Shown here piece by piece: positions 1 through 64,000 of a stretch of DNA of 64,000 nt. The notes below the pieces were generated by a model, which saw nothing but the letters and a program-made list of their open reading frames with translations, was not told where the DNA came from and made no database searches. The stretch comes from Methylococcus sp. Mc7 (GTDB lineage Bacteria; Pseudomonadota; Gammaproteobacteria; Methylococcales; Methylococcaceae), in contig NZ_CP079095.1 in assembly GCF_019285515.1 (NCBI RefSeq), positions 930,001 to 994,000 of the forward strand. Reading direction: 5' to 3'. Position 1 is the stretch's first letter. Every line of letters starts with the position of its first letter. The translations under genes were made by a program, and so were the position numbers.

Positions 1-2
1 AT

Positions 3-1016
3 TTGTCCGACGCCACGCGGGGACTGCCCGGCTTCGACCGCCGCCGCTACGTGCTGCTCTGTCTGGCCGCCGCCGTGCTGGAACGCGCCGAACCCCAGAT
101 CACCTTGCGCGTGCTCGGCGACCGGCTGCTCATCCTGGCGGGCGAGCCGGCGCTCGCCGAGCGGGGATTCGCTTTCGGGCTGGAGAATGCCCACGAGCGC
201 CGGGAACTCGTCGCCGTCTGCCGCGCCCTGCTCGACTGGGGCGTGATCGCGCGGGTAGCCGGTGACGAGGACGCCTATGTCCTGGGCCACGAGGGCCGCG
301 GCGGCGACGCGCTCTACGACATCCACCGGCGCGTGCTCGCCGGGCTGCTCGCCGCGGTGCGCGGGCCATCCACCTGGGCGCCGGAAGACGTGCCGTGCGA
401 CCTCGACCAGCGCCTCGCCGCCCTCGTCGCCGAACATCAGCCGGAAAGCGACGAAGGCCGGCGCACGGCGTTGCGACACCAGTTCTCGCGCCGCCTGCTC
501 GACGATCCGGTGATCTATTTCGACGAGCTCGACGCCGAGAACCGCGCCTATTTCCTGAATCAGCGCGGCCTGCTGGCGACGCGCTTGTCCGAGGACAGCG
601 GCCTCGTCGCCGAGCAGCGTGCCGAGGGCGTCGCGCTGGTGGATGAAACGGGTGACCTGACGGACGTCGCGCTGCCGGCCGAGGGTACCGAGTCCCACGT
701 CACCCTGCTGGTGGCCAGGTTCCTCGCCAACCGCCGGCGCGAGAGCGGCGATGCGGTGACGGAAGCCGAAATCGTCGGCTTCATCCGTACGGCAGCGGCC
801 CGTTATGGACAGTACTGGCGCAAATCGGCACGCGAGCCCGGCGGAGAACGGGAACTCACCAAGGTCGCCCTGAGCCGGCTGGCGATGTTGCGCCTGATCG
901 GCCGGGAAGAGGACGCGGTGCATCCCCTGCCCGCCCTCGCCCGCATCGGCCTGGGCGAGGCGACCGTCAAGACGCAGGGCGGCGAGGAATCGATACAACT
1001 GGGCATGTTTCCATGA
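3..1016 (+). CDS. jetB: Wadjet subunit JetB-like (DUF2398/TIGR02678), 5'-truncated by window edge
   Basis: Probable kleisin-accessory (winged-helix) subunit of a Wadjet SMC complex that recognises and removes plasmid DNA. The reading frame is open to the left edge. The visible protein begins around the DATRG/RRRYVLLCLA region, which in DUF2398 proteins lies well inside the chain, so roughly 60-80 N-terminal residues are probably off-window and the TTG at base 3 is unlikely to be the true start. The stop overlaps the next start as ATGA, showing tight coupling to jetC. The family assignment rests on recalled sequence features plus the jetC/jetD neighbours. The JetA homologue would be expected just upstream, outside the window. 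Confidence 0.8.
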   Translation: MSDATRGLPGFDRRRYVLLCLAAAVLERAEPQITLRVLGDRLLILAGEPALAERGFAFGLENAHERRELVAVCRALLDWGVIARVAGDEDAYVLGHEGRGGDALYDIHRRVLAGLLAAVRGPSTWAPEDVPCDLDQRLAALVAEHQPESDEGRRTALRHQFSRRLLDDPVIYFDELDAENRAYFLNQRGLLATRLSEDSGLVAEQRAEGVALVDETGDLTDVALPAEGTESHVTLLVARFLANRRRESGDAVTEAEIVGFIRTAAARYGQYWRKSAREPGGERELTKVALSRLAMLRLIGREEDAVHPLPALARIGLGEATVKTQGGEESIQLGMFP

Positions 1017-4000
1017 ACGCGATCGCCCTCCCGCAACCGGCGCTTGCCCGCTGGCAGCCCCTGCGCCTGGGTCTCGTGGATCTCTACCTCTACGACAGCG
1101 AAGAATTCTGGTTCCGCAACGGCCGCCTGCTGTTGCGCGGCAACAATGGCACCGGCAAGTCGAAGGTCCTGTCGCTGACACTGCCGTTCCTCTTCGACGC
1201 CCAGATCAAGCCATCGCGCATCGAGCCCGACGGCGATCCCGGCAAGAAGATGGCCTGGAACCTGCTCATGGGCAAGCACGAGCGGCGCACCGGCTACGTC
1301 TGGGCGGAGTTCGGCCGCCGCGGCGAAGACGGCCGCGCCCACTTCGTCACCCTCGGCTGCGGCCTGTCGGCGGTGGCGGCCCGGCAGCAGATCGATGCCT
1401 GGTACTTCGTTGCCGACGACACACGCGTCGGAGAAAGTCTGTGGCTCACCAGTCCGCAGGGTGTCGTGCTGAGCCGGGAACGCCTGCAGGAGGCCCTCGG
1501 CGCCCGCGGCCAGGTGTTCCCCAGTGCGGAAGCCTATCGCCGGGCAGTGGACGAACGGCTGTTCCGGCTGGGCGCCGCCCGCTACCTGGCGCTCATGGAC
1601 ACCCTGATCCAGTTGCGGCAGCCGCAGCTTTCCAAGCGCCCCGACGAGGCGAACCTGTCGGAAGCACTCACCGAGGCGCTGCCGCCGCTGCCCGCCGAGC
1701 TGCTCGGCGACGTCGCCGATGCCTTGAACCAACTGGAGGAATACCGCCAAGAACTCGAAAGCTTCGATGCGCTCGCCAAGGCCGTCGGGCAGTTCAACCA
1801 GCGCTATCGCGTCTATGCCCGCATCAACGCCCGGCGCGAGGCGGGCAAGCTGCGCGCCGCCCAGACCGAGTTCGACAAGGCCAGCCAGGCGTTGAACGAC
1901 GCCAAGGAAAAGCTGGCGGCGGCACAGGCGGAAGAGAGCCGACAGACATCCCGCCACGACGAGTTGGCGAGCAAGCTGACGCGTACCCGCGCCGCCTACG
2001 ATGCCCTGCGCGAAGACCCGGCATTGCAAGACGCACGGCGCCTGGACGAGGCCAAGCGCCAGGCCGAAGACCGGCGCCGCGACGCCGAACTGGCGGCAAA
2101 CGCGCTGCAAGAGGCGGAGGCCAAAGTCGGGAGGGAAACCCGCGCGCTGGAGCAACGCGCCGCGCGTGCCATTGCCTCGCGGGACGCCCTCGCCGAAGCT
2201 CATGCGCGCGTTGCGGCGGCTGCCGAAGCCTGCGGCCTTGCCGCCGACCTCGCGCAGGAAGCGGCCGACCTGAACGACGCGGAAGTCCTGTCGTGCCTGG
2301 AGAATGCCGCCTGGCAAGCGGCACAGCGGCAATTGCGCGGCCTGACGGCGCGGCGCCGCACGCATCTGGGCGTCGTGCGGAGGCTCTTGCGCAATGTGGA
2401 AGATGCCCACGGCAAAGTCACCGGAGCGCAGCAGCGATGCGACGAGCGCACCGAAGCCTTCGGCACCGCGGCCGAACGGCGCCGGGCGGCCGACGAAGCC
2501 GTCGAGCTTCAGGGCGCTCTGCTCGTCGATGCCTGGCAGAGCCACTTCGATCGGCTTGAGCAATTGCGGCCGGCCGACCCCGACACCGCGCTGGCCGCAC
2601 TGGCCGAATGGGTTGTCGCGCTCCAGGGCGACAACCCGGCACGCACCGCTTTGTCTTCCGCCCAGAATCTGGCCAGCGAACGTTTCGCCGGGCGCGCGGC
2701 GGCCTTGGCCCAGCGCGAAAGGGAACTTGCCGGCGAGCGCGACGACTTGTCCGCCGAAAAGCAGCGTCTTGAACAAGGCGAGGATGCTTCACCGCCGGCG
2801 CCCTATTTCCGCGACGGCGCCGCGCGGCTCGAGCTGCCGGGCGCACCCTTGTGGCAGTTGCTGGAATTCCGCGAGCCCTTGTCCGCGCCGCAACGCGCCG
2901 GTCTGGAGGCAGCCCTCGAAGCGAGCGGCCTGCTCGATGCCTGGGTGACGCCCGATGGCAGCCTGCTGGCCGCCGACGGCGCAGCTCCCTGGCATGACAC
3001 ACAAATCGTCGCGCGCCCCCGCCAGACCGCCTCGGCCGCGGACTGGCTGCTGCCGGCCGAGCATTCGGCGGTCGCGGCGCCGGTGATCGCCGCCTTGCTG
3101 GAAAGTATCGCCTGTGGCACGGCCGATGCCGCCGAAGCCGAAGCCTGGATCGCACCTGACGGGCGCTTCCGCCTCGGCCCCTTGGCCGGAGCGTGGAACA
3201 AGCCGTCCGCCGAGTACATCGGCTACGCGGCGCGCGCTGCCGCGCGGGCCCGGCGGCTGGATGAGATCGCCCGGCGCCTGTCGGAGATCGACGCGTCCCT
3301 GAGCATCGTCGCCGATGAAAAGGACAAGCTCGGCCGCCAGCGCGAACGCGCCGCTCTCGAATGGAACACGGCGCCAAGCGATGAAGAGCTGCGCGCCGCC
3401 CACGTCGCCGCGGTGGCCGCGGCCAAGGCATTTGCCGAGGCCGAAGAGGCGCTGCGCCAGGCGCAAGCCCGCCTCGCGGAGGCCGAGCAGCATTGGCGCG
3501 CCGCGCGCGAGCGCCTCGTCGCGGATGCGGCGGACCTGCATCTGCCCGTGGAGCCAGCGGCGCTCGATGCGATCGAGGCGGCCGTGAACGACTTCGGCGA
3601 CCAGTTGCAGCAGTTCTTCCTCGCGGCCCAGGATGTGCGCCATGCATTGCCCGAATGGCTGACACAGCAACGGCGCGTCGCCGAAGCCCAGGGGGAGGAA
3701 GATCAGCGGCGGGAGCAGTCCGCGGAAAGGCATGCGCAGGCCGAGGACGCCCAGGCGCGCTGGCAGGCGCTCTACGACGCCGTGGGACTGAAGGTGGAAG
3801 AAATCCAGCGGCGGATCGCGGACCTGCGGCATGCGCTGGCGCAGGGAGAGAAGGAGGAGAAGGCCGCCGAGAAGGCCCTGCGCGAAGCCGGAGAAACCCG
3901 CGCCAAGGCCCAGCAGAAGGAGGAAGACTGTGTTCTCGTCCTGGAGGAACGCCGCGTCCAGCGCCAGGCCACGATCACAGTGCTGCAAGCCTTCACCGCC

Positions 4001-5155
4001 AGCGGGCTGATGTCCATAGCCGTGCCGGATCTCGAGTGCCCCGATCCGGCGGCGCCCTGGACCATCGATCCGGCACTCACCCTGGCGCGCCGCGCCGAAC
4101 AGGCGCTTGCCGGCGTGAAGGCCGACGACGAGGACTGGACCCGCATCCAGAACCGGATTTCGGAGGATTTCGGCGAGCTGCTGAGAAGCCTCGGCGCGCT
4201 CGGCCATCAGGCGCATGCGGCCACCAGCGACCACGGTCTGATCGTCAGCGTGGTCTATCGCAACCGCCCGGAGCGACCCGACCGCCTCGAGGCCATCCTG
4301 GCCGAGGAAATCGCCCAGCGCCGCGAGCTCCTCACCGCCAACGAGCGCGAGCTCCTGGAGAACCACTTACAGGCCGAGGTCGCGAGCGCCATCCAGCGCA
4401 TGCTGCAGGAGGCCGATCGCCACGTCGATGGCATCAACGCCGAACTCGAAAGGCGCCCGACCTCGACGGGCGTACGCTTCCGCCTGGTCTGGGAAGCGCT
4501 GCCCGAGGGCAGTGACGGCGCACCGGTCGGGCTCGATGCGGCGCGCAGGAAGCTCCTCAACACCAGCGCCGACGCCTGGTCGGCGGAAGACCGCCGCGTC
4601 GTCGGCGACATGCTGCAAAGCCGGATCGCCGCCGAACGGGCGCGCGCCGACGCCGGTGGCGGCAGCCTGCTCGAACAACTGGGCCGCGCCCTCGACTATC
4701 GCCGCTGGCACCGCTTCCGCGTCGAACGCTGGCAAGGCGGCAAGTGGGGCCGCCTGTCGGGGCCGGCCTCCAGCGGCGAACGCGCCCTGGGACTGACCGT
4801 GCCGCTGTTCGCGGCCGTCTCCAGCCACTACAGCCAGGGCGGCCATGACGGTTACGCCGGGGCGCCGCGTCTGGTGCTGTTGGACGAGGCCTTCGCCGGC
4901 ATCGACCGCGAGGCACGCGCCCATTGCATGGCGCTGATCCGCGAATTCGATCTCGACTTCGTCATGACCAGCGAAAGCGAGTGGGGCTGCTACGCCGAGC
5001 TGCCCGGGGTGTCCATCTGTCACCTCCTGCGCCGGGAAGGCATCGATGCCGTGCATGTCTCGCGCTGGACCTGGGACGGGCGTACGCGCCGGGAGGAACC
5101 CGATCCGGGGCGGCGTTTCCCCTCCGGAGATCTTCGAGTCCCGGCGGAGCCGTGA
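1013..5155 (+). CDS. jetC: Wadjet SMC-like ATPase JetC (TIGR02680 family)
   Basis: SMC/MukB-like motor of the Wadjet anti-plasmid complex, 1380 aa, the expected size for TIGR02680 proteins. The N-terminal ATPase half carries a Walker A GNNGTGKS at residues 43-50. A long Ala/Glu/Arg-rich coiled coil fills roughly residues 270-1150, broken near 590-760 by a hinge-like globular segment. The C-terminal half has an ABC-signature-like ASSGERALGL near residue 1252 and a Walker B LVLLDEAFAGID near 1286. The start overlaps the jetB stop and the gene runs directly into jetD. ATP-driven DNA loop extrusion is known for the family; plasmid restriction here is inferred. Confidence 0.9.
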   Translation: MNAIALPQPALARWQPLRLGLVDLYLYDSEEFWFRNGRLLLRGNNGTGKSKVLSLTLPFLFDAQIKPSRIEPDGDPGKKMAWNLLMGKHERRTGYVWAEFGRRGEDGRAHFVTLGCGLSAVAARQQIDAWYFVADDTRVGESLWLTSPQGVVLSRERLQEALGARGQVFPSAEAYRRAVDERLFRLGAARYLALMDTLIQLRQPQLSKRPDEANLSEALTEALPPLPAELLGDVADALNQLEEYRQELESFDALAKAVGQFNQRYRVYARINARREAGKLRAAQTEFDKASQALNDAKEKLAAAQAEESRQTSRHDELASKLTRTRAAYDALREDPALQDARRLDEAKRQAEDRRRDAELAANALQEAEAKVGRETRALEQRAARAIASRDALAEAHARVAAAAEACGLAADLAQEAADLNDAEVLSCLENAAWQAAQRQLRGLTARRRTHLGVVRRLLRNVEDAHGKVTGAQQRCDERTEAFGTAAERRRAADEAVELQGALLVDAWQSHFDRLEQLRPADPDTALAALAEWVVALQGDNPARTALSSAQNLASERFAGRAAALAQRERELAGERDDLSAEKQRLEQGEDASPPAPYFRDGAARLELPGAPLWQLLEFREPLSAPQRAGLEAALEASGLLDAWVTPDGSLLAADGAAPWHDTQIVARPRQTASAADWLLPAEHSAVAAPVIAALLESIACGTADAAEAEAWIAPDGRFRLGPLAGAWNKPSAEYIGYAARAAARARRLDEIARRLSEIDASLSIVADEKDKLGRQRERAALEWNTAPSDEELRAAHVAAVAAAKAFAEAEEALRQAQARLAEAEQHWRAARERLVADAADLHLPVEPAALDAIEAAVNDFGDQLQQFFLAAQDVRHALPEWLTQQRRVAEAQGEEDQRREQSAERHAQAEDAQARWQALYDAVGLKVEEIQRRIADLRHALAQGEKEEKAAEKALREAGETRAKAQQKEEDCVLVLEERRVQRQATITVLQAFTASGLMSIAVPDLECPDPAAPWTIDPALTLARRAEQALAGVKADDEDWTRIQNRISEDFGELLRSLGALGHQAHAATSDHGLIVSVVYRNRPERPDRLEAILAEEIAQRRELLTANERELLENHLQAEVASAIQRMLQEADRHVDGINAELERRPTSTGVRFRLVWEALPEGSDGAPVGLDAARRKLLNTSADAWSAEDRRVVGDMLQSRIAAERARADAGGGSLLEQLGRALDYRRWHRFRVERWQGGKWGRLSGPASSGERALGLTVPLFAAVSSHYSQGGHDGYAGAPRLVLLDEAFAGIDREARAHCMALIREFDLDFVMTSESEWGCYAELPGVSICHLLRREGIDAVHVSRWTWDGRTRREEPDPGRRFPSGDLRVPAEP

Positions 5156-5157
5156 GC

Positions 5158-6372
5158 ATGGCCGATCCGCGCCTCATGCGCCTTCTGGGCGGGGACGCGC
5201 TGGCCGGCCTGCGCCGCCGCTTGCGCCAACGTTACGAACGCTCCATGCCGGAAACGTTCCGCCTCAGCGGCCTCACCGAGGCCGAGCGCAATGCGTTGGC
5301 GGGCCTGCTTGGGCGTAAGCCAAGGCAGGCCGATTCGATGACGCTGGACGTCGCCGGGCTTGACGGGGCCCTCCAACGTGCCGGGCTCGCCGAGTCCTTG
5401 CGCGACGCCCTGGAGCGGCTCGACGGTCCCATCGTCGACCGCGCCGCGGAACGGGCGGCACTGCAGGCGCAATGGACGGCCTTGCGCGGGCGGTGCGACG
5501 ACGCCCGCCTCTCTGCCTTGCTCGAGCTTCCGCGCGGCATGGCCCTGGTGAAACGGCTGGCGCGCCATCCGGCCGCCGCCGGGCAGATCCTCGATGCGGC
5601 GCAAGCCGTCCTGCGTGCGCTTCCCGCCGCCGGCATGCCGCGCTCCAGGCTGGCGGCGGAAATGCTCGGCGACGCCCATGGGTTGGATCCGGGCCGGCCG
5701 GTCGCCAGCATCGTCCTGGCGGCATTGCGGCGGAACGCGGATGCGCCCGAAGACGTAGCGGGAGCAGAGGACAACATCCGCGACCTCTGGGCGCAGGCGG
5801 GTGTCATGGTCAACGAACTGTCGCGGCCGGCGCTGTTTCTCAATCTGCCGGCGGGTGACGCCTCGTTTCGCATCCCGGCGCCGGGCGAGCCGGGTTATGT
5901 CTCCTTGCGCACGCTGCTGCGCCAGCCGCCGGCCTGGCAGGTGGCCGGCCGCGATATCCACGTCTGCGAGAATCCCAATCTGGTCGCCATCGTCGCCGAC
6001 GCGCTCGGCGCCGATGCCGCGCCTCTCGTCTGTACCGACGGCATGCCGGCTGCCGCCCAGCGCACGCTGCTCCTCCAACTCGCGGCGGCGGGCGCGTGCC
6101 TGCATTACCACGGCGATTTCGACTGGCCCGGACTTGCCATCGGCAACTGGGTCATGCGGGCTTGCGGTGCGCGCCCCTGGCGTTTCGGTGTGGCGGACTA
6201 CCTGGCCGCGCTCCGGGATGTTCCCGTCCGTGGACGCGCCTTGGGGCCGGAAAGTGTCGACGCCGATTGGGACGACAGCCTTGGTCCCGCCATGCGGGAG
6301 CATGGCCGGGCAGTCGACGAGGAGGCCGTTGCGGCGATGCTGGTGCGGGACCTCGAGTGGACCAGCCAATAA
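5158..6372 (+). CDS. jetD: Wadjet Toprim nuclease subunit JetD (DUF2399/TIGR02679)
   Basis: Nuclease subunit of the Wadjet complex, related to topoisomerase VI subunit A, which cleaves captured circular DNA. From the ATG at 5158 the protein has 404 aa; a GTG at 5152 overlapping the jetC stop is an alternative. The C-terminal Toprim domain shows the invariant glutamate in CENPNLV (E271) and the metal-binding DxD in HGDFDWPG (D320, D322), so the nuclease looks intact. The set jetB-jetC-jetD matches the DUF2397/2398/TIGR02680/DUF2399 branch of Wadjet, which I believe is called type II. It is followed by the unrelated tadA gene after an 87-bp gap. Confidence 0.88.
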   Translation: MADPRLMRLLGGDALAGLRRRLRQRYERSMPETFRLSGLTEAERNALAGLLGRKPRQADSMTLDVAGLDGALQRAGLAESLRDALERLDGPIVDRAAERAALQAQWTALRGRCDDARLSALLELPRGMALVKRLARHPAAAGQILDAAQAVLRALPAAGMPRSRLAAEMLGDAHGLDPGRPVASIVLAALRRNADAPEDVAGAEDNIRDLWAQAGVMVNELSRPALFLNLPAGDASFRIPAPGEPGYVSLRTLLRQPPAWQVAGRDIHVCENPNLVAIVADALGADAAPLVCTDGMPAAAQRTLLLQLAAAGACLHYHGDFDWPGLAIGNWVMRACGARPWRFGVADYLAALRDVPVRGRALGPESVDADWDDSLGPAMREHGRAVDEEAVAAMLVRDLEWTSQ

Positions 6373-6453
6373 GCAGGGCCCATTTCCTGGTACAGCCTAT
6401 GCCGTCTTATGCAATGGCTGCCATCCGGATTTCCAGCCGCCGGAAACGGTTGA

Positions 6454-8290
<1,837 letters not shown>

Positions 8291-8291
<1 letters not shown>

Positions 8292-8320
8292 TCGTATGTC
8301 TGTAACGAATCGGTTATAAT
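8291..8320 (+). promoter_or_regulatory. probable sigma-70 promoter of tRNA-Ser
   Basis: A perfect TATAAT at 8315-8320 lies about 15 bp upstream of the mature tRNA 5' end, the distance expected for a short leader. A weak -35 candidate (TTCGTA, 8291-8296) lies 18 bp upstream. The overlap with the mltF start suggests that the two divergent genes share this region. Confidence 0.55.
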
Positions 8321-8335
8321 ATCATCGCTTGTGCA

Positions 8336-8428
8336 GGAGAGGTACCGAAGCGGTCATAACGGCGCCGACTCGAAATCGGATGGTCGGGGAAACCCGGCAC
8401 GAGGGTTCGAATCCCTCCCTCTCCGCCA
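8336..8428 (+). tRNA. tRNA-Ser (anticodon CGA)
   Basis: The acceptor arm GGAGAGG (8336-8342) pairs with CCTCTCC (8418-8424), followed by discriminator G and an encoded CCA at 8426-8428. The anticodon loop is CTCGAAA with anticodon CGA, reading UCG. A long variable arm of class II type (TGGTCGGGGAAACCCGGCA region) and the T-arm sequence GGTTCGAATCC are present. The length of 93 nt fits tRNA-Ser. Its 3' end is a classic integration target, consistent with the integrase remnant 170 bp downstream. Confidence 0.96.
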
Positions 8429-8453
8429 TCTACCCGTGTCATGACGTCTCAGA

Positions 8454-8485
8454 ACCCGCGAGCCACAAGGCTTGGCGGGTTTTTT
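8454..8485 (+). terminator. intrinsic terminator after tRNA-Ser
   Basis: A GC-rich hairpin (ACCCGC/GAGCC paired with GGCTT/GGCGGGT around an ACAA loop) is followed directly by a run of six T residues. It lies 26 bp downstream of the tRNA. Confidence 0.8.
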
Positions 8486-8597
8486 GTTGTCTCGTCCCAT
8501 ATCACCGGATGACATCGAATGCCATCAATCTTGATGGTACAAGCGACGGTATCGGGCTTCTTCCGCCGGTCGGTACCATCACGCCGGAGAACTGGCG

Positions 8598-8834
8598 ATG
8601 CTACAAGACGTTGAGGTACGCAAGGCCAAGCCGAGGGAGACGCCCTACAAACTGATCGACGAGAAAGGCTCGTACCTTCTGGTCACATCAAAGGGCGGTA
8701 AGTTGTGGCGACTGAACTACCGGTACGACGGGAAGCAGAAGACCTCATCCTTCGGCACCTATCCCGAGGCGAGCTTGAAAGATGCCAGGTCTCAGGTCTC
8801 GAAACCGCCGCGAACAAACTTTCCCGTTCGGTAA
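8598..8834 (+). pseudogene. tyrosine integrase remnant (DUF4102 arm-binding domain only)
   Basis: The 78-codon frame matches the N-terminal arm-type DNA-binding domain of P4-like tyrosine integrases: a start of the form AKPRETPYKL, then YLLV, LWRLNYRYDGK, and FGTYPEASLKDAR. Homology stops right after DAR, where the family continues for another 300 residues, and the frame ends in unrelated sequence. The core-binding and catalytic domains are absent, so it cannot recombine DNA. Its position just after a tRNA gene is the usual place for such an integrase, so this is probably the footprint of a lost or decayed genomic island. Confidence 0.8.
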
Positions 8835-8835
8835 A
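8820..8835. promoter_or_regulatory. operator-like palindrome, upstream copy
   Basis: TTTCCCGTTCGGTAAA is an imperfect palindrome (one half-site mismatch) closely matching a perfect copy 50 bp downstream. Paired palindromes ahead of a HipB-like gene suggest autoregulatory operator sites. Confidence 0.5.
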
Positions 8836-8869
8836 TTCTTCCGGCGCCGCTGTCAATCCTGCCCGCTAA

Positions 8870-8885
8870 TTTCCCGAACGGGAAA
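8870..8885. promoter_or_regulatory. operator-like palindrome, downstream copy
   Basis: TTTCCCGAACGGGAAA is a perfect 16-bp palindrome ending 3 bp before the ATG of the HipB-like gene, a position suited to repression by the HTH protein it precedes. The function is inferred. Confidence 0.55.
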
Positions 8886-8888
8886 ATC

Positions 8889-9059
8889 ATGGTCAGTATT
8901 CGTTCCACCCAACAACGCGGCCAGGTACTACGTACCGCGCGCAAGCAACTGGGATTGACCCAATCCCAGTTGGCGTTGGCGGCGGGCTGCGGCCTGCGCT
9001 TCATCGTCGATTTGGAAGCAGGAAAGCCTACGCTACGTCTGGATGGAAACCGCCCGTAA
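8889..9059 (+). pseudogene. HipB-like XRE antitoxin, truncated
   Basis: A short frame of 56 aa with a helix-turn-helix of the HipB/XRE type (RKQLGLTQSQLALAAG, then FIVDLEAGKPTLRLD). In HipB-type antitoxins the chain continues for some 30-40 residues after the KPT element; here it stops at once, probably through a frameshift. The +1 frame downstream (from 9043 to about 9170) reads RAVVERIMALIEQSAEL, which could be a leftover of a HipA-like C-terminus, but this is weak. No kinase domain remains. I read it as a decayed hipBA-type toxin-antitoxin module. From 9172 to 9507 I see nothing recognisable. Confidence 0.6.
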
Positions 9060-9507
9060 ACTCCAGGCTGCGCCGAAATTTGCCGGTCGCGCCGTAGTCG
9101 AGCGGATCATGGCCCTCATCGAACAAAGCGCCGAACTGACCGTGCAGCGCCGCCATTCCGTCCGTCTCATCCAGCCCTCCACGGGCCTCTCCGAAAACCG
9201 GACAGGTTATGTGCTACTACTGCGGACGGTTTATGGGCGTCGCCAATCCGTCGCTGAGGCCTCATTGCCCGGCACCGCCGGAAAGTCCGAGCCGGAAGCG
9301 AAGTTCTTCGTGACGACATGACGGCGGTGGAATCGGATGGGCTCTCTCGGGGCTTGCGCGATTTCACGCACCAACCGCGGCAAAACACTCGGCCTTCCCG
9401 GTGAAAATCCGGAGCTCTCACCGCACAATCGGCTGAACCATCGAGACCTTTACAAAGTGGCACTCATCTTGCGAGGCGCCAGGCTGAATTCTCATCAGGA
9501 GTCATCT

Positions 9508-11763
9508 GTGCGCCGCTTTTCACATTCTGCCATTTGCTGTCTCTGGATAGCTTCGATTCTGATCATGTCGACTGCCCAAGCCGCGAAAAAAGACACCACG
9601 CCGGACGCGTTCAGCTTCATCGATCAAACCGGCGTACCCCTGAATACGCCGATAACCTCCAACGCCATCACCGTAACCGGCATCAATGCCGCGGCCGCCA
9701 TCAGTGTCAGCGGCGGTCTTTACTCCCGAAACGGCGGCGGTTTCACCAGCGCCGGCGGAACCGTCCATAACGGTGATACCGTCCGGGTTCGGCAGACCTC
9801 CGCCTCCTCGTACGACACCAGCACCCATACCCAATTGACGATCGGCGGAGTGAAAGACACGTTCACCGTCACGACCCGGTCCTACGTAGCCGACACCACG
9901 CCGGATCCCTTCGAATTCGCAGCCCAGAGCAACGTGGCCTTGAATGCCGTCGTCACCTCGAACGCCGTCACGATTTCCGGCATCGATGCTCCGGCACCGA
10001 TCAGCATCAACGGCGGAACCTATGCCATTAACGGCGGCGCATACACCAGCGCCGCGGGCAGCATCGGCAACGGCGACAGCGTGCAGGTACGGCAAACCGC
10101 CTCGGCCCAATACGCCACCACGACCACGGCTACCCTGACTATCGGCGGCGTACAGGGCGTCTTCAGCGTCACTACGCTGGCCGACGGCAATGCTTTCGTG
10201 CTGCCGCCGTCATCCGGCGGCAATCCCAATTTCGTCTCCGAGCATTTTTCCGGTTCCGGCAACTGCACCCTGTGCCACAACGGCATCAGCGACGGGCAGG
10301 GAAAGGATGTGTCCATCGAGACCGACTGGTCCTCGACCATGATGGCCAATTCGGCGCGCGACCCTTTCTGGCGGGCGAAAGTGCGCAGCGAGCTGAACCG
10401 GAATCCGCAGCTCGCGGATGTCATCAACGACAAATGCACCCGCTGCCATGCGCCGATGGCCAATTTCGAGGCCGGGACGAGCGGCGAGCCGATGCAGATC
10501 CTGGACGGGGGTTTTCTGAGCGCCGAACATAGCCGCCATGACGAAGCGCTGAACGGCGTGGGCTGCACCCTCTGCCATCAAATCCAGAACTCGCCCAGGC
10601 TGGGCACGCTGGACGGGTTTAGCGGTAAGTACGACATTGGCGGGGACAAGCTCATCTACGGCCCGTTCGACAATCTGTTCCCCAATCCGATGATCATGAA
10701 CACCGGTTACACGCCGACCTACGGCCCGCATGTCAAGGAATCCAAGTTGTGCGGCTCCTGCCACAATCTGAAAAAGCCCTATGTGGACGCCTCCGGCAAG
10801 GTGCTCAGCACCACGCCGGAGAGCGAGTTCCCGGAGCAGATGCCTTATAGCGAATGGGAGCACAGCAGCTATGCCGGAGCCACTCCGAAAAGCTGTCAGC
10901 AGTGCCATATGAGCCGCGCCGACGGTGCGCCGATTTCCAATCGCCCGATGTGGTTGGGGCGGCGCAACGGGTTCGCCGTGCATGACCTCGTCGGCGCCAA
11001 CAGGCTGATGCTGGATGTCCTCAACCGCAATAAGACCCAACTCGGCGTGCTGTCGAACAATTTCCCGGAAACCATCGCCAAGACCGAGGCCATGCTGCAA
11101 GGCGCGGCGACGATCGGGCCGGTGAGCCAATCGCTGACCGAGGACGACATCCTGGATTTCACCCTCAGAGTCACCAGTCAAACCGGCCACAAGCTGCCCA
11201 GCGCCTATCCCTCGCGTCGGGTGATCTTGCACGTGACGGTGAAGGACTCTCAGGGCAAGGTGGTGTTCGAGTCCGGCAAGGTGAATGCGGACGGCAGCGT
11301 GGACGGCGTGGACGCGGACAGCGATCCCTATGCCTTCGAACCGCACCACGAACTGATCACCTCGCCCGAGCAGGTGCAGGTCTACGAGGCCATCATGGGG
11401 GATGACCAGGGGCAGGTCACTTACACCTTGCTGCGCGGCATGACCTATCTCAAAGACAACCGCATCCTGCCGCCGGGCTTCGACAAGGCCACCGCCTCCC
11501 GCGATATTCGCGTGGTCGGCGAGGCCTCGGCCGACGCCGACTTCGTCGGCGGCAGCGACGATGTCCGTTATCGGATCGCTGGGCTGAGCGGCTCGCACTA
11601 CCAGGTCACGGCGGAACTCATCCATCAGCCCCTGGCTTACGGCTTCGCGCGTGATCTGTTCAGCGATTCCGATCCGGAAATCCGGGATTTCCAGAAAATG
11701 TTCCGGGAATCCGACGCCAAATCCACCGTGATGACCGCGAGCACGTTCAGCGTCTCGCGTTGA
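9508..11763 (+). CDS. secreted pentaheme c-type cytochrome with two tandem N-terminal repeats
   Basis: Exported multiheme electron-transfer protein. A GTG start at 9508 preceded by AGGAG gives 751 aa with a signal peptide (hydrophobic core, cleavage near AQAAKKD). Two roughly 95-residue repeats follow, each beginning DTTPD and ending near an IGGVxxxFxVTT motif, resembling beta-sandwich repeats. Then come five CxxCH heme sites near residues 253, 310, 352, 414 and 462 (CTLCH, CTRCH, CTLCH, CGSCH, CQQCH). The C-terminal 250 residues lack heme motifs and look beta-rich. Similar cytochromes are known on the surface of methanotrophs, but that parallel is from memory. The next gene encodes another secreted protein, so the two may work together at the cell surface. 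Confidence 0.85.
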   Translation: MRRFSHSAICCLWIASILIMSTAQAAKKDTTPDAFSFIDQTGVPLNTPITSNAITVTGINAAAAISVSGGLYSRNGGGFTSAGGTVHNGDTVRVRQTSASSYDTSTHTQLTIGGVKDTFTVTTRSYVADTTPDPFEFAAQSNVALNAVVTSNAVTISGIDAPAPISINGGTYAINGGAYTSAAGSIGNGDSVQVRQTASAQYATTTTATLTIGGVQGVFSVTTLADGNAFVLPPSSGGNPNFVSEHFSGSGNCTLCHNGISDGQGKDVSIETDWSSTMMANSARDPFWRAKVRSELNRNPQLADVINDKCTRCHAPMANFEAGTSGEPMQILDGGFLSAEHSRHDEALNGVGCTLCHQIQNSPRLGTLDGFSGKYDIGGDKLIYGPFDNLFPNPMIMNTGYTPTYGPHVKESKLCGSCHNLKKPYVDASGKVLSTTPESEFPEQMPYSEWEHSSYAGATPKSCQQCHMSRADGAPISNRPMWLGRRNGFAVHDLVGANRLMLDVLNRNKTQLGVLSNNFPETIAKTEAMLQGAATIGPVSQSLTEDDILDFTLRVTSQTGHKLPSAYPSRRVILHVTVKDSQGKVVFESGKVNADGSVDGVDADSDPYAFEPHHELITSPEQVQVYEAIMGDDQGQVTYTLLRGMTYLKDNRILPPGFDKATASRDIRVVGEASADADFVGGSDDVRYRIAGLSGSHYQVTAELIHQPLAYGFARDLFSDSDPEIRDFQKMFRESDAKSTVMTASTFSVSR

Positions 11764-11808
11764 GCCGCAGCAGGAATGGCGGGCACAGGGACGCGCCGTG
11801 TTTGAAAC

Positions 11809-11837
11809 CGGACTGCGCCAAGGACCGGCGCAGTCCG
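11809..11837 (+). terminator. strong hairpin between cytochrome and downstream secreted-protein gene
   Basis: A perfect 11-bp stem (CGGACTGCGCC with GGCGCAGTCCG) encloses a 7-nt loop. There is no clear T run, so it could be an attenuator or an mRNA-stabilising structure instead of a full terminator. Confidence 0.5.
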
Positions 11838-11879
11838 ATATCTCCCGCGAAAGCAATGAACATAGAGGCTGAAGCTTAC

Positions 11880-12145
11880 ATGAAAGATCAGTTGATCCAA
11901 CCTGTTTTCCATCGTCTGATCCTGGCATCGCTCCCCCTGTTCGTCATGGCAGGCGCCGATGCCGCAACGGTGACATCGGGCGACGATCCGGCCGCTTCAC
12001 TCAAGGGTGCGGCCCGTTACCGGCACATGAACAGCAATGGCATGCAAAAGGAAATCTACCTGGGCGTCCCGCCGCTGGATACCGCGGCGAACCGGAACAC
12101 CGGGGATGTGAGCTGGGGAACGGGCAAACATGTCGTGCTCACTTA
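11880..12145 (+). pseudogene. secreted surface protein, 5' fragment (split by IS)
   Basis: The first 88 complete codons of a gene whose remainder lies at 13441-14473. The fragment starts at ATG 11880 with a signal peptide (hydrophobic LILASLPLFVMAGADA, cleavage near DAA) followed by a mature N-terminus ending at HVVLT. The insertion falls inside a TAC codon. Joining 12145 to 13441 restores one frame of 432 aa, so the interrupted product would have been a secreted protein. No known family is recognised. It follows the pentaheme cytochrome and may have been its partner. Confidence 0.85.
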
Positions 12146-13437
12146 GGCGTTGTCCGGAATTAACTTGAACAAAATGGGGCAACGGTGTAGTTCCATTCGC
12201 CGTGAAATGAATCCGGAGTTAAATTGACCTTGCCGAGTTCTTCGTCGGTAACCTTGAGGCCGGTCGGGTAGCTAGCGGTGTCCAATTCGGCGCGGATGCG
12301 TAAGCCTTTGCGATTGGTTGTACTGCCGATTAGATTGACGATGACTTCATGACTGATCAGTGGCTTGCCACGCCAATTCAGACTGATGTAAGAGAACATG
12401 CGATGCTCGATCTTGTTCCATTTACTCGTTCCGGGCGGAAGGTGGCAGACGTGAAGCGTTAATCCAATCTCATCGGCCAAGCGCTGCAAAGCGACCTTCC
12501 AGAGACGCACACGATAGCCATTGCTGCCACCTCCATCCGCTGTGATCAGTAATTGGCTGGCGGTGGGATAGGCGAGCCCGCCCATTTTGAGCCACCAGCG
12601 GCGAATGCTCTCCACGGCGAATTCGGCGGTGTCATGATCGGTGCCGATACTCACCCATCCGGCATTCAGCGTGGGATCGTACACCCCGTACGGGTTGACC
12701 TTGCCCAGTTCACGATCAATGAAATCATGGGTCCGCACCACTTCCGGTTGTCCTTGGGGCTGCCATTCCCGACCACCATTCTTGAAGTCGCCCACCAACT
12801 CCTTCTTCTTGGTATCAACAGAGATGACCGGTTGACCGCGCAGCTGATACGCCATGACCTGCTGGTTGATGTACTCAAACTGCGCATCGCGATCCGCGTG
12901 ATCCCGGCCTTCGCGCATCTTGCGATTGGCTTGCAGGCTGTACCCCAATTCACCGAGCAATTCCGACACCTTTTGTCGCCCGATCGGGTGCCCTTGACGG
13001 GTCAGTACGTCCGCGAGTTGCCGGGTACTCTTGAGCGTCCATCGCAACGGGGACATCGGGTCTCCCCGTGTCACCGGATCGACCAGCCGTTCCAAGCTTT
13101 CCAATACCTGCGGATCCTTCGCCGCCAATCGTTTGCGGCCTCCACCCGGCGCTCGCGTTCGCTCCTGCCGGAAAAACCCCGGTCCCGAGCGCTGTGCCAA
13201 CTCTTCCAATCCCTGATAAATCGTCGTGCGCGACAGCCCTGTCGCCCGGGCGACCGTCGCCACACCCCCTCGTCCCAGCTGACCGGCTTCCACCGCAGCC
13301 CACAAGCGACGACCTCGCTCATCAAGAATCTCACTCAGCACCCCATACTTCTGCTGAATCGCCTGTTCCGCTTTCGCATCCATGCCTTCCATCTAGCATG
13401 AATCGGCGTAATGTTCAACTTATTTGCGGACGACGCC
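12146..13437 (-). mobile_element. ISAzo13-like insertion sequence, 1292 bp
   Basis: A complete insertion sequence with one transposase gene on the minus strand. The terminal inverted repeats of about 26 bp (12146-12171 and 13412-13437) match at 22 positions and start with GGCGT. It is flanked by a 3-bp target duplication, TTA (12143-12145 and 13438-13440). The clean duplication and restored host frame show a simple, probably recent transposition. Confidence 0.93.
12160..13392 (-). CDS. ISAzo13-family transposase
   Basis: DDE-type transposase of 410 aa, full length for the ISAzo13 family. The N-terminal part contains a helix-turn-helix (ATVARATGLSRTTIYQGL, about 43-60). The catalytic core follows with the first acidic residue in VISVDTKKKELVG, the second in LLITADGGGSNGYR, and a conserved HLPPGTSKWNKIEHR block toward the C-terminus containing the glutamate. 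A second ATG at 13383 is an alternative start. The gene is intact, so the element may still be mobile. Confidence 0.9.
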   Translation of the reverse strand: MEGMDAKAEQAIQQKYGVLSEILDERGRRLWAAVEAGQLGRGGVATVARATGLSRTTIYQGLEELAQRSGPGFFRQERTRAPGGGRKRLAAKDPQVLESLERLVDPVTRGDPMSPLRWTLKSTRQLADVLTRQGHPIGRQKVSELLGELGYSLQANRKMREGRDHADRDAQFEYINQQVMAYQLRGQPVISVDTKKKELVGDFKNGGREWQPQGQPEVVRTHDFIDRELGKVNPYGVYDPTLNAGWVSIGTDHDTAEFAVESIRRWWLKMGGLAYPTASQLLITADGGGSNGYRVRLWKVALQRLADEIGLTLHVCHLPPGTSKWNKIEHRMFSYISLNWRGKPLISHEVIVNLIGSTTNRKGLRIRAELDTASYPTGLKVTDEELGKVNLTPDSFHGEWNYTVAPFCSS

Positions 13438-13440
13438 TTA

Positions 13441-14473
13441 CGATGCGTCGGCCAACAACCTGACCACGGTCGTCGGCACCGGAACTTCGGCGGTCACGGT
13501 GACCAGGAACGTCGGCAGCCTCGGTGCGCTGAATTACCTGCTGCTCAACGTCCAGCAGAACGGCATGATGGGCGGAGGAATGGGCGGCGGCATGACGAAC
13601 GGCTCCATCAGTTTCAACAATGCGAAGCTCAATGGGGTATCGCTCCCCGTCGGCGCCTTCCCCGGCGCCGCGTCCGGCGCCAAGTGGAGCATTACCGGCG
13701 AGGACCTGACCCGGGGCTTCAGCCTGGAAGGCGACATCGTTCTGACCGGCATGCAACCCGGCATGGACATGAATCACGTAGAAATCAGCGTCGGCTACAC
13801 CGATCAGACCGGACCGCAAATCACCGGCATCGGTGTGCAACCCAATCCCGCCATCCTGAATGGGGTGGCGACGCTCAGGGCCACAGTCGATGACTCGCTG
13901 AGCGGTAACAACAGGATCCAGAGCGCCGAATATAGCCTCAACGGTGGCGCATGGATGGCCATGGCCGCGCAAGACGGCGTCTTCGACTCGGTCTGGGAGG
14001 GCGTAGATGCGGAATTGTCCGCCTCCAAACTGGGCGTCAACGAGATTTGCGTACGCGGTACGGATGCCAAAGGCAATGTCACGGCGCCACCAAGGTGCAC
14101 GACTTTCCTGGTGACCTATCAGTTCGAAGGCTTCTACGAACCCATCAACGGCGGCACGGTCAATGTGGCAAAAGCCGGGCAGACGCTCCCCGGCAAATGG
14201 CGGTTGAGCGACGCCAACGGCGTTCCCGTCGAGGAAATATCCAGCTTTGCAGGGTTCTATTCCTACGCTGTGGATTGCGAAACGTTCTCCGGCAGCACGA
14301 GCGACGCCGTCGAAGAATACGCGGCTGGCAATAGCGGATTGCAATACGGCGGCGACGGTTACTGGCAATACAACTGGAAGACCCCGAAGAGCTATGCCGG
14401 AACCTGCCGGGCGATGTATGTGGCGTTCGATAGCGGCGCAGCGTCGCCGATCGTGACCTTCAAGTTCAAATAG
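13441..14473 (+). pseudogene. secreted surface protein, 3' fragment (split by IS)
   Basis: Continuation of the gene begun at 11880. The restored frame runs from the TAC codon across the insertion point and reads YDASANNLTTVV onward. The 344-residue remainder is Gly/Asn/Thr-rich with a GMMGGGMGGGM segment near its start, an Ig-like region (ISVGYTDQTGPQITGIGVQPNP, then LRATVDDSLSGNN) and a C-terminal domain with two lone cysteines. Overall it looks like a beta-rich extracellular protein. On its own this fragment has no signal peptide and is unlikely to be functional. Confidence 0.82.
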
Positions 14474-14485
14474 ATCCAAATGCTA

Positions 14486-14508
14486 CGGTTCATCTCGCCG
14501 ATGAACCG
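14486..14508 (+). terminator. hairpin downstream of the split secreted-protein gene
   Basis: A perfect 9-bp stem (CGGTTCATC/GATGAACCG) with a 5-nt loop lies 12 bp after the stop codon. There is no T run, so termination is likely but not certain. Confidence 0.5.
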
Positions 14509-14581
14509 CCTATCCAAGTCCCCTGACGAAATGCGCCGCCTCCAGCTCATGATCTCTCGCTGCGTAACCGTTCGGTCCCCT

Positions 14582-14634
14582 GGGAACGCGGGCGTCCCGC
14601 CCGCTGAAAAAGCGGCCAGGATGGCCGCGTTCCC
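14582..14634. repeat. REP-like palindromic intergenic element
   Basis: Ten-base arms GGGAACGCGG and CCGCGTTCCC bracket GC-rich inner repeats (GGGCGTCCCGCCCGC and GCGGCCAGGATGGCC). This sits in the 355-bp gap 14474-14828, which otherwise shows no gene. The composition is typical of dispersed extragenic palindromes. Confidence 0.55.
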
Positions 14635-14828
14635 GGCAAAAAAGTGGGGAGTCTGAACGGATACCCCGCGACTGGCGGCGCGTTCGTGTCCTTATGCCGC
14701 AAACACGACATCGAGTCGCCAAAGGGTGCAAAGGCATCGCATAATTTTCGCCGAGTTTCATCGACTTATAGCCACGACGGACTTGGCACTACTTCTGCAT
14801 GGTCAGGGTTTTAGTCACTGGATCCTGT

Positions 14829-16190
14829 ATGCAAACACAACTCGACTGGTCGGCCTACGACAGCTACGGCGCGGGCGATGCCTATGCGGCCGTGCCTTCC
14901 GAAGGCGGCGCCTACGGCAAGGCGGCGGCGGTGTGCATCGGCAACCGGCAATGCCAGCGCACCGAAAAGGGCGTGATGTGCCCGAGCTTCCGGGTCACAC
15001 ATGATACCGTGCACTCCACCCACCACCGGGCCGCGACGCTGAAGGCGGCGCTGAACGGCGAATACGGACCGAAGCCCTTCGTCGGACCGGAGCTGGAAGC
15101 GGCCATGGACCTGTGCGTGGGCTGCAAGGGCTGCAAGCGGGAATGCCCCAATGGGGTGGACATGGCGCTGCTGCGGATCGAGGCTTTGGCGCAGCGCTGG
15201 AAACAGCTCGGCGGCGCGCCGCTGCGGGAACGCCTGCTGGCACACATGCCGCACTGGGCGGGAAAACTGGCACGGCTTAACTGGCTGGTGAGGCTGCGCG
15301 AACGGGTGCCGCTGCTGGCCAAGCTGGGCGAGCGTTGGCTCGGCATCGGCGCCCAACGCTCGCTGCCCCTGAGCGCACCGGCCGAGTTCCTCGCCGCGGC
15401 CCCGACCGAACCCGCCGGCAACCCCGACGGGCGCGAGGTCGTCCTGCTGGTCGACACCTTCTCCAACCATTTCGAGCCGGAAACCGCGCAGGCGGCGCTC
15501 GACGTGCTGACCGCCGCCGGCTACCGGGTCCATCTCGCCCTACCACCCGCCGGGGAACGCCCGCTGTGCTGCGGCCGCACCTTCCTTTCCCATGGCCTGG
15601 TCGAGCAGGCGCGGACGGAGGCCAAACGCATGGTGGAAGCGTTGCTGCCTTATGCCGAGCGCGGCCTGCCCGTCATCGGCCTGGAGCCGTCCTGCCTCTT
15701 GATGCTGCGCGACGAATACTACTCGCTGGGGCTGGGCGATGCCGTGGGCATCGTCGCCAAGTCCGCCCTACTGCTGGAGGAGTTCCTGGCCCGCGAACAC
15801 GACGCCAAGCGGCTCGAGCTTCCGCTCCGTCCCCTGCCGCAGGCGCAGGCTCTGGTGCATGGACACTGCCACCAGAAAGCCTTCGGCGCGATGAAATCGA
15901 TGCGCAAGGTGCTGGGGCTGGTGCCGGAGCTGAAGGTGGAATTCATCGAATCGAGCTGTTGCGGCATGGCCGGCGCCTTCGGACTGGAGGCCGAGCATTA
16001 CGAGGTTTCCATGCAGATGGCCGAACTCGCCCTGCTGCCGCGGATACGCGAAGCGGACGAGGGCACCTTGCTGATCGCCAACGGCACCAGTTGCCGCCAC
16101 CAGATCCGCGACGGCGCGCGGCGGGAGGGCGTGCACTTGGCCAGGGTATTGAAGGCGGCGTTGGCGAACGGAGAAGCGGAAGCCAAATGA
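14829..16190 (+). CDS. (Fe-S)-binding oxidoreductase subunit with two CCG domains, FAD part absent
   Basis: Probable electron-transfer subunit of a 2-hydroxyacid-type dehydrogenase. The chain of 453 aa has one [4Fe-4S] cluster motif, CVGCKGCKRECP (residues about 96-107), and two heterodisulfide-reductase-like cysteine-rich blocks (LCCGRTF near 248 and SCCGMAG near 376). In related proteins the same segment, including the CxGNxxCQRTEKGVMCPSFRVT-like start, is the C-terminal half of a fusion whose N-terminal half binds FAD. No FAD domain is encoded upstream, so this is either a stand-alone subunit or the remains of a shortened gene. An upstream ATG at 14799 is an alternative start. Confidence 0.75.
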   Translation: MQTQLDWSAYDSYGAGDAYAAVPSEGGAYGKAAAVCIGNRQCQRTEKGVMCPSFRVTHDTVHSTHHRAATLKAALNGEYGPKPFVGPELEAAMDLCVGCKGCKRECPNGVDMALLRIEALAQRWKQLGGAPLRERLLAHMPHWAGKLARLNWLVRLRERVPLLAKLGERWLGIGAQRSLPLSAPAEFLAAAPTEPAGNPDGREVVLLVDTFSNHFEPETAQAALDVLTAAGYRVHLALPPAGERPLCCGRTFLSHGLVEQARTEAKRMVEALLPYAERGLPVIGLEPSCLLMLRDEYYSLGLGDAVGIVAKSALLLEEFLAREHDAKRLELPLRPLPQAQALVHGHCHQKAFGAMKSMRKVLGLVPELKVEFIESSCCGMAGAFGLEAEHYEVSMQMAELALLPRIREADEGTLLIANGTSCRHQIRDGARREGVHLARVLKAALANGEAEAK

Positions 16191-16200
16191 CCGATTTCAC

Positions 16201-16495
16201 GTAGATCCGATTAGCGCAGCGTAATCGGACGAATGTCATTCGCCGCCACCCAGGCATCGATTCGGAAAGGGGGACGCGAACGCACCCGTCTCACCGTCTC
16301 GCGTAACAAACTGATCTCCAGACCCGCGGAGCGTTGCCGTATCGTTGCAGCGGATTTACCGTAAGGAACCCAATACCGCCGGGCACGAACGCGCGCCGAT
16401 AGGTGGGCATGTCCTTTTCCGGTTCTTGAAGCAAGCATTATCGCTTGATGCCGGGATAGCCATTCGTCCGATTACGCTACGCTAATCGGACCTAC
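16201..16495. repeat. 295-bp element with 37-bp inverted termini (MITE/REPIN-like)
   Basis: The ends 16201-16237 and 16459-16495 are inverted copies matching at 34 of 37 bases, and each end is itself a near-palindrome built on TCCGATTAGCG/CGTAATCGGA. The interior contains one short minus-strand frame (16211-16438) with no recognisable domain. Nothing in it resembles a transposase, so it would depend on an enzyme encoded elsewhere. The remaining stretch to 16621 holds nothing I can identify. Confidence 0.7.
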
Positions 16496-16621
16496 GCGGG
16501 CTACGCGCGCTGGGAGCTGCCCGCTTTGATTCAAGGGGATTGTATTCCGCGGACCGCGCCGGGTGAACGTGCGGGGCGTGAAAATCGCCGGCCTGCAGGG
16601 GGAATCGAGGGCCGTCAGCCC

Positions 16622-16786
16622 TTACTCGTTCATATCGGGGAACAGGATCGCCTCGTCCGGCACTCCGTTGCCGTTCTGCTGCAGGCCGACGCCGCCGACC
16701 AAGGCATAGCCGGCATCGCCCTCGTAGAGCACGACGGCGTTTTTGGGCATTTCTTGCAGGGCTTGGATCAATTGCTCTACGGTCAT
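16622..16786 (-). CDS. small conserved-looking protein at the end of the nif cluster
   Basis: A 54-aa frame with ATG at 16786, starting MTVEQLIQALQEMP and continuing through VVLYEGDAGYALVGGVG to an acidic C-terminus. It lies 16 bp downstream of the 160-aa nif-linked gene on the same strand, so it is probably the last gene of that operon. No function is recognised. The alternation of a helical N-terminus and a short beta-rich stretch suggests a real small folded protein. Confidence 0.6.
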   Translation of the reverse strand: MTVEQLIQALQEMPKNAVVLYEGDAGYALVGGVGLQQNGNGVPDEAILFPDMNE

Positions 16787-16802
16787 CGCGGCACCCGAAG
16801 GC

Positions 16803-17285
16803 TCACATATCGTCCGAAATGACTTCCATCGCGATCAACTGTTCGCGCAAGGCCATGTGCGCAGGGAAGCCTTCCCGGCCCTGGTAGAACGGATCGCCGT
16901 AGAGGGCGTTCATCGCGGACTGGTCCGACAGGTAGACCCGGCAGCCCTCCAGCCCTTCCGCCAAGGCGGCGACGCAGGCTTCGAACTCGGAGACCGGTTC
17001 GGATTCGTAGACGCCCTCGCCCAGCAGCTCGTCGGCCCGATACAGTTCGGTGTCCCAGCCGTGCTTGTCGGCCAGCTCGAAGATCCAGCCGTGGCTGGCC
17101 CCCGCTTCGGGCGAGTCCGGCGTGAAACCGGCGGCTTCGAGCAATCCGCGCGGGGTCGCCGCGGCAAAGATCACGCGGCCTTCCCGTTCCTTGGCGGCGC
17201 GGACCTTGAGGGAAAAATCCTCCCGGTCGAATGCGAACCAGGCATTCGCCTTGCCCGGAGCGGTGACTTCGACGACATAAATCAT
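16803..17285 (-). CDS. nif-linked protein of unknown function, 160 aa
   Basis: An acidic soluble protein of 160 aa with no signal peptide or membrane segment. It starts MIYVVEVTAPGKANAWFAFD and contains blocks such as GRVIFAAATPRGLLEAAGF and GWDTELYRADELLGEGVYESEP. It lies 25 bp after the 106-aa gene and 16 bp before the 54-aa gene, all on the minus strand, so cotranscription with the nif/isc operon is likely. I do not recognise the family. Co-location suggests an accessory role in nitrogen fixation or its redox supply. Confidence 0.7.
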   Translation of the reverse strand: MIYVVEVTAPGKANAWFAFDREDFSLKVRAAKEREGRVIFAAATPRGLLEAAGFTPDSPEAGASHGWIFELADKHGWDTELYRADELLGEGVYESEPVSEFEACVAALAEGLEGCRVYLSDQSAMNALYGDPFYQGREGFPAHMALREQLIAMEVISDDM

Positions 17286-17310
17286 GGCTTTTCCCGATGG
17301 TGAGATGGGT

Positions 17311-17631
17311 TCAATGCGTCAGGCTCGAAACGGCGGCGTCCGCGACGGCGTCGGCCCGCACCGCAAGCTTGATGTCGACGGCGCGGCTCAGCCAGCCCAG
17401 GGTCACCGCGCGGAAGGCGGCTTCTTCGGCCTCGTCCCAGATCAGGCACAGCAGCGCCTCTTCGCGGTTGAGCAGCTCGTCTTTCTCCAGTTTGTCCACG
17501 GCAACCTGGCAGGCCAGGGGGTCCGCCTCGTTGCGGGCGAATACTTCACGCGCCGCCGCGATGCCGTCGGCGATCTCGTCTTCCGACGCGAGGGCGGCGT
17601 GCTCGCCTTCGATGCTGATGATGAACGACAT
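17311..17631 (-). CDS. nif-linked protein of unknown function, 106 aa
   Basis: A small acidic, Ala/Glu-rich protein starting MSFIISIEGEHAALASEDEIADGIAAAREVFARNEADPL, all-helical by appearance, with no cysteines that would bind a cluster except C42 and C62, which are isolated. A GAGA-type ribosome binding site precedes the ATG. It stands between the repeat at 17701 and the 160-aa gene in the same direction. Function unknown; the context is the distal end of the nif-linked gene string. Confidence 0.7.
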   Translation of the reverse strand: MSFIISIEGEHAALASEDEIADGIAAAREVFARNEADPLACQVAVDKLEKDELLNREEALLCLIWDEAEEAAFRAVTLGWLSRAVDIKLAVRADAVADAAVSSLTH

Positions 17632-17700
17632 GAGTCTCTCCGATTAAATCTACAAAAATGCAGTGGAATATCCGCGTGTATTAGCCTAGGAAAGTAGTCT

Positions 17701-17776
17701 TCCCTCACCCCTTCCCCTCTCCCAGAGGGAGAGGGGTTCAACTCCCTTCTCCCTCTGGGAGAAGGGACGGGGATGA
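17701..17776. repeat. pyrimidine/purine palindromic repeat overlapping a coding 3' end
   Basis: Two inverted blocks, CCCCTCTCCCAGAGGGAGAGGGG and TCCCTTCTCCCTCTGGGAGAAGGGA in type, form nested hairpins (each about 8-10 bp of stem). The right block encodes the last residues of the 95-aa gene. Related sequence lies inside phnI (about 59628-59672) and next to nifW (23091-23109). Confidence 0.65.
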
Positions 17777-18025
17777 GGGCTCAAGCGATAAGGGCACACC
17801 GAAAAACCATTCCTCGCTGCCGCCCCAGGCGAGATGCAGTTGGTAGGCGGCGCGCCAACGCGCCGCCTCGGCTTCGTCGGCCGGGCGGTGGCTCAGTTCC
17901 GCCTCCGGCGCGTCGGCGGTGAAATAGGCGCGGCCGTTGCGCAGGAAGCGGGCGAGATCCTTTCGGTCGTTGGGCCGGACCACGGCCTTGGGAATATCGT
18001 TGACCAGGATCGTCGTCACCTGCAT
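17738..18025 (-). CDS. nif-linked protein of unknown function, 95 aa, C-terminus formed by a repeat
   Basis: A small protein starting MQVTTILVNDIPKAVVRPND with conserved-looking RKDLARFLRNGRAYF and YQLHLAWGGSEEWFFGVPL blocks. The final 15 or so residues (SLLPEGEGS end) are encoded by the palindromic repeat at 17701-17776, so the native stop was probably replaced when the repeat arrived. It follows the FAH-family gene by 11 bp on the same strand. Function is not recognised. Tryptophan-rich WGGSEEWFFG suggests a folded core independent of the tail. Confidence 0.65.
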   Translation of the reverse strand: MQVTTILVNDIPKAVVRPNDRKDLARFLRNGRAYFTADAPEAELSHRPADEAEAARWRAAYQLHLAWGGSEEWFFGVPLSLEPSSPSLLPEGEGS

Positions 18026-18036
18026 GGCGGCCTCCG

Positions 18037-18714
18037 CTAGCCGACGGTAATGATCAGGGGCTCCAGCCCCGCGACGGTGGCTTCGATCACATCGCCCTGG
18101 ACCACGGGACCGGCCAGGCCCGGCGTGCCGGTGTAGATGAGATCGCCGGGGAACAGCTCCATCCGGGTGGAAAGATAATGGACCGTCTCCGGCACCTTCC
18201 ACAGCATGTCGGCCACGTTGCCGCTCTGGCGGATCTCGCCGTTGACCTTGAGCTCGATCTTGCCGCTGGCGATGTTGCCGGCGTAGAACTCCGGCGTGAT
18301 CGCCGAGCACGGGGAGGAATGATCGAAGGCCTTGGCTTTCTCCCAGGGCAGGCCCTGTGCGATGGCGGCGTCGAGTGCGTCGCGCAAGGTCATGTCGAGG
18401 CCCACGGCATAGCCGAACACGTAGTCGTAATCGACCTTGTCCGCAGGAATGTTGCGGCCGCCTTTGTGCAGCGCCACCACCATTTCCACCTCGGGAAACA
18501 GTGCGCCGGTGCCGGGCGGATACGGTAGCACGGAATTGTTCTGCAGGATGGCGCCGGGCGGCTTCAGGAAGAAGCTCGGCTCGGCGGGTTTGACCGCTTC
18601 CTGGCCGGCTTCCGGATAATTGCGGGCGAGGCAAAAAATGCGGCGCACCGGAAACGGGTTGCTCGACATGGCGTCGAGGGTCACGATCGGGGCGGGTGGG
18701 AAGGCATAGTTCAT
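18037..18714 (-). CDS. fumarylacetoacetate hydrolase family protein
   Basis: A 225-aa single-domain FAH-family enzyme (YcgM-like size). These enzymes use a bound divalent metal to cleave or decarboxylate 2-oxo or acylpyruvate compounds. Visible family motifs include FCLARNYPEA near the start, the acidic metal-site block LFPEVEMVVAL (about 70-80), YVFGYAVGLDMTLRD, and GDLIYTGTPGL near the C-terminus. It lies inside the string of nif-linked genes. The substrate is unknown. A link to 2-oxoglutarate, oxaloacetate or homocitrate-related metabolites would fit the context but is inference. Confidence 0.85.
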   Translation of the reverse strand: MNYAFPPAPIVTLDAMSSNPFPVRRIFCLARNYPEAGQEAVKPAEPSFFLKPPGAILQNNSVLPYPPGTGALFPEVEMVVALHKGGRNIPADKVDYDYVFGYAVGLDMTLRDALDAAIAQGLPWEKAKAFDHSSPCSAITPEFYAGNIASGKIELKVNGEIRQSGNVADMLWKVPETVHYLSTRMELFPGDLIYTGTPGLAGPVVQGDVIEATVAGLEPLIITVG

Positions 18715-18735
18715 GGTCGATTCAGTCCTGTTCCA

Positions 18736-18987
18736 TCACACCAGCCGGTCCGGCCAGCGGTATCCGGCATCCACTTCGAATTCCAGGTAATAGATCCTGA
18801 AATGCTCTTCCATCTTTTCGGCTTCGGGAAGGCTGGTTTCCCGTTCCGGGTATTGCGCCAGCAACGCGCTGCGATGCGCGGTCCAGGCTTTCAACAGCGC
18901 CTGCCGGGCCGCCTCCGCCGTTGCACCGGCCCCCCGAAACATGAAGTGATGGGTGTTCATTTCCGCGACGACGAAGCGTTCGCCCAT
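18736..18987 (-). CDS. nif-linked protein of unknown function, 83 aa
   Basis: A small soluble protein starting MGERFVVAEMNTHHFMFRGAG, with an amphipathic helix rich in Ala (EAARQALLKAWTAHRSAL) and an aromatic C-terminus (FRIYYLEFEVDAGYRWP). Its start codon lies 1-2 bp beyond the AAA+ ATPase stop, which implies translational coupling. I recognise no family. The tight linkage makes it a candidate partner or adaptor of the ATPase. Confidence 0.7.
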   Translation of the reverse strand: MGERFVVAEMNTHHFMFRGAGATAEAARQALLKAWTAHRSALLAQYPERETSLPEAEKMEEHFRIYYLEFEVDAGYRWPDRLV

Positions 18988-18988
18988 C

Positions 18989-20692
18989 TCAGTCCCCGTC
19001 CGCCGTCCCCAGGTCCATGCCGCGGAAGATCGAGCAGCGCTTGAACACCTCCAGGCTGGGCGCGACCTGCTTGTGCGAGCAATACTTGGCCACCAGCTTG
19101 GCCAGTCCTTTGATGTCGCGCCCGGTGGCGGCGGGGAAGACGTCCGCCAGCTGGCCGATCAGCGCCTCGTCCACCGCCAGCGCGAACTGGTCTGTCATCA
19201 CCCGCCAGATCTTGCAGCGGTCGTCGCGGTCGGGCGGATAGAACTTGATCAGGGCGATGCAGCGGGAGACGATGGCCTCGTCGATGTCGTCCACCCGGTT
19301 GGTGGTCAGGAACAGCAGGCCGTTGAAGTATTCCAGCACCCGCAGGAACACGCCGACCACGGCGTTCATGGTGATGTCGTCGTCGCGGCGCTTGATGTAG
19401 ACGTCGGCCTCGTCGATCAGCATCACGGCGCCCCAGCGCTGGGCGCGGGTCAACACGTCCTTCAGCGCGCTTTCCATCGCCGCCACGCTGAGGCCGAGCT
19501 GGCCGGAATGCACCCGATACAGCGGGCGCCGGATGATCTCGGAATAGACCTCGGCGGTCAGGGTCTTGCCGACGCCCGGCGGACCGGCACAGAGCACGGT
19601 GGTACCGCCGGACTTGCCGGCGACGATGTCGTCCATCAGCACGTCCATCTCGGCGGTGAGGATGTCGATCAGGTCGGTCTGCTCCTCCGGCAGCACCAGC
19701 TTGCGCTTCAATTCCGGCTGGTAGTCGTAGGGGGCGACGTCGTCGACGTGGACCCACAGATAATGGTGCAGCTCCAGATGGAACATCAGGATGTAGGGAT
19801 GCACCGGGAGCTGGGTGAACAGCCCTTCCGGCATCGCCTCCTGCAGCTCCTGGACTTCGTCCTCGGCGTCGTAGCGGTTGCTCTTGGCGGCCTTCCGCAG
19901 GTACGGCCCCAGAATGTCGCCGGTGGCGTCCAGGGTCAGCGCACGCTGGGTGAGGATGCCTTCGTCGTTCACCAGCCGGGCGCTGCCGCCGCCGGAGGAC
20001 AGCACCACCACGTCCTTGCGCGACCAGTCGGTGTCGCGGTGGGTGGCGGCCGGGTCCTCGGCGTAGAAGCCGATGCCTCGCCCTGCGAACTGGGCGCCGT
20101 AACGGGCGCGCCAGTCGAAATAGCGGGCGACGGTCCGGTCGTAGGCCTCGATCAGCTCGGGCGTCTCCTTGAGGAATCCCTTGGCCGCGAAGATCTCGCC
20201 CACGGTCCGGCCGGCGACGTCGCTGGCGGTGATCCGCAGCGCGACGGTGGCGAGATTGCCCTTGGCGTTGGCCTTCAGCTCGATGATGATCTTGCCGATC
20301 TCGTCGTTCGATTCCGGAATGTAATCGAGCCGGGTGATGACGTAGGGCAAGGGCCGGTTGGTGACGTTGGCCGTGAACACCCAGCCGCGGACGGCATCGG
20401 TCGCGAGATAGCGGGCGATGGCGGGCACCGCCTGCTCCAGTTCGTTCGCCTCGAAACGCACGCCGTCGTCGTTGAGCGCCTTCTGCAGCACGGCGATCTG
20501 CACCGCCCGCTGCTTGAGGTCCGGACCGGCTTCCTCGTACAGGTTGCGCAGGAAGTTGACCTCGGCGTTCTCCAACTGGACGAAGGCGATCTCGGCCCTG
20601 TTCCCGAACCGCAGTTGCTCCTGCAACGCCGCCAGACGCGGGAACTCGGTGACCATGGCCTCGACATAAGGTTTTTCGATCTGAAGCTTCAC
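18989..20692 (-). CDS. AAA+ ATPase of unknown target in the nif gene string
   Basis: A 567-aa protein with a roughly 330-residue N-terminal region of no recognised family and a C-terminal AAA+ module. Walker A is GPPGVGKT (about 367-374), Walker B is VMLIDEAD (about 422), a sensor-1-like LFLTTNR lies near 462, and an arginine-finger-like VSRC follows. It could be a protein-remodelling chaperone. It is flanked by bolA, grxD and an fmdB-type gene upstream and the 83-aa gene downstream, all on the same strand. Family known: AAA+ ATPases remodel proteins. Inferred: the client is a nitrogenase or cofactor-assembly component. Confidence 0.82.
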   Translation of the reverse strand: MKLQIEKPYVEAMVTEFPRLAALQEQLRFGNRAEIAFVQLENAEVNFLRNLYEEAGPDLKQRAVQIAVLQKALNDDGVRFEANELEQAVPAIARYLATDAVRGWVFTANVTNRPLPYVITRLDYIPESNDEIGKIIIELKANAKGNLATVALRITASDVAGRTVGEIFAAKGFLKETPELIEAYDRTVARYFDWRARYGAQFAGRGIGFYAEDPAATHRDTDWSRKDVVVLSSGGGSARLVNDEGILTQRALTLDATGDILGPYLRKAAKSNRYDAEDEVQELQEAMPEGLFTQLPVHPYILMFHLELHHYLWVHVDDVAPYDYQPELKRKLVLPEEQTDLIDILTAEMDVLMDDIVAGKSGGTTVLCAGPPGVGKTLTAEVYSEIIRRPLYRVHSGQLGLSVAAMESALKDVLTRAQRWGAVMLIDEADVYIKRRDDDITMNAVVGVFLRVLEYFNGLLFLTTNRVDDIDEAIVSRCIALIKFYPPDRDDRCKIWRVMTDQFALAVDEALIGQLADVFPAATGRDIKGLAKLVAKYCSHKQVAPSLEVFKRCSIFRGMDLGTADGD

Positions 20693-20725
20693 GGCACTGC
20701 CCTCGCCCGTTCGGGGTTCAATGGG

Positions 20726-20959
20726 TCATTTCAAGCGCGGACGCTCGGATGGTTTGTAATTGCTGAAATGCCCTTCCTTGGCGGCCTGGGCGCGCGCCTT
20801 CTGGATCATCCCCGGCGTCTTCATGTGGGGCGCGATCTGCGCCAGCTGCTTCTCCATGTTGCCGCTGCCGCAATGCGGGCAGACCGGCGTGTCGCTGGCC
20901 TTGATGAGCAATTCGGAAGTCTGGCCACAGTCGCGGCAGTGGAAATCGTATAACGGCAT
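20726..20959 (-). CDS. FmdB-type zinc ribbon protein
   Basis: A 77-aa protein starting MPLYDFHCRDCGQ, with two CxxC pairs (C8, C11 and C27, C30) forming a zinc ribbon as in FmdB-family putative regulators. The C-terminal half is basic and helical (IQKARAQAAKEGHF). It lies between bolA and the AAA+ ATPase with gaps of 21 and 33 bp. The family role is not settled; regulatory or metal-handling functions have been proposed. Its cotranscription suggests that it serves the same pathway as the ATPase. Confidence 0.82.
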   Translation of the reverse strand: MPLYDFHCRDCGQTSELLIKASDTPVCPHCGSGNMEKQLAQIAPHMKTPGMIQKARAQAAKEGHFSNYKPSERPRLK

Positions 20960-20980
20960 GGCTCTGGCTCCTGGTTGGGC

Positions 20981-21229
20981 TCAAGCGGAATCGGCTTGGC
21001 GGCTCCATTCCGCCGGCGTATAGACTTTCATGCTGATGGCGTGCAAGGCGCCCGTCGACAGCGGCTCGCTGACGGTGGCCAGGACCCGCTGCTGGCGCTT
21101 CACGGGGCTGAGGCCCTCGAACGCCTCGCCGATGACCACCACGGAAAAATTGCAGCCCTCGCCTTCCACCCGGACTTCGCAGCCGGGGATACCCGATTCG
21201 ATGAGGGCGCGGACTTCGGCGATTTCCAT
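20981..21229 (-). CDS. BolA/IbaG family protein
   Basis: An 82-aa protein from the ATG at 21229 with the BolA fold signature (VRVEGEGCNFSVVVIGEAFEGLSPVKRQQ, shortened here, and ALHAISMKVYTPAEW). BolA proteins pair with monothiol CGFS glutaredoxins to hold [2Fe-2S] clusters. The gene starts 5 bp after the stop of grxD, matching that partnership. The complex probably traffics or senses Fe-S clusters for the nif/isc products encoded upstream. The conserved C-terminal His in the ALHAISMKV block is a usual cluster ligand. Confidence 0.9.
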   Translation of the reverse strand: MEIAEVRALIESGIPGCEVRVEGEGCNFSVVVIGEAFEGLSPVKRQQRVLATVSEPLSTGALHAISMKVYTPAEWSRQADSA

Positions 21230-21234
21230 GGGCT

Positions 21235-21567
21235 TTAACCTTCCGCCTGGCCGGCCACGGCGGCATCGAGCATGGTCTTCAGCTCGCCGCTCGCCGAGAG
21301 TTCGCTGACGATGTCGCTGCCGCCGACCAGCTCGCCGCCGACGAAGAGCTGAGGGAAAGTCGGCCATTGCGAAACGCTCGGCAGCTTCTCGCGGATCGAG
21401 GGGGCCGCCAGGATGTTCACGTAGGCGAACGGCACGCCGGCCGCCTGCAGGCAGGACACGGCCTTGGCCGAAAAGCCGCACTGCGGCATCTCCGGCACGC
21501 CCTTCATGTAAAGAATGACCGGATGCTTGGCGATCTGGTCGCGGATGGTGTCTTCGATGGTGCTCAT
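21235..21567 (-). CDS. grxD: monothiol glutaredoxin GrxD
   Basis: A 110-aa Grx4-type glutaredoxin from the ATG at 21567. It has the CGFS active site (C30) preceded by LYMKGVPEMPQ, and the WPTFPQLFVGGELVGGSDIV block that binds glutathione. CGFS glutaredoxins carry a bridging [2Fe-2S] cluster and deliver it to apo-proteins or to BolA. Together with bolA immediately downstream it forms a cluster-trafficking pair. The earlier in-frame ATG at 21627 lies in non-conserved sequence and is not used here. The 299-bp gap upstream (21568-21866) contains only palindromes. Confidence 0.93.
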   Translation of the reverse strand: MSTIEDTIRDQIAKHPVILYMKGVPEMPQCGFSAKAVSCLQAAGVPFAYVNILAAPSIREKLPSVSQWPTFPQLFVGGELVGGSDIVSELSASGELKTMLDAAVAGQAEG

Positions 21568-21779
21568 GGCGGTGCCTCTCGAATTGGAAGAAACTGCGCC
21601 CTCGCCTCCCCGCTCCTTCAGGGACAATGCCGTTCAGTTAAGCCGTCTTTCCGGCAGGGATTGCCGGACCAATCCGCCGGGAGCGGATTGGCGCGGACCC
21701 GCAGGGTGTCGGGCAGGACAGTCCGGCATGAATCCAGGGCACACGGATGGGTCAGCCGTGACCGTCCTTGGTTCCTGGA

Positions 21780-21800
21780 CCCCGGCATTCCCTGCCGGGG
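21780..21800. repeat. intergenic palindrome between grxD and a ferredoxin gene
   Basis: CCCCGGCA and TGCCGGGG form a perfect 8-bp stem with a 5-nt loop (TTCCC). It lies in a 299-bp non-coding gap that also contains other imperfect palindromes (about 21645-21700). It probably ends or attenuates transcription of the upstream genes, or is a dispersed repeat. Confidence 0.5.
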
Positions 21801-21866
21801 TGACGAGACAATCCTTAATTCAACGATATTGCCCCAAGGGCGAAGGGCGAGAGCGAAACGCACGAT

Positions 21867-22175
21867 TTACAAGCCGGAAGCGAAGCCCAGCAGCTCGACG
21901 GTGATGTCCTCGTCGCCGGTGACTTTCGCCTGGCACGCCAGGCGCGACTTGGAGCCGACGCCGACGATCGTGTCCAGCTTGGCGTTCTCTTCGGCGCCGA
22001 TCCTGGACACGCTCTTGCGGCCGGCCTGGAGGAAGATGTGGCAGGAGCCGCACTGGGCGTTGCCGCCGCACTTGTGCATGATGGCCTCGCCGGCTTCCAT
22101 GATGAGTTCGAGCAGGGATGCGCCCTCCCGGGTCTCGATGGTTTTTCCGGAAGGCTGGATGGTCAGGATAGACAT
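21867..22175 (-). CDS. [2Fe-2S] plant-type ferredoxin
   Basis: A 102-aa ferredoxin with ligand cysteines C36, C42, C45 and C81 (KCGGNAQCGSCH, then LACQ), the adrenodoxin/plant-type arrangement. It begins MSILTIQPSGKTIE and is fully soluble. It is one of several ferredoxins in the nif region and follows the TPR-like gene by 54 bp. A role as an electron donor in cofactor assembly or to nitrogenase is likely from context. The specific partner cannot be told from sequence. Confidence 0.9.
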   Translation of the reverse strand: MSILTIQPSGKTIETREGASLLELIMEAGEAIMHKCGGNAQCGSCHIFLQAGRKSVSRIGAEENAKLDTIVGVGSKSRLACQAKVTGDEDITVELLGFASGL

Positions 22176-22229
22176 GTAACGTCCTCTTATAGTGTGTGTC
22201 TTGGGTGGTGTAAAAAATCCAAAGGTCGA

Positions 22230-22718
22230 TCAGGCGGCGCTCCCTTCCGCAAAGGCCCGGATCACGGAAGCGCCGACGCTGTCGCTCCGGTCCAGCTCGC
22301 CCAGCTTGGCCAACAGGCGCTCGCAGTCCTCCCTGTCGCCCCTGCGCAGCCGGATGAAGGCCAGCGCCTTGAGCGAGAACAGGTAGAAATGCTGGGGCGC
22401 GTCGTAGCGCTGCCAATCGACGGTGGCGGGCGTCAATGCCTCGACGTCGTTCGGAAAGCCGCCCTGCCGCGCCGCCGCTTCCAGCGCCATGCGCACGACC
22501 CGCTCGGCGTCGGCCAGGCGTCCCTTGTAGAAATAGAACTTGTACATCGAGAAATAGACCGACAAGGCCTCGGGCGCCTCGGCCTGCGCCTGCCGCAAGT
22601 AGGCTTCGGCCCGTTCGGTGTCGGCGTATGCGCTCATCGCCTGCTCCAGAAGGCCTCCCACCCGGGCGGGCACCTCGCCGGCATAGAACGAACGCATGGG
22701 ATCGGCGCCTCTATCCAT
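22230..22718 (-). CDS. TPR-like nif-linked protein
   Basis: A 162-aa all-helical protein with tetratricopeptide-like spacing: AEAYLRQAQAEAPEALSVYFSMYKFYFYKG followed by ADAERVVRMALEAAARQGG is the clearest pair, and a third helix pair (YLFSLKALAFIRLRRGDREDCERLL) follows. No signal peptide. A start at 22697 (MRSFYAGE) is an alternative. It lies between two ferredoxin genes on the same strand, 12 bp from the upstream one. TPR proteins act as interaction scaffolds; the partner here is unknown but may be one of the adjacent redox proteins. Confidence 0.75.
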   Translation of the reverse strand: MDRGADPMRSFYAGEVPARVGGLLEQAMSAYADTERAEAYLRQAQAEAPEALSVYFSMYKFYFYKGRLADAERVVRMALEAAARQGGFPNDVEALTPATVDWQRYDAPQHFYLFSLKALAFIRLRRGDREDCERLLAKLGELDRSDSVGASVIRAFAEGSAA

Positions 22719-22730
22719 CGTCGCGCCCCG

Positions 22731-23057
22731 TCAGCTCCAGAGCGCGGCCGGAGCGAGCAGCCTTTCGACCGGCAGGTCGTTCTTCAGATGCTCGTCGATG
22801 ATCTCGGCCACGTCGGCCGGGCTCACCTTGGAATACATCACGCCCTCCGGATAGACCAGGACGGTCGGCCCGAGATCGCAGGTGCCCAGGCAGCCGGTAC
22901 TGGTCAGCGCGAACTGGCCGTAGAGCTGGCCGGCCTCGAACTGCTGCATGAAGGTCTGGAACACCGCGGTGGAGCCGAGCTGGCCGCAGGAACCGCGCGG
23001 ATGGCCGGGCGGACGGGTCTGGGCGCAGACGAAGACGTGTTTACTGGGCTTTGGCAT
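22731..23057 (-). CDS. thioredoxin-like [2Fe-2S] ferredoxin
   Basis: A 108-aa protein of the thioredoxin-like ferredoxin family (related to the NuoE C-terminal fold and Azotobacter/Aquifex-type Fd). Ligand candidates are C11 and C24 (HVFVCAQTRPPGHPRGSCG) and C56 and C60 (TGCLGTCDLGP). The block LGPTVLVYPEGVMYSKVSP is typical of the family. It sits between nifW and the TPR-like gene. Such ferredoxins are often found in nif clusters; electron transfer to cofactor assembly is inferred. Confidence 0.85.
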   Translation of the reverse strand: MPKPSKHVFVCAQTRPPGHPRGSCGQLGSTAVFQTFMQQFEAGQLYGQFALTSTGCLGTCDLGPTVLVYPEGVMYSKVSPADVAEIIDEHLKNDLPVERLLAPAALWS

Positions 23058-23090
23058 GAAAAGTCATCTCCTTTGTTGAACAGTCGTTGG

Positions 23091-23109
23091 CTCCCTCTCC
23101 AAGAGGGAG
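23091..23109. repeat. short palindrome between nifW and a ferredoxin gene
   Basis: CTCCCTCT and AGAGGGAG form an 8-bp stem with a 3-nt loop 10 bp after the nifW stop. It is a fragment of the same sequence family as the repeat at 17701-17776. Confidence 0.5.
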
Positions 23110-23119
23110 GGGAGGAATC

Positions 23120-23458
23120 TCAGGCCCGCTGGCCGCGGGTGGACAGGCTCGCCTTCATGCTGTCCAGCGATATGCTCTTGCCCTCCTGATCCTGGAACAC
23201 CTTGAACACCTTTTCCTGGGCCGCCGTGGACTTCACGAAGTCGTCGTGGGCCTGTTTCAGCAGCGACTTGCAGGTCGCCATGGCGGTGGCCTCGTCCATG
23301 TCGTCCGGAATCGGGCTGCGGTTCAGATACTGGTTGAAGCGCTTCAGGATGTGCAGCCGGTTGACGTGCACCACCGAGGGTTCGTACTCGACGCCGAAGA
23401 AGTCGAGGAATTCCTCGGCCGCGGAAAAACTTTGTATGCGCTGCAACACCGGATTCAT
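23120..23458 (-). CDS. nifW: nitrogenase-stabilizing protein NifW
   Basis: A 112-aa protein matching NifW: an [14 protein letters not shown] block near the start, then [16 protein letters not shown] and [27 protein letters not shown]-type helices. NifW binds the MoFe protein and is thought to protect it from oxygen or assist maturation. It lies 38 bp downstream of nifV on the same strand, a common nif order. The length is normal. The short downstream palindrome may mark an mRNA processing point. Confidence 0.92.
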
Positions 23459-23496
23459 GATGAGACCCCTTCGGAAAATTAGTTTTGGAATTGTCC

Positions 23497-24651
23497 TCAG
23501 CCGAACAGGCCCGGACGCGGCTGGGACGACACCGAGGTTTCGGCGTAGAACAGCTTCAGCTCGGTCTCGCTGGGCGGCCGCTTGGTCTGGCTGGCATGGA
23601 TGCGGATGCGCTTGAGCACCCGGCCGGCGTCCACCTCGCTGAGGTCGATCCCGAGCTGGCGGAAGCTCCGCTTCACCGCGTGGGTGCCGGAATGCTTGCC
23701 CAGCACCAGGCGGTGCTCGCGACCGAGGTCCTTCGGGTCCACACCCTGGTAGTTGAGGACGTTCTTGAGCAGGCCGTCGACATGGATGCCGGCTTCATGG
23801 GTGAACACCGCCTCGCCGACGATGCTCTTGTTCGCGGCCACCGGCCGGCCGGAAGCCGCCGCCACCAGCCCGGAAATCTCCGGGAAATGATCGACGGCGA
23901 TGCCGGTGTCGATGCCGTAAAGCTGGTGCAGGGCCATCACGGTTTCCTCGATGGCCGCATTCCCGGCCCGCTCGCCCAGGCCGTTGACCGTGGTGTTCAC
24001 ATGGCTCGCCCCGGCCTGCACCGCCATCAGGGTGTTGGCCGTGGCCAGCCCGAAGTCGTTGTGAGCGTGCATCTCGATTTCCAGATCGGTGCCTCCGGCC
24101 AGCCGGCGGATCCGCTCGAAGGTGGACATCGGCTCCAGCAGCCCCAGGGTATCGGCGAAGCGGATGCGCCGGGCGCCGGCTTGCTGCGCCGCCTGGGCGA
24201 CCCGCAGCATGAAGTCGGGATCGGCGCGCGATGCATCCTCGCAGCCGACACAGACTTCCATGCCGGTGTCCAACCCCAGCTTCACGAAACGCTCGATACT
24301 GGCCAGCACCCATTCGCGGGTCCGGTTCACCTTGTGGCGGAGATGGATGTCCGACACCGGGATCGACAGGTTCACCCGATCGGCCCCGCAGCCGGCGGCC
24401 GCCGCCAGATCGCGTTCGCACATCCGGCCCCAGACCATCAGCCGGGTCGGCAGCCCCAGGCCCGCGATCGCCCGGATCACCTCCTGCTCCTCGGCGCCCA
24501 TGACCGGTATGCCCACTTCCATTTCCGGCACGCCGGCCCGAGCCAGGGCATGGGCGATGGAAAGCTTTTCCTCGGCGGTGAAAGCGACCCCGGCGGTCTG
24601 CTCGCCGTCCCTGAGGGTGGTGTCGTTGATGGTGACCGTGTGCATAACCAT
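23497..24651 (-). CDS. nifV: homocitrate synthase NifV
   Basis: Condenses acetyl-CoA and 2-oxoglutarate to homocitrate, the organic ligand of FeMo-cofactor. The protein of 384 aa has the DTTLRDGEQ active-site motif at the start, HAHNDFG metal-binding residues mid-chain, and GKHSGTHAV toward the end, as in the DRE-TIM metallolyase family. The start chosen at 24651 has GAGG six bases upstream; ATG at 24645 is the next option. It follows fdx by 8 bp. NifV in place of a leucine-pathway enzyme is supported by the nif context and by the [18 protein letters not shown] block. Confidence 0.93.
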
Positions 24652-24659
24652 GGCTGACC

Positions 24660-24998
24660 TCACTTGAGTTCTTTTGCCAGATTACGGCTGTAGCGTGGCA
24701 GTTCGATGACCAGGTCGGCCTTGCTCACCACCGCCTGGCAGGCCAGGCGGGAATGCGGCTCGAGACCCCAGGCCCGGTCCAGCATGTCGTCCTCGGCGTC
24801 ATCCGACGGATTCAGCGATTCGTAACCTTCCCGCACGATGACGTGGCAGGTGGAGCAGGCACAGGCCATTTCGCAGGCATGCTCGATCTCGATCCCGCCG
24901 TGGAGCAGCGCATCGCAGATGCTCTGGCCGTAGCTCGCCTTGATGACGGCACCTTCCGGGCACAGCTCGGCATGGGGCAACACCTTGATCTGCGGCAT
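24660..24998 (-). CDS. fdx: ISC-type [2Fe-2S] ferredoxin Fdx
   Basis: A 112-aa adrenodoxin-like ferredoxin that supplies electrons during IscS/IscU cluster assembly. The ligand motif is CEMACACSTCH followed by LACQ later in the chain, and the IVREGYESLNPSDDAEDDMLD region is characteristic of ISC ferredoxins. It lies 2 bp after hscA, the standard isc order. Here it is followed by nifV instead of iscX, showing that the isc genes have been joined to nif genes. Confidence 0.93.
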   Translation of the reverse strand: MPQIKVLPHAELCPEGAVIKASYGQSICDALLHGGIEIEHACEMACACSTCHVIVREGYESLNPSDDAEDDMLDRAWGLEPHSRLACQAVVSKADLVIELPRYSRNLAKELK

Positions 24999-25000
24999 GC

Positions 25001-26860
25001 TCAGACTCCCAGGCTGTCCAGCTTCTGGCCGGTCAATGCGGCCTTGATACTGTAGTCCATCCGCCGCCCGGCGAACTCGGTGCTGGCCTCGTTCAGCGCA
25101 TCGGCGGCGTTCTTGATCGCCTGCCAGTCCGTCCCCTCCATCGCAACCTTCAGCACCTGTAGACCGCCGACCAGGACTTCGAGCTCCGATTCGCTGAGCA
25201 GGCCGCCGTCCTCGGCCAATGCCGCCTCGGTGGCTTCGATCAGGCGGGAGGCTTCGACCTTTTGCTCCTGCAGCCGCCGCGCTTCCAGGTCGTCGCGAGC
25301 GTGCAGATAGGAATCCTCGATCATCCGCGCCACTTCGGCGTCGCTAAGCCCGTAGGACGGCTTGACCTCGATCCTGGCCTCGACCCCGCTGGTCTGCTCG
25401 GCTGCGGTCACGTTGAGGAGGCCGTCGGCATCGACCTGGTAGGTCACCCGGATGCGCGCCGCGCCGGCCGCCATCGGCGGGATGCCGCGCAGCTCGAAGC
25501 GCGCCAGCGAGCGGCATTCGCTCACCAATTCGCGCTCGCCCTGCACCACGTGGATGCTCATGGCGGTCTGGCCGTCTTTCCAGGTGGTGAATTCCTGGGC
25601 CCGCGCCACCGGAATCGTGGTGTTGCGCGGAACGATCTTTTCGCAGAGGCCGCCTAAGGTTTCGATGCCCAGCGACAACGGAATCACGTCGAGCAGCAGC
25701 CAGTCGCCGCCGGCGCGGTTGCCGGCCAGCATGTTGGCCTGCATGGCGGCGCCCAGCGCCACCACCTTGTCCGGATCGAGGTCGGTGAGCGGCGTTTGCC
25801 GGAAGAATTCGGCCACCGCCTCCCGGATGCAGGGCATGCGGGTCGCGCCGCCGACCAGGACCACGCCCTTGATCTCGTCGATGGCGAGCCCCGCGTCGCG
25901 CAGGGCCTTGCGTACCGGGGCGAGCGTTTTCTTCACCAAGCCGGCGGTCAGCTCCGCAAAGGTATCGCGGCTCAGAGTCAGCGCAATCCGGGAACCGTCC
26001 GACAGCTCCGTGTCGACGGCCGCCTCGGTCTGTTCTGAAAGCCGCTCCTTGGCGAGGCGGGAGGCGGCCATGAGGAGACGCGCGTCGCTGCTGGAGAGGC
26101 CGCTCAGCCCGCTCTGCGCGAGCAGCCAGTCGTAGACCGCCCGGTCGAAATCATCGCCCCCCAGGGCCGGATCGCCGTTGGTGGCCAGCACCTCGAACAC
26201 GCCGCGGGTGAGCTTCAGCACCGAGATGTCGAAGGTGCCTCCCCCTAAGTCGTAGACGGCGTACACGCCTTCCGCCGCATTATCGAGCCCGTAGGCCACG
26301 GCCGCCGCGGTCGGCTCGTTCAGCAGCCGGAAGACCTCCAGCCCGGCGAGCTTCGCTGCGTCCTTGGTCGCCTGGCGCTGGGCCTCGTCGAAATAGGCCG
26401 GCACCGTGATGACCGCACCCGCCAGCTCACCGCCCAGTTCAGCGACCGCCCGGTCCCGGAGAACCTTGAGAATCTCTGCCGATACCTGGACCGGGCTGAT
26501 GCGGCCGGCGCGGGTGTCGAACTGCACCATGCCCTCGCCTTCGACGAAATGGTAGGGCGCGCCGTGGTGCTCGGCGATGTCGTTCAGGCCCCGCCCCATG
26601 TAGCGCTTGACCGAAACGAAGGTGTTCTCGGGGTCTTCGCTCTGCCGGGCCTTGGCCTCGTAGCCGACCTCGACCGCACCGCCGTCGAGGTAACGTACCA
26701 CCGAAGGCAGCAGGGTCCGGCCCTGGGCGTCGCCGAACACCACCGTCCGCTCGTCCCGGACGGTGGCCACCAGCGAATTGGTCGTGCCCAGGTCTATGCC
26801 TACCGCGAGCCGCTGTTGCGGCTTGACGCTGGCGCCGGGTTCGGAAATCTGTAGCAGCAT
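25001..26860 (-). CDS. hscA: Fe-S assembly Hsp70 chaperone HscA
   Basis: A 619-aa DnaK-like ATPase that binds IscU and promotes cluster transfer. Nucleotide-binding motifs are visible: GIDLGTTNS (about 21-29), the DLGGGTFD block, and GGATRMP near residue 340. The substrate-binding half is shorter than in DnaK, as usual for HscA. Its target, the LPPVK motif, is intact in the IscU encoded upstream. The start codon overlaps the hscB stop (TGATG). Confidence 0.95.
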
Positions 26861-27393
26861 CAGTCCTCCAGCAGGGCGTGCGCCTGATCGAGATCACGTT
26901 TGAGTTTTTCCAGGAAGGCGAGCTGGCGCACCAGCACCGCGGCATCCGGATGCGATTGCTGGACATCGAGCAGGGCGCCGAGCGATTCGATCAGATGATC
27001 CATTTCCTTCTTCAGCCGAAAGCCGAGCCGGTCCAGCGCGGCTTCGCTGCGGCCGGCGATGGCGTCCTGCATTTCCTCCCGCCATTCGATCTGCTCCAGC
27101 AGGAATTCCGCCGGCATCGCCGTGTTGTCCTCCTCCCGGGTATCCACACCGTGGATCCGGAGCAGGTAGCGCGCCCGCTCCAGCGGACGCTTCAAGGTCT
27201 GGTAGGCCTCGTTGGCGAAGGTCGCCCATTGCAGGGACAGGCGCTTTTCCACGTCGCTCAGGTGGGCGGCCTTGTCCGGATGGACCCGGGCCTGCAGCTC
27301 CAGGTAGTGGCTGTCCAGCATGCTCAGGTCCAGCCGGAACATTTCGGGCAACTGGAAAAACTCGAAATAGTTACGGGGCGCCATTTCGCTCAT
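26860..27393 (-). CDS. hscB: Fe-S assembly J-protein HscB
   Basis: A 177-aa co-chaperone that brings IscU to HscA and stimulates its ATPase. The N-terminal J domain begins [15 protein letters not shown] and holds the HPD triad in [10 protein letters not shown]; the C-terminal three-helix bundle follows. The ATG at 27393 is preceded by AGGAG at proper distance, so it is preferred over upstream in-frame ATGs. It lies 11 bp downstream of the iscA gene and overlaps hscA. Confidence 0.94.
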
Positions 27394-27404
27394 GGCCATC
27401 GCTC

Positions 27405-27728
27405 CTAGACGTTGAAACTCTCGCCGCAGCCGCATTCGTTCTTGACGTTGGGATTGTTGAACTTGAAGCCTTCGTTCAAGCCTTCCCGCACGAAATCCAG
27501 CTCGGTGCCTTCCAGATAGACCAGGCTTTTCGGATCGACCAGGACGGTGACACCGAAGCTTTCGAACGACTGGTCTTCCGGTGCCGGCTCATCCACGAAC
27601 TCCAGGGTGTACGCGAGGCCCGAACAGCCCGAAGTCTTGACGGCGAGCCGCAGCCCGACGCCCGCACCACGCGCGCTCAAATGCTTCTGCACCTGTGCCG
27701 CCGCTTTTTCTGTCAGGGTTACTGCCAT
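27405..27728 (-). CDS. iscA: A-type Fe-S carrier IscA
   Basis: A 107-aa A-type carrier protein that accepts clusters from IscU and donates to apo-targets. The three conserved cysteines are present in TSGCSGLAY and the ECGCGESF C-terminus. Residues and length match IscA. It directly precedes hscB, the standard isc position. A second carrier gene lies just upstream, so the operon has two paralogues. Confidence 0.93.
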
Positions 27729-27752
27729 CCTGCCCTCCATTCAAAAACAGTC

Positions 27753-28151
27753 TCAGTGAGACGAGCAGCTCGAACCGCCGCCTTCGACGGAGAAGGAGCT
27801 GCCGCAACTGCAGGACGAGGTGGCATTCGGGTTCTTGATGACGAAACGCGAACCCTCCAGCCCCTCCTGGTAATCGATCTCGGCGCCCTGCAGATACTGC
27901 AGGCTGGTGGGGTCGACCAGCAGGGTGACGCCATCCTTCTCCACCGTGGTGTCGTCCTCGTTCACGGCCTCCTCGAAAGAAAAGCCGTACTGGAACCCCG
28001 AGCAGCCGCCGCCGGACACGTAGACCCGGAGCTTCAGCGCCGGATTGCCTTCCTCGGCGATCAGCTCGCTCACCTTGGCCGCGGCGTTGCCGGTGAATAT
28101 CAATGCGGAGCCCGCAGGCGTCAGATCGACGATGCTGGTCATGGCTGTCAT
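27753..28151 (-). CDS. second A-type carrier, ErpA-like, with Ser/Cys-rich tail
   Basis: A 132-aa A-type carrier closer to ErpA than to IscA, with [35 protein letters not shown] (in part) and a C-terminal SCSCGSSFS where the family has CGCGSSF. The final residues (GGGSSCSSH) extend beyond the usual end and add another cysteine and a histidine. A ribosome binding site GAGG lies 7 bases before ATG 28151. Its location between iscU and iscA, not elsewhere in the genome, suggests a nif-specific carrier; that role is inferred. Confidence 0.88.
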
Positions 28152-28167
28152 AACGTTTTCCTCACCC

Positions 28168-28587
28168 TCAGGCGGCCGATTTGCAGATTTCGTAGCCTTC
28201 GTCGGCCACGCCCAGTTTTGCCTTGTAGTCCGAGACGGCGGCCTTGATGGCGTCCTCGGCCAGCACGGAGCAGTGGATCTTCACCGGCGGCAGCGCCAGC
28301 GCCTCGGCAATCTCGGAGTTCTTGATCGCCAAGGCCTCGTCGACGGTCTTGCCCTTGACCCATTCGGTCACCAGCGAGCTGGAGGCGATCGCCGAGCCGC
28401 AGCCGTAGGTCTTGAACTTGGCATCCTCGATCACGCCTTCGTCGTTGATCTTGATCTGCAGCTTCATCACGTCGCCGCAGGCCGGAGCGCCCACGACGCC
28501 GGTGCCCACGCCGTCTTCGTCCTTGTCGAAGGAGCCGACGTTGCGGGGATTTTCGTAGTGGTCGATGACTTTGTCGCTGTATGCCAT
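28168..28587 (-). CDS. iscU: Fe-S cluster scaffold IscU
   Basis: A 139-aa scaffold on which [2Fe-2S] clusters are built. Ligand cysteines C37, C63 and C106 and the HscA-binding LPPVK at 99-103 are all in place, so this is housekeeping-type IscU and not the longer NifU, which has extra C-terminal domains. It lies 40 bp after iscS. As no nifU is seen in the window, IscU probably supplies clusters for nitrogenase as well. Confidence 0.96.
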
Positions 28588-28627
28588 TGTTGTTCTCCTG
28601 ATTGGATGGTGAAGGGCTTCGGGCGCC

Positions 28628-29839
28628 TTAGTGCGCTGCCGCCCACTGAACGGTGTTGAGATCGATCCCGTCCTTGTACATCTCCCACAGGGGCGATATC
28701 TCGCGCAGGCGAGCGACCTTGTCCGTGATCAGGGAGATGGCGAAATCCACGTCCTCGGCCGTGGTATAGCGGCCCAGGGTGAAGCGGATCGAGCTGTGGG
28801 CCAGTTCGTCGCTGCGCCCCAGGGCGCGCAACACATAGGAAGGCTCGAGGCTGGCCGAGGTGCAGGCCGAGCCGCTGGACACCGCCAGATCCTTGATGGC
28901 CATCATCAAAGACTCGCCCTCCACGTAATTGAAGCTGATGTTCAGGTTGTGCGGCACCCGCTGGACCAGGTCGCCGTTGACGAACACCTCTTCCATGTCC
29001 TCGAGGCCGGCCAGCAGCTTGTCGCGCAGCCCGCGGATGCGTTCGTTCTCCGCCGCCATCTCCTCGCGGGCGATGCGGAACGCCTCGCCCATGCCGACGA
29101 TCTGGTGCGCGGCCAGGGTGCCGGAGCGCAGGCCCCGCTCGTGGCCGCCGCCGTGCATCTGCGCCTTGAGCCGGATGCGCGGCTTGCGCCGCACGTACAA
29201 CGCGCCGATGCCCTTGGGGCCGTAGGTCTTGTGGGCGGAGAAGGACATGAGATCGACCGGCAGCTTCTCCAGGTCGATCTCGACCTTGCCGGTGGACTGG
29301 GCGGCATCGACGTGGAAGATCACGCCGTGCTCCCGGCAGATCTGCCCGATCGCCGCGATGTCCTGGATCACTCCAATCTCGTTGTTGACGTGCATGACCG
29401 AAGCCAGCACGGTGTCGGGCCGGATCGCCGCCTTGAAGGCGTCGAGGTCGATGAGGCCGTTGGCCATCGGCTCGAGATAGGTGACCTCGAAGCCGGCGGA
29501 TTCCAGCTCGCGCATGGTATCCAGCACCGCCTTGTGCTCGGTCTTCACCGTGATCAAATGGCGGCCCTTGGTCTGGTAGAACTCGGCCGCGCCCTTGATG
29601 GCGAGGTTGTCCGACTCGGTCGCGCCGGAGGTCCAGACGATTTCCCGCGGATCGGCCTTGACCAGCTTCGCCACTTCCTCCCGCGCGTTTTCCACCGCCT
29701 GCTCGGCGGTCCAGCCGAAGGCGTGGGAACGGCTGGCCGGGTTGCCGAAGTTTTCCGTCAGGAACGGAATCATCTTCTCGGCAACACGTGGGTCGACCGG
29801 CGTCGTCGCCGAGTAATCGAGATAGACCGGTAGCTTCAT
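28628..29839 (-). CDS. iscS: cysteine desulfurase IscS
   Basis: A PLP-dependent enzyme of 403 aa that releases sulfur from cysteine as a persulfide. The PLP lysine is in [12 protein letters not shown] and the mobile catalytic cysteine in [21 protein letters not shown], the long-loop form of IscS, not the shorter NifS type. It is the first gene of the isc-nif operon. Immediately upstream lie a sigma-54 promoter and a NifA-type site, and there is no iscR, so control appears to have shifted from iron-sulfur sensing to nitrogen fixation. Confidence 0.95.
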
Positions 29840-29894
29840 TGCATGTTCTCCGAGTTCGCCATGAGGATGGGCGGTTTGCCTTGCTCTCTATCTT

Positions 29895-29909
29895 GCAAAC
29901 CTCGGGCCA
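29895..29909 (-). promoter_or_regulatory. sigma-54 promoter of the iscS-nifV operon
   Basis: Read on the minus strand the site is TGGCCCGAGGTTTGC, one base from the -24/-12 consensus TGGCACGNNNNTTGC with correct GG-N10-GC spacing. It lies 56 bp before the iscS start codon. Confidence 0.8.
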
Positions 29910-29975
29910 CTCTCGAGAATCACACTAACAATTTGATTTCATTTGCCTTAATCCGCTAGAAGACGAAAACCGGTT

Positions 29976-29991
29976 TGTCTCGTTGCCGACA
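29976..29991. promoter_or_regulatory. NifA upstream activator sequence for iscS operon
   Basis: TGTCTCGTTGCCGACA fits TGT-N10-ACA exactly. It lies 67 bp upstream of the -24 element, a normal distance for NifA binding. The rest of the 29910-30171 gap shows no gene. Confidence 0.75.
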
Positions 29992-30171
29992 AGGGGCGGC
30001 CGGCCCGGCGCCCTTCCAAAGCGCCCGGCACGCAAAGAGGACCTGTATGGTACGGATTACGAAGGTTTGAGCAGGAAGGACGGGTGATGCCGGTGTTTTT
30101 GTCGGATTTGCTACAACTCGACACGATGCACCGAAACGGTGAAAGCGATGCGACGATGCTATCGCCCTGGA

Positions 30172-30198
30172 AACGAGAAAGGCCGGGTCGCCCCGGCC
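30172..30198 (-). terminator. intrinsic terminator after clpX
   Basis: On the minus strand GGCCGGG and CCCGGCC form a 7-bp stem with a GCGA loop, followed by TTTCTCGTTT. It starts 20 bp after the clpX stop and closes the long nifE-clpX operon. Confidence 0.8.
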
Positions 30199-30217
30199 GT
30201 TCCGCCCGCCTTCACGC

Positions 30218-31486
30218 CTAGGCCGAAGCGCACTGCTTCTCTTCGGTCCGGTAAACCCGGTAGGGCTCGGTTTCGCCCCGGATCACCTTCGCGTCGACCA
30301 CGACCTTGACGACGTCTTCGGTGGAGGGCAACTCGTACATGGTGTCGAGCAGGGCATGCTCGACGATGGTCCGCAGGCCCCGCGCCCCGGTCTTGCGCTC
30401 CATGGCGCGCAGGGCGATGGCTCCCAGGGCCTCCGGCAGGATTTCCAGCTCGCAGCCTTCCATTTCGAACAGCCGGGCGTACTGCTTGACGAGGGCGTTT
30501 TTCGGCTCGGTCAGGATGCTGACCAGCGCCGCCTCGTCCAGCTCCTCGAGCGTCGCCACGACCGGCAGGCGGCCGATGAACTCCGGTATCAGGCCGTAAC
30601 GGATCAGGTCTTCGGCCTCGACCCCCGCCAGGACCTCCCCGAGGTCGGTGTTCTGTTCCTTGCTTTTCACTTCGGCCGAGAAGCCGATGCCGCTCTTTTC
30701 CGAACGGGAGCGTATGGTCTTGTCGAGCCCGGCGAAAGCGCCGCCGCAGATGAACAGGATGTTGGCGGTGTTGACCTGCAGGAACTCCTGCTGCGGGTGC
30801 TTGCGGCCACCTTGTGGCGGCACCGAGGCGACGGTGCCCTCCATCAGCTTGAGCAGGGCCTGCTGCACGCCTTCCCCGGACACGTCGCGGGTGATGGAGG
30901 GGCTGTCGGATTTACGCGAAATCTTGTCGATCTCGTCGATGTAGACGATCCCGTGCTCGGCCTTTTCCACGTCGTAATCGCAGGCCAGCAGGAGCTTCTG
31001 GATGATGTTCTCGACGTCCTCGCCGACGTACCCGGCTTCGGTAAGAGTGGTGGCGTCGGCGATGGTGAAGGGGACGTCCAGCACCCGCGCCAGGGTCTCC
31101 GCCAGGAGAGTCTTCCCCGAACCGGTCGGACCGATCAGGAGGACGTTGCTCTTGGCCAGCTCGACGTCGTTCTTGAAGGTCCTGGCCTTGAGGCGCTTGT
31201 AATGGTTGTACACGGCGACCGAGAGGATGCGCTTGGCTTTGTCCTGGCCGATGACGTATTCGTCCAGAATCGCCTTCATTTCCTTCGGCTTGGGCAGGCC
31301 CTCCGCGGCACCGGCCTCGCTGCCCTGCAACTCTTCGCGGATGATGTCGTTGCACAGCTCGACGCATTCGTCGCAGACGAACACGGCGGGGCCTGCGATG
31401 AGTTTCCTGACTTCGTGCTGGCTCTTGCCGCAGAACGAGCAATACAGCAGCTTGCCGGACTCTTTGTTTTTCCTGTCTTCGCTCAT
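30218..31486 (-). CDS. clpX: ATP-dependent protease ATPase ClpX (nif-linked copy)
   Basis: Hexameric AAA+ unfoldase that feeds substrates to ClpP. The 422-aa chain has the N-terminal zinc finger (C16, C19, C38, C41), Walker A GPTGSGKT at 119-126, Walker [10 protein letters not shown], and the ClpP-docking IGF loop (SGIGFSAEV). It lies in the nif gene string next to clpP, away from the usual tig-clpP-clpX-lon context. In Azotobacter vinelandii a nif-linked ClpX2 is known to control NifB and NifEN levels. A similar job here is inferred. Confidence 0.93.
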
Positions 31487-31573
31487 GGCGCTTACTCCCC
31501 TGGTTAGGAACGGTGTTTGGCTGTCACTCTCCCTTTGACTGGCAAGTTGTGCGCCAAACTGCGAGCCGGCCGC

Positions 31574-32212
31574 TCAGGCCGCGCGATTCACGAGCACTTT
31601 GTCGATCAGGCCGTATTCCACTGCGTCGTTTCCTCCCATGAAATTGTCGCGATCCGTATCGACCTGGATCTTCTCGATGGGCTGGCCGGTATGCTGCGCC
31701 AGGATCTTGTTGAGGCGTTCGCGTACCGCCAGGATCTCGCGGGCATGGATGTCGATGTCGCTGGCCTGGCCCTGGAAGCCACCCAGCGGCTGGTGGATCA
31801 TGATGCGCGAATGCGGCAGCGAATAGCGCTTGCCCGCCGCTCCCCCGGCCAGCAGCAGGGCGCCCATGCTGGCGGCCTGGCCGACGCAGAGCGTGCTGAC
31901 GTCGGGCTTGATGAACTGCATGGTGTCGTAGATCGCCAAGCCCGCCGTCACCAGCCCGCCGGGCGAATTGATGTAGAGATGGATGTCCTTGTCCGGATTC
32001 TCCGACTCCAGGAACAGCAACTGGGCGATCACGAGATTGGCCATGTAGTCCTCGACCTGGCCCACCAGGAAGATGACCCGCTCCTTCAGCAGCCGCGAAT
32101 AGATGTCGAAGGCCCGCTCGCCGCGCGCCGACTGCTCCACCACCACCGGAACCAGTCCGCCGGCGGCCCGTGTTGCGTTGTCCATGCCGTGCCTGTCCTT
32201 CATGAAGTTCAT
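31574..32212 (-). CDS. clpP: ClpP protease subunit (nif-linked copy)
   Basis: A 212-aa serine peptidase subunit that forms the degradation chamber for ClpX. Catalytic Ser115 lies in [11 protein letters not shown] and His140 in [12 protein letters not shown]; the aspartate is expected in the [10 protein letters not shown] region. It lies between apaG and clpX, within what appears to be the NifA-driven operon that starts at nifE. Whether another clpP exists elsewhere in the genome cannot be told from the window, but it is likely. Confidence 0.94.
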
Positions 32213-32241
32213 CGGATTCGTCCTCGCTCCTGTATGGCGGT

Positions 32242-32622
32242 TCAGTGCAGCCGGCGCGGGATCGCGAGGCTGAATGCTGCGATGGGCGCCTCGAACGGCA
32301 TCCCGTCGTCGGCGATCAACTGGTAGCTGCCGCGCATGCTGCCGACCGGCGTGGCGATGGTCGCCGCGCTGGTGTATTCGAAGGCCTCGCCGGGACGGAG
32401 GTAGGGATGTTCCCCGACCACGCCTTCGCCGACCACTTCCACCGTCTTGCCGTTCGCGTCGGTGATGATCCAGCGCCGGCCCAGGAGCTTGGCCGGAACG
32501 GTGCCGGTATTCTCCATCGTCACGGTGTAGGCGAAGGTGTATTGGTCGGCGTCGGGCTGGGAGTGCTCCCGCAGATAGACGGCCTTTACGTCGACCTTGA
32601 GTTCATAGGGCTTACGTCTCAT
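32242..32622 (-). CDS. apaG: ApaG family protein
   Basis: A 126-aa protein of the ApaG (DUF525) family with a fibronectin-like fold. Motifs include [24 protein letters not shown] (in part), [19 protein letters not shown] and GSMRGSYQL. The ATG at 32622 gives the usual family start region; the longer in-frame reading upstream overlaps ygfZ sequence and is not credible. ApaG is linked to diadenosine-tetraphosphate and cobalt/magnesium phenotypes in enterics but its biochemistry is unsettled. Its placement in a nif operon is unusual. Confidence 0.93.
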
Positions 32623-32656
32623 GGCATTGTCCTTGTGTTCACGATTCGCAAAAGTT

Positions 32657-33727
32657 TCAACAGCCCGCGTCGGAAGCCGGCAGTTCATCGTCCTGGTCGG
32701 CGAAGACCAGCGCAGGACCCTCGGCATTCCCAAGGCGGATCTCGCCCAGCGCCTTCTGTTCGATCACGACCACGGCCAGCACGGCGAAGCCGTGCTCACG
32801 CCCGTCCTTCGCCGCCGACACCACGAGGCCGACGCTTTCGTCGAAACCCGGGCGGTACAGCCTGGTGCCGGGAGCAGGAACCTCGGGACAGTCCGCATAG
32901 GCCAGAAAGGCCTTGCGTTTGAGCTGGCCCCGGTAATGCAGGCGGGCGATCACCTCCTGCCCGGGGTAGCAGCCCTTCTTGTAGCTCAGGCCGCCGAGCG
33001 CTTCGAGGTCCAGCATCTGGGGGATGAACTCGCCGGCGGTATCGGTGGCGACGTGCGGGATGCCGGCCAGTATGTCCAGCAATGCCCAGGCCCCCGCTCC
33101 CGCCGGCCTGGCCGCCGCTGCGAGCTTTTCCCAAAGGGCGATCATGGCCTGTGGACTTCCGACCGCCAGCCAGCGCGGCCGCGGCTCGCTGCCCAGGGCA
33201 ATCAGGGTACAGTCGCCGACCACCGCGGTCCCGCCCCTCTGCTCCGGCAAGGCCGAGCCCAGTGTTTCCGCGATCCCGGCACCGGACAGGCCGATCCGGG
33301 CCAGCGTGCCGCTGGCGTCGGTGATGGCCGCCTTGGTGCGCAACAGGAACATCTTCAGCCGCGCGATCACGCCGGGCAGCAGTTCCTCCGGCAGCAGCAG
33401 GTAATAGGCGCCGTCCCGCAGGAACAGCCAGAACGTGGCCTGGATCCGGCCCTTGCCGTCGCACCAACTGGTGAACTGGCCCAAGGTCTCCGACACCAGG
33501 CGCACGTCGCCGGTCAGCATGCTGCCCAGGAATTTGCCGGCCTCCTCGCCCTTGACCTCGATCAGCCCGAAATGGGACAGATCGGCGACGATGTCCCCGC
33601 CCAGCGCGACTTCCGCGCCGTCGCCCGCGGCCGGACCGGAACGGTCCAGAAAATCCGCCCATTCGGCGGGAGCGTTCGGGGCGGCGCGCCCGGCCATCTG
33701 TACTTTCAACGCTTCACCGGCTGCCAT
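32657..33727 (-). CDS. ygfZ: folate-binding Fe-S maturation protein YgfZ
   Basis: A 356-aa tetrahydrofolate-binding protein related to GcvT that helps keep Fe-S enzymes active under oxidative stress. The signature KGCYPGQEVIARLHYRG lies near residue 245, with the reactive cysteine intact. It overlaps the 3' end of nifQ by 22 bp, so it is translationally coupled to the nif genes. Its recruitment here fits the demand for Fe-S repair in an aerobic nitrogen fixer. This functional link is inferred. Confidence 0.92.
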   Translation of the reverse strand: MAAGEALKVQMAGRAAPNAPAEWADFLDRSGPAAGDGAEVALGGDIVADLSHFGLIEVKGEEAGKFLGSMLTGDVRLVSETLGQFTSWCDGKGRIQATFWLFLRDGAYYLLLPEELLPGVIARLKMFLLRTKAAITDASGTLARIGLSGAGIAETLGSALPEQRGGTAVVGDCTLIALGSEPRPRWLAVGSPQAMIALWEKLAAAARPAGAGAWALLDILAGIPHVATDTAGEFIPQMLDLEALGGLSYKKGCYPGQEVIARLHYRGQLKRKAFLAYADCPEVPAPGTRLYRPGFDESVGLVVSAAKDGREHGFAVLAVVVIEQKALGEIRLGNAEGPALVFADQDDELPASDAGC

Positions 33728-34311
33728 GCGTCATCCTCCTCCGGTCCGAAACAGTTCGCGTATTCGTCGCACTCCGCGCAGGTCGGCGAACGGCAGACAT
33801 AGGCGCCTTCGCGTTCGCAGAGCTGCTTGTAAAAGAATTTTTTCCAGCGCATGCCGCCGGTATTGCGGGCAAACAGCGTGGGGAAATGTTGCGCCAAGAG
33901 ATCCGAGAGCGCCTTCCGGTCGGCCAGCCCCATGTCCTGCCAAAGGTGGTCGTCGCCCATGCAGCAGGCGGCGATGGCGTGCGCGAGCCAGCGGGATTCC
34001 ACGGCATCGCCGCGACAATGTTCGAGCAGCAGGCCCAGGAGGGAGTCGAACTCGTCGGCCGGCGCACGCCGCGCGGCGTCCGTGACGGCGGGCGCCGGCT
34101 TGATGTAGACGCCGCGCGCGCCGGGGAAATAGCGGTCGAGCAGCATACAGAATTCGGCATGGTCGAGTCCGAAGCCCTCGCGGCCCGCCAGCCGCGAGGA
34201 ACTGCGCGCCAGTTCGATGGCCGACGCGAACGCGAGAATCAGCGGCTCCCGCGGATCCTGCGCGTAAGCCAGCAAGGGGTCATAGCTGAAAACGTCGTTT
34301 CTGGCCAGCAT
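33706..34311 (-). CDS. nifQ: molybdenum donor protein NifQ
   Basis: A 201-aa protein that provides molybdenum, as a Mo-Fe-S cluster, for FeMo-cofactor synthesis. The C-terminal signature C-x4-C-x2-C-x5-C is present in CRSPTCAECDEYANC, preceded by the conserved WKKFFYKQLCEREG block. ATG 34311 has GGAGG seven bases upstream and is preferred over an in-frame ATG at 34332. It lies between fdxB and ygfZ in the nifE operon. Confidence 0.93.
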   Translation of the reverse strand: MLARNDVFSYDPLLAYAQDPREPLILAFASAIELARSSSRLAGREGFGLDHAEFCMLLDRYFPGARGVYIKPAPAVTDAARRAPADEFDSLLGLLLEHCRGDAVESRWLAHAIAACCMGDDHLWQDMGLADRKALSDLLAQHFPTLFARNTGGMRWKKFFYKQLCEREGAYVCRSPTCAECDEYANCFGPEEDDAWQPVKR

Positions 34312-34360
34312 GGTCTGCCCTCCCCGGCACAAAGGAAAAACACGCCCGGCAAACCTTGGA

Positions 34361-34669
34361 TCAAGCCGCCAGGGGCACGTGAGTGTAGCACTGCTTGGGG
34401 CAGATCTTGGCGCAGGACTCGCAGCCTATGCAGTTGTCGACGTTGGCGATCGACATCACCTTCTTGTCGTACTCGTCGTCGTCATCGTCCTCGTCGGCAC
34501 TGATGGCCACCGCTTCGCCGTCTTCGTTGATGCCGACCATCTCCAGCACCTCGCGTCCGCAGACCTTGTAGCAGCGCCCGCAGCCGATGCACTTGTCCTG
34601 GTTGATCTCGCCGACGAACTTCGGCACCCAGACTTTCCCGCTGGGGAGGGTAACGGAAAATTCACTCAT
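34361..34669 (-). CDS. fdxB: nif-specific ferredoxin III (FdxB, two [4Fe-4S])
   Basis: A 102-aa ferredoxin with two cluster motifs: [12 protein letters not shown] near residue 27 and [12 protein letters not shown] near 80, separated by a very acidic loop ([13 protein letters not shown]). This spacing matches the FdxB/ferredoxin III family of nif clusters, which support FeMo-cofactor assembly. It lies 10 bp after the CCE_0567-type gene and before nifQ. Confidence 0.93.
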
Positions 34670-34679
34670 GATTTGACTC

Positions 34680-34871
34680 CTAACTGGCCGTGCTCTTGCG
34701 GAACTCGTCGAGCTGGCGGTATGCCTCATAGGTCTTTTCGGCGACTTCCATGATCTTCGGCCAGCCGGTGGGCAGGTCTTCGGCCAGATCGTGCAAGTCC
34801 ATCTTCAGCGCCGTCGCCTGGGCGTTGAGCTTTTTCAGCTTCGCCTTCAGTTCTTCTGCTTCATCGCTCAT
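34680..34871 (-). CDS. CCE_0567-type small nif protein
   Basis: A 63-aa helical hairpin protein ([31 protein letters not shown] in outline, then [20 protein letters not shown]) matching the small Rop-like metalloprotein family seen in nif clusters. It starts at ATG 34871, 13 bp after the DUF269 gene. The specific role is unknown; a structural or metal-related function next to nifX is typical. Confidence 0.88.
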
Positions 34872-34884
34872 CGGACACCTCGAC

Positions 34885-35364
34885 TCAGCTGTAGTTCGCC
34901 ACATCGGGATAGCGGGTGATCATCTCCACCCCGGCGTTCACCAGCTTCTCGCCTTCCTCGGCCAGCTTCTCCATGGAAGGGAAGCCGAAGCGGTGCACGT
35001 CGCGCAACTGCTTGTTGACCACGATCAACCGGCCGGCGATCAGAACCATGCGGCCGAAACCCTCGTGGGACATCTTCATCATCGGCGTGACCATGACCTT
35101 GGTGGCGCGCTCGATCGACAGGCCCACGGCGTTGTAGAACAGCTCCAGCCGCCACAGGGTCTCCGGATCGGGATCGCCGATGATGGGGATTTCGGCGCGC
35201 TTGGCCTTGTCGAGGATGTACGGGTCGAGCAGTTGCTCGTCGCTCTTACCTTCCCAGGTCCCGTAGGAATCCTGGGCCCGCCACTGTTTGACCAGTTCCT
35301 TGATGAACGCCGACTCCATCGGCGAGGCGGGGGTTTCCGCCATGACTTTGGCTGCTTCAACCAT
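34885..35364 (-). CDS. NifX-associated protein (DUF269)
   Basis: A 159-aa DUF269 protein with [21 protein letters not shown] near the start and [34 protein letters not shown]-type sequence in its core (quoted only in part). The gene always accompanies nifX in proteobacteria. The start at 35364 overlaps the nifX stop by 8 bp. The role is thought to be in FeMo-cofactor trafficking but has not been defined. Confidence 0.92.
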
Positions 35365-35782
35365 GTTGCACCTCTTCGTCGTCTTCAAAATCGAATGAAC
35401 GTTCCTGACCCTTGTTTTCCTTCGCCAGCACCTTGCGCAGCCAGGGCGGCGGGTTACCCCTCAGGACGTCGCGCAGCTTGTCCAGCAGCTCGGCGATCGG
35501 TTCCGGCTGGGGCACCTTGATGGGATGGATGCCCTGGGCCACGACCCGCGCCGCTCCGGAACCGCCGATGGCGGCCACGTAGAGAATGGCGCAGTCCTTG
35601 ATGGCCTCCAGCTTGGGCGCCAGCTTGTCCTCGTTGCCGTCCTCCTGCAGATCGCCCTCGAACTGGATCGCCTCGATGAACTCGCCACCCTCGGTCGAGA
35701 GTTCGTAGATGGCGATGTTCTTGGCCCAGCCGAAATGGGCGTCGACGCGCTTGAGATCCTGGGTAGCGAATGCGACTTTCAT
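35357..35782 (-). CDS. nifX: nitrogenase cofactor carrier NifX
   Basis: A 141-aa carrier for the FeMo-cofactor precursor that shuttles NifB-co or VK-cluster to NifEN. It starts [20 protein letters not shown], with the NifX/NifB-C-like fold and an [19 protein letters not shown] segment. It lies 43 bp after nifN and overlaps the DUF269 gene by 8 bp. The C-terminal tail is charged and acidic (SFDFEDDEE). Confidence 0.94.
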
Positions 35783-35825
35783 GCTTCCTCCGCGATTAAA
35801 CGATTCGTCCGATACATCTTGGGGC

Positions 35826-37199
35826 TTAATGAGCCGCAAGCGCCTTCTCGCCAACATGTCCCGTTTCCTCCGGAAGAGACCAGGTTTCAGGGGTGGGCTC
35901 GTGGCCGCTGGCGATGAACATGTTGCCGATCTCGAAGATGAGATCACGGGTGCCCCGGTAGCCGACGATGGTCTGGTGCGCCGCGCCCAGCCGGTCGAAC
36001 ATCGGGATGCCGATGCGGTAGAAGGGGATCGCCAGCCGTTCCGCCGCCTGCCGGCCGTGGGAATGCGTGACCAGGAGATCGCAGCCGGCGGCGCGCTTTT
36101 CCAGGTCTTCCAGGTCACCGAGCAGCACCTCGTCGGTCGCGATACGTTCCAGCAGCGGCGATTGGGTGGTGGTCACCGCGGCCGCGACCTCGGCGCCCAT
36201 TTCGCGGAACCAGCCGCTCAGCGTCCACAACAGGTCCGGCTCGGCGCCGATGGCGATGCGCTTGCCGCCGAAATGGAAATGCCCGTCCAGCATGGCGTCC
36301 ACCAACTGGCTGCGCTGGCGCTTGATCTTGTTCGGCACCGGCCGGCCGCTCAAACCCGCCAGCAGGGTGATGAATTCGTCGTTGGCCTCCAGCCCCGTGA
36401 GCCGGTCGAACAGGGTGTACGGGACGCCGGTCTTCTTCTCCATCGCCTCGGCGGCAGGCCGCATCTGCTCGCCCACCGCGATGGTGTGGCGCGAGTGCCC
36501 CATGCCGGCGATCTCTTCCAGCGAGATGCCGCCGATGGTGGTCGGGGTGAAATCGTCGGGCACGTGGCCGTCCAGCGAACCCGAAAGATCGGGCAGGATC
36601 ACCGGCTCCAGGCCAAAGGCTTCGATCAGGTCGCGCAGTTCGTCCAGATCGCCCGGCGTCACGTGGGCGCCCGGCAGCAGGTTGACCTTGGCCGGATCGC
36701 GCGCGGCATCGGCCGGCACCGGCTCGACCAGTTGCTCGACCATCCGGGTCACGGTCTTGGCCCAACCGTCCTGGAACGCGTCCTTGAAATCCGGCGTGGA
36801 GACGTACACCAGTTTGATATGATCCAGCTCGGGGTGCTTTTCCCGGATCAGCTTGAGGTAGCCGTCGACGTCGTCGCCCTTGGTCTCGGTCACGCCGGTG
36901 GAGGAGATGCCGATGATCGCAGGCTTCTGCCGGTTGGCGATGGTGATGATCGCCTGCTCCACGTTCTCCAGCCCGCCCAGCACGGTGGCGACCTCGCTCA
37001 TGGCGGTGGTCTGCAGCGGGATGGCTTCCTTGAAATGGCGCACGAACAGCACCAGGCCGAACGAGGTGCAGCCCTGCGAGCCGTGGAACAGCGGCATGCA
37101 GTTCTTCAGCCCCATGAAGGCCAGCGCGCTGCCGATCGGCTGGCTCATCTTCAGCGGATTGACGGTGCAGGACTTCTGCGAATGAGTGACCTTGGCCAT
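35826..37199 (-). CDS. nifN: nitrogenase cofactor scaffold NifN
   Basis: Beta subunit of the NifEN scaffold on which FeMo-cofactor is completed. The 457-aa protein starts in the form QKSCTVNPLKMSQPIGSALAFMGL and contains HGSQGCTSFGLVLFVRHFKE, a typical nitrogenase-like cluster-binding region. ISSTGVTETKGDDVDGY and SGRPVPNKIKRQRSQLVDAMLD blocks fit NifN. It lies 7 bp after nifE. Confidence 0.95.
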   Translation of the reverse strand: MAKVTHSQKSCTVNPLKMSQPIGSALAFMGLKNCMPLFHGSQGCTSFGLVLFVRHFKEAIPLQTTAMSEVATVLGGLENVEQAIITIANRQKPAIIGISSTGVTETKGDDVDGYLKLIREKHPELDHIKLVYVSTPDFKDAFQDGWAKTVTRMVEQLVEPVPADAARDPAKVNLLPGAHVTPGDLDELRDLIEAFGLEPVILPDLSGSLDGHVPDDFTPTTIGGISLEEIAGMGHSRHTIAVGEQMRPAAEAMEKKTGVPYTLFDRLTGLEANDEFITLLAGLSGRPVPNKIKRQRSQLVDAMLDGHFHFGGKRIAIGAEPDLLWTLSGWFREMGAEVAAAVTTTQSPLLERIATDEVLLGDLEDLEKRAAGCDLLVTHSHGRQAAERLAIPFYRIGIPMFDRLGAAHQTIVGYRGTRDLIFEIGNMFIASGHEPTPETWSLPEETGHVGEKALAAH

Positions 37200-37206
37200 G
37201 GCCGCC

Positions 37207-38889
37207 TCACGCCGCCTGTTTCGCCGGTTCGTTTATCGAGCCCGGCCGCCAGTCTTCGATGCTGTCGAGGATGCCGGCGATGGTACCCGTGCAACCGGTG
37301 CAGCCGCTACCGGCATGGGTCCGCTCGGTGACCGCCTCGACGCTGTCCAGCCCGTGTTCGAGGATGGCGTCCTCGATCGTGCCGCGATCCACCGCCTTGC
37401 ACTTGCAGATGCGGGCGGAACGGCGCTGCGCCCTGGCCAGCTCCGGATCGGCGGCCAGGGCGGCGGCCTCGGCGGCGATGGCCGCATCGGCCCGCTCCTC
37501 CCAGGTGGTTTCCTCCCAGGGCGCGCGCTTCCTCACCTGCTCCCAGACCGGATTGGACAGGGCCTTGTCGATTTCCTTGACCAGTTCGACCATGCCCACA
37601 TAACCCATGTAGGCATGATGGCGTTCCTGGTTGATGTCCAGCCAGGGCATCTTGGCCTTGAGCGCCACGAATTGGGAGCGCCCGCCGGACAGCATGATGT
37701 CGGCCTTGGCCTCCTTCAGCATCTTGTACATCTCGCGCGGGCTCATGTCGTCGATCATGTGCGCGTCCTCGCCCATGAGTTCCTTGATGCGCTCCTTGTC
37801 TTCCTTGGTCGATTTCTTGACGCTGGTGCCGACCAGTTCGAGCCCCGCCTCCTGCAGCGCGGCGACCACCGACCAGGATTTCACGCCGCCGGTGATGAGC
37901 AGCACCTTCTTGCCCGCCAGGCGCTGCTTGTAAGGTTCGATGCCGGCCCAGGCGCGCGCTTCTTCGCGGGCGATCAAGGCCTCGGTGCGCTCCATCAGCT
38001 CGGCCGGCGCGCCGCGCTCGATCAGGAGCTGGGAGATCTCCCGCAGCGCGTCGCTGGTGTCCTCGATGCCGTAGAACGAGCCCTCGAAGAAGGGAATGCC
38101 GTAGCGCTCCTCCATCTTGCGGGCGATGTTGATCATGGACTTGGAGCAGACCATCATCGCCGCCTTGGCGCGATGCGAACAGGCCACGTCGTGGTATTTG
38201 GCGTCGCCCGAGATGCAGCACAGGATGCGGATGCCCAGCTCGTCCAGCAGCGGCTTGACCTGCCACAGCTCGCCGGACAGGTTGTATTCGCCGATGATGT
38301 TGATGTCGTAGGGCGTGGTGTATTCGGGCTCCTCGGTGCCGATGACGTGGTCGAGGATCGCCTCCCCGGCCAGCTTGTTGCCGAGGTTCTTGGGACCGAC
38401 GAAGCCGGGCGAATTGACCGGGATCACCGGCTTGCCGAATTTCTTGGAAGCCGCCTTGCAGACCGCGTCGATGTCGTCGCCGATCATCGCCGGCACGCAG
38501 GTCTGGTAGACGAAGACCGCGGGCGGATCGTATTTTTCGATGATTTCCTTCACCGACTTGTACAGCCGCTTCTCGCCGCCGAACACCACGTCGGTTTCGT
38601 TGATGTCGGTGGTGAATCCGGTGCGCCACAGATTGGAACCGGATGATTTGGAGCCGCGGTTGTCCCAGGAGTTGCCCTCGCAGGCGATGGGGCCGTGCAC
38701 CAGATGGGCCACGTCGGTGATCGGCTGCAGCGCGATCTTGGCGCCGTCGAAGGCGCAACCGCCGGCCGCCCCGCCGGGCTGGAGTTGCTTGGTGCAGCCC
38801 TTCTTGCGCTCCTTCTCGGACTTGCCCTGGTTCTTGCCGCAACCGGGCTCGTTGAAAACGTCCTGAATCTTGCTCGATAAGCTGCTCAT
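37207..38889 (-). CDS. nifE: nitrogenase cofactor scaffold NifE with C-terminal BFD-like [2Fe-2S] extension
   Basis: Alpha subunit of NifEN, 560 aa, longer than the usual 450-480. The main part shows CAFDGAKIALQPITDVAHLVHGP near residue 40 and later VYQTCVPAMIGDDIDAVC and NSPGFVGPKNLGNKLAGEA. The extra C-terminus (about 495-550) reads CKCKAVDRGTIEDAI and then GSGCTGCTGTI, the pattern of a BFD-like [2Fe-2S] domain. Extended NifE forms are known in some bacteria; here the added cluster could be an internal electron relay. It is the first gene of the operon under a NifA-dependent promoter. Confidence 0.94.
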   Translation of the reverse strand: MSSLSSKIQDVFNEPGCGKNQGKSEKERKKGCTKQLQPGGAAGGCAFDGAKIALQPITDVAHLVHGPIACEGNSWDNRGSKSSGSNLWRTGFTTDINETDVVFGGEKRLYKSVKEIIEKYDPPAVFVYQTCVPAMIGDDIDAVCKAASKKFGKPVIPVNSPGFVGPKNLGNKLAGEAILDHVIGTEEPEYTTPYDINIIGEYNLSGELWQVKPLLDELGIRILCCISGDAKYHDVACSHRAKAAMMVCSKSMINIARKMEERYGIPFFEGSFYGIEDTSDALREISQLLIERGAPAELMERTEALIAREEARAWAGIEPYKQRLAGKKVLLITGGVKSWSVVAALQEAGLELVGTSVKKSTKEDKERIKELMGEDAHMIDDMSPREMYKMLKEAKADIMLSGGRSQFVALKAKMPWLDINQERHHAYMGYVGMVELVKEIDKALSNPVWEQVRKRAPWEETTWEERADAAIAAEAAALAADPELARAQRRSARICKCKAVDRGTIEDAILEHGLDSVEAVTERTHAGSGCTGCTGTIAGILDSIEDWRPGSINEPAKQAA

Positions 38890-38923
38890 ACCCCACCTCC
38901 ACGACTACGCATATCTCGTTCAT

Positions 38924-38938
38924 GCAGAGGACGTGCCA
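38924..38938 (-). promoter_or_regulatory. sigma-54 promoter of nifE operon
   Basis: Read on the minus strand: TGGCACGTCCTCTGC. It has a perfect -24 box and a -12 box with one change (CTGC for TTGC). It lies 35 bp before nifE. Confidence 0.8.
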
Positions 38939-38993
38939 CAAGCGCATCAGATTGATCTATAACTTTTTTCCCCTCCTCGAACGCGAATCATCC

Positions 38994-39009
38994 TGTAACC
39001 TTGTGAACA
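38994..39009. promoter_or_regulatory. NifA site 1 upstream of nifE
   Basis: TGTAACCTTGTGAACA is an exact TGT-N10-ACA, 56 bp upstream of the -24 box. Confidence 0.75.
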
Positions 39010-39023
39010 AACTGCACGGTCAA

Positions 39024-39039
39024 TGTAAGGAAGCGCACA
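39024..39039. promoter_or_regulatory. NifA site 2 upstream of nifE
   Basis: TGTAAGGAAGCGCACA is a second exact TGT-N10-ACA, 30 bp from site 1 (about three helical turns, same face of the DNA). Confidence 0.72.
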
Positions 39040-39062
39040 ACGCAGGAACTCAAGCACGCCAG

Positions 39063-39081
39063 GTACGTCAAATTGACGTAC
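39063..39081. promoter_or_regulatory. operator-like palindrome of the toxin-antitoxin operon
   Basis: GTACGTCAAATTGACGTAC is a perfect palindrome with a single central base, overlapping a -10-like TACAAT (39079-39084). It is well placed for autorepression by the antitoxin encoded 31 bp downstream. Confidence 0.75.
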
Positions 39082-39111
39082 AATAGCCCTGGTTCATTAG
39101 AGGAGCACCCC

Positions 39112-39366
39112 ATGACCACCGAATCCGCCCGCATCAGCCTCCGCACCAGCCTCGAGGCGAAAGCCCTGATCGAGCGCGCCGCCGCGATGATGGGCACCAC
39201 CGTGTCCGGCTTCATGCTGCAGAACGCCTACGAGGCCGCGCGCCGGATCGTGGCAGACAACGATACGCTGCTGCTTTCCCAGCAGGCGTTCGAGGCTTTC
39301 GTCACCGCTTGCGAAAATCCCGAGGAACCGAACGAGGCACTGCGCGCCCTGATGGCACGGCGCTGA
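39112..39366 (+). CDS. DUF1778 antitoxin (ribbon-helix-helix)
   Basis: An 84-aa antitoxin of the TacA/AtaR type. The start TESARISLRTSLEAKALIERAA matches the DNA-binding DUF1778 domain, and the C-terminal helices (LLSQQAFEAFVTAC, NEALRALMARR) would wrap the acetyltransferase. A strong ribosome binding site AGAGGAG precedes the ATG. The stop is directly followed by the toxin start. The gene faces opposite to the nif genes on both sides. Confidence 0.92.
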   Translation: MTTESARISLRTSLEAKALIERAAAMMGTTVSGFMLQNAYEAARRIVADNDTLLLSQQAFEAFVTACENPEEPNEALRALMARR

Positions 39367-39909
39367 ATGGGCTTGCGCATCGAATTGCTCGATCGGCATC
39401 ATCGCCGCGACGGTTTCGACTGCGGCCATGCCGCGCTCAACGATTTCCTCCGCCTGCAAGCGGGCCAACTGCAACGTCGAGGGTTCGGGAAGACCTATGT
39501 CGCGCTGGCCGAAAACAGCTTCGATGTCATCGGATTTGTCACGGTAAGCGTGGGACAAGTGGCCGCGCAGGCCCTGCCTGCCGGCCTGAAGCTACCCCGT
39601 CATCCCGCCCCCATCCTGCGGATCGGACGTCTCGCCGTCGATCGAAGGGAACAGGGCAAAGGGTATGGCCAGGACTTGCTGGCCTTTGCCTTGCATCTGG
39701 CATTGGAGTTTTCGACTCAAGTCGGCTTGTATGCCGTAGTGGTGGACGCCAAAGGCGAGGAGACGGCGGGGTTTTATCGGCGGCTGGGTTTCGTCCCGAC
39801 GCTGGACGAAGCCTTGTGCCTGTTTCTGCCTTTGTCTTCGCTGGCGAAAACGAAAACGCCGCGGGGCCTCGCCTCCGGCGCGGGCAGTGAGGAAAAATCG
39901 GCGAAGTGA
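39367..39909 (+). CDS. GNAT acetyltransferase toxin (TacT/AtaT-like)
   Basis: A 180-aa GNAT-fold enzyme that, by family, acetylates aminoacyl-tRNA and blocks translation. The start pattern DGFDCGHAALNDFL and the acetyl-CoA loop RREQGKGYGQDLL are typical, as is FYRRLGFVP near the end. The last 20 residues are non-conserved and may be a late extension. It abuts the antitoxin gene with no gap. Its position inside a nif cluster is unusual. Confidence 0.9.
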   Translation: MGLRIELLDRHHRRDGFDCGHAALNDFLRLQAGQLQRRGFGKTYVALAENSFDVIGFVTVSVGQVAAQALPAGLKLPRHPAPILRIGRLAVDRREQGKGYGQDLLAFALHLALEFSTQVGLYAVVVDAKGEETAGFYRRLGFVPTLDEALCLFLPLSSLAKTKTPRGLASGAGSEEKSAK

Positions 39910-39930
39910 TAATCCCCCACCGGCACGGAA

Positions 39931-39954
39931 CGCCGGCGGCTTGACCCGCCGGCG
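39931..39954. terminator. bidirectional hairpin between toxin and FeSII genes
   Basis: CGCCGGCGG and CCGCCGGCG make a perfect 9-bp stem with a 6-nt loop, lying in the 74-bp gap between two convergent genes. Confidence 0.65.
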
Positions 39955-39983
39955 GTGTTACCGGATGAATCCGGCTCCGCCCC

Positions 39984-40352
39984 TCAGACGACGCCGGGCT
40001 CGCCGCTGAATCTGACCAGGATGTCCTCGTCGCGGACGATGTACTGGCAGGCCAGGCGATAGCGCGGCGGCTTGTCGTTGACAACCGCTTCTTCGATCTC
40101 CGCCTTGGAGAGCTTTCCCGCCGCCAGCAGGGTCGCACGTTCCTTCTCGGTGAGATCCTGCGCCATGAAGGGCTTGTCCGACAGCGACACCACTTCCATC
40201 ACGCAGGAACCGCAGTTGCCGTCCTCGCACTCGAAGGGCAGCGGGATCTTGTTTTTCTGAGCCACTTTCAGGAGGGTGTGGGTGTCGCCGGCCACCGCGT
40301 AGACGGTGACGTCCTTCGGCAAGAGCGGGGAGGAAAAAGTCACGTTAGCCAT
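39984..40352 (-). CDS. FeSII (Shethna) [2Fe-2S] protein, nitrogenase protection
   Basis: A 122-aa [2Fe-2S] ferredoxin with cysteines C42, C47, C50 and C102. Length, the MANVTFSSPL-type start, FECEDGNCGSC, the inserted DLTEKERATLLAAGKLSKAE segment and the RLACQ/FSGEPG end all match the Azotobacter vinelandii FeSII protein. FeSII binds oxidised nitrogenase components and locks them in an inactive, oxygen-stable complex. The gene lies 251 bp after nifK on the same strand. Conformational protection is therefore likely in this organism. Confidence 0.9.
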   Translation of the reverse strand: MANVTFSSPLLPKDVTVYAVAGDTHTLLKVAQKNKIPLPFECEDGNCGSCVMEVVSLSDKPFMAQDLTEKERATLLAAGKLSKAEIEEAVVNDKPPRYRLACQYIVRDEDILVRFSGEPGVV

Positions 40353-40484
40353 GTTGTTGTCCTTGATCGACCAGTTTGAAAGGAAACCGAGCCGCCTGGG
40401 TGAATCCGGCGCTCGCCGAGCAGTGTATCGGAAATAACCACACTTTTCGTGACGTATTTGCATACTCCTGCGCGGCCATTGCGC

Positions 40485-40510
40485 TGTCCTGCCGGGCACC
40501 GGCCAGGACA
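40485..40510. repeat. hairpin downstream of nifK
   Basis: TGTCCTGCCGG and CCGG-C-CAGGACA pair with a single bulge around a GCA loop. It lies in the nifK-FeSII gap (40353-40603), which has no gene and no sigma-54 site that I can find. It may attenuate nifHDK transcription or protect the mRNA end. Confidence 0.5.
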
Positions 40511-40603
40511 GGGCGATGGCTTGCGAACCGACCTTTTCCGGCCTGCCGCGCTGATGAAGGGGGCACCAGCGCAGACAGGAGGAAAAGACCTACGTGCCGC
40601 GAA

Positions 40604-42163
40604 TCAGCGAATGATGTCGAAGCTGTAGTCGGTTTTGGCGGGGATGTTGGTGTTGGCATCGATCGCTTCGAACATGCGATCGAGGATCCAGACCAGTACA
40701 TTCAGGCCGCCTTGATAGCCCCACACCGGGTAGCGGTGCTTGTGGTGACGATCGAAGATCGGGAAGCCGATGCGGATCAGCGGCGTGCCGGTGTCGCGTT
40801 CCAGGTATTTGCCGTAGGTGTTGCCGATCAGGAAATCGACCGGGTCGGTGAACAGGAGCGAACGCATGTGCCACAGGTCGCGGCCCGGGTAGACCTTGCA
40901 GTTCTTGCCGAACGGCGAGGAATCGAACAGCGCCTGCATCTTCTTTTCCCAAGCCTTGCCGCCATTGGTGGCGAGGACGTGGGTCGGTTCCGCGCCCAGT
41001 TCCAGCAGGAACTCCGCCAGGCCGTAGCACAGGTCGGGATCGCCGTAGATGGCGAACTTCTGACCGTGGATGTGGGCGGTGGAGTCGGCGATGGCGTCGA
41101 CCAGGCGGCCGCGCTCCTTCTCCAGCTCGGCCGGGATCGGCTTGCCGGTCAGGCGCGAGATTTCCATCAGGAACTTGTCGGTGCCCTTCACGCCGATCGG
41201 GTGATTCAGAGCGACGACTTCCTGGCCATGCTCGGCGATGAACGGCAGGGTTTTCTCCGTGCAGAATTCCTGCATCGAGATGGTGGCCTTGGCGTGCAGG
41301 GCGTTGGCCGCCTGCTCCAGGGTCGTGCCGCCGTCGTACATGCGGAACTCGCCGTCGGTCGGGGTATCCCACACATCGCTGTTGTCGCCGATGATGGTGT
41401 AATCGATGCCGAACAAGCCGAAGATGCGCTTGATCTCGCGCAGGTTGCCCACGGTGTAGCCGTCGAAGCCGCCGAGGAAGTTGATCGACTCGTTGGGCTG
41501 GCGCACCAGCGGCTCGACGGTGCCGGCCTTGCCGTCCCAGAAGTGCTGCAGGATGCCCTTCATGACGTTGTCGTAGCCGGTGATGTGGCTGCCGACGAAG
41601 GCCGGGGTATGGGCGAACGGAACATCGAACTCGGCCGGAATGCTGCCCTTCTCCTTCGAGGTCTTGATGAAGGCGTTCAAGTCGTCGCCGATCACTTCCG
41701 CCATGCAGGTGGTGGAAACCGCGATCATCTTCGGCTTGTACATGTTGTAGGTGTTGGCCAGACCGTCGATCATGTTGTTCAGGCCGCCGAACACCGCCGC
41801 GTCTTCCGTCATGGACGAAGACACACAGGAGGTCGGCTCCTTGAAGTGGCGGCTGAAGTGCGAGCGGTAGTAAGCCACACAACCCTGCGAGCCATGAACG
41901 AAGGGAATGGTGCCTTCGAAACCGACGGCCGCGAAGACGGCGCCCAGCGGCTGGCAGGCCTTGGCGGGGTTGACGACCAGCGCTTCACGGGCGAAGTTCT
42001 TTTCCTTGTATTCCTCGGTCTTGACCCATTCCCGCACCTCCTCGACCTGTGCGTCGGGAGGCATGAATTCAAACTCTTTTCTCTTGTTCTCGAACAGGTT
42101 CGTATATTCCGGCTCGCGGAACAGGTTGAAATGATCGAGAACCTTCTCTGCATTCTGACTCAT
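40604..42163 (-). CDS. nifK: nitrogenase MoFe protein beta subunit NifK
   Basis: Beta subunit of dinitrogenase, 519 aa, carrying half of the P-cluster. Near the N-terminus the conserved [46 protein letters not shown] region (quoted by family, key cysteines in KACQP and SQGCVAY) is clear. It starts [19 protein letters not shown], as in Azotobacter-like NifK. It is separated from nifD by a 111-bp hairpin-rich gap. Confidence 0.98.
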
Positions 42164-42190
42164 GGCTTAACTCCTAAAAACGTCGGTTGG

Positions 42191-42251
42191 TAGGGTGCGC
42201 CCGGCGGGCGCACCTTTGGAGCCTTGAACACGGTGCGCCAGGCGCACCCTA
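42191..42251. repeat. nested hairpins between nifD and nifK
   Basis: Two compact stem-loops (GGTGCGCCC-GGC-GGGCGCACC at 42194-42214 and GGTGCGCC-A-GGCGCACC at 42232-42248) are enclosed by longer arms TAGGGTGCGCC and GGCGCACCCTA. The copies are nearly identical, as in dispersed REP-like repeats. Confidence 0.8.
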
Positions 42252-42274
42252 CTGACCTTCTCTCCGGCTGCGGC

Positions 42275-43735
42275 TTAGGCAGCGCTCTTCCACGGGGCCT
42301 TGGTCAAACCCCAGACCGGGTTATTGATGGCCATGTCCATGTCCCTGGCGAAAATGGCGAAGCCGTCATAACCGTGGTAAGGGCCGGAATAGTCCCAGGA
42401 ATGCATCTGCCGGAACGGTACGCCCATCTTCTGGAACACGTACTTTTCCTTGATGCCGGAACCGACCAGGTCAGGCTGCACGGATTCGACGAACTTCTCG
42501 AACTCGTAGCCGGTCACGTCGTCGTAGATCAGCGTGCCGTCCTTGACGTAGTGCGTGGTGCGCTGATAGTCGTCGTTGTGGCCGAACTCGTAGCCGGTGC
42601 CGACGATTTCCATGCCCAGATCTTCATAGGCGCCGATCACGTGACGGGGACGCAGGCCGCCCACGTACAGCATGACCTTCTTGCCTTCCAGACGCGGACG
42701 GTACTTGTCGATCACCGCCTGCATGAGAGGCTGGTACTTGGCGATGACGGCTTCGGCCTTTTCCTTGATGCTGTCGTCGAAGAAGCTGGCGATCTTCCGC
42801 AGCGATTCGGCGATCTTGGTGGGACCGAAGAAGTTGTACTCCACCCAAGGCACACCGTACTTCTCTTCCAGGTGGCGCGAGATGTAGTTCATCGAACGGT
42901 AGCAGTGCAGCACGTTCAGCTTGGCCTTCGGGGTATTTTCCAGCTCGGCCAGCGAGCCGTCGCCGGACCACTGGGCGATCACGCGCAGCCCCATTTCTTC
43001 CAGTAGGATGCGGGAAGACCAGGCGTCGCCGCCGATGTTGTAGTCGCCGATGATGGCGACGTCATAGGGAGTAGTCTGGAACTCGGGGTGCTTGTCGCCC
43101 GCCTTGTCGAACACCCAGTCGCGGACCGCGTCGTTGGCGATGTGATGGCCCAGCGACTGGGAGACGCCGCGGAAACCTTCGCAACGGACGGGAACGATGG
43201 TCTTGCCTTCGTATTCCTTCGATTTCTTCTTGGACACGGCTTCGATGTCGTCGCCGATGAGGCCGATCGGGCATTCGGACTGGACGGTGATGCCGTGGTT
43301 CAGCGGGAACAGCTCTTCGATTTCGTCGATGATCTTCTCCAGCTTCTTGTCGCCGCCGAAGACGATGTCCTTCTCCTGGAAGTCGGAGGTGAACTGCATG
43401 GTGACGAAGGTGTCGATGCCGGTGGTGCCGATGTAGTAGTTGCGGCGCGACGCCCAGGAATACTGGCCGCAGCCGACGGGACCGTGGCTGATGTGGATCA
43501 TGTCCTTGATGGGCCCCCAGACCACACCCTTGGAACCCGCGTAGGCGCAGCCGCGGATGGTCATGACGCCGGGGATCGACTTGATGTTGGATTTGACCCC
43601 GCAGTCGGGCTTGCCTTCTTCGAAGGTGCCAAGGTGCTTGGCACGGCGCTTGGCCGTCTTGTCGGGATAAACCTCAAGCACCTCTTTGATGAGGTCCTTG
43701 TTTCTCTGTTTGACTTGCTCAACTGTGAGGCTCAT
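42275..43735 (-). CDS. nifD: nitrogenase MoFe protein alpha subunit NifD
   Basis: Alpha subunit of dinitrogenase, 486 aa, holding FeMo-cofactor. The cofactor cysteine lies in [18 protein letters not shown] and the histidine in [16 protein letters not shown], both as in Azotobacter. P-cluster region residues are in [10 protein letters not shown] and [13 protein letters not shown] 43735 begins the conserved [14 protein letters not shown]; upstream in-frame codons lie in the hairpin region and are not used. Confidence 0.98.
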
Positions 43736-43783
43736 TTTTAAGCTCCTGATTGAGTTGGTGAAAAACGACCGGATGGCCAAGGC

Positions 43784-43812
43784 GCGGTGTGCGGACCCAG
43801 CCCGCACACCGC
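43784..43812. repeat. hairpin between nifH and nifD
   Basis: A perfect 11-bp stem (GCGGTGTGCGG/CCGCACACCGC) with a 7-nt loop lies 17 bp after the nifH stop. Similar nifH-nifD stem-loops in other diazotrophs raise nifH mRNA levels relative to nifDK. Confidence 0.75.
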
Positions 43813-43829
43813 TTGTGCCGCCAGTCTCC

Positions 43830-44726
<897 letters not shown>

Positions 44727-44870
44727 TTATCAGGATGATCGATGCTTCATGGCCAGCAGCATTCCGCCGATGTTGGAACTTCCGACCCGCCGCAGAGGAT
44801 GGCGCTTTCTTTTTCTTATTCTTGCCGCCGCCACTTTCACGGCAGTGAACACTGCACGCTTATCTCCGAT

Positions 44871-44885
44871 GCAACCGGTGTGCCA
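44871..44885 (-). promoter_or_regulatory. sigma-54 promoter of nifHDK
   Basis: Read on the minus strand: TGGCACACCGGTTGC, with perfect -24 and -12 boxes and spacing. The leader to nifH is about 150 nt. The 44712-45227 gap has no gene; it holds this regulatory array. Confidence 0.9.
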
Positions 44886-44965
44886 CACCTTTGCATGTCC
44901 GCCTAACAGATTGAAATACCTGTAGACGCGCCTCATAAACGAGCGCCTCGAGGGCTTCGTGGCCA

Positions 44966-44981
44966 TGTTCACAACGCTACA
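44966..44981. promoter_or_regulatory. NifA site A, nifH upstream region
   Basis: TGTTCACAACGCTACA fits TGT-N10-ACA exactly, 81 bp upstream of the nifH -24 box and 110 bp from the opposite promoter. Confidence 0.8.
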
Positions 44982-44994
44982 AAACCTCACTGTT

Positions 44995-45010
44995 TGTAGG
45001 GAACGGCACA
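44995..45010. promoter_or_regulatory. NifA site B, nifH upstream region
   Basis: TGTAGGGAACGGCACA fits TGT-N10-ACA exactly, 29 bp from site A. It lies 81 bp from the plus-strand sigma-54 site, the same distance as site A has to the nifH promoter. Confidence 0.75.
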
Positions 45011-45090
45011 AGTGGTCAGCGCCTTTCCACGCTCCCGCCGCAAAGCTCAAGCCTTTGAAAAAACCGGCCACCGGGAAACCGGGAAAAGAA

Positions 45091-45105
45091 CGGCACATCG
45101 ATTGC
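45091..45105 (+). promoter_or_regulatory. sigma-54 promoter of the plus-strand nif accessory operon
   Basis: CGGCACATCGATTGC matches the consensus except for the first base. GG-N10-GC spacing is correct. It lies 123 bp before the pseudo-receiver gene. Confidence 0.72.
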
Positions 45106-45227
45106 TAGATTCTGGATGAAGGTCTCCATACTCCATCGGGGCGTCGACGGCTCCGGTGGAGTTCCTAGGGACCTCGAGAGGCGCAGCCGACTCAACCGGA
45201 CCGGAAACCCAAACGTAGGAGAAGCCC

Positions 45228-45653
45228 ATGCAAATAGGCGTCGATACTGAAAGAGCGGTGGACGACAGGCGGGTCTTCGTCGTCGACGACGACGAGATCA
45301 CCAGCGCCGCCTTGCAGTTCATGCTGCACGACGAAATCGAGACCCATGAGCTGAGCAGCCTCGAAGCCGCCTATGCCAAGGCGGTGGACTGGAAGCCTGC
45401 GGTATTGCTGCTGGGGCTGGGCGTGGTCAGGAGCCGCGGCATCGGCGTACTGGAAGAAATCCGCGCGCGGCTGGAGGACATCAAGATCATCGTGGTGGCC
45501 GATGCCGCCACCGATCCCTTGGCGCAGGAATGCCTCAAGCAGGGTGCGAACTCCCTGCTTGCGAAACCCCTCACCATCGAAAAGGCTCGCCAGAAGGTGG
45601 ACATGCAACTGGGCCGCAAGGTCAAGCTTGCCATCCCGGTCGTCGTCACCTGA
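45228..45653 (+). CDS. degenerate response-regulator receiver protein, nif-linked
   Basis: A 141-aa single-domain receiver-like protein. The acidic pair is present (D20, D21 in VVDDDE) and the conserved lysine lies in LLAKPLT (K113), but the phosphoacceptor position in PAVLLLGLG holds glycine (G63) instead of aspartate. It therefore probably does not take a phosphoryl group in the normal way and may act as a constitutive protein-binding module. The ATG follows a TAGGAGAAG ribosome binding site. It leads the plus-strand operon behind a sigma-54 promoter divergent from nifH. Confidence 0.78.
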   Translation: MQIGVDTERAVDDRRVFVVDDDEITSAALQFMLHDEIETHELSSLEAAYAKAVDWKPAVLLLGLGVVRSRGIGVLEEIRARLEDIKIIVVADAATDPLAQECLKQGANSLLAKPLTIEKARQKVDMQLGRKVKLAIPVVVT

Positions 45654-45768
45654 GCGCGATTGCTCGGAACCCGAACTTTCCGCACGGTTCTGGGCAGTTC
45701 GGCCCGTTACGCGCCCTGTTTCAACGCAAAACCGTCGATTTCATCGTAAACCACCATTAAGGAGCGTC

Positions 45769-46356
45769 ATGACCACCATTAGCGAAACTGCCCTCGCGTC
45801 CCTGGAAAACGAAAACCGGCTGTTGAGCCCGGTCTTCAAAGGCGCCACCGCCCAGCCGGGTGTCTTCGGCTTCCGCGGGATGATCGCCCTGAAGTTCGCC
45901 CAGCAGTTGAGCGACGAGGCTCGCCCGCCTGAAATCAAGTTCGATCAGGTGATGACCGTGGCGAAAGCCGGCGAATCCACCCTTCCCTTCCTGGCCGGAG
46001 TGGCGCTGTCGCTGGAACATATGGATCTGCTGATGGACGTCCTGGGCGACAAGCTGTCTCCCACCGGCAAGTATTTCTTCTTCGCCGGCAACCTGGACAT
46101 TTCCAAGCGCTACCAGATCACCCACCGCGGCGCCACGTTCTGGGTGCTGCCGTTGGACGAGGCGACCGTCTACAACGAACTACTGGAGCTGTTCCGTATC
46201 GAAAAGAACGACCTGAAGAAGCTCGACACCGCCGGCAAGCTGGTTGCCGTCGCGGATGCCGCGGCCAGCTTCGACGAAAAGTTCGACGTGATCAGCTTCG
46301 AAGAGGGCCTGAAGATCATGGGCCCGATCCGGATTCCGGAAAACCGTCCGGTCTGA
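45769..46356 (+). CDS. nif-linked protein of unknown function, 195 aa
   Basis: A soluble 195-aa protein without signal peptide, membrane helix or cysteines. It starts MTTISETALASLENENRLLSP and contains FGFRGMIALKFAQQLSDE, YFFFAGNLDISKRYQITHRGATFWVLPLDE (in part) and a helical C-terminal half. Ribosome binding site AAGGAG precedes ATG 45769. It is the second gene of the accessory operon. I cannot assign a family; the context points to nitrogenase support. Confidence 0.75.
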   Translation: MTTISETALASLENENRLLSPVFKGATAQPGVFGFRGMIALKFAQQLSDEARPPEIKFDQVMTVAKAGESTLPFLAGVALSLEHMDLLMDVLGDKLSPTGKYFFFAGNLDISKRYQITHRGATFWVLPLDEATVYNELLELFRIEKNDLKKLDTAGKLVAVADAAASFDEKFDVISFEEGLKIMGPIRIPENRPV

Positions 46357-46412
46357 ACCTTCAAATGGAACGCCACCGGGGGCGGCGTTCCCCTGCCCGG
46401 TAAGAATCAGCC

Positions 46413-46748
46413 ATGTTCACCAAAGCCTGTGACGAAAGCGAACTGAAGGAGGGCAAGTACGAGGTGGTGGCGGTCAACCGCACCCTGATGCTGGTGGTAT
46501 GGCCGACCGGCGCCCGGCCTCGCGCCTTCCAGGGAATGTGCCCCCATGCCCGCGAACCGCTGGCGGATGCCCGTTTCGACGGCAAAACCCTGACCTGCGC
46601 GCACCACGATTGGGAGTTCGACAGCAACGGCGCCTGCATCAAGGGCAAGCACTGCACCCTGGCCGAATATCCGCTGAAGATCGAAAACGGCGAAGTCCTG
46701 ATCGATACCGACGGGGTTTCCGCCAATTATTTGAGAGACGAAAGCTAG
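46413..46748 (+). CDS. Rieske-type [2Fe-2S] ferredoxin
   Basis: A 111-aa Rieske ferredoxin with both ligand pairs, CPH in MCPHAREPL and CAHH in LTCAHHDWEFD, 19 residues apart, as in the soluble Rieske ferredoxins of aromatic mono- and dioxygenase systems. No oxygenase is encoded nearby. In this operon it may act as an electron carrier for nitrogenase accessory enzymes or an oxygen-protection pathway. The partner is unknown. Confidence 0.9.
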   Translation: MFTKACDESELKEGKYEVVAVNRTLMLVVWPTGARPRAFQGMCPHAREPLADARFDGKTLTCAHHDWEFDSNGACIKGKHCTLAEYPLKIENGEVLIDTDGVSANYLRDES

Positions 46749-46791
46749 CCGACTTTCGCGCATCGATTACACCCACCCCAAGGAGCAAACC

Positions 46792-47043
46792 ATGACCTAC
46801 CAAGTGATCAAATCGGCCCTGAAATTGTGTACGGGCGCGCGCAAGAGCAGCGGCGAACCCTGCAACGGCACGCTGTACACCTGCAAGGCTTGCGGCGCCA
46901 CCGGCTGCAAGCAGTCGCGCGACGATCTCTGTTCGGACCAGGCTTTCAACGTGCTGGAACACTGCCTAAAATGCGGCGCGATCGGCCAGGCCGAGGCCGT
47001 CGCCGCCGGCGATTACCGTCCGCACCAGGCCTGGGCGAGCTGA
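46792..47043 (+). CDS. small cysteine-rich protein, nif-linked
   Basis: An 83-aa protein with eight cysteines, including CKACGATGCKQ, DDLC and CLKCG groups, indicative of zinc or Fe-S binding. It starts MTYQVIKSALKLCTGARKSSG. A ribosome binding site AAGGAG lies before the ATG. It sits between the Rieske gene and nifO. No function is known to me. Confidence 0.78.
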   Translation: MTYQVIKSALKLCTGARKSSGEPCNGTLYTCKACGATGCKQSRDDLCSDQAFNVLEHCLKCGAIGQAEAVAAGDYRPHQAWAS

Positions 47044-47050
47044 AACCGCC

Positions 47051-47488
47051 GTGGCTCTCGTCCACTTCTATGAAAAACCCGGCTGCGCCAACAACGCGCG
47101 CCAGAAGCGGATGCTCCGGGAGGCCGGGCACGAGCTGATCGTGCACGACCTCCTGGCGACGCCTTGGCGCACCGGGGAATTGCGGCTGTTTTTCGGCGAG
47201 CGCCCGGTGGCCGAGTGGTTCAACCGGGCGGCCCCTCGCGTCAAGTCGGGGGAGATCGTCCCGGAAACCCTGGGCGGGGAGGAAGCGCTCGCCTTGATGA
47301 TGGAAGACCGCCTGCTGATCCGGCGGCCGCTCATGCAGGTCGGAGAGCGACGCGAGGTCGGATTCGACGCCGACAGGGTGCATGCCTGGATCGGGCTGAA
47401 TCCCAGCCGAGAAACTCCCCAAACCGACCTGGAAAGCTGCCGCCGGCCTCACCCTTGCCCGCCCACTGAGGATTCCGCCGGCGGATGA
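47051..47488 (+). CDS. nifO: nitrogenase-associated protein NifO (ArsC/Spx fold)
   Basis: A 145-aa ArsC-like thioredoxin-fold protein. From a GTG start it reads VHFYEKPGCANNARQKRMLREAG, with the single catalytic-type cysteine (C12) but not the arsenate-reductase triad, and then HDLLATPWRTGELRLFFGERPVAEWFN. This matches the nitrogenase-associated ArsC subfamily (NifO). In Azotobacter NifO is linked to molybdenum distribution between nitrogenase and nitrate reductase. It overlaps the next gene by ATGA. Confidence 0.87.
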   Translation: MALVHFYEKPGCANNARQKRMLREAGHELIVHDLLATPWRTGELRLFFGERPVAEWFNRAAPRVKSGEIVPETLGGEEALALMMEDRLLIRRPLMQVGERREVGFDADRVHAWIGLNPSRETPQTDLESCRRPHPCPPTEDSAGG

Positions 47489-49074
47489 AAGACACCGATC
47501 TGCAGCGCATACTCGCCTATCACGAACGCACCAAACACCGGCTGGAACGCTACGCGGCGGGGCCTGAAACCCTGGACTGGAGCGCCCAGCCCGATCCGTT
47601 CCGGACTTTCGAAGGCGCCGACCGCATCCTGCTACCGTTGCTGGCGGACGGCCTCGATACCTCCTTTCCGGAGCTGCACCGGCCCGGTGCCGTCCCGCCG
47701 CGCGCCTTGACCCTGGATTCGGTCGGCCTCCTCCTCGAACTTTCCCTGGCCTTGTCGGCCTGGAAGGAATACGGCCCGGACCGCTGGTCTCTGCGCTGCA
47801 ATCCGTCCAGCGGCAACCTCCATCCCACCGAAGGGTATGTGGTGTGCCGGAACGTCGAGGGGTTGGGCGACGGTATCTATCATTACCTCAGCCGCGACCA
47901 TGCGCTCGAACGCCGGGCACTGGCTGCGGCCGACACCGCAGGCGGTCCGTCCCGCCTGCTGATCGGCCTCAGCTCCATCCACTGGCGGGAAGCCTGGAAA
48001 TACGGCGAGCGGGCCTTCCGTTACTGCCAGCTCGACACCGGCCACGCCGTCGGCGCCCTGCGCTATACCGCTGCCGCCCTGGGCTGGGGCCTGCGTAGGG
48101 TGGACATGGCGGACGCCAGCGCCATCGCCCGGCTGCTGGGACTCGACCGCGCGGCCGATTTTTCCGGCGCCGAAGGAGAAGAAGCGGAACTCCTGCTCGA
48201 GGTGGTCATCGGGCCGGCCGCGCCGCCGGCCCTGCCGGTGTTCGGCGACCTGGCCTGGGCCGGCAAGGCGAACGTCCTCGACCCGCACCCGATGTACCGC
48301 TGGCCCGTCATCGACGAGGTGGCCGACGCCAGCCGCTGGCCCGGCGAAGAGACCCCGCCCCCGCCCGAGGCGGATTACCCGCCCCGCGCCGATCCGCCGG
48401 CCGTCGCCGCCGCCGCGGTGATCCGCCAGCGCCGCAGCGCCCAGCGCTTCGACCGCCGGTTCGAACTGGAGAGGGCTGATTTCTACGCCCTCCTTGACGC
48501 GCTGCTGGCCCGGCCCTGCGCTCCCTGGGACGTCTGGAACCACGCACCCGCGCTGCACCCCGTCCTGTTCGTCCATCGAGTGACGGGACTGGCGCCGGGA
48601 CTGTACGCCCTGCCGCGCAGCCTGGGCGCCGAAACGAAGCTGCGCGCGGCCTTGCGGCGGGATTTCGCCTGGACGAAACCCGCAGGCTGTCCCGGACACC
48701 TGCCGTTGTTCCTGTTGGCGGAAGGCGGCTGCGGCCCGATTGCGCGCACCGTCGACTGCCATCAGGCCATCGCCGCCGACAGCGCTTTCGCCTTGGGAAT
48801 GCTGGCGGAATTCGAAGACACCCTGAGCGCCGCCCCCTGGCGCTACCGCCAGCTTCACTGGGAGGCGGGACTCCTGGGCCAGACGCTCTATCTGGAAGCC
48901 GAAGCCCGTGGTCTGCGCGGCACCGGCATCGGCTGCTATTTCGACGACGCCTTCCACGAACTGTTGGGGCTGTCCGGGAAGGCGTTCCAGTCGCTGTACC
49001 ACTTCACCGTGGGCAAGCCGCTGAGCGATCCGCGGATCACGACCGAGGCGCCCTACGCCCGAACCCCGGCCTGA
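47485..49074 (+). CDS. SagB/ThcOx-like nitroreductase-family flavoprotein with two domains
   Basis: A 529-aa protein containing two nitroreductase-fold halves. The first has the SagB-type RCNPSSGNLHPTEGYV FMN region (about 108-123); the second begins with RQRRSAQRFDRRFELERADF (about 313), a second N-terminal nitroreductase signature. Such enzymes oxidise or reduce substrates with FMN. No peptide substrate or azoline cyclase gene is nearby, so thiazole/oxazole formation is unlikely. It ends the accessory operon, coupled to nifO. The role in nitrogen fixation is unknown. Confidence 0.82.
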   Translation: MKDTDLQRILAYHERTKHRLERYAAGPETLDWSAQPDPFRTFEGADRILLPLLADGLDTSFPELHRPGAVPPRALTLDSVGLLLELSLALSAWKEYGPDRWSLRCNPSSGNLHPTEGYVVCRNVEGLGDGIYHYLSRDHALERRALAAADTAGGPSRLLIGLSSIHWREAWKYGERAFRYCQLDTGHAVGALRYTAAALGWGLRRVDMADASAIARLLGLDRAADFSGAEGEEAELLLEVVIGPAAPPALPVFGDLAWAGKANVLDPHPMYRWPVIDEVADASRWPGEETPPPPEADYPPRADPPAVAAAAVIRQRRSAQRFDRRFELERADFYALLDALLARPCAPWDVWNHAPALHPVLFVHRVTGLAPGLYALPRSLGAETKLRAALRRDFAWTKPAGCPGHLPLFLLAEGGCGPIARTVDCHQAIAADSAFALGMLAEFEDTLSAAPWRYRQLHWEAGLLGQTLYLEAEARGLRGTGIGCYFDDAFHELLGLSGKAFQSLYHFTVGKPLSDPRITTEAPYARTPA

Positions 49075-49124
49075 ATGCCCCGGCGCGGCTTCGGCGGCTC
49101 ATCCCGTACGGATCGGCTCGGCCG

Positions 49125-50744
49125 CTACCTGCCGCCGAAATTGAAGATCGGCTCGGGGCGCAGGGTTTTGCTGAATATCGACACACCGTCGAGGTCCTTG
49201 AAGTCCACCGTGAGGCTCTGGTCCGCCCGGTTGATGTTGACCTCCCCGAAGAACTGCAGGCCGGCGTAGGGGGACAGGTTGACCTGTCCCGCTGGCGGAG
49301 CCTTGTAGAACACCACCTGGGGACCGAAGGTGCCATCGGTGCTGTTGGGGCCGAAGGTGCCGGCGTTTAGAGGGCCGGCGACGAACTCCCAGAACGGAGC
49401 GAAGTCCTTGCTGGCGGCCTGTGCCGGGTCGTAATAGTGTGCCGCGGCGTAATGCACGTCGGCGGTCAGCCACACGATGTTCTTGATGCGCTGCTTCTTG
49501 ACGAAACCGAGCAGACGGGCGATTTCCAGCTCGCGCCCGGCGGCGGGGCCGTCGTTGCCGTTGGCGATCGCCTCCCACCGGGCCCGGCCCTGGGCGTCGG
49601 TGCCGTCCCCGATGTTCAATCCGATCGGCATGTCGGCCGCGATGACCTTCCATGTCGCCTTCGAATGCTTCAGGCCCTGTTCCAGCCATTGCACCTGGGC
49701 GTCTCCCAGGAATGCCGTCTCCAGCCCTTCCTGGTTCTGCAGGTTATAGGTATTGGGGCCCCGGTAGTTGCGCATGTCGAGGACGAAGACATCGAGCAGC
49801 GGACCGTAGGAAATCTGCCGGTAAACCCGGTCGGACTCCTCCGCGGAGTAGGGGCGCATCGGCGCATACTCGTGGAAAGCCTCCGACGCCCGGGCCACCA
49901 GGAGCGGAACATCTTTGACCGTATATCGGGGATCGGCGCTCAGATCCTTGGCATCGGACCAGTTGTTGACTACCTCATGGTCGTCCCATTGCCAGATCTG
50001 CGGCACCTCGGCATTGAACCGGCGGACGTTGTCGTCGAGCAGATTGTATTTGTAGCGTCCGCGGAATTCGTCCAGCGTCTCGGCGACCTTGGCGACTTCC
50101 GGAGTGACGATGTTGGTCCAGATCTGGCCGTTCTCGGCGGTCACCTCCGGCTTGATGATGCCGTCGGAATAGACGTTGTCCCCACTGTGGATGAAGAACT
50201 GCGGCTTCACTTGGCGCATGGCCTCATAGATCTTCATGCCGCCGAAAGCGGGGTTGATGCCCCAGCCCTGACCGGCGGTGTCGCCGCCCCATACGAAACG
50301 GATGTCGTCACGCTTGCCGATCGTGTGGAAATGCCCCGTCACGGGCTCGCTCCGGCTGCGTGCGTTGGTCAGGTCCTCGAACCAGACCTTGACGTAGACG
50401 TCCTTGCCCGCGGGCAACCCGACCAGGTCCTGGCGGGCGGTGTAGTCGGTACCTTCCATGGCGTAGGGGCCGCGAACGGTTTTCGAACCGGCGAAATCGG
50501 CGCTGAAGGCGTATTCCACCATCATGCGCGCGGGGCGGTCCGCCCGGCTCCAGATCACCGCCCTGCCGGGGGCCATATCCCCGATCTGAATCCCCTGTTC
50601 CACCTGCGGAACCGAGTTCTCGGCATTGACGGAAGCGCAGGCGGCCAGGGCCAGAACCAGGCCGGAAACGAGCGCTTGAACGGAATTTTTTCGGTACCCG
50701 GGTCGGAAGGCGGTAGGCGGGTGAGACGCTGGGGCGGTGGTCAT
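49125..50744 (-). CDS. phoD: PhoD-family alkaline phosphatase/phosphodiesterase
   Basis: A 539-aa exported phosphoesterase. ATG 50744 gives an N-terminal region ending in a lipobox-like LAAC, suggesting membrane anchoring. Metal-binding blocks are GGDTAGQG, HSGDNVYSDG, WDDHEVVNN and, near the end, TADVHYAA, all as in PhoD. It releases phosphate from organic phosphates outside the cytoplasm. It is divergent from phnF and the phn operon, so phosphorus scavenging genes are grouped. I see no convincing tandem Pho box in the 191-bp gap. Confidence 0.92.
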   Translation of the reverse strand: MTTAPASHPPTAFRPGYRKNSVQALVSGLVLALAACASVNAENSVPQVEQGIQIGDMAPGRAVIWSRADRPARMMVEYAFSADFAGSKTVRGPYAMEGTDYTARQDLVGLPAGKDVYVKVWFEDLTNARSRSEPVTGHFHTIGKRDDIRFVWGGDTAGQGWGINPAFGGMKIYEAMRQVKPQFFIHSGDNVYSDGIIKPEVTAENGQIWTNIVTPEVAKVAETLDEFRGRYKYNLLDDNVRRFNAEVPQIWQWDDHEVVNNWSDAKDLSADPRYTVKDVPLLVARASEAFHEYAPMRPYSAEESDRVYRQISYGPLLDVFVLDMRNYRGPNTYNLQNQEGLETAFLGDAQVQWLEQGLKHSKATWKVIAADMPIGLNIGDGTDAQGRARWEAIANGNDGPAAGRELEIARLLGFVKKQRIKNIVWLTADVHYAAAHYYDPAQAASKDFAPFWEFVAGPLNAGTFGPNSTDGTFGPQVVFYKAPPAGQVNLSPYAGLQFFGEVNINRADQSLTVDFKDLDGVSIFSKTLRPEPIFNFGGR

Positions 50745-50935
50745 GGCACTCCTCGCGGTGATCAGTCGGAGTGAGGAACCATAAGGTTGATTTGAGTCAG
50801 GGCGATGGCGGCCCAATGAAGGTTCAGTGACGGGCCGCCCGAGGGAACCCGCGAAAATTCTCCTCACTTGTCATAGTCGCTTAACAAAGATGCCTTAACT
50901 TTCCGCGCCAACGAAACACATATGCAGATGTCTAG

Positions 50936-51664
50936 ATGAGTTTGATTGCCCTCAATCGCGATGGTGGCCAAGCGATTTACAGCCAGATCGCCGACTTGCT
51001 GGAAAAGGAAGTCGCGCGTTTTTACAAACCGGGCGACATGCTGCCGTCGGAAAAGGAGCTGGCCGAGCGCTTCAGCGTCAACCGGCACACGGTTCGTCGC
51101 GCTCTGGACGAGCTGATCGCCGCGGGGCTGGTGGAGCGGCGCCACGGCAAGGGTACCTTCGTGCTGGACCGCCCGATCGACTACACCGTCGGCAAGGGCA
51201 CCCGTTTCACCGAAACCCTGGAAGCCCTGGGCAAGGCGGCGGAGAGCCGCGTGCTGCGCAAACTGATCGTACTGGCCCGCGATGGGGTGGCGGAACGGTT
51301 GCAAATACCCGTGGAGACACCTGTGGTCTGGGTCGAGACCCTGCGTCGGGTGGACGAACGGCCCGTATGCGTGATTTCACACTTTCTGCCACAGGCGAAA
51401 TTTAACGAGGTATTCAGCGAATACGGCAGCGGTTCGCTGCATGAATTTATCCGCCGGCGTTGCGGGATAAAACTGATTCGAAAGGAAAGCCTGGTAAGTG
51501 CGTTGCTCCCGCAAGGCGACGACGCAAGCTTGCTGGGTATGCCGCTGAATCAGCCCGTGCTGCGGGTAAAAAGCGTGAACGTGGACGACCGGGATGGCAC
51601 CCCGGCCGAGTACGCGCTCACCCGGTTCCGCGCGGACCGGATCCAACTGCGCATATTCCCTTGA
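50936..51664 (+). CDS. phnF: phosphonate operon regulator PhnF (GntR/HutC)
   Basis: A 242-aa GntR-family repressor. The winged helix (about 10-75) contains QIADLLEKEVARFYKPGDMLPSEKELAERFSVNRHTVRRALDEL in outline and GTFVLDRPIDY; the C-terminal UTRA effector domain includes RVDERPVCVISHFLP and ends with ALTRFRADRIQLRI, typical of PhnF. It heads the phn operon, 42 bp before phnD. Control by phosphonate or phosphate compounds is inferred from the family. Confidence 0.93.
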   Translation: MSLIALNRDGGQAIYSQIADLLEKEVARFYKPGDMLPSEKELAERFSVNRHTVRRALDELIAAGLVERRHGKGTFVLDRPIDYTVGKGTRFTETLEALGKAAESRVLRKLIVLARDGVAERLQIPVETPVVWVETLRRVDERPVCVISHFLPQAKFNEVFSEYGSGSLHEFIRRRCGIKLIRKESLVSALLPQGDDASLLGMPLNQPVLRVKSVNVDDRDGTPAEYALTRFRADRIQLRIFP

Positions 51665-51706
51665 CGAAGCGACACCTACGATATCGACCTTACAGGAGCG
51701 TGACCA

Positions 51707-52576
51707 ATGTATGTAAAAAGACTGCTGACCGCAACCCTGGCGGCTTGTTTGTTCACTGTCCAGGCGGCTCACGCGGCCGGACGGGAGCTTGTGATGGGCC
51801 TGATCCCCGCCGAAAACAACGAGGAGATGGTGCAAAAGTTCGAGCCCATGCGGGCTTATCTGGAACGGAAGTTGGGCCATAAGGTAAAGGTGTTCACCGC
51901 CACCGACTACACCGGTGTCATCGAGGCCATGAAGAAAAAGCGCGTGGACATCGCCTGGTTCGGCCCCTTGTCCTACATCCTGGCGGAGCGGGAAGCGGGC
52001 GCCGAAGCCTTCGCCGTGGGCGTGCGCGACAACGGCAAATCCACCTATAAAAGCATCTTCGTGGTGCCCGGCGATTCGCCGGCCAAGACCCTGGCCGATC
52101 TGAAAGGCAAGAGCGTGGCCTTCGTCGATCCGGCCTCCACCTCGGGCGGATTGATGCCCACGTTCCTGGTCAAGCAGGAAACCGGCCGAATGCCGCAGGA
52201 CTTCTTCGGCAAGTTCACCTATGCCGGCTCCCACGACGCCGCGGAACTCGCGGTCAAGAACAAGACCGTGGACGCCGCCGCCGACAACGACATCACCTAC
52301 GAGAAGATGCTGGCCCAAGGGCTCATCACCCCCGAAAGCAACCGCATCCTGATGGAGTCCCCCGAGTTGCCCGGTTCGCCCCTGGTCTATCGCAAGGACC
52401 TGGATGCCAAGCTCAAGAAAGCGCTCAAAGAGGCTATCGTCAGCGCCCATCAGGAAATCAAGGTAACCGGCTACGGCAATTTGTCCCGCTACGAAGAGGC
52501 TTTACCCTCGGATTATCAAAAGATCCGCGAAATGGTGACGGAACTGGGATTGAAACGAGAACAAATGCTCAAGTGA
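51707..52576 (+). CDS. phnD: phosphonate ABC transporter substrate-binding protein PhnD
   Basis: A 289-aa periplasmic binding protein with a signal peptide (cleavage near AHAA). Blocks MGLIPAENNEEMVQKFEPMRAYLE, DIAWFGPLSYILA and KSVAFVDPASTSGGLMPTFL are characteristic of PhnD and bind the phosphonate group. It works with PhnC and the two PhnE permeases, which are encoded beyond the IS element. A GC hairpin (52613-52633) follows the gene. Confidence 0.94.
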   Translation: MYVKRLLTATLAACLFTVQAAHAAGRELVMGLIPAENNEEMVQKFEPMRAYLERKLGHKVKVFTATDYTGVIEAMKKKRVDIAWFGPLSYILAEREAGAEAFAVGVRDNGKSTYKSIFVVPGDSPAKTLADLKGKSVAFVDPASTSGGLMPTFLVKQETGRMPQDFFGKFTYAGSHDAAELAVKNKTVDAAADNDITYEKMLAQGLITPESNRILMESPELPGSPLVYRKDLDAKLKKALKEAIVSAHQEIKVTGYGNLSRYEEALPSDYQKIREMVTELGLKREQMLK

Positions 52577-52612
52577 GCCACTTGCGTTCTTAGCCTCGAT
52601 CCAACTCGTTCC

Positions 52613-52633
52613 GCGCACCCGGCAAGGGTGCGC
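52613..52633 (+). terminator. hairpin between phnD and porin gene
   Basis: GCGCACCC and GGGTGCGC form an 8-bp stem with a GGCAA loop. No T run follows; it may reduce readthrough so that PhnD is made in excess. Confidence 0.5.
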
Positions 52634-52661
52634 CCACATCCGATTTATGGGGAAAATCACC

Positions 52662-53806
52662 ATGAAAGGGACAGTTTTGTCCAAAAAATGCTCGATTCGG
52701 CCATTGGCACTCGCGGTTGCCGCGAGTCTTTACCTGGGAAGCGGCACGGCGGTTGCCGACACCACGGAGGACCTGCTGAACATGCTCAAAGCCAAGGGCG
52801 TCCTGACCAAGGACGAGTACGACGTGTTGACCAAGCGCGTGCAGACGGAAAAGAAACAGCAAAGGGAAGAAGCCAAAAAGGCCGCCGTCGAGGAAAGCCA
52901 GAAGGCCGCCAAGGCCGCTATGGCGGAGGGAGGCAAAAAGCCGGATCCGACGGACGTCAAAGTAAGTTTCAAGAACGGCTTTGTTATCCAAACCGCCGAT
53001 GGCAAGAATTCGCTTGCGATTAAGGGACGCATCCAGGCAGATAACCGCGACTACCTCGACGGCGATGGAAAGAACACGGATGTCTTCGAGCTTCGTCGCG
53101 CCTATCTGTATGCCATGGGGAAGGTCTTCGACAAGTATGAATTCATGATGTTAGGCAATTTCTCCGGAACGCCGCAAGCGGTTTTCTGGTACATGAACGC
53201 CCACTGGTGGGACGAAGCGCAGCTCGAGTTCGGGCAATTCCGTTTTCCGTTCGGCCAGAACGAATGGACCAACTCGCGCAACATCGACTTCATGGAGCGC
53301 GCTCTGCCCATGCAGTTCGTGACTGGCATTGACCGCGGCGTCATGCTGCATGGGCTTCCATTATCCGGAATGTACTATGGGTTAGCGGGCGTCAACGGAG
53401 GTCTCCGTACCAACGCCGGCTTGAACGGCAGCGGCCTGAGTGAAAACAACGACACGGACGGCAAGGGTTTTATCGGCCACCTTTCATTCAATGCCGCGGA
53501 ACCTTTGGGTCACAAGGATAATATCTACTATCTTGGCGCCTCCTACAGTATCGGCACGGAGGCAACAGATACGTCACCTCCCACTAACAGTCCGAATTAT
53601 CAGCTACAGTCTCAGACAGAAGGACGTGGGCTGGTTTTTTTCCGCACGGAAAATTTCAACGAAAACGAGGTTGATTTATGGCGCGCGGGCGTCAGTAATA
53701 CCCTGTCCTTCGGACCGATCAAATTTACGGGGGAATATGTCCACAATACCTATTCAGGAAAATCCAAAGCTGGACTGCATTTCAACCGCGACATCGATGC
53801 CTATTA
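52662..53806 (+). pseudogene. OprP/OprO-type outer-membrane porin, 5' fragment
   Basis: The N-terminal 381 residues of a phosphate-selective-type porin: signal peptide (cleavage near AVAD), a coiled-coil segment with LLNMLKAKGVLTKDEYDVL and Lys/Glu repeats, then barrel strands such as FKNGFVIQTADGKNSLAIKGRIQ, FELRRAYL, GQFRFPFGQ and FTGEYVHN. The sequence leaves the family at DIDAYYL, where an IS1380-type element begins. The C-terminal strands are missing. In the phn operon it probably let phosphonates cross the outer membrane. The existing frame runs 15 codons into the IS (stop at 53852). Confidence 0.88.
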
Positions 53807-54045
53807 CCTGAATCCGTGTTCCCCTCGGCTTACACCTTCCCATCGGGCCTGAACGCATGAATTTCGAGCGCTCTCCCTTGGGATTTGCCCTCGCTACCGG
53901 CGATCCGGGGAACGTTCGACCGGGGTTTCGGGGCCAATCTGCTTGGCGTGCGCTTATCGTCAGCTCATTTTCCGCTCCATGCGCGAGACTGTCCCTTCCG
54001 GGGTTCCGGAATCAGGGATTCGAGGCGTGCGGCAGGCATTTCCCG

Positions 54046-55407
54046 TCATCCGGACGCCGCCGCCCACAGCCGATTCTGAAGCATCACGAACACGGCTACG
54101 TTTGCCGCCACGCCACGGCCGAAATCGAGGATCAGCCGGCGGGCATGGGCGACGAACTTCGCCGCCCGGTACATGATCTCCTGTAGCACGGTCCGGATGC
54201 GGCGGCGCTTGGCCGGATGACGGATCGGCGCAATCTCGCCGGTCAGGCCGATCTGTCCCAAGAGACGCAGGCAGTTGTAGGCGAAGGCCGCCAGATGCAG
54301 GATCACGTCGTTGGTGTCGAACTTGCCCGAGGGCAGCCGCTCCAGATCGAGGTCGGTCTTGAACTCGGAGTGGAACTGCTCATGCATGCCGTGGTGCTGG
54401 TAGAGTTCGATCACTTCCTCGGCGGAACAGGAGAGCGTCGTCCACCAGCCTTCCAGTTCGACCTCCGGGGCCAGCAGGTGTTGGCCCTTCTTGTCGATGG
54501 TGCGCTCGGTCACCTGGGCGACCAGGCGGAAGGAGCGCTTCTCCTTGTGCCAGGCGCGTTCCACTTCCAACGACAGCAACGCAACCCGCTTGCCTGGACG
54601 AGCCTCGGCAAAGGCGCCCGCCTCCTCGGCGCGCTTGACCCAGTCCCCCTTGTCCTGCTTGCGGGGGTTCCACTTGCAGATGAAGTCGAGGCTTCGCCCC
54701 AGCGCGGCTTGCCGGTCTCGCTCCGCGGCCTTGGCGAACAGAAGCTGTGCGCCGTCGAAACCGCTGTCCTCGCGCAGCAGCACGGGCTGATCCGGTTTGA
54801 CCAGGCGTTCGATGCGCGGAAACAGCCGCTCGTAGAAGTAGTGCGTCTCGAACGCCGAGTGGCGGGACCCTGGCCTCAGTTCCAGCCCGGTGTTCCAGCC
54901 TTCGTTGCCGAGATAGGCGGCAATCGGCGTGTAACCGTCGAAGCCCTGATAGGTGCGCGACACCGCTTCCTTCTTCGTGCCACTATTGTCCATGGCGAAG
55001 GTATCGATGTCGCAGCAGACATAGCCCTTGTGCGGCGTGATCGGCGCCTCGGTTCGCTCCAGCAGCCTCAGGGAAAGCTCATCGGCCAGATCGCGGATGG
55101 CTTCCGCCTTGGCATTCAGACGCTGGCGCAGCCACACGGCTCCGGGCACCTTCGTCAGCCCCAGCGACTCCTTGAAGAAGCGATCATTCCGGAATGGCTC
55201 GATGGCTTCGAAGTCGCTCTTGCCCAGACTCAACAGCCCGACCACGCTCTTGACGATGTCCGAGGTACGCATGCCTTGCGACACCGGGATCTTCGGGTCA
55301 ATGACCGCCTCCACCTGCGCCGCCTGGCAGCACTGGCCAATCAGCGCCAGGCCGGAATACGAGGTCAGTTGCAGCTTGCTGGATTGCTTGACTTCAAAGC
55401 GCGGCAT
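54046..55407 (-). CDS. IS1380-family transposase
   Basis: A DDE transposase of 453 aa. It has a CCDIDTFAMDNSGTKKE block with the first catalytic aspartate, LREDSGFDGAQLLF with the second, and the YQHHGMHEQFHSEFKTDLDLERLPSGKF region (quoted by family, contains the glutamate and conserved basic residues). ATG 55407 is chosen over a TTG six bases upstream. A perfect TATAAT on the minus strand about 35 bp upstream is its likely promoter. The gene looks intact. Confidence 0.93.
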   Translation of the reverse strand: MPRFEVKQSSKLQLTSYSGLALIGQCCQAAQVEAVIDPKIPVSQGMRTSDIVKSVVGLLSLGKSDFEAIEPFRNDRFFKESLGLTKVPGAVWLRQRLNAKAEAIRDLADELSLRLLERTEAPITPHKGYVCCDIDTFAMDNSGTKKEAVSRTYQGFDGYTPIAAYLGNEGWNTGLELRPGSRHSAFETHYFYERLFPRIERLVKPDQPVLLREDSGFDGAQLLFAKAAERDRQAALGRSLDFICKWNPRKQDKGDWVKRAEEAGAFAEARPGKRVALLSLEVERAWHKEKRSFRLVAQVTERTIDKKGQHLLAPEVELEGWWTTLSCSAEEVIELYQHHGMHEQFHSEFKTDLDLERLPSGKFDTNDVILHLAAFAYNCLRLLGQIGLTGEIAPIRHPAKRRRIRTVLQEIMYRAAKFVAHARRLILDFGRGVAANVAVFVMLQNRLWAAASG

Positions 55408-55417
55408 GATCAAATGG

Positions 55418-55447
55418 GTGACATCGAAAATGGGCTAATTATACAAT
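55418..55447 (+). promoter_or_regulatory. possible outward promoter at the IS right end toward phnC
   Basis: GTGACA (55418-55423) and TACAAT (55442-55447) with an 18-bp spacer resemble a sigma-70 promoter pointing at phnC. IS1380 relatives such as ISEcp1 are known to drive neighbouring genes. The match is moderate. Confidence 0.4.
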
Positions 55448-55498
55448 GGATTCAATATGTTATGAATTATTTAGAGGGTGGGAGCACGGATTCAGGTA

Positions 55499-55561
55499 AA
55501 CGCTACCACGACTACGGATGTCGAGAATGCTTTGAACTTCCGAACGCAACTCGATTTCTGA
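55499..55561 (+). pseudogene. porin 3' fragment with beta-barrel C-terminal signal
   Basis: Right after the IS, one frame reads NATTTDVENALNFRTQLDF then stop. A terminal aromatic beta-strand ending in Phe is the standard outer-membrane insertion signal and matches the end expected for the porin cut at 53806. Roughly 100 residues between the two pieces, estimated from family length, are absent. Confidence 0.7.
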
Positions 55562-55564
55562 GTC

Positions 55565-55590
55565 TGGCGCGACACCGTTGCGCCATTTTT
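55565..55590 (+). terminator. intrinsic terminator between porin remnant and phnC
   Basis: TGGCGC and GCGCCA form a 6-bp stem with a 9-nt loop, followed by five T. It would end transcripts from phnF or the IS unless readthrough occurs. Confidence 0.6.
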
Positions 55591-55623
55591 AAGAAAAACC
55601 TTTCACCCCAGATGGAGGCTGAC

Positions 55624-56511
55624 ATGCCCTTGATCGAATTGCACATGTTGAACAGTGGAAAAAAGCACGCGGCCGGTGCGCGTATGTTTTCGGCACCGGA
55701 AATGACCGGCGGCGCGGCGGAGCGTCATTCCGCCGGATTGATCGTCCTGTGCGGAGCGGGCAAGCGCTACGGCAACGGCTGCCACGGGCTCAGACCTACC
55801 AGTTTGAGTATCGCCAAGGGGAGCTTCGTGGCGGTGATCGGTCCCAGCGGCGCGGGCAAGTCCACGATGCTGCGCCTGATCAACGGCTTGGAAGCGGCCA
55901 GCTGCGGGCAAATCCGCATCGATGACGAAACGCTCGGCCCGCGTAATCTGCGCCGGGTTCGCTCACGGGTCGCCATGGTGTTCCAGCACTTCAACCTGGT
56001 GAACCGCCTGTCGGTGATGACCAACGTTCTGACCGGACGGCTGGCCTACCGCTCCTGGGTGGGGAGCGTTCTTTATCTGTTCCGCCCGGAGGATATGAGT
56101 ATCGCCCATGAATGCCTGGCCCGCGTCGGCTTGACCGACAAAGCCTGGGAGCGCGCCGACCAGCTTTCCGGCGGCCAGCAGCAGCGGGTAGGCATCGCCC
56201 GCGCCCTGGCGCAGCGACCGGAAGTCATCCTCGCCGACGAACCGGTGGCGAGCCTGGACCCGGTCGCCAGCGAAGAGGTACTGAGCCTGCTCCACCAAAT
56301 CTGCAAGCAGGACGGTATCACCGTGGTGGTCAATCTGCACCAGATCGAACTGGCCACGCGCTACGCGGACCGCATCCTCGGCCTCAATGGGGGCGAACTG
56401 GTATTCGACGGCCCGGCCGATGCCCTGGATGCCGCCGCCCTAAAATCCATTTATCACCGTGACGGAGTCGTTGCCGATGCAAACCCTGAATTGGCGCTGG
56501 CCCACGCCTAG
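55624..56511 (+). CDS. phnC: phosphonate ABC transporter ATPase PhnC
   Basis: A 295-aa ATP-binding subunit. Walker A GPSGAGKS, signature [15 protein letters not shown], Walker [13 protein letters not shown] and the switch histidine in VNLHQIELA are complete. ATG 55624 has GGAGG five bases upstream; ATG 55612 is possible. A roughly 45-residue N-terminal extension precedes the usual PhnC start. It overlaps phnE1 by 35 bp. Confidence 0.94.
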
Positions 56512-57289
56512 CGGTTGGCCGCCCTTCGCTCCGGTGGCCTTGATCGCCGGCACGGTCGCGCTGCTGGCCCTGACCGCGCCGGTGGTGGAGATCGATTTTC
56601 CTCGCCTGGTCGGTTCCTTCGGGCGCATGCTCGAATTTTCGTCCCAGCTCCTGGTCATGCCGGATTGGGCCTATCTGCCCCAGTTGTTGCGCAAGATGTT
56701 GGAAACCCTCGAGATGACCTTGCTGGCCACCTTCATCGCCACCCTGATCAGTCTGCCCTTGAGCATCCTGGCCGCCAGGAACGCGACGCCCCACACGTGG
56801 GTTTATTTGGTGACCCGCGACGTTTTGGGCCTGATGCGCGCCTTGCCGGAGCTGGTATGGGCCCTGGTGTTCGTCTCCGCCGTGGGGCTGGGGCCGCTGC
56901 CGGGCGTGATGGCCCTGGCCTTCGTCACGGTCGGCTTCATGGCCAAGTTCTTCGCCGAGGCCATCGAAGTGGTGGACCTGAAAGCCGTCGAAGGGGTCGC
57001 GGCCCACGGGGCCGGTTGGTTCCAGGTGCGCACCTTCGCGATGCTGCCGCAGGCCTTGCCGGACTTCATCGGCTCCCTGATGTACATCCTCGACCACAAC
57101 CTGCGCGCGGCGGCCATTCTCGGGCTGGTGGGCGCCGGCGGCATCGGCTACGACCTGGTGATGGCCATGCGCCTGTTCCAGTACGACCGGCTGTTACCCA
57201 TCGCGGTCGCCATTTACGCCGTCGTTACGGCGCTCGATCGGCTCTCCGACGGTTTGCGCGCGCGAGTGATCCACGGAAAGCTGCCATGA
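56477..57289 (+). CDS. phnE: phosphonate ABC transporter permease PhnE1
   Basis: A 270-aa inner-membrane permease. Five to six hydrophobic segments are visible, and the family motif AAAILGLVGAGGIGYDL lies near the C-terminus where it contacts PhnC. ATG 56477 is the first credible start, within the phnC 3' end. A second phnE follows, overlapping by ATGA, so the transporter is probably a heterodimer. Confidence 0.93.
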   Translation: MQTLNWRWPTPSGWPPFAPVALIAGTVALLALTAPVVEIDFPRLVGSFGRMLEFSSQLLVMPDWAYLPQLLRKMLETLEMTLLATFIATLISLPLSILAARNATPHTWVYLVTRDVLGLMRALPELVWALVFVSAVGLGPLPGVMALAFVTVGFMAKFFAEAIEVVDLKAVEGVAAHGAGWFQVRTFAMLPQALPDFIGSLMYILDHNLRAAAILGLVGAGGIGYDLVMAMRLFQYDRLLPIAVAIYAVVTALDRLSDGLRARVIHGKLP

Positions 57290-58074
57290 ATGCGAATACC
57301 CTGCCTCCGTTGCCGCCCAAGCCGCGCAATCTGTTCCCGGTATGGCTGGCGCTGCTCTTGGCGCTCATGTACGTCATCGTTTGGGACCTGGAAATTTCTT
57401 TCGAGACCCTGCTCTACGGTCTGGAAGACATGGCGGAATATTTCGGCCGCTATGGCTCGCCCGATTTCTCCAACTTGTCTAGATATTTAGAACTCATGGG
57501 GCAGACCCTGGCCACGGCGCTGTGGGGCACGGTATTCGCCCTGCTCGTGGCCTTTTTCCTGGCACCGCTGGCGGCGCGCAATCTGGCGCCGCACCCGTGG
57601 CTGTACCGCCTGGCGCGAGAGGTCCTCAATTTCATGCGCGCCTTGCCCGATCTGATGCTGGCGCTGATCTTCGTCGCCGCCCTGGGGCTGGGTCCCATGC
57701 CCGGCGCCCTGGCCCTGGGCGTGCACACCGCCGGTTTTCTCGGCAAGTTCTTCGCCGAGAGCCTGGAGCGCGTGGACAAGGGCACCTACGAAGGCGTGGC
57801 CGCCACCGGAGCCAATTTTCCACAACTCGTCATGTACGCCGGCTGGCCGTCCATTCTGCGCGAAGCGGCGGGCTACACCCTGTACATCATGGACCGCAAC
57901 GTGCGCATGGCCTCGGCGCTGGGGCTGGTGGGCGCGGGCGGCATCGGCCTGGCGCTGCACGACACCCTGCGCCTGTTCGACTACGGCCAGTCGGCGGCGC
58001 TGATCCTCGTCATCATGGTCACCATCGTGGTGATCGACCATCTATCCGCCTGGATAAGAGAGAAACTGCAATGA
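57286..58074 (+). CDS. phnE: phosphonate ABC transporter permease PhnE2
   Basis: A 262-aa permease paralogous to the preceding one, with ALGLVGAGGIGLALHD near the C-terminus and matching EVLNFMRALPDLMLALIFVAALGLGPMPG (in part) in the centre. Stop and next start overlap as ATGA with phnG. Confidence 0.93.
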   Translation: MNANTLPPLPPKPRNLFPVWLALLLALMYVIVWDLEISFETLLYGLEDMAEYFGRYGSPDFSNLSRYLELMGQTLATALWGTVFALLVAFFLAPLAARNLAPHPWLYRLAREVLNFMRALPDLMLALIFVAALGLGPMPGALALGVHTAGFLGKFFAESLERVDKGTYEGVAATGANFPQLVMYAGWPSILREAAGYTLYIMDRNVRMASALGLVGAGGIGLALHDTLRLFDYGQSAALILVIMVTIVVIDHLSAWIREKLQ

Positions 58075-58538
58075 CCGATATCGAACGAAGGCACTGGCTG
58101 CGCGCCTTGACCGCCCTTCCGCCGGAAACCCTGGCGGCCGTGGCCGGCGAGCTGGATGCGGGCTGGGCCATGACCTACAAGACGCGTCCGCAAGCCGGCT
58201 TGGGGATGCTCCAGCTCCGCGATGGGGCGCTGCACGAGGCCTATTACCTGGGCGAATTCCCCTTGGCCCACTGCTGGCTGACCCTGAGCGGACCGGACGG
58301 CGAGTCCTATCAAGGCGCGGCTCAGGTGATGGCGGACGATCCGGATCTTGCGCGTGCCTTGGCCGTGCTGGATGCCGTGCTCGCCCACAGGTTGCCAGGC
58401 TGGGAGCGCGTTTCGGAACTCGTCGAAACCGGCCAGGCCGCGCGCGCGGAGGAAGACCGGATACGGGCGCGGATACTCGCGGCCACCCGCGTCGATTTCA
58501 CCCTGCTGTCCGCGACGGAGGCAGGCGATGACGATTGA
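58071..58538 (+). CDS. phnG: C-P lyase core subunit PhnG
   Basis: A 155-aa subunit of the PhnGHIJ complex, in which PhnI with PhnG/H/L links ATP and methylphosphonate to give ribose 1-methylphosphonate 5-triphosphate. It begins DIERRHWLRALTALP and has a TRPQAGLGMLQLRD and YYLGEFPLAHCWLTL core typical of PhnG. It overlaps phnH by 11 bp. Confidence 0.93.
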   Translation: MTDIERRHWLRALTALPPETLAAVAGELDAGWAMTYKTRPQAGLGMLQLRDGALHEAYYLGEFPLAHCWLTLSGPDGESYQGAAQVMADDPDLARALAVLDAVLAHRLPGWERVSELVETGQAARAEEDRIRARILAATRVDFTLLSATEAGDDD

Positions 58539-59094
58539 AGCCCATTTTTTGCCCGCTACCCAGCAGGCGCTGTTCCGCTGCCTGTTGGACGCCATGGCGC
58601 GGCCCGGGACGGTGCACGAAGCCGCCGACCTGATCGAAAGAGGCGATTTGTATCGCGCCGTGCTGGCGGTGTTGGTGGACGGAGCCGTGACCTTGGGCGA
58701 TGCATCGGGATCGCTGCCCCAGTCCGATTGGCCGTTCTTGGAGGCGCGTGAAGTCACGCCGGAGCAGGCCGACTTCGTGCTGTGCGACGGGGCGCGCGGA
58801 CCCGACTTCGAGCCGCGCGTGGGCGACCTGCCCAACCCCGAGCGTGGGGCGACCCTGGTATTGCGCATCGCTCGCGTCGGCGAAGGGCCGTTGCGGCTGC
58901 AACTCTCCGGGCCGGGGGTCGAACACCGGCGCGAACTGGCCGTCAGCGGCCTGGTTCCGGCCTGGATCGAGGCACGTCGAGGCTGGAACGCGGCTTTTCC
59001 GCTGGGCGTGGACTGGATACTCACCGACAGCGAGCGGCTGGTGGCCTTGCCCCGCACCACGCGCGTCGTTCATATGAAGGAGGAGATTGCCTGA
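58528..59094 (+). CDS. phnH: C-P lyase core subunit PhnH
   Basis: A 188-aa PhnH with FRCLLDAMARPGTVHEA near the start and PNPERGATLVLRI, LSGPGVEHRRELAV and NAAFPLGVDWILT later, all family blocks. It stops one base into the phnI ATG (TGATG). Confidence 0.93.
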   Translation: MTIEAHFLPATQQALFRCLLDAMARPGTVHEAADLIERGDLYRAVLAVLVDGAVTLGDASGSLPQSDWPFLEAREVTPEQADFVLCDGARGPDFEPRVGDLPNPERGATLVLRIARVGEGPLRLQLSGPGVEHRRELAVSGLVPAWIEARRGWNAAFPLGVDWILTDSERLVALPRTTRVVHMKEEIA

Positions 59095-60224
59095 TGGGTT
59101 ACGTTGCGATCAAGGGTGGCGGGCGCGCCATCAGCGGCGCGGCCGGAGTTCTGGAGTTCCTGCGTACCCGTCAGGGCGAGTCGGGACAGCCGCTCGATGT
59201 GCACACCATCCATCACCAACTGAGCCTGCTGGAAAGCCGGGTGCTATCAGAGGGCGGACTGTATCACCCCGAACTGGCAGCCCTGGCCATCAAGCAGAGC
59301 CTGGGCGATACCCTGGAAGCGAGTTTCGCCCTCAGGGCCTATCGCTCCACGCGACCGCGATTGGTTGAAACACCGCTTCTGGACACCCGCGACATGCGCC
59401 TGATCCGGCGCATCTCCGCGTCCTTCAAGGACATCCCGGGTGGGCAGATGCTGGGGCCGACCACTGACTATGCCTTGCGCCTGCTGCGTTTCGAGTTGAT
59501 CGAGGAAGACCGGTCCGCCTTTCAGGCATTCGCCCGGAGCTGGTTACAAGAGGCGCCGCCAGCCGACTTGCCGGACAGCTTCCCCAAGGTGCTCGACAGC
59601 TTGCGCCAGGAAGGTCTGCTGCCACCCGCCCTTCCCCCCCGTCCCCTCTCCCAGGGGGGGAGGGGGGAACAGCCCTTCGACATCACCCGCGAGCCCCTGA
59701 TCTTTCCGGTGCCGCGCTCGGCCGCGCTCGCCACCATGGCGCGTGCGGAAACCGGTTCGCTGCTGGCGATCGCCTATTCCAACATGAGCGGTTACGGCGA
59801 TGTCCATCCGACCGTCGGGGAACTGCGGGTCGGCTACGTGCCCATCCTGCTGGCGCATCCGGTCACCGGCGAGCTCGTGGAAGCCGGTGAGGCGCTGATC
59901 ACCGAATGCGAGGTGATCGCCATGTACGAAGCCGGCGACGACGGCGCCAAACCCGCCTTCAGCGTCGGCTACGGAGCCTGTTTCGGTCACAACGAGGTCA
60001 AGGCCATCAGCATGGCCGTCCTCGACCGCGCCCTGCAGAAAGGCGTGAAGCATGGGGCCAGCAACCCCTCGGAAGACCCGGAATTCGTGCTGCTGCACGT
60101 GGACGGCATCGACTCCATGGGTTTCGCTTCCCATTACAAGATGCCCCATTACGTCACCTTCCAGTCGGACATGGACCGGCTGCGGACGACGCAGAAAAAG
60201 CTCGGCGAACGGGAGACCTCATGA
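59094..60224 (+). CDS. phnI: C-P lyase nucleosidase subunit PhnI, carrying a repeat-encoded insert
   Basis: A 376-aa protein that, within the core complex, splits adenine from ATP and attaches the phosphonate to ribose 5-triphosphate. Family blocks: GYVAIKGGGRAISGAAG, HTIHHQLSLLESRVLSEGGLYHPELAALAIKQ (in part), SNMSGYGDVHPTVGELRVG and YGACFGHNEVKAISMAVLD. Residues about 178-194 (LPPRPLSQGGRGEQP) are encoded by a palindromic pyrimidine/purine repeat and fall before FDITREPL, in a loop region. The frame is kept, so the protein is probably functional. Confidence 0.93.
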   Translation: MGYVAIKGGGRAISGAAGVLEFLRTRQGESGQPLDVHTIHHQLSLLESRVLSEGGLYHPELAALAIKQSLGDTLEASFALRAYRSTRPRLVETPLLDTRDMRLIRRISASFKDIPGGQMLGPTTDYALRLLRFELIEEDRSAFQAFARSWLQEAPPADLPDSFPKVLDSLRQEGLLPPALPPRPLSQGGRGEQPFDITREPLIFPVPRSAALATMARAETGSLLAIAYSNMSGYGDVHPTVGELRVGYVPILLAHPVTGELVEAGEALITECEVIAMYEAGDDGAKPAFSVGYGACFGHNEVKAISMAVLDRALQKGVKHGASNPSEDPEFVLLHVDGIDSMGFASHYKMPHYVTFQSDMDRLRTTQKKLGERETS

Positions 60225-61105
60225 ACCACGACAACCGTTATCCCTTCGGCTTTCTCGACGAATACGCCAAGCGCGAGGTGCGCAGAGCCATGCTCAAGGC
60301 GGTGGCCATCCCGGGCTACCAGGTGCCTTACTCCTCGCGGGAAATGCCCATGGGCCGGGGCTTCGGCACCGGCGGCCTGCAGATCACCCTGTCCCTGATC
60401 GGCCCGGACGAAACCCTGAAGGTGATCGATCAGGGTGCCGACGATTCGGTGAACGCGGTCAATCTGCGCCATTTCATCGAAATGACCTGTCCCGGCATCG
60501 ACACCACGACCAAGACCGAGGAAGCCAGCCTGATCCAGTCGCGCCACCGCATTCCCGAGAAACCCTTGCGCGAGGACCAGATCCTGGTGCTGCAAGTGCC
60601 CTATCCCGACCCGCTGGTGGTGGTGGAGCCTTCCGAGGACAAGCGCAAGATCATGCACGGCGAGGCCGATTATTCGCGTTTGTGGGTCAAGCTCTACGAG
60701 GACGTGGTGAAGTTCAAGGAAATCACCATCTCCCACCGCTACCCCACGCGCATCGCCGGCCATTACGTCATCGACCCCTCGCCCATTCCGCGTTACGACG
60801 TGCCCAGGCTCCATCAGTCCAGGGCACTGATCCTGTTCGGTGCGGGGCGGGAAAAGAAGATCTACGCCGTGCCTCCCTACACCTCCGCGGAACCTTTGAC
60901 CTTCGAGGATGTGCCTTTCCGCGTGGAGGATTTCCGCGACGAACACGGCCTACGCCGTGCCTGCGCGCGTTGCGGCTCGACCGAGAGTTTCCTCGACGAG
61001 TTTTTGAATGAGGGCGGCCAGAAAGTCTATCAATGCTCGGACAGCGACTTCTGCGAGGAGTGTCTGGCGCTCGCGGTCCCACGGGAGGAAACCGACCATG
61101 CATAA
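60221..61105 (+). CDS. phnJ: C-P lyase radical SAM subunit PhnJ
   Basis: A 294-aa enzyme that breaks the carbon-phosphorus bond. The unusual cluster cysteines are C248, C251 and C272, and the thiyl-radical cysteine is C278, with spacing like E. coli C241, C244, C266, C272. It starts with PFGFLDEYAKREVRRAMLKAVAIPGYQVPY-type sequence and includes MGRGFGTGGLQ. It overlaps phnI (ATGA) and phnK by 8 bp. Confidence 0.96.
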   Translation: MNHDNRYPFGFLDEYAKREVRRAMLKAVAIPGYQVPYSSREMPMGRGFGTGGLQITLSLIGPDETLKVIDQGADDSVNAVNLRHFIEMTCPGIDTTTKTEEASLIQSRHRIPEKPLREDQILVLQVPYPDPLVVVEPSEDKRKIMHGEADYSRLWVKLYEDVVKFKEITISHRYPTRIAGHYVIDPSPIPRYDVPRLHQSRALILFGAGREKKIYAVPPYTSAEPLTFEDVPFRVEDFRDEHGLRRACARCGSTESFLDEFLNEGGQKVYQCSDSDFCEECLALAVPREETDHA

Positions 61106-61928
61106 GCTTTTGGAAGTCAAGAGCCTGAGCAAGCGCTACGGCCCTGGTTGTCCGCTGTGCCTCGAGAGCACCGGCCCCGAGTTCGAAACCAATCTCTGCC
61201 CGCACTGCGGCAGCGTGGTGGCGGTGCACGACGTCTCCTTCGACCTGTACAAAGGCGAGATCCTCGGCGTCATGGGCGAGTCCGGCTCGGGCAAATCCAC
61301 GGTGGTGAAGCTGCTGTACTTCGACCAGGAACCGGACTCGGGCTCGGCCGTGTTTTTCGACCAGGACAAGCAATACCCCCTGTTCGGCCTCAATGCCGCG
61401 CAGCAACGCTGGCTGCGCAACCACCGCTTCGGCATGGTCTACCAGAACCCACACCTGGGTCTGAACTTCAACGTCTCGGCCGGCGGCAACATCGCGGAGC
61501 GGCTGTTGATGAGCGATCTGTTGAACTACCGCTTGATTCGCGAGCGCGCGCGGAAACTGTTGACCCGCACCGAGGTATTGGCCGAGCGCATGGACGAGTT
61601 GCCGAAGAATTTCTCCGGCGGCATGCAGCAGCGGGTGCAGATCGCCAAGGCGCTCGCCACCGACCCGCCGCTGCTGCTCCTGGACGAGGTGACCACAGGG
61701 CTGGACCTCTCGGTGCAGGCGCGCATTCTCGATCTGATCCTGGAAATCCAGCATGAACTGGACACGGCGATGGTCGTGGTGACTCACGACCTGGGCGTGA
61801 TCCGCCTTCTGGCCGGCCGCACCCTGGTCATGAAATACGGGCGGGTCATCGAGGCCGGACTCACCGACCAGATCCTGGAAGACCCCCAGCACGCCTACAC
61901 CCAGCGTCTGGTGGCCTCGGCCCTGTGA
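61098..61928 (+). CDS. phnK: C-P lyase ATPase PhnK with a four-cysteine insert
   Basis: A 276-aa ABC-type ATPase that docks on the C-P lyase core. Walker A GESGSGKST at 60-68, signature FSGGMQQRVQIAKAL, Walker B LLLLDEVTTGLD. Between the first strand and the Walker A lies an insert with C18, C21, C34 and C37 (CPLC and CPHC) that looks like a zinc ribbon and is absent from E. coli PhnK. The insert would sit close to the nucleotide site or the core interface. Confidence 0.93.
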   Translation: MHKLLEVKSLSKRYGPGCPLCLESTGPEFETNLCPHCGSVVAVHDVSFDLYKGEILGVMGESGSGKSTVVKLLYFDQEPDSGSAVFFDQDKQYPLFGLNAAQQRWLRNHRFGMVYQNPHLGLNFNVSAGGNIAERLLMSDLLNYRLIRERARKLLTRTEVLAERMDELPKNFSGGMQQRVQIAKALATDPPLLLLDEVTTGLDLSVQARILDLILEIQHELDTAMVVVTHDLGVIRLLAGRTLVMKYGRVIEAGLTDQILEDPQHAYTQRLVASAL

Positions 61929-61945
61929 CCAAGGAGTGATGTGAC

Positions 61946-62668
61946 ATGCAAGACCTCATCTTGAACGTGGACGGACTGAGCAAACAATTCCTTCTGCACG
62001 AGCAACAAAAGCGGATTCCCTCGGCGAGCCACGTCAGTCTCGAGGTACGGGCCGGTCGACTGACCGCCCTGATCGGTCCCACCGGAGCGGGCAAATCCTC
62101 GGTGCTCAAGTGCATCTACCGCACCTACCTGCCGAGCGGCGGGCGGATTCTCTATTGCACCGCGGCGGGGCACGTTCTGGACCTGGCGCAAGCCTCCGAG
62201 CATCAAATCCTGGAACTGCGCCGCCGCGAGATCGGCTTCGTCACCCAGTTCCTCCACTATCTGCCGCGCCAGCCGACGCTGGACGTGGTGGCTCAGCCCT
62301 TGTACGAGCGCGGCGTGGGCCGCGAGGAGGGCCATAGCCGCGCCCGCGAACTGCTGTCCGCCCTGAAGGTGCCGGAGCGCCTGTGGAACATTTCTCCGGC
62401 CACCTTTTCCGGCGGCGAAAAGCAGCGGGTGAACCTGGCGCGCGGCGTCATCGCCAGACCGCGCCTGTTGCTGCTGGACGAACCCACCGCCAGCCTGGAC
62501 CCCGAGACCACCGGCGTCGTGGTGGCGCTGCTGCAATCCCTCAAGGCGGAAGGCGTGGCGATGCTGGCCATTTTCCATCACCCGGAACTGGTGGCGCGGC
62601 TGGCGGATGCGGTGGCCGAACTGAACCCGCCTAGGCCCATTGAAGAACTGATCGAGGAACACCCATGA
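61946..62668 (+). CDS. phnL: C-P lyase ATPase PhnL
   Basis: A 240-aa ABC-type ATPase that accompanies PhnK. Walker A GPTGAGKSS, a TFSGGEKQRVNLARG signature and Walker B LLLLDEPTASLDP are intact. It begins LNVDGLSKQFLLHEQ. It lies 17 bp after phnK and overlaps phnM by 4 bp. Confidence 0.94.
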   Translation: MQDLILNVDGLSKQFLLHEQQKRIPSASHVSLEVRAGRLTALIGPTGAGKSSVLKCIYRTYLPSGGRILYCTAAGHVLDLAQASEHQILELRRREIGFVTQFLHYLPRQPTLDVVAQPLYERGVGREEGHSRARELLSALKVPERLWNISPATFSGGEKQRVNLARGVIARPRLLLLDEPTASLDPETTGVVVALLQSLKAEGVAMLAIFHHPELVARLADAVAELNPPRPIEELIEEHP

Positions 62669-63810
62669 GCAAGCTTTATTTGACCGGCGCGCGCCTGGTG
62701 CTCGCCGATACCGTGATCGAAGGAGGCGCCCTGTCGATCGAAGACGGCCGGATCGCCGCCGTCGAGCCGAACGGTGTATCCGGCGCATCCGAGTGCCGTC
62801 TGGACGGCCATACCCTGATGCCCGGCATGGTCGACCTGCATTGCGACGCCCTGGAAAAGGAAGTGGAACCGCGTCCCAACGTGCATTTCCCGCTGGACTA
62901 CGCCGTCGCCCAGGCCGACAAGCGCAACGCCGCCGCCGGCATCACCACGGTCTTTCACGCCCTGTCCTTCGCCCACGACGAACTGGGCGTGCGCAACAAC
63001 CGGATGGCCGCCGACATCGCCCGCCACGTGCATCGTTATGCGCCGCACGGACTGGTCGACAACCGGGTGCACTGCCGCTACGAAGTGACCGACGTCACCG
63101 GCCTGCCGGTGCTGCTGCAGTTGCTGGACGAAGACGCCATGCACCTGGCCTCGGTGATGGACCACACGCCGGGCCAGGGCCAGTTCAAAGATCTCGCCGC
63201 CTACCGCGATTACATCAGCCGCACTTACGGCAAGACCGGCGCGGAAGCCGAAGCCATGGCGCGCCAGAAGCAGGCGGCGGCCGAGGGCGCCCTGGAACGG
63301 GTAAGAACCCTGATCGCCGCGGCGAGAAGACGAGGCGTGCGCGTCGCCAGCCACGACGACGACAGCCCGGAACGGGTTCATCAGATGGCGGATCTGGGCG
63401 TCACCTTATCGGAGTTCCCCGTGAACCTGGAAACGGCGCGGGCCGCCCGCGAGCGTGGCTCCCATACCATCTTCGGCGCGCCCAACGTGCTGCGCGGCAA
63501 GAGCCAATCCGGCTCCATGCGCGCCCTCGACGCGGTGCTGGCGAACGTGGCCGATTGCCTGTGCGCCGATTACGCGCCGGGTGCGCTGTTACCCTCGGTC
63601 ATGGCCTTGCCGGAGCTGGCCGGCATCGGCCTGCCCGAGGCGGTGCGCCTGGTGACGGCGAACCCGGCGCGGGCGGCGGGTCTTTCCGATCGGGGCGAAA
63701 TCGCCGTGGGTCTCACGGCCGATCTCATCGCCTTCCGCGAGGTCGTGGGCTTCCCCCAGGTCACCCATGTCTGGCGCCAGGGGCGGCGGGTCTATCGGGC
63801 GGGGTTCTGA
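62665..63810 (+). CDS. phnM: ribose 1-methylphosphonate 5-triphosphate diphosphatase PhnM
   Basis: A 381-aa amidohydrolase-fold enzyme that removes pyrophosphate from the PhnI product to give the PhnJ substrate. Metal ligands are in MVDLHCDALEKEVEPRP; HDDDSPERVHQM and ASVMDHTPGQGQF are further family blocks. It overlaps phnL (ATGA) and precedes phnN by 1 bp. Confidence 0.95.
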   Translation: MSKLYLTGARLVLADTVIEGGALSIEDGRIAAVEPNGVSGASECRLDGHTLMPGMVDLHCDALEKEVEPRPNVHFPLDYAVAQADKRNAAAGITTVFHALSFAHDELGVRNNRMAADIARHVHRYAPHGLVDNRVHCRYEVTDVTGLPVLLQLLDEDAMHLASVMDHTPGQGQFKDLAAYRDYISRTYGKTGAEAEAMARQKQAAAEGALERVRTLIAAARRRGVRVASHDDDSPERVHQMADLGVTLSEFPVNLETARAARERGSHTIFGAPNVLRGKSQSGSMRALDAVLANVADCLCADYAPGALLPSVMALPELAGIGLPEAVRLVTANPARAAGLSDRGEIAVGLTADLIAFREVVGFPQVTHVWRQGRRVYRAGF

Positions 63811-63811
63811 C

Positions 63812-64000
63812 ATGGCGTGCGGACGGCTTTTCTACGTGATCGGCGCCTCGGGCAGCGGCAAGGACAGTCTGCTCCGCTACGCCCGCGCTTCGCTCCGCGA
63901 GCACGAACGGGTCATGTTCGCCCACCGTTACATCACCCGGCCACCGGAACTGGAAGGGGAAAATCACGTGTACTTGAGCGAGCAGGAATTTGCCGAGCGC
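63812..64000 (+). CDS. phnN: ribose 1,5-bisphosphokinase PhnN, 3'-truncated by window edge
   Basis: The first 63 codons of a guanylate-kinase-like enzyme that makes PRPP from ribose 1,5-bisphosphate. The P-loop GASGSGKDSLLR (about 11-22) and the substrate loop RYITRPPELEGENHVYLSEQEF match PhnN. The rest lies beyond the window. It starts 1 bp after the phnM stop. Confidence 0.92.
   Translation, partial: MACGRLFYVIGASGSGKDSLLRYARASLREHERVMFAHRYITRPPELEGENHVYLSEQEFAER

Follow-up and report, generated by a model that had tools for sequence, protein, structure and literature searches.

What is the function of the 567-aa AAA+ ATPase encoded downstream of nifV and nifW in Methylococcus sp. Mc7, and does it serve nitrogen fixation? 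The locus lies in a 64,000-nucleotide stretch of contig NZ_CP079095.1 (positions 930,001 to 994,000; hereafter the window), where the first-pass annotation had joined the ATPase with BolA, GrxD, a zinc ribbon and an 83-aa protein into a module that might insert or remove clusters in nitrogenase or NifEN. The ORF calls bore out the gene positions given there: all reading frames of 18736–22718 were recovered on the minus strand, with a lone larger gap at 21568–21866. In view of the ORF lengths and family matches, the gene calls are not a chance effect; the profiles of AAA, FmdB zinc ribbon, BolA, Grx4-type glutaredoxin, ferredoxin and NifW were all matched above their curated cut-offs. The features, in window coordinates and in the direction of the minus strand, are as follows.

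29894..29909, minus strand: sigma54 -24/-12-like site TGGCCCGAGGTTTGCA preceding iscS, with NifA-type UAS at 29976-29991 and 30100-30115
23497..24663, minus strand: nifV
23120..23458, minus strand: nifW
22731..23057, minus strand: thioredoxin-like [2Fe-2S] ferredoxin, 108 aa
22230..22718, minus strand: TPR protein, 162 aa
21867..22175, minus strand: [2Fe-2S] ferredoxin, 102 aa
21568..21866, no strand: dispersed repeat between genes, matched by 12 pieces genome-wide, this one among them
21235..21567, minus strand: Grx4/GrxD monothiol glutaredoxin, 110 aa, with CGFS in the sequence
20981..21229, minus strand: BolA-like protein, 82 aa
20726..20959, minus strand: FmdB-type zinc ribbon protein, 77 aa
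18989..20692, minus strand: AAA+ ATPase, 567 aa, GTG start, assigned by sequence to a diazotroph-linked subfamily of phage/plasmid family phrog_29662
19682..20692, minus strand: N-terminal domain of the ATPase (residues 1-337), no Pfam family
19247..19597, minus strand: AAA core of the ATPase (residues 366-482), with Walker A GPPGVGKT, Walker B LIDEAD, TTNR and SRC
18736..18987, minus strand: 83-aa protein, no family match, 1 base from the ATPase stop
18037..18714, minus strand: fumarylacetoacetate-hydrolase-family protein, 225 aa, whose gene often adjoins the 83-aa gene
17738..18040, minus strand: small protein of no assigned function (p98), syntenic in 5/80 loci
17311..17631, minus strand: 106-aa protein of no assigned function, at most 3 kb from the ATPase in 17/80 loci
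16803..17285, minus strand: 160-aa protein of no assigned function, at most 3 kb from the ATPase in 8/80 loci

The genes listed by the first-pass annotation are thus all present, but its title leaves out the [2Fe-2S] ferredoxin and the TPR protein. The gap of 299 bases is filled by the dispersed repeat, some of whose 12 pieces adjoin each other in the genome; in five relatives its counterpart spans 57–154 bases (measured between match ends). Beyond 18736 the string continues with the fumarylacetoacetate-hydrolase gene and three small genes of no assigned function, in an order kept in two related loci (L055, L056), while the last gene is missing from a third (L058). Searches of Pfam, NCBIfam and PHROG returned no match for the 83-aa protein.

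The sequence of the ATPase was matched to the AAA family (PF00004, 62.8 bits against a cut-off of 21.2). The residues G370, G373, G375, K376, T377, D427, E428, N465 and R477 are identical in all 50 aligned orthologues, in agreement with the intact Walker motifs noted at first sight. The AAA core is like that of the FtsH/p97/Vps4-type motors (a VCP-like ATPase match has E 4e-14), but in contrast to these processive threading unfoldases no F, W or Y occurs at residues 396–410 in any of the 50 aligned orthologues, a stretch taken as pore loop 1 by visual comparison of the sequence with general AAA motifs, in a core that the full-length structure model predicts with low confidence; nor was a zinc-protease domain found. 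The lack of an aromatic residue in this stretch favours local remodelling over complete threading and degradation. The N-terminal domain is conserved among the orthologues and its structure was predicted with a mean pLDDT of 86. The large N-terminal region had been called unassigned, which holds with respect to Pfam, but fold prediction points to giant-virus AAA ATPases (TM-score 0.36–0.41).

Comparison with PHROG shows that the ATPase, its N-terminal domain included, belongs to the phage/megaplasmid AAA+ family phrog_29662: the profile match covers both domains (residues 63–559, E 8e-106), and tblastn revealed 37% identity over residues 64–561. Members of phrog_29662 from the Bacillus jumbo phages PBS1/AR9, annotated as 'ATP-dependent protease' or hypothetical, and their relatives on megaplasmids share with the window ATPase the Walker, sensor and GRDxK motifs; Pfam identified no protease domain in the latter. 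Distant homologues that cover the N-terminal domain with 32–41% identity are present in phages, on megaplasmids (the plasmid homologues being the best 40 of 157 records) and in nifD-negative genomes. Since these lie outside diazotrophs, nif-specificity is limited to the subfamily, whose members, unlike their phrog_29662 relatives, are found in diazotrophs and frequently carry promoters of the sigma54/NifA type. In a phylogenetic tree, a long branch separates the nif-type proteins from their paralogues on plasmids and in genomes, and 23 conserved residues are specific to the clade. After removal of a 293-aa fragment and two duplicates, the tree comprised 109 of 112 proteins extracted, with an outgroup of four plasmid proteins and five genome paralogues, phage proteins excluded, and was rooted on one plasmid protein; support is 0.984 for 99 members and 0.135 at the node that joins the most divergent member (L145) to them.

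The occurrence of orthologues (at least 57% identity) indicates that the ATPase is very probably a nif-specific accessory AAA+ protein. Among 369 gammaproteobacterial genomes, 32 of which are nifD-positive, it is encoded in 8, all of them nifD-positive (Fisher 1.3e-9; with the genome of the window left out, 7/7 and 1.5e-8). In the family of a Zoogloea genome (G400), orthologues were found in 12/121 genomes, and 11 of the 12 carriers are nifD-positive (p 2e-4), against a background of 50/121 genomes with a nifD match at E<=1e-50. Finally, out of 334 relatives, 80 loci were examined and 50 named carriers among them checked for nifD, which is above the cut-off in 44 and represented by fragments or sub-cut-off matches in 4 (48 with the weaker matches), and for which no match was obtained in 2. 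The proposed link to nitrogen fixation is therefore supported, while the expectation that homologues would keep to diazotrophs and to nif clusters holds, for the orthologues, in its first half: a recognised nif gene is present in only 25 of the 80 stretches (reach about 10 kb, contig ends allowing), one of which (L104) counts solely by a protein read as NifQ-like, whose counterpart in the window has no NCBIfam match. No recognised nif or isc-type gene occurs in 48 stretches, and 30 of their carriers were checked, with nifD above the cut-off in 29. One genome (G744) has a fragment of an orthologue and no nifD, and a survey of 240 alphaproteobacterial genomes yielded the ATPase only in the centre genome itself. 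The ATPase is not generally needed for nitrogen fixation, as it is absent from most diazotrophs surveyed (24 of the 32 nifD-positive Gammaproteobacteria and 39 of the 50 nifD-matching genomes of the Zoogloea family).

The analysis of upstream regions suggests that the ATPase gene is likely to be regulated by NifA. The full 300 bases upstream were available in 86 of 88 loci (which include one distant paralogue, L054), 67 after dereplication, and 577 ORFs from the same loci served as controls. Sigma54 -24/-12 sites are enriched about six-fold: with up to 2 mismatches they are found within 300 bases of 25/67 ATPase genes versus 36/577 controls (p 2e-11), with up to 1 mismatch in 11/67 versus 13/577 (p 6e-6), and 42 of the 67 loci show no site at the more permissive setting. 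UAS are present in 13/67 versus 38/577 (p 0.001), and correctly placed upstream of the sigma54 site in 5/67 versus 12/577 (p 0.02); in some loci (L084, L096, L107) a UAS-like motif follows the site instead of preceding it. In the window, no sigma54 site directly precedes the ATPase gene; going upstream from the ATPase block on the same strand, the first one accompanied by a UAS is that before iscS, about 9 kb off.

The dependence of expression on nitrogen status foreseen by the first-pass annotation thus has indirect support, from these sites and from a published NifA regulon that probably includes a member of this subfamily. In Azoarcus sp. BH72, azo3791 appears in that regulon as a 'conserved hypothetical ATPase'; it is one of 8 BH72 genes, outside the nif cluster, that carry RpoN as well as NifA sites, and the single main-text sentence on it gives no family, function, mutant or direction of regulation (PMC3916325). 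In a related genome (G683), a distance of about 22 kb separates the orthologue of the window ATPase from one of three phasin genes, roughly the spacing expected between azo3791 and azo3815. From this gene spacing in one related genome, azo3791 is probably an orthologue of the window ATPase, and both azo3791 and the G683 gene are preceded by RpoN and NifA sites (in the latter a UAS and a -24/-12 site). Term searches of the open-access literature retrieved no experiments on the ATPase protein; the passages obtained from PMC2820453 and PMC13207237 contain no such ATPase, and PMC12727197 has a different subject.

AAA+ proteins in general form rings and remodel other proteins at the expense of ATP. 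We consider the chances about even that the ATPase is a NifA-controlled remodelling machine acting on nitrogenase or one of its assembly factors. Such a machine would be made under NifA/sigma54 control, its N-terminal domain would hold the client, and the AAA ring would alter the client's conformation or assembly state in an ATP-driven manner. Nitrogenase or a Nif assembly protein is a candidate client that could equally well prove right or wrong, and it might, for instance, be MoFe protein, NifEN or NifH in an inactive or misassembled state that is rescued. Rubisco activase is an accessory AAA+ protein that revives one specialised enzyme; the likeness is to the kind of work proposed and implies no family membership. 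By this analogy, and rather speculatively, a motor of the phrog_29662 type could have been captured in a single event by a diazotrophic proteobacterium, brought under the control of NifA and then spread to other diazotrophs as a 'nitrogenase activase' that, driven by ATP, reopens or re-matures inactive nitrogenase or the scaffold on which it is assembled.

Or could the ATPase serve aerobic diazotrophs as part of a redox or oxygen-stress layer, in which it would act on oxidised or otherwise damaged proteins together with a nif-linked glutathione S-transferase (GST), a SagB-like nitroreductase, SelO and Rieske proteins? We regard this as unlikely, at roughly one chance in a few. GST is the commonest neighbour family found (32/88 loci within 8.5 kb, 22 of them within 3 kb), its orthologues (at least 53% identity) occur in 6/8 ATPase-positive versus 4/24 ATPase-negative nifD-positive genomes (p 0.005, an optimistic value because related genomes are not independent), and several named carriers are aerobic methanotrophs or aerobic heterotrophs. 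However, the sets of neighbours vary by lineage and lie on mixed strands, and in the genome of the window GST is encoded about 2 Mb from the ATPase.

The gene string itself raises the idea of a nif-dedicated Fe-S unit, in which Grx-BolA would pass a [2Fe-2S] cluster, the ATPase would open or repair the receiver and the 83-aa protein would be an adaptor. The genes from that of the 83-aa protein to grxD lie on one strand with a spacing of 1–33 bases, GrxD has the CGFS motif, and the order is kept in L055, L056 and L058, in two further loci without a recognised 83-aa gene (L061, L064), and on the plasmid of strain EFPC2 with one additional small gene preceding the ATPase. Nonetheless, in counts made with the window proteins as queries on stretches often ended by contig ends, BolA, GrxD, the zinc ribbon and the 83-aa gene accompany the ATPase at a distance of up to 3 kb in no more than 7, 6, 14 and 5 of 80 loci, so that the module of the first-pass annotation is not conserved and the linkage expected of a Grx-BolA trafficking unit is missing. 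The cases with BolA, GrxD or the 83-aa gene are mostly from Methylococcaceae, one BolA match (L057) being merely 30% identical. Of the 32 nifD-positive gammaproteobacterial genomes, the 83-aa gene was found in 1, that of the window, and a distance of 3–6 kb separates it from the ATPase in six further loci, in five of which it adjoins the fumarylacetoacetate-hydrolase gene; relatives of the TPR protein occur in 20/88 loci. The small neighbouring genes thus look like local companions and not like a conserved machine, by which the idea of cluster insertion or removal loses its main argument, and a dedicated Fe-S unit appears improbable.

We also consider it improbable that the ATPase is a mobile-element protein with a plasmid, phage or anti-phage function that moves together with nif genes but takes no part in nitrogen fixation, as might be suggested by the two-domain homologues in PBS1/AR9 and on megaplasmids, by the plasmid of 89.6 kb on which Methylococcus sp. 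EFPC2 carries its nif region and by a resemblance of the AAA part to IetA/TRIP13 defence ATPases (PADLOC IetA match, E 2e-14, AAA part only, from a model that states no cut-off), because nifD accompanies the ATPase in all but one of the checked carriers with no recognised nif or isc-type gene nearby, sigma54/UAS sites precede its gene in many loci, and identity with the anti-phage ATPase IteA was rejected at 42.9 bits versus a cut-off of 510, again for the AAA part only.

Accessory Nif factors bear on the survival of nitrogenase in aerobic cells and on its transfer into crops and other hosts. If the remodelling function predicted here is true, an AAA+ machine dedicated to nitrogenase would add a new class to the Nif factors, account for a member of the NifA regulon that is still without a name, and illustrate how a motor of the phage/plasmid type came to be recruited for a core enzyme.

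In the closed 4.0 Mb Methylococcus genome that carries the 64-kb window, nifH, nifD, the NifX-associated protein, nif-specific ferredoxin III, iscS, nifV and nifW lie on the minus strand and pass their family cut-offs. The intervening genes were read from their translations as putative nifK, nifE, nifN, NifQ-like, clpP, clpX, iscU, two iscA, hscB, hscA and fdx genes; the NifQ-like gene has no NCBIfam match. The putative clpX and clpP (30218-32212), also assigned by reading, lie between the nif genes and iscS and share their orientation. A SagB-family dehydrogenase (47485-49074) is encoded close to nifH; some Bradyrhizobium and Methylocystis loci have relatives of it in the vicinity of the ATPase. 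The gene string described in the first-pass annotation is present as stated, the nif/isc genes being followed in this order by:

minus strand, thioredoxin-like [2Fe-2S] ferredoxin
minus strand, TPR protein
minus strand, [2Fe-2S] ferredoxin
minus strand, grxD
minus strand, bolA
minus strand, fmdB-type zinc ribbon
18989-20692, minus strand, 567-aa AAA+ ATPase (94% identity to the Methylococcus capsulatus Texas protein)
18736-18987, minus strand, 83-aa protein

The 299-base gap at 21568-21866 within this string is a dispersed intergenic repeat, with 12 matched pieces in its own genome (itself counted; some adjacent; 73-100% identity), and offers no evidence of a second transcription unit; the equivalent gap in five relatives, measured between match ends, is shorter (57-154 bases). 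On the ATPase strand, the closest -24/-12-like sigma54 site that has NifA-type upstream sequences is at 29894-29909, before iscS, and the ATPase block may therefore be transcribed from there.

The ATPase is an accessory factor in a minority of the surveyed diazotrophs. Among 369 gammaproteobacterial genomes (the class of the window in the GTDB sense), matches at E<=1e-25 were found in 9, namely 8 orthologues (65-100% identity, own genome counted) and a distant paralogue in G160 (35-46% identity, the higher value being over the C-terminal part). nifD occurs in 32 of these genomes, including all 8 orthologue carriers and excluding G160 (Fisher 1.3e-9); the remaining 24 nifD-positive genomes lack the orthologue. 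A second survey, of 121 genomes from the family of a Zoogloea MAG (G400), gave matches in 16: 12 orthologues, 11 of them in nifD-positive genomes and the twelfth, a fragment of 293 aa, in the nifD-negative G744, plus 4 distant paralogues (about 41%) in genomes without nifD; here the orthologue is absent from 39 of the 50 nifD-matching genomes. In the class to which Bradyrhizobium BTAi1 belongs, 240 genomes were surveyed for the ATPase alone, and only the BTAi1 centre genome carries it. When 50 named carriers, drawn from 80 loci of the 334 relatives found, were checked, nifD exceeded the cut-off in 44 and appeared only as fragments or sub-cut-off matches in 4 (G385, G399, G409 and G418). It was absent from 2, both MAGs: in L126, nifV and nifW are 9-10 kb away from the ATPase, and L104 has no more than a NifQ-like gene and ferredoxins in the vicinity. 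The nif-linked ATPase singled out in the first-pass annotation is real, and the expectation put to the test, a fair one, that its homologues lie mostly in diazotrophs and nif clusters holds for the orthologues at the level of genomes and only partly at that of gene clusters.

Of 80 named stretches around the ATPase, 25 contain at least one recognised nif-type gene, 7 only isc-type or accessory genes, and 48 neither; 30 of these 48 were checked for nifD, which exceeded the cut-off in 29 of the 30 genomes. The suggested module of ATPase, BolA, GrxD, zinc ribbon and 83-aa partner proved to be local synteny, since within 3 kb of the ATPase BolA is found at 7, GrxD at 6, FmdB at 14 and the 83-aa gene at 5 of the 80 loci, and close GrxD-BolA linkage was seen only in Methylococcaceae and one Sulfuriferula MAG (L072, 3' of the ATPase). 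Two downstream genes, encoding proteins of 106 aa (17311-17631) and 160 aa (16803-17285) without a Pfam or PHROG family, lie within 3 kb at 17 and 8 of the 80 loci, respectively. De novo clustering of ORFs from 88 loci identified further recurrent neighbours: a glutathione S-transferase (GST) family (32 loci; e.g. L084:8296-8913), TPR proteins (20), SagB-like nitroreductases (16) and flavin amine oxidases (16), as well as Rieske proteins and SelO, assigned by reading and annotation. Among nifD-positive genomes, GST orthologues (at least 53%) occur in 6 of 8 with the ATPase versus 4 of 24 without it (p 0.005, without correction for kinship). Methylococcus sp. EFPC2 (L159, NZ_CP070492.1 53957-79642) has an 89.6-kb plasmid that bears the isc operon, nifL, nifV, nifW and the entire ATPase block, which is followed by a GST gene.

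In the 500 bases preceding the ATPase start, a best sigma54 site with at most one mismatch was found at 12 of 88 loci (0.42 in shuffles) and a NifA-type upstream sequence (UAS) at 24 (6.2 in shuffles). In a stricter comparison over 300 bases, 67 dereplicated loci were set against the upstream regions (577 after dereplication) of other ORFs from the same loci, nif genes included: sigma54 sites occurred at 25/67 versus 36/577 with at most two mismatches (p 2e-11) and at 11/67 versus 13/577 with at most one (p 6e-6), a UAS at 13/67 versus 38/577 (p 0.001), and a UAS upstream of a sigma54 site at 5/67 versus 12/577 (p 0.02). According to a study of Azoarcus BH72 (PMC3916325), 38 genes have RpoN sites, every one of them modulated during N2 fixation, and 25 have NifA sites, every one of them NifA-regulated. 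The 8 genes common to both sets include azo3791, which lies outside the nif cluster and is described as a 'conserved hypothetical ATPase'; the text consulted gives no up/down sense for it. The PHB-granule gene of the study is azo3815. In genome G683, the ATPase orthologue (4,238,218-4,239,897) and one of three phasin genes (4,261,782) are separated by a distance roughly fitting the 24-gene azo3791-azo3815 interval, and from this gene spacing only we therefore take azo3791 as a probable orthologue of the window ATPase. The G683 gene is preceded by a -24/-12 site with one mismatch, TGGCACCAATTCTGCT, about 68 bases away, and by a UAS at -157. A literature search by term for azo3791 returned no other paper.

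The AAA core passes the Pfam cut-off, and all 50 aligned orthologues share the same residues at nine catalytic positions (Walker A, Walker B, sensor 1 and arginine finger); the expected pore loop 1 stretch (SGQLGL...) contains no F, W or Y. The N-domain (aa 1-337), predicted to fold with a mean pLDDT of 86, has no Pfam family and no clear PDB match; it matches giant-virus AAA ATPases structurally with modest TM-scores. Judged by sequence, the ATPase, N-domain included, belongs to phrog_29662, a phage/plasmid AAA+ family, together with proteins of Bacillus phage AR9/PBS1 and of megaplasmids. Predicted viral contigs (L168-L247) hold many relatives of the AR9 member (best 80 of 99 found), many matching the AAA half only. 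In a tree of 109 sequences, a long branch divides 100 nif-type proteins from 9 plasmid/genome paralogues, with support of 0.984 for a 99-member nif-type clade and 0.135 for the node adding the most divergent nifD-positive member. As a working model, the likeliest role of the ATPase is that of a client-specific remodeller, which would act on a putative client during the making or repair of nitrogenase.
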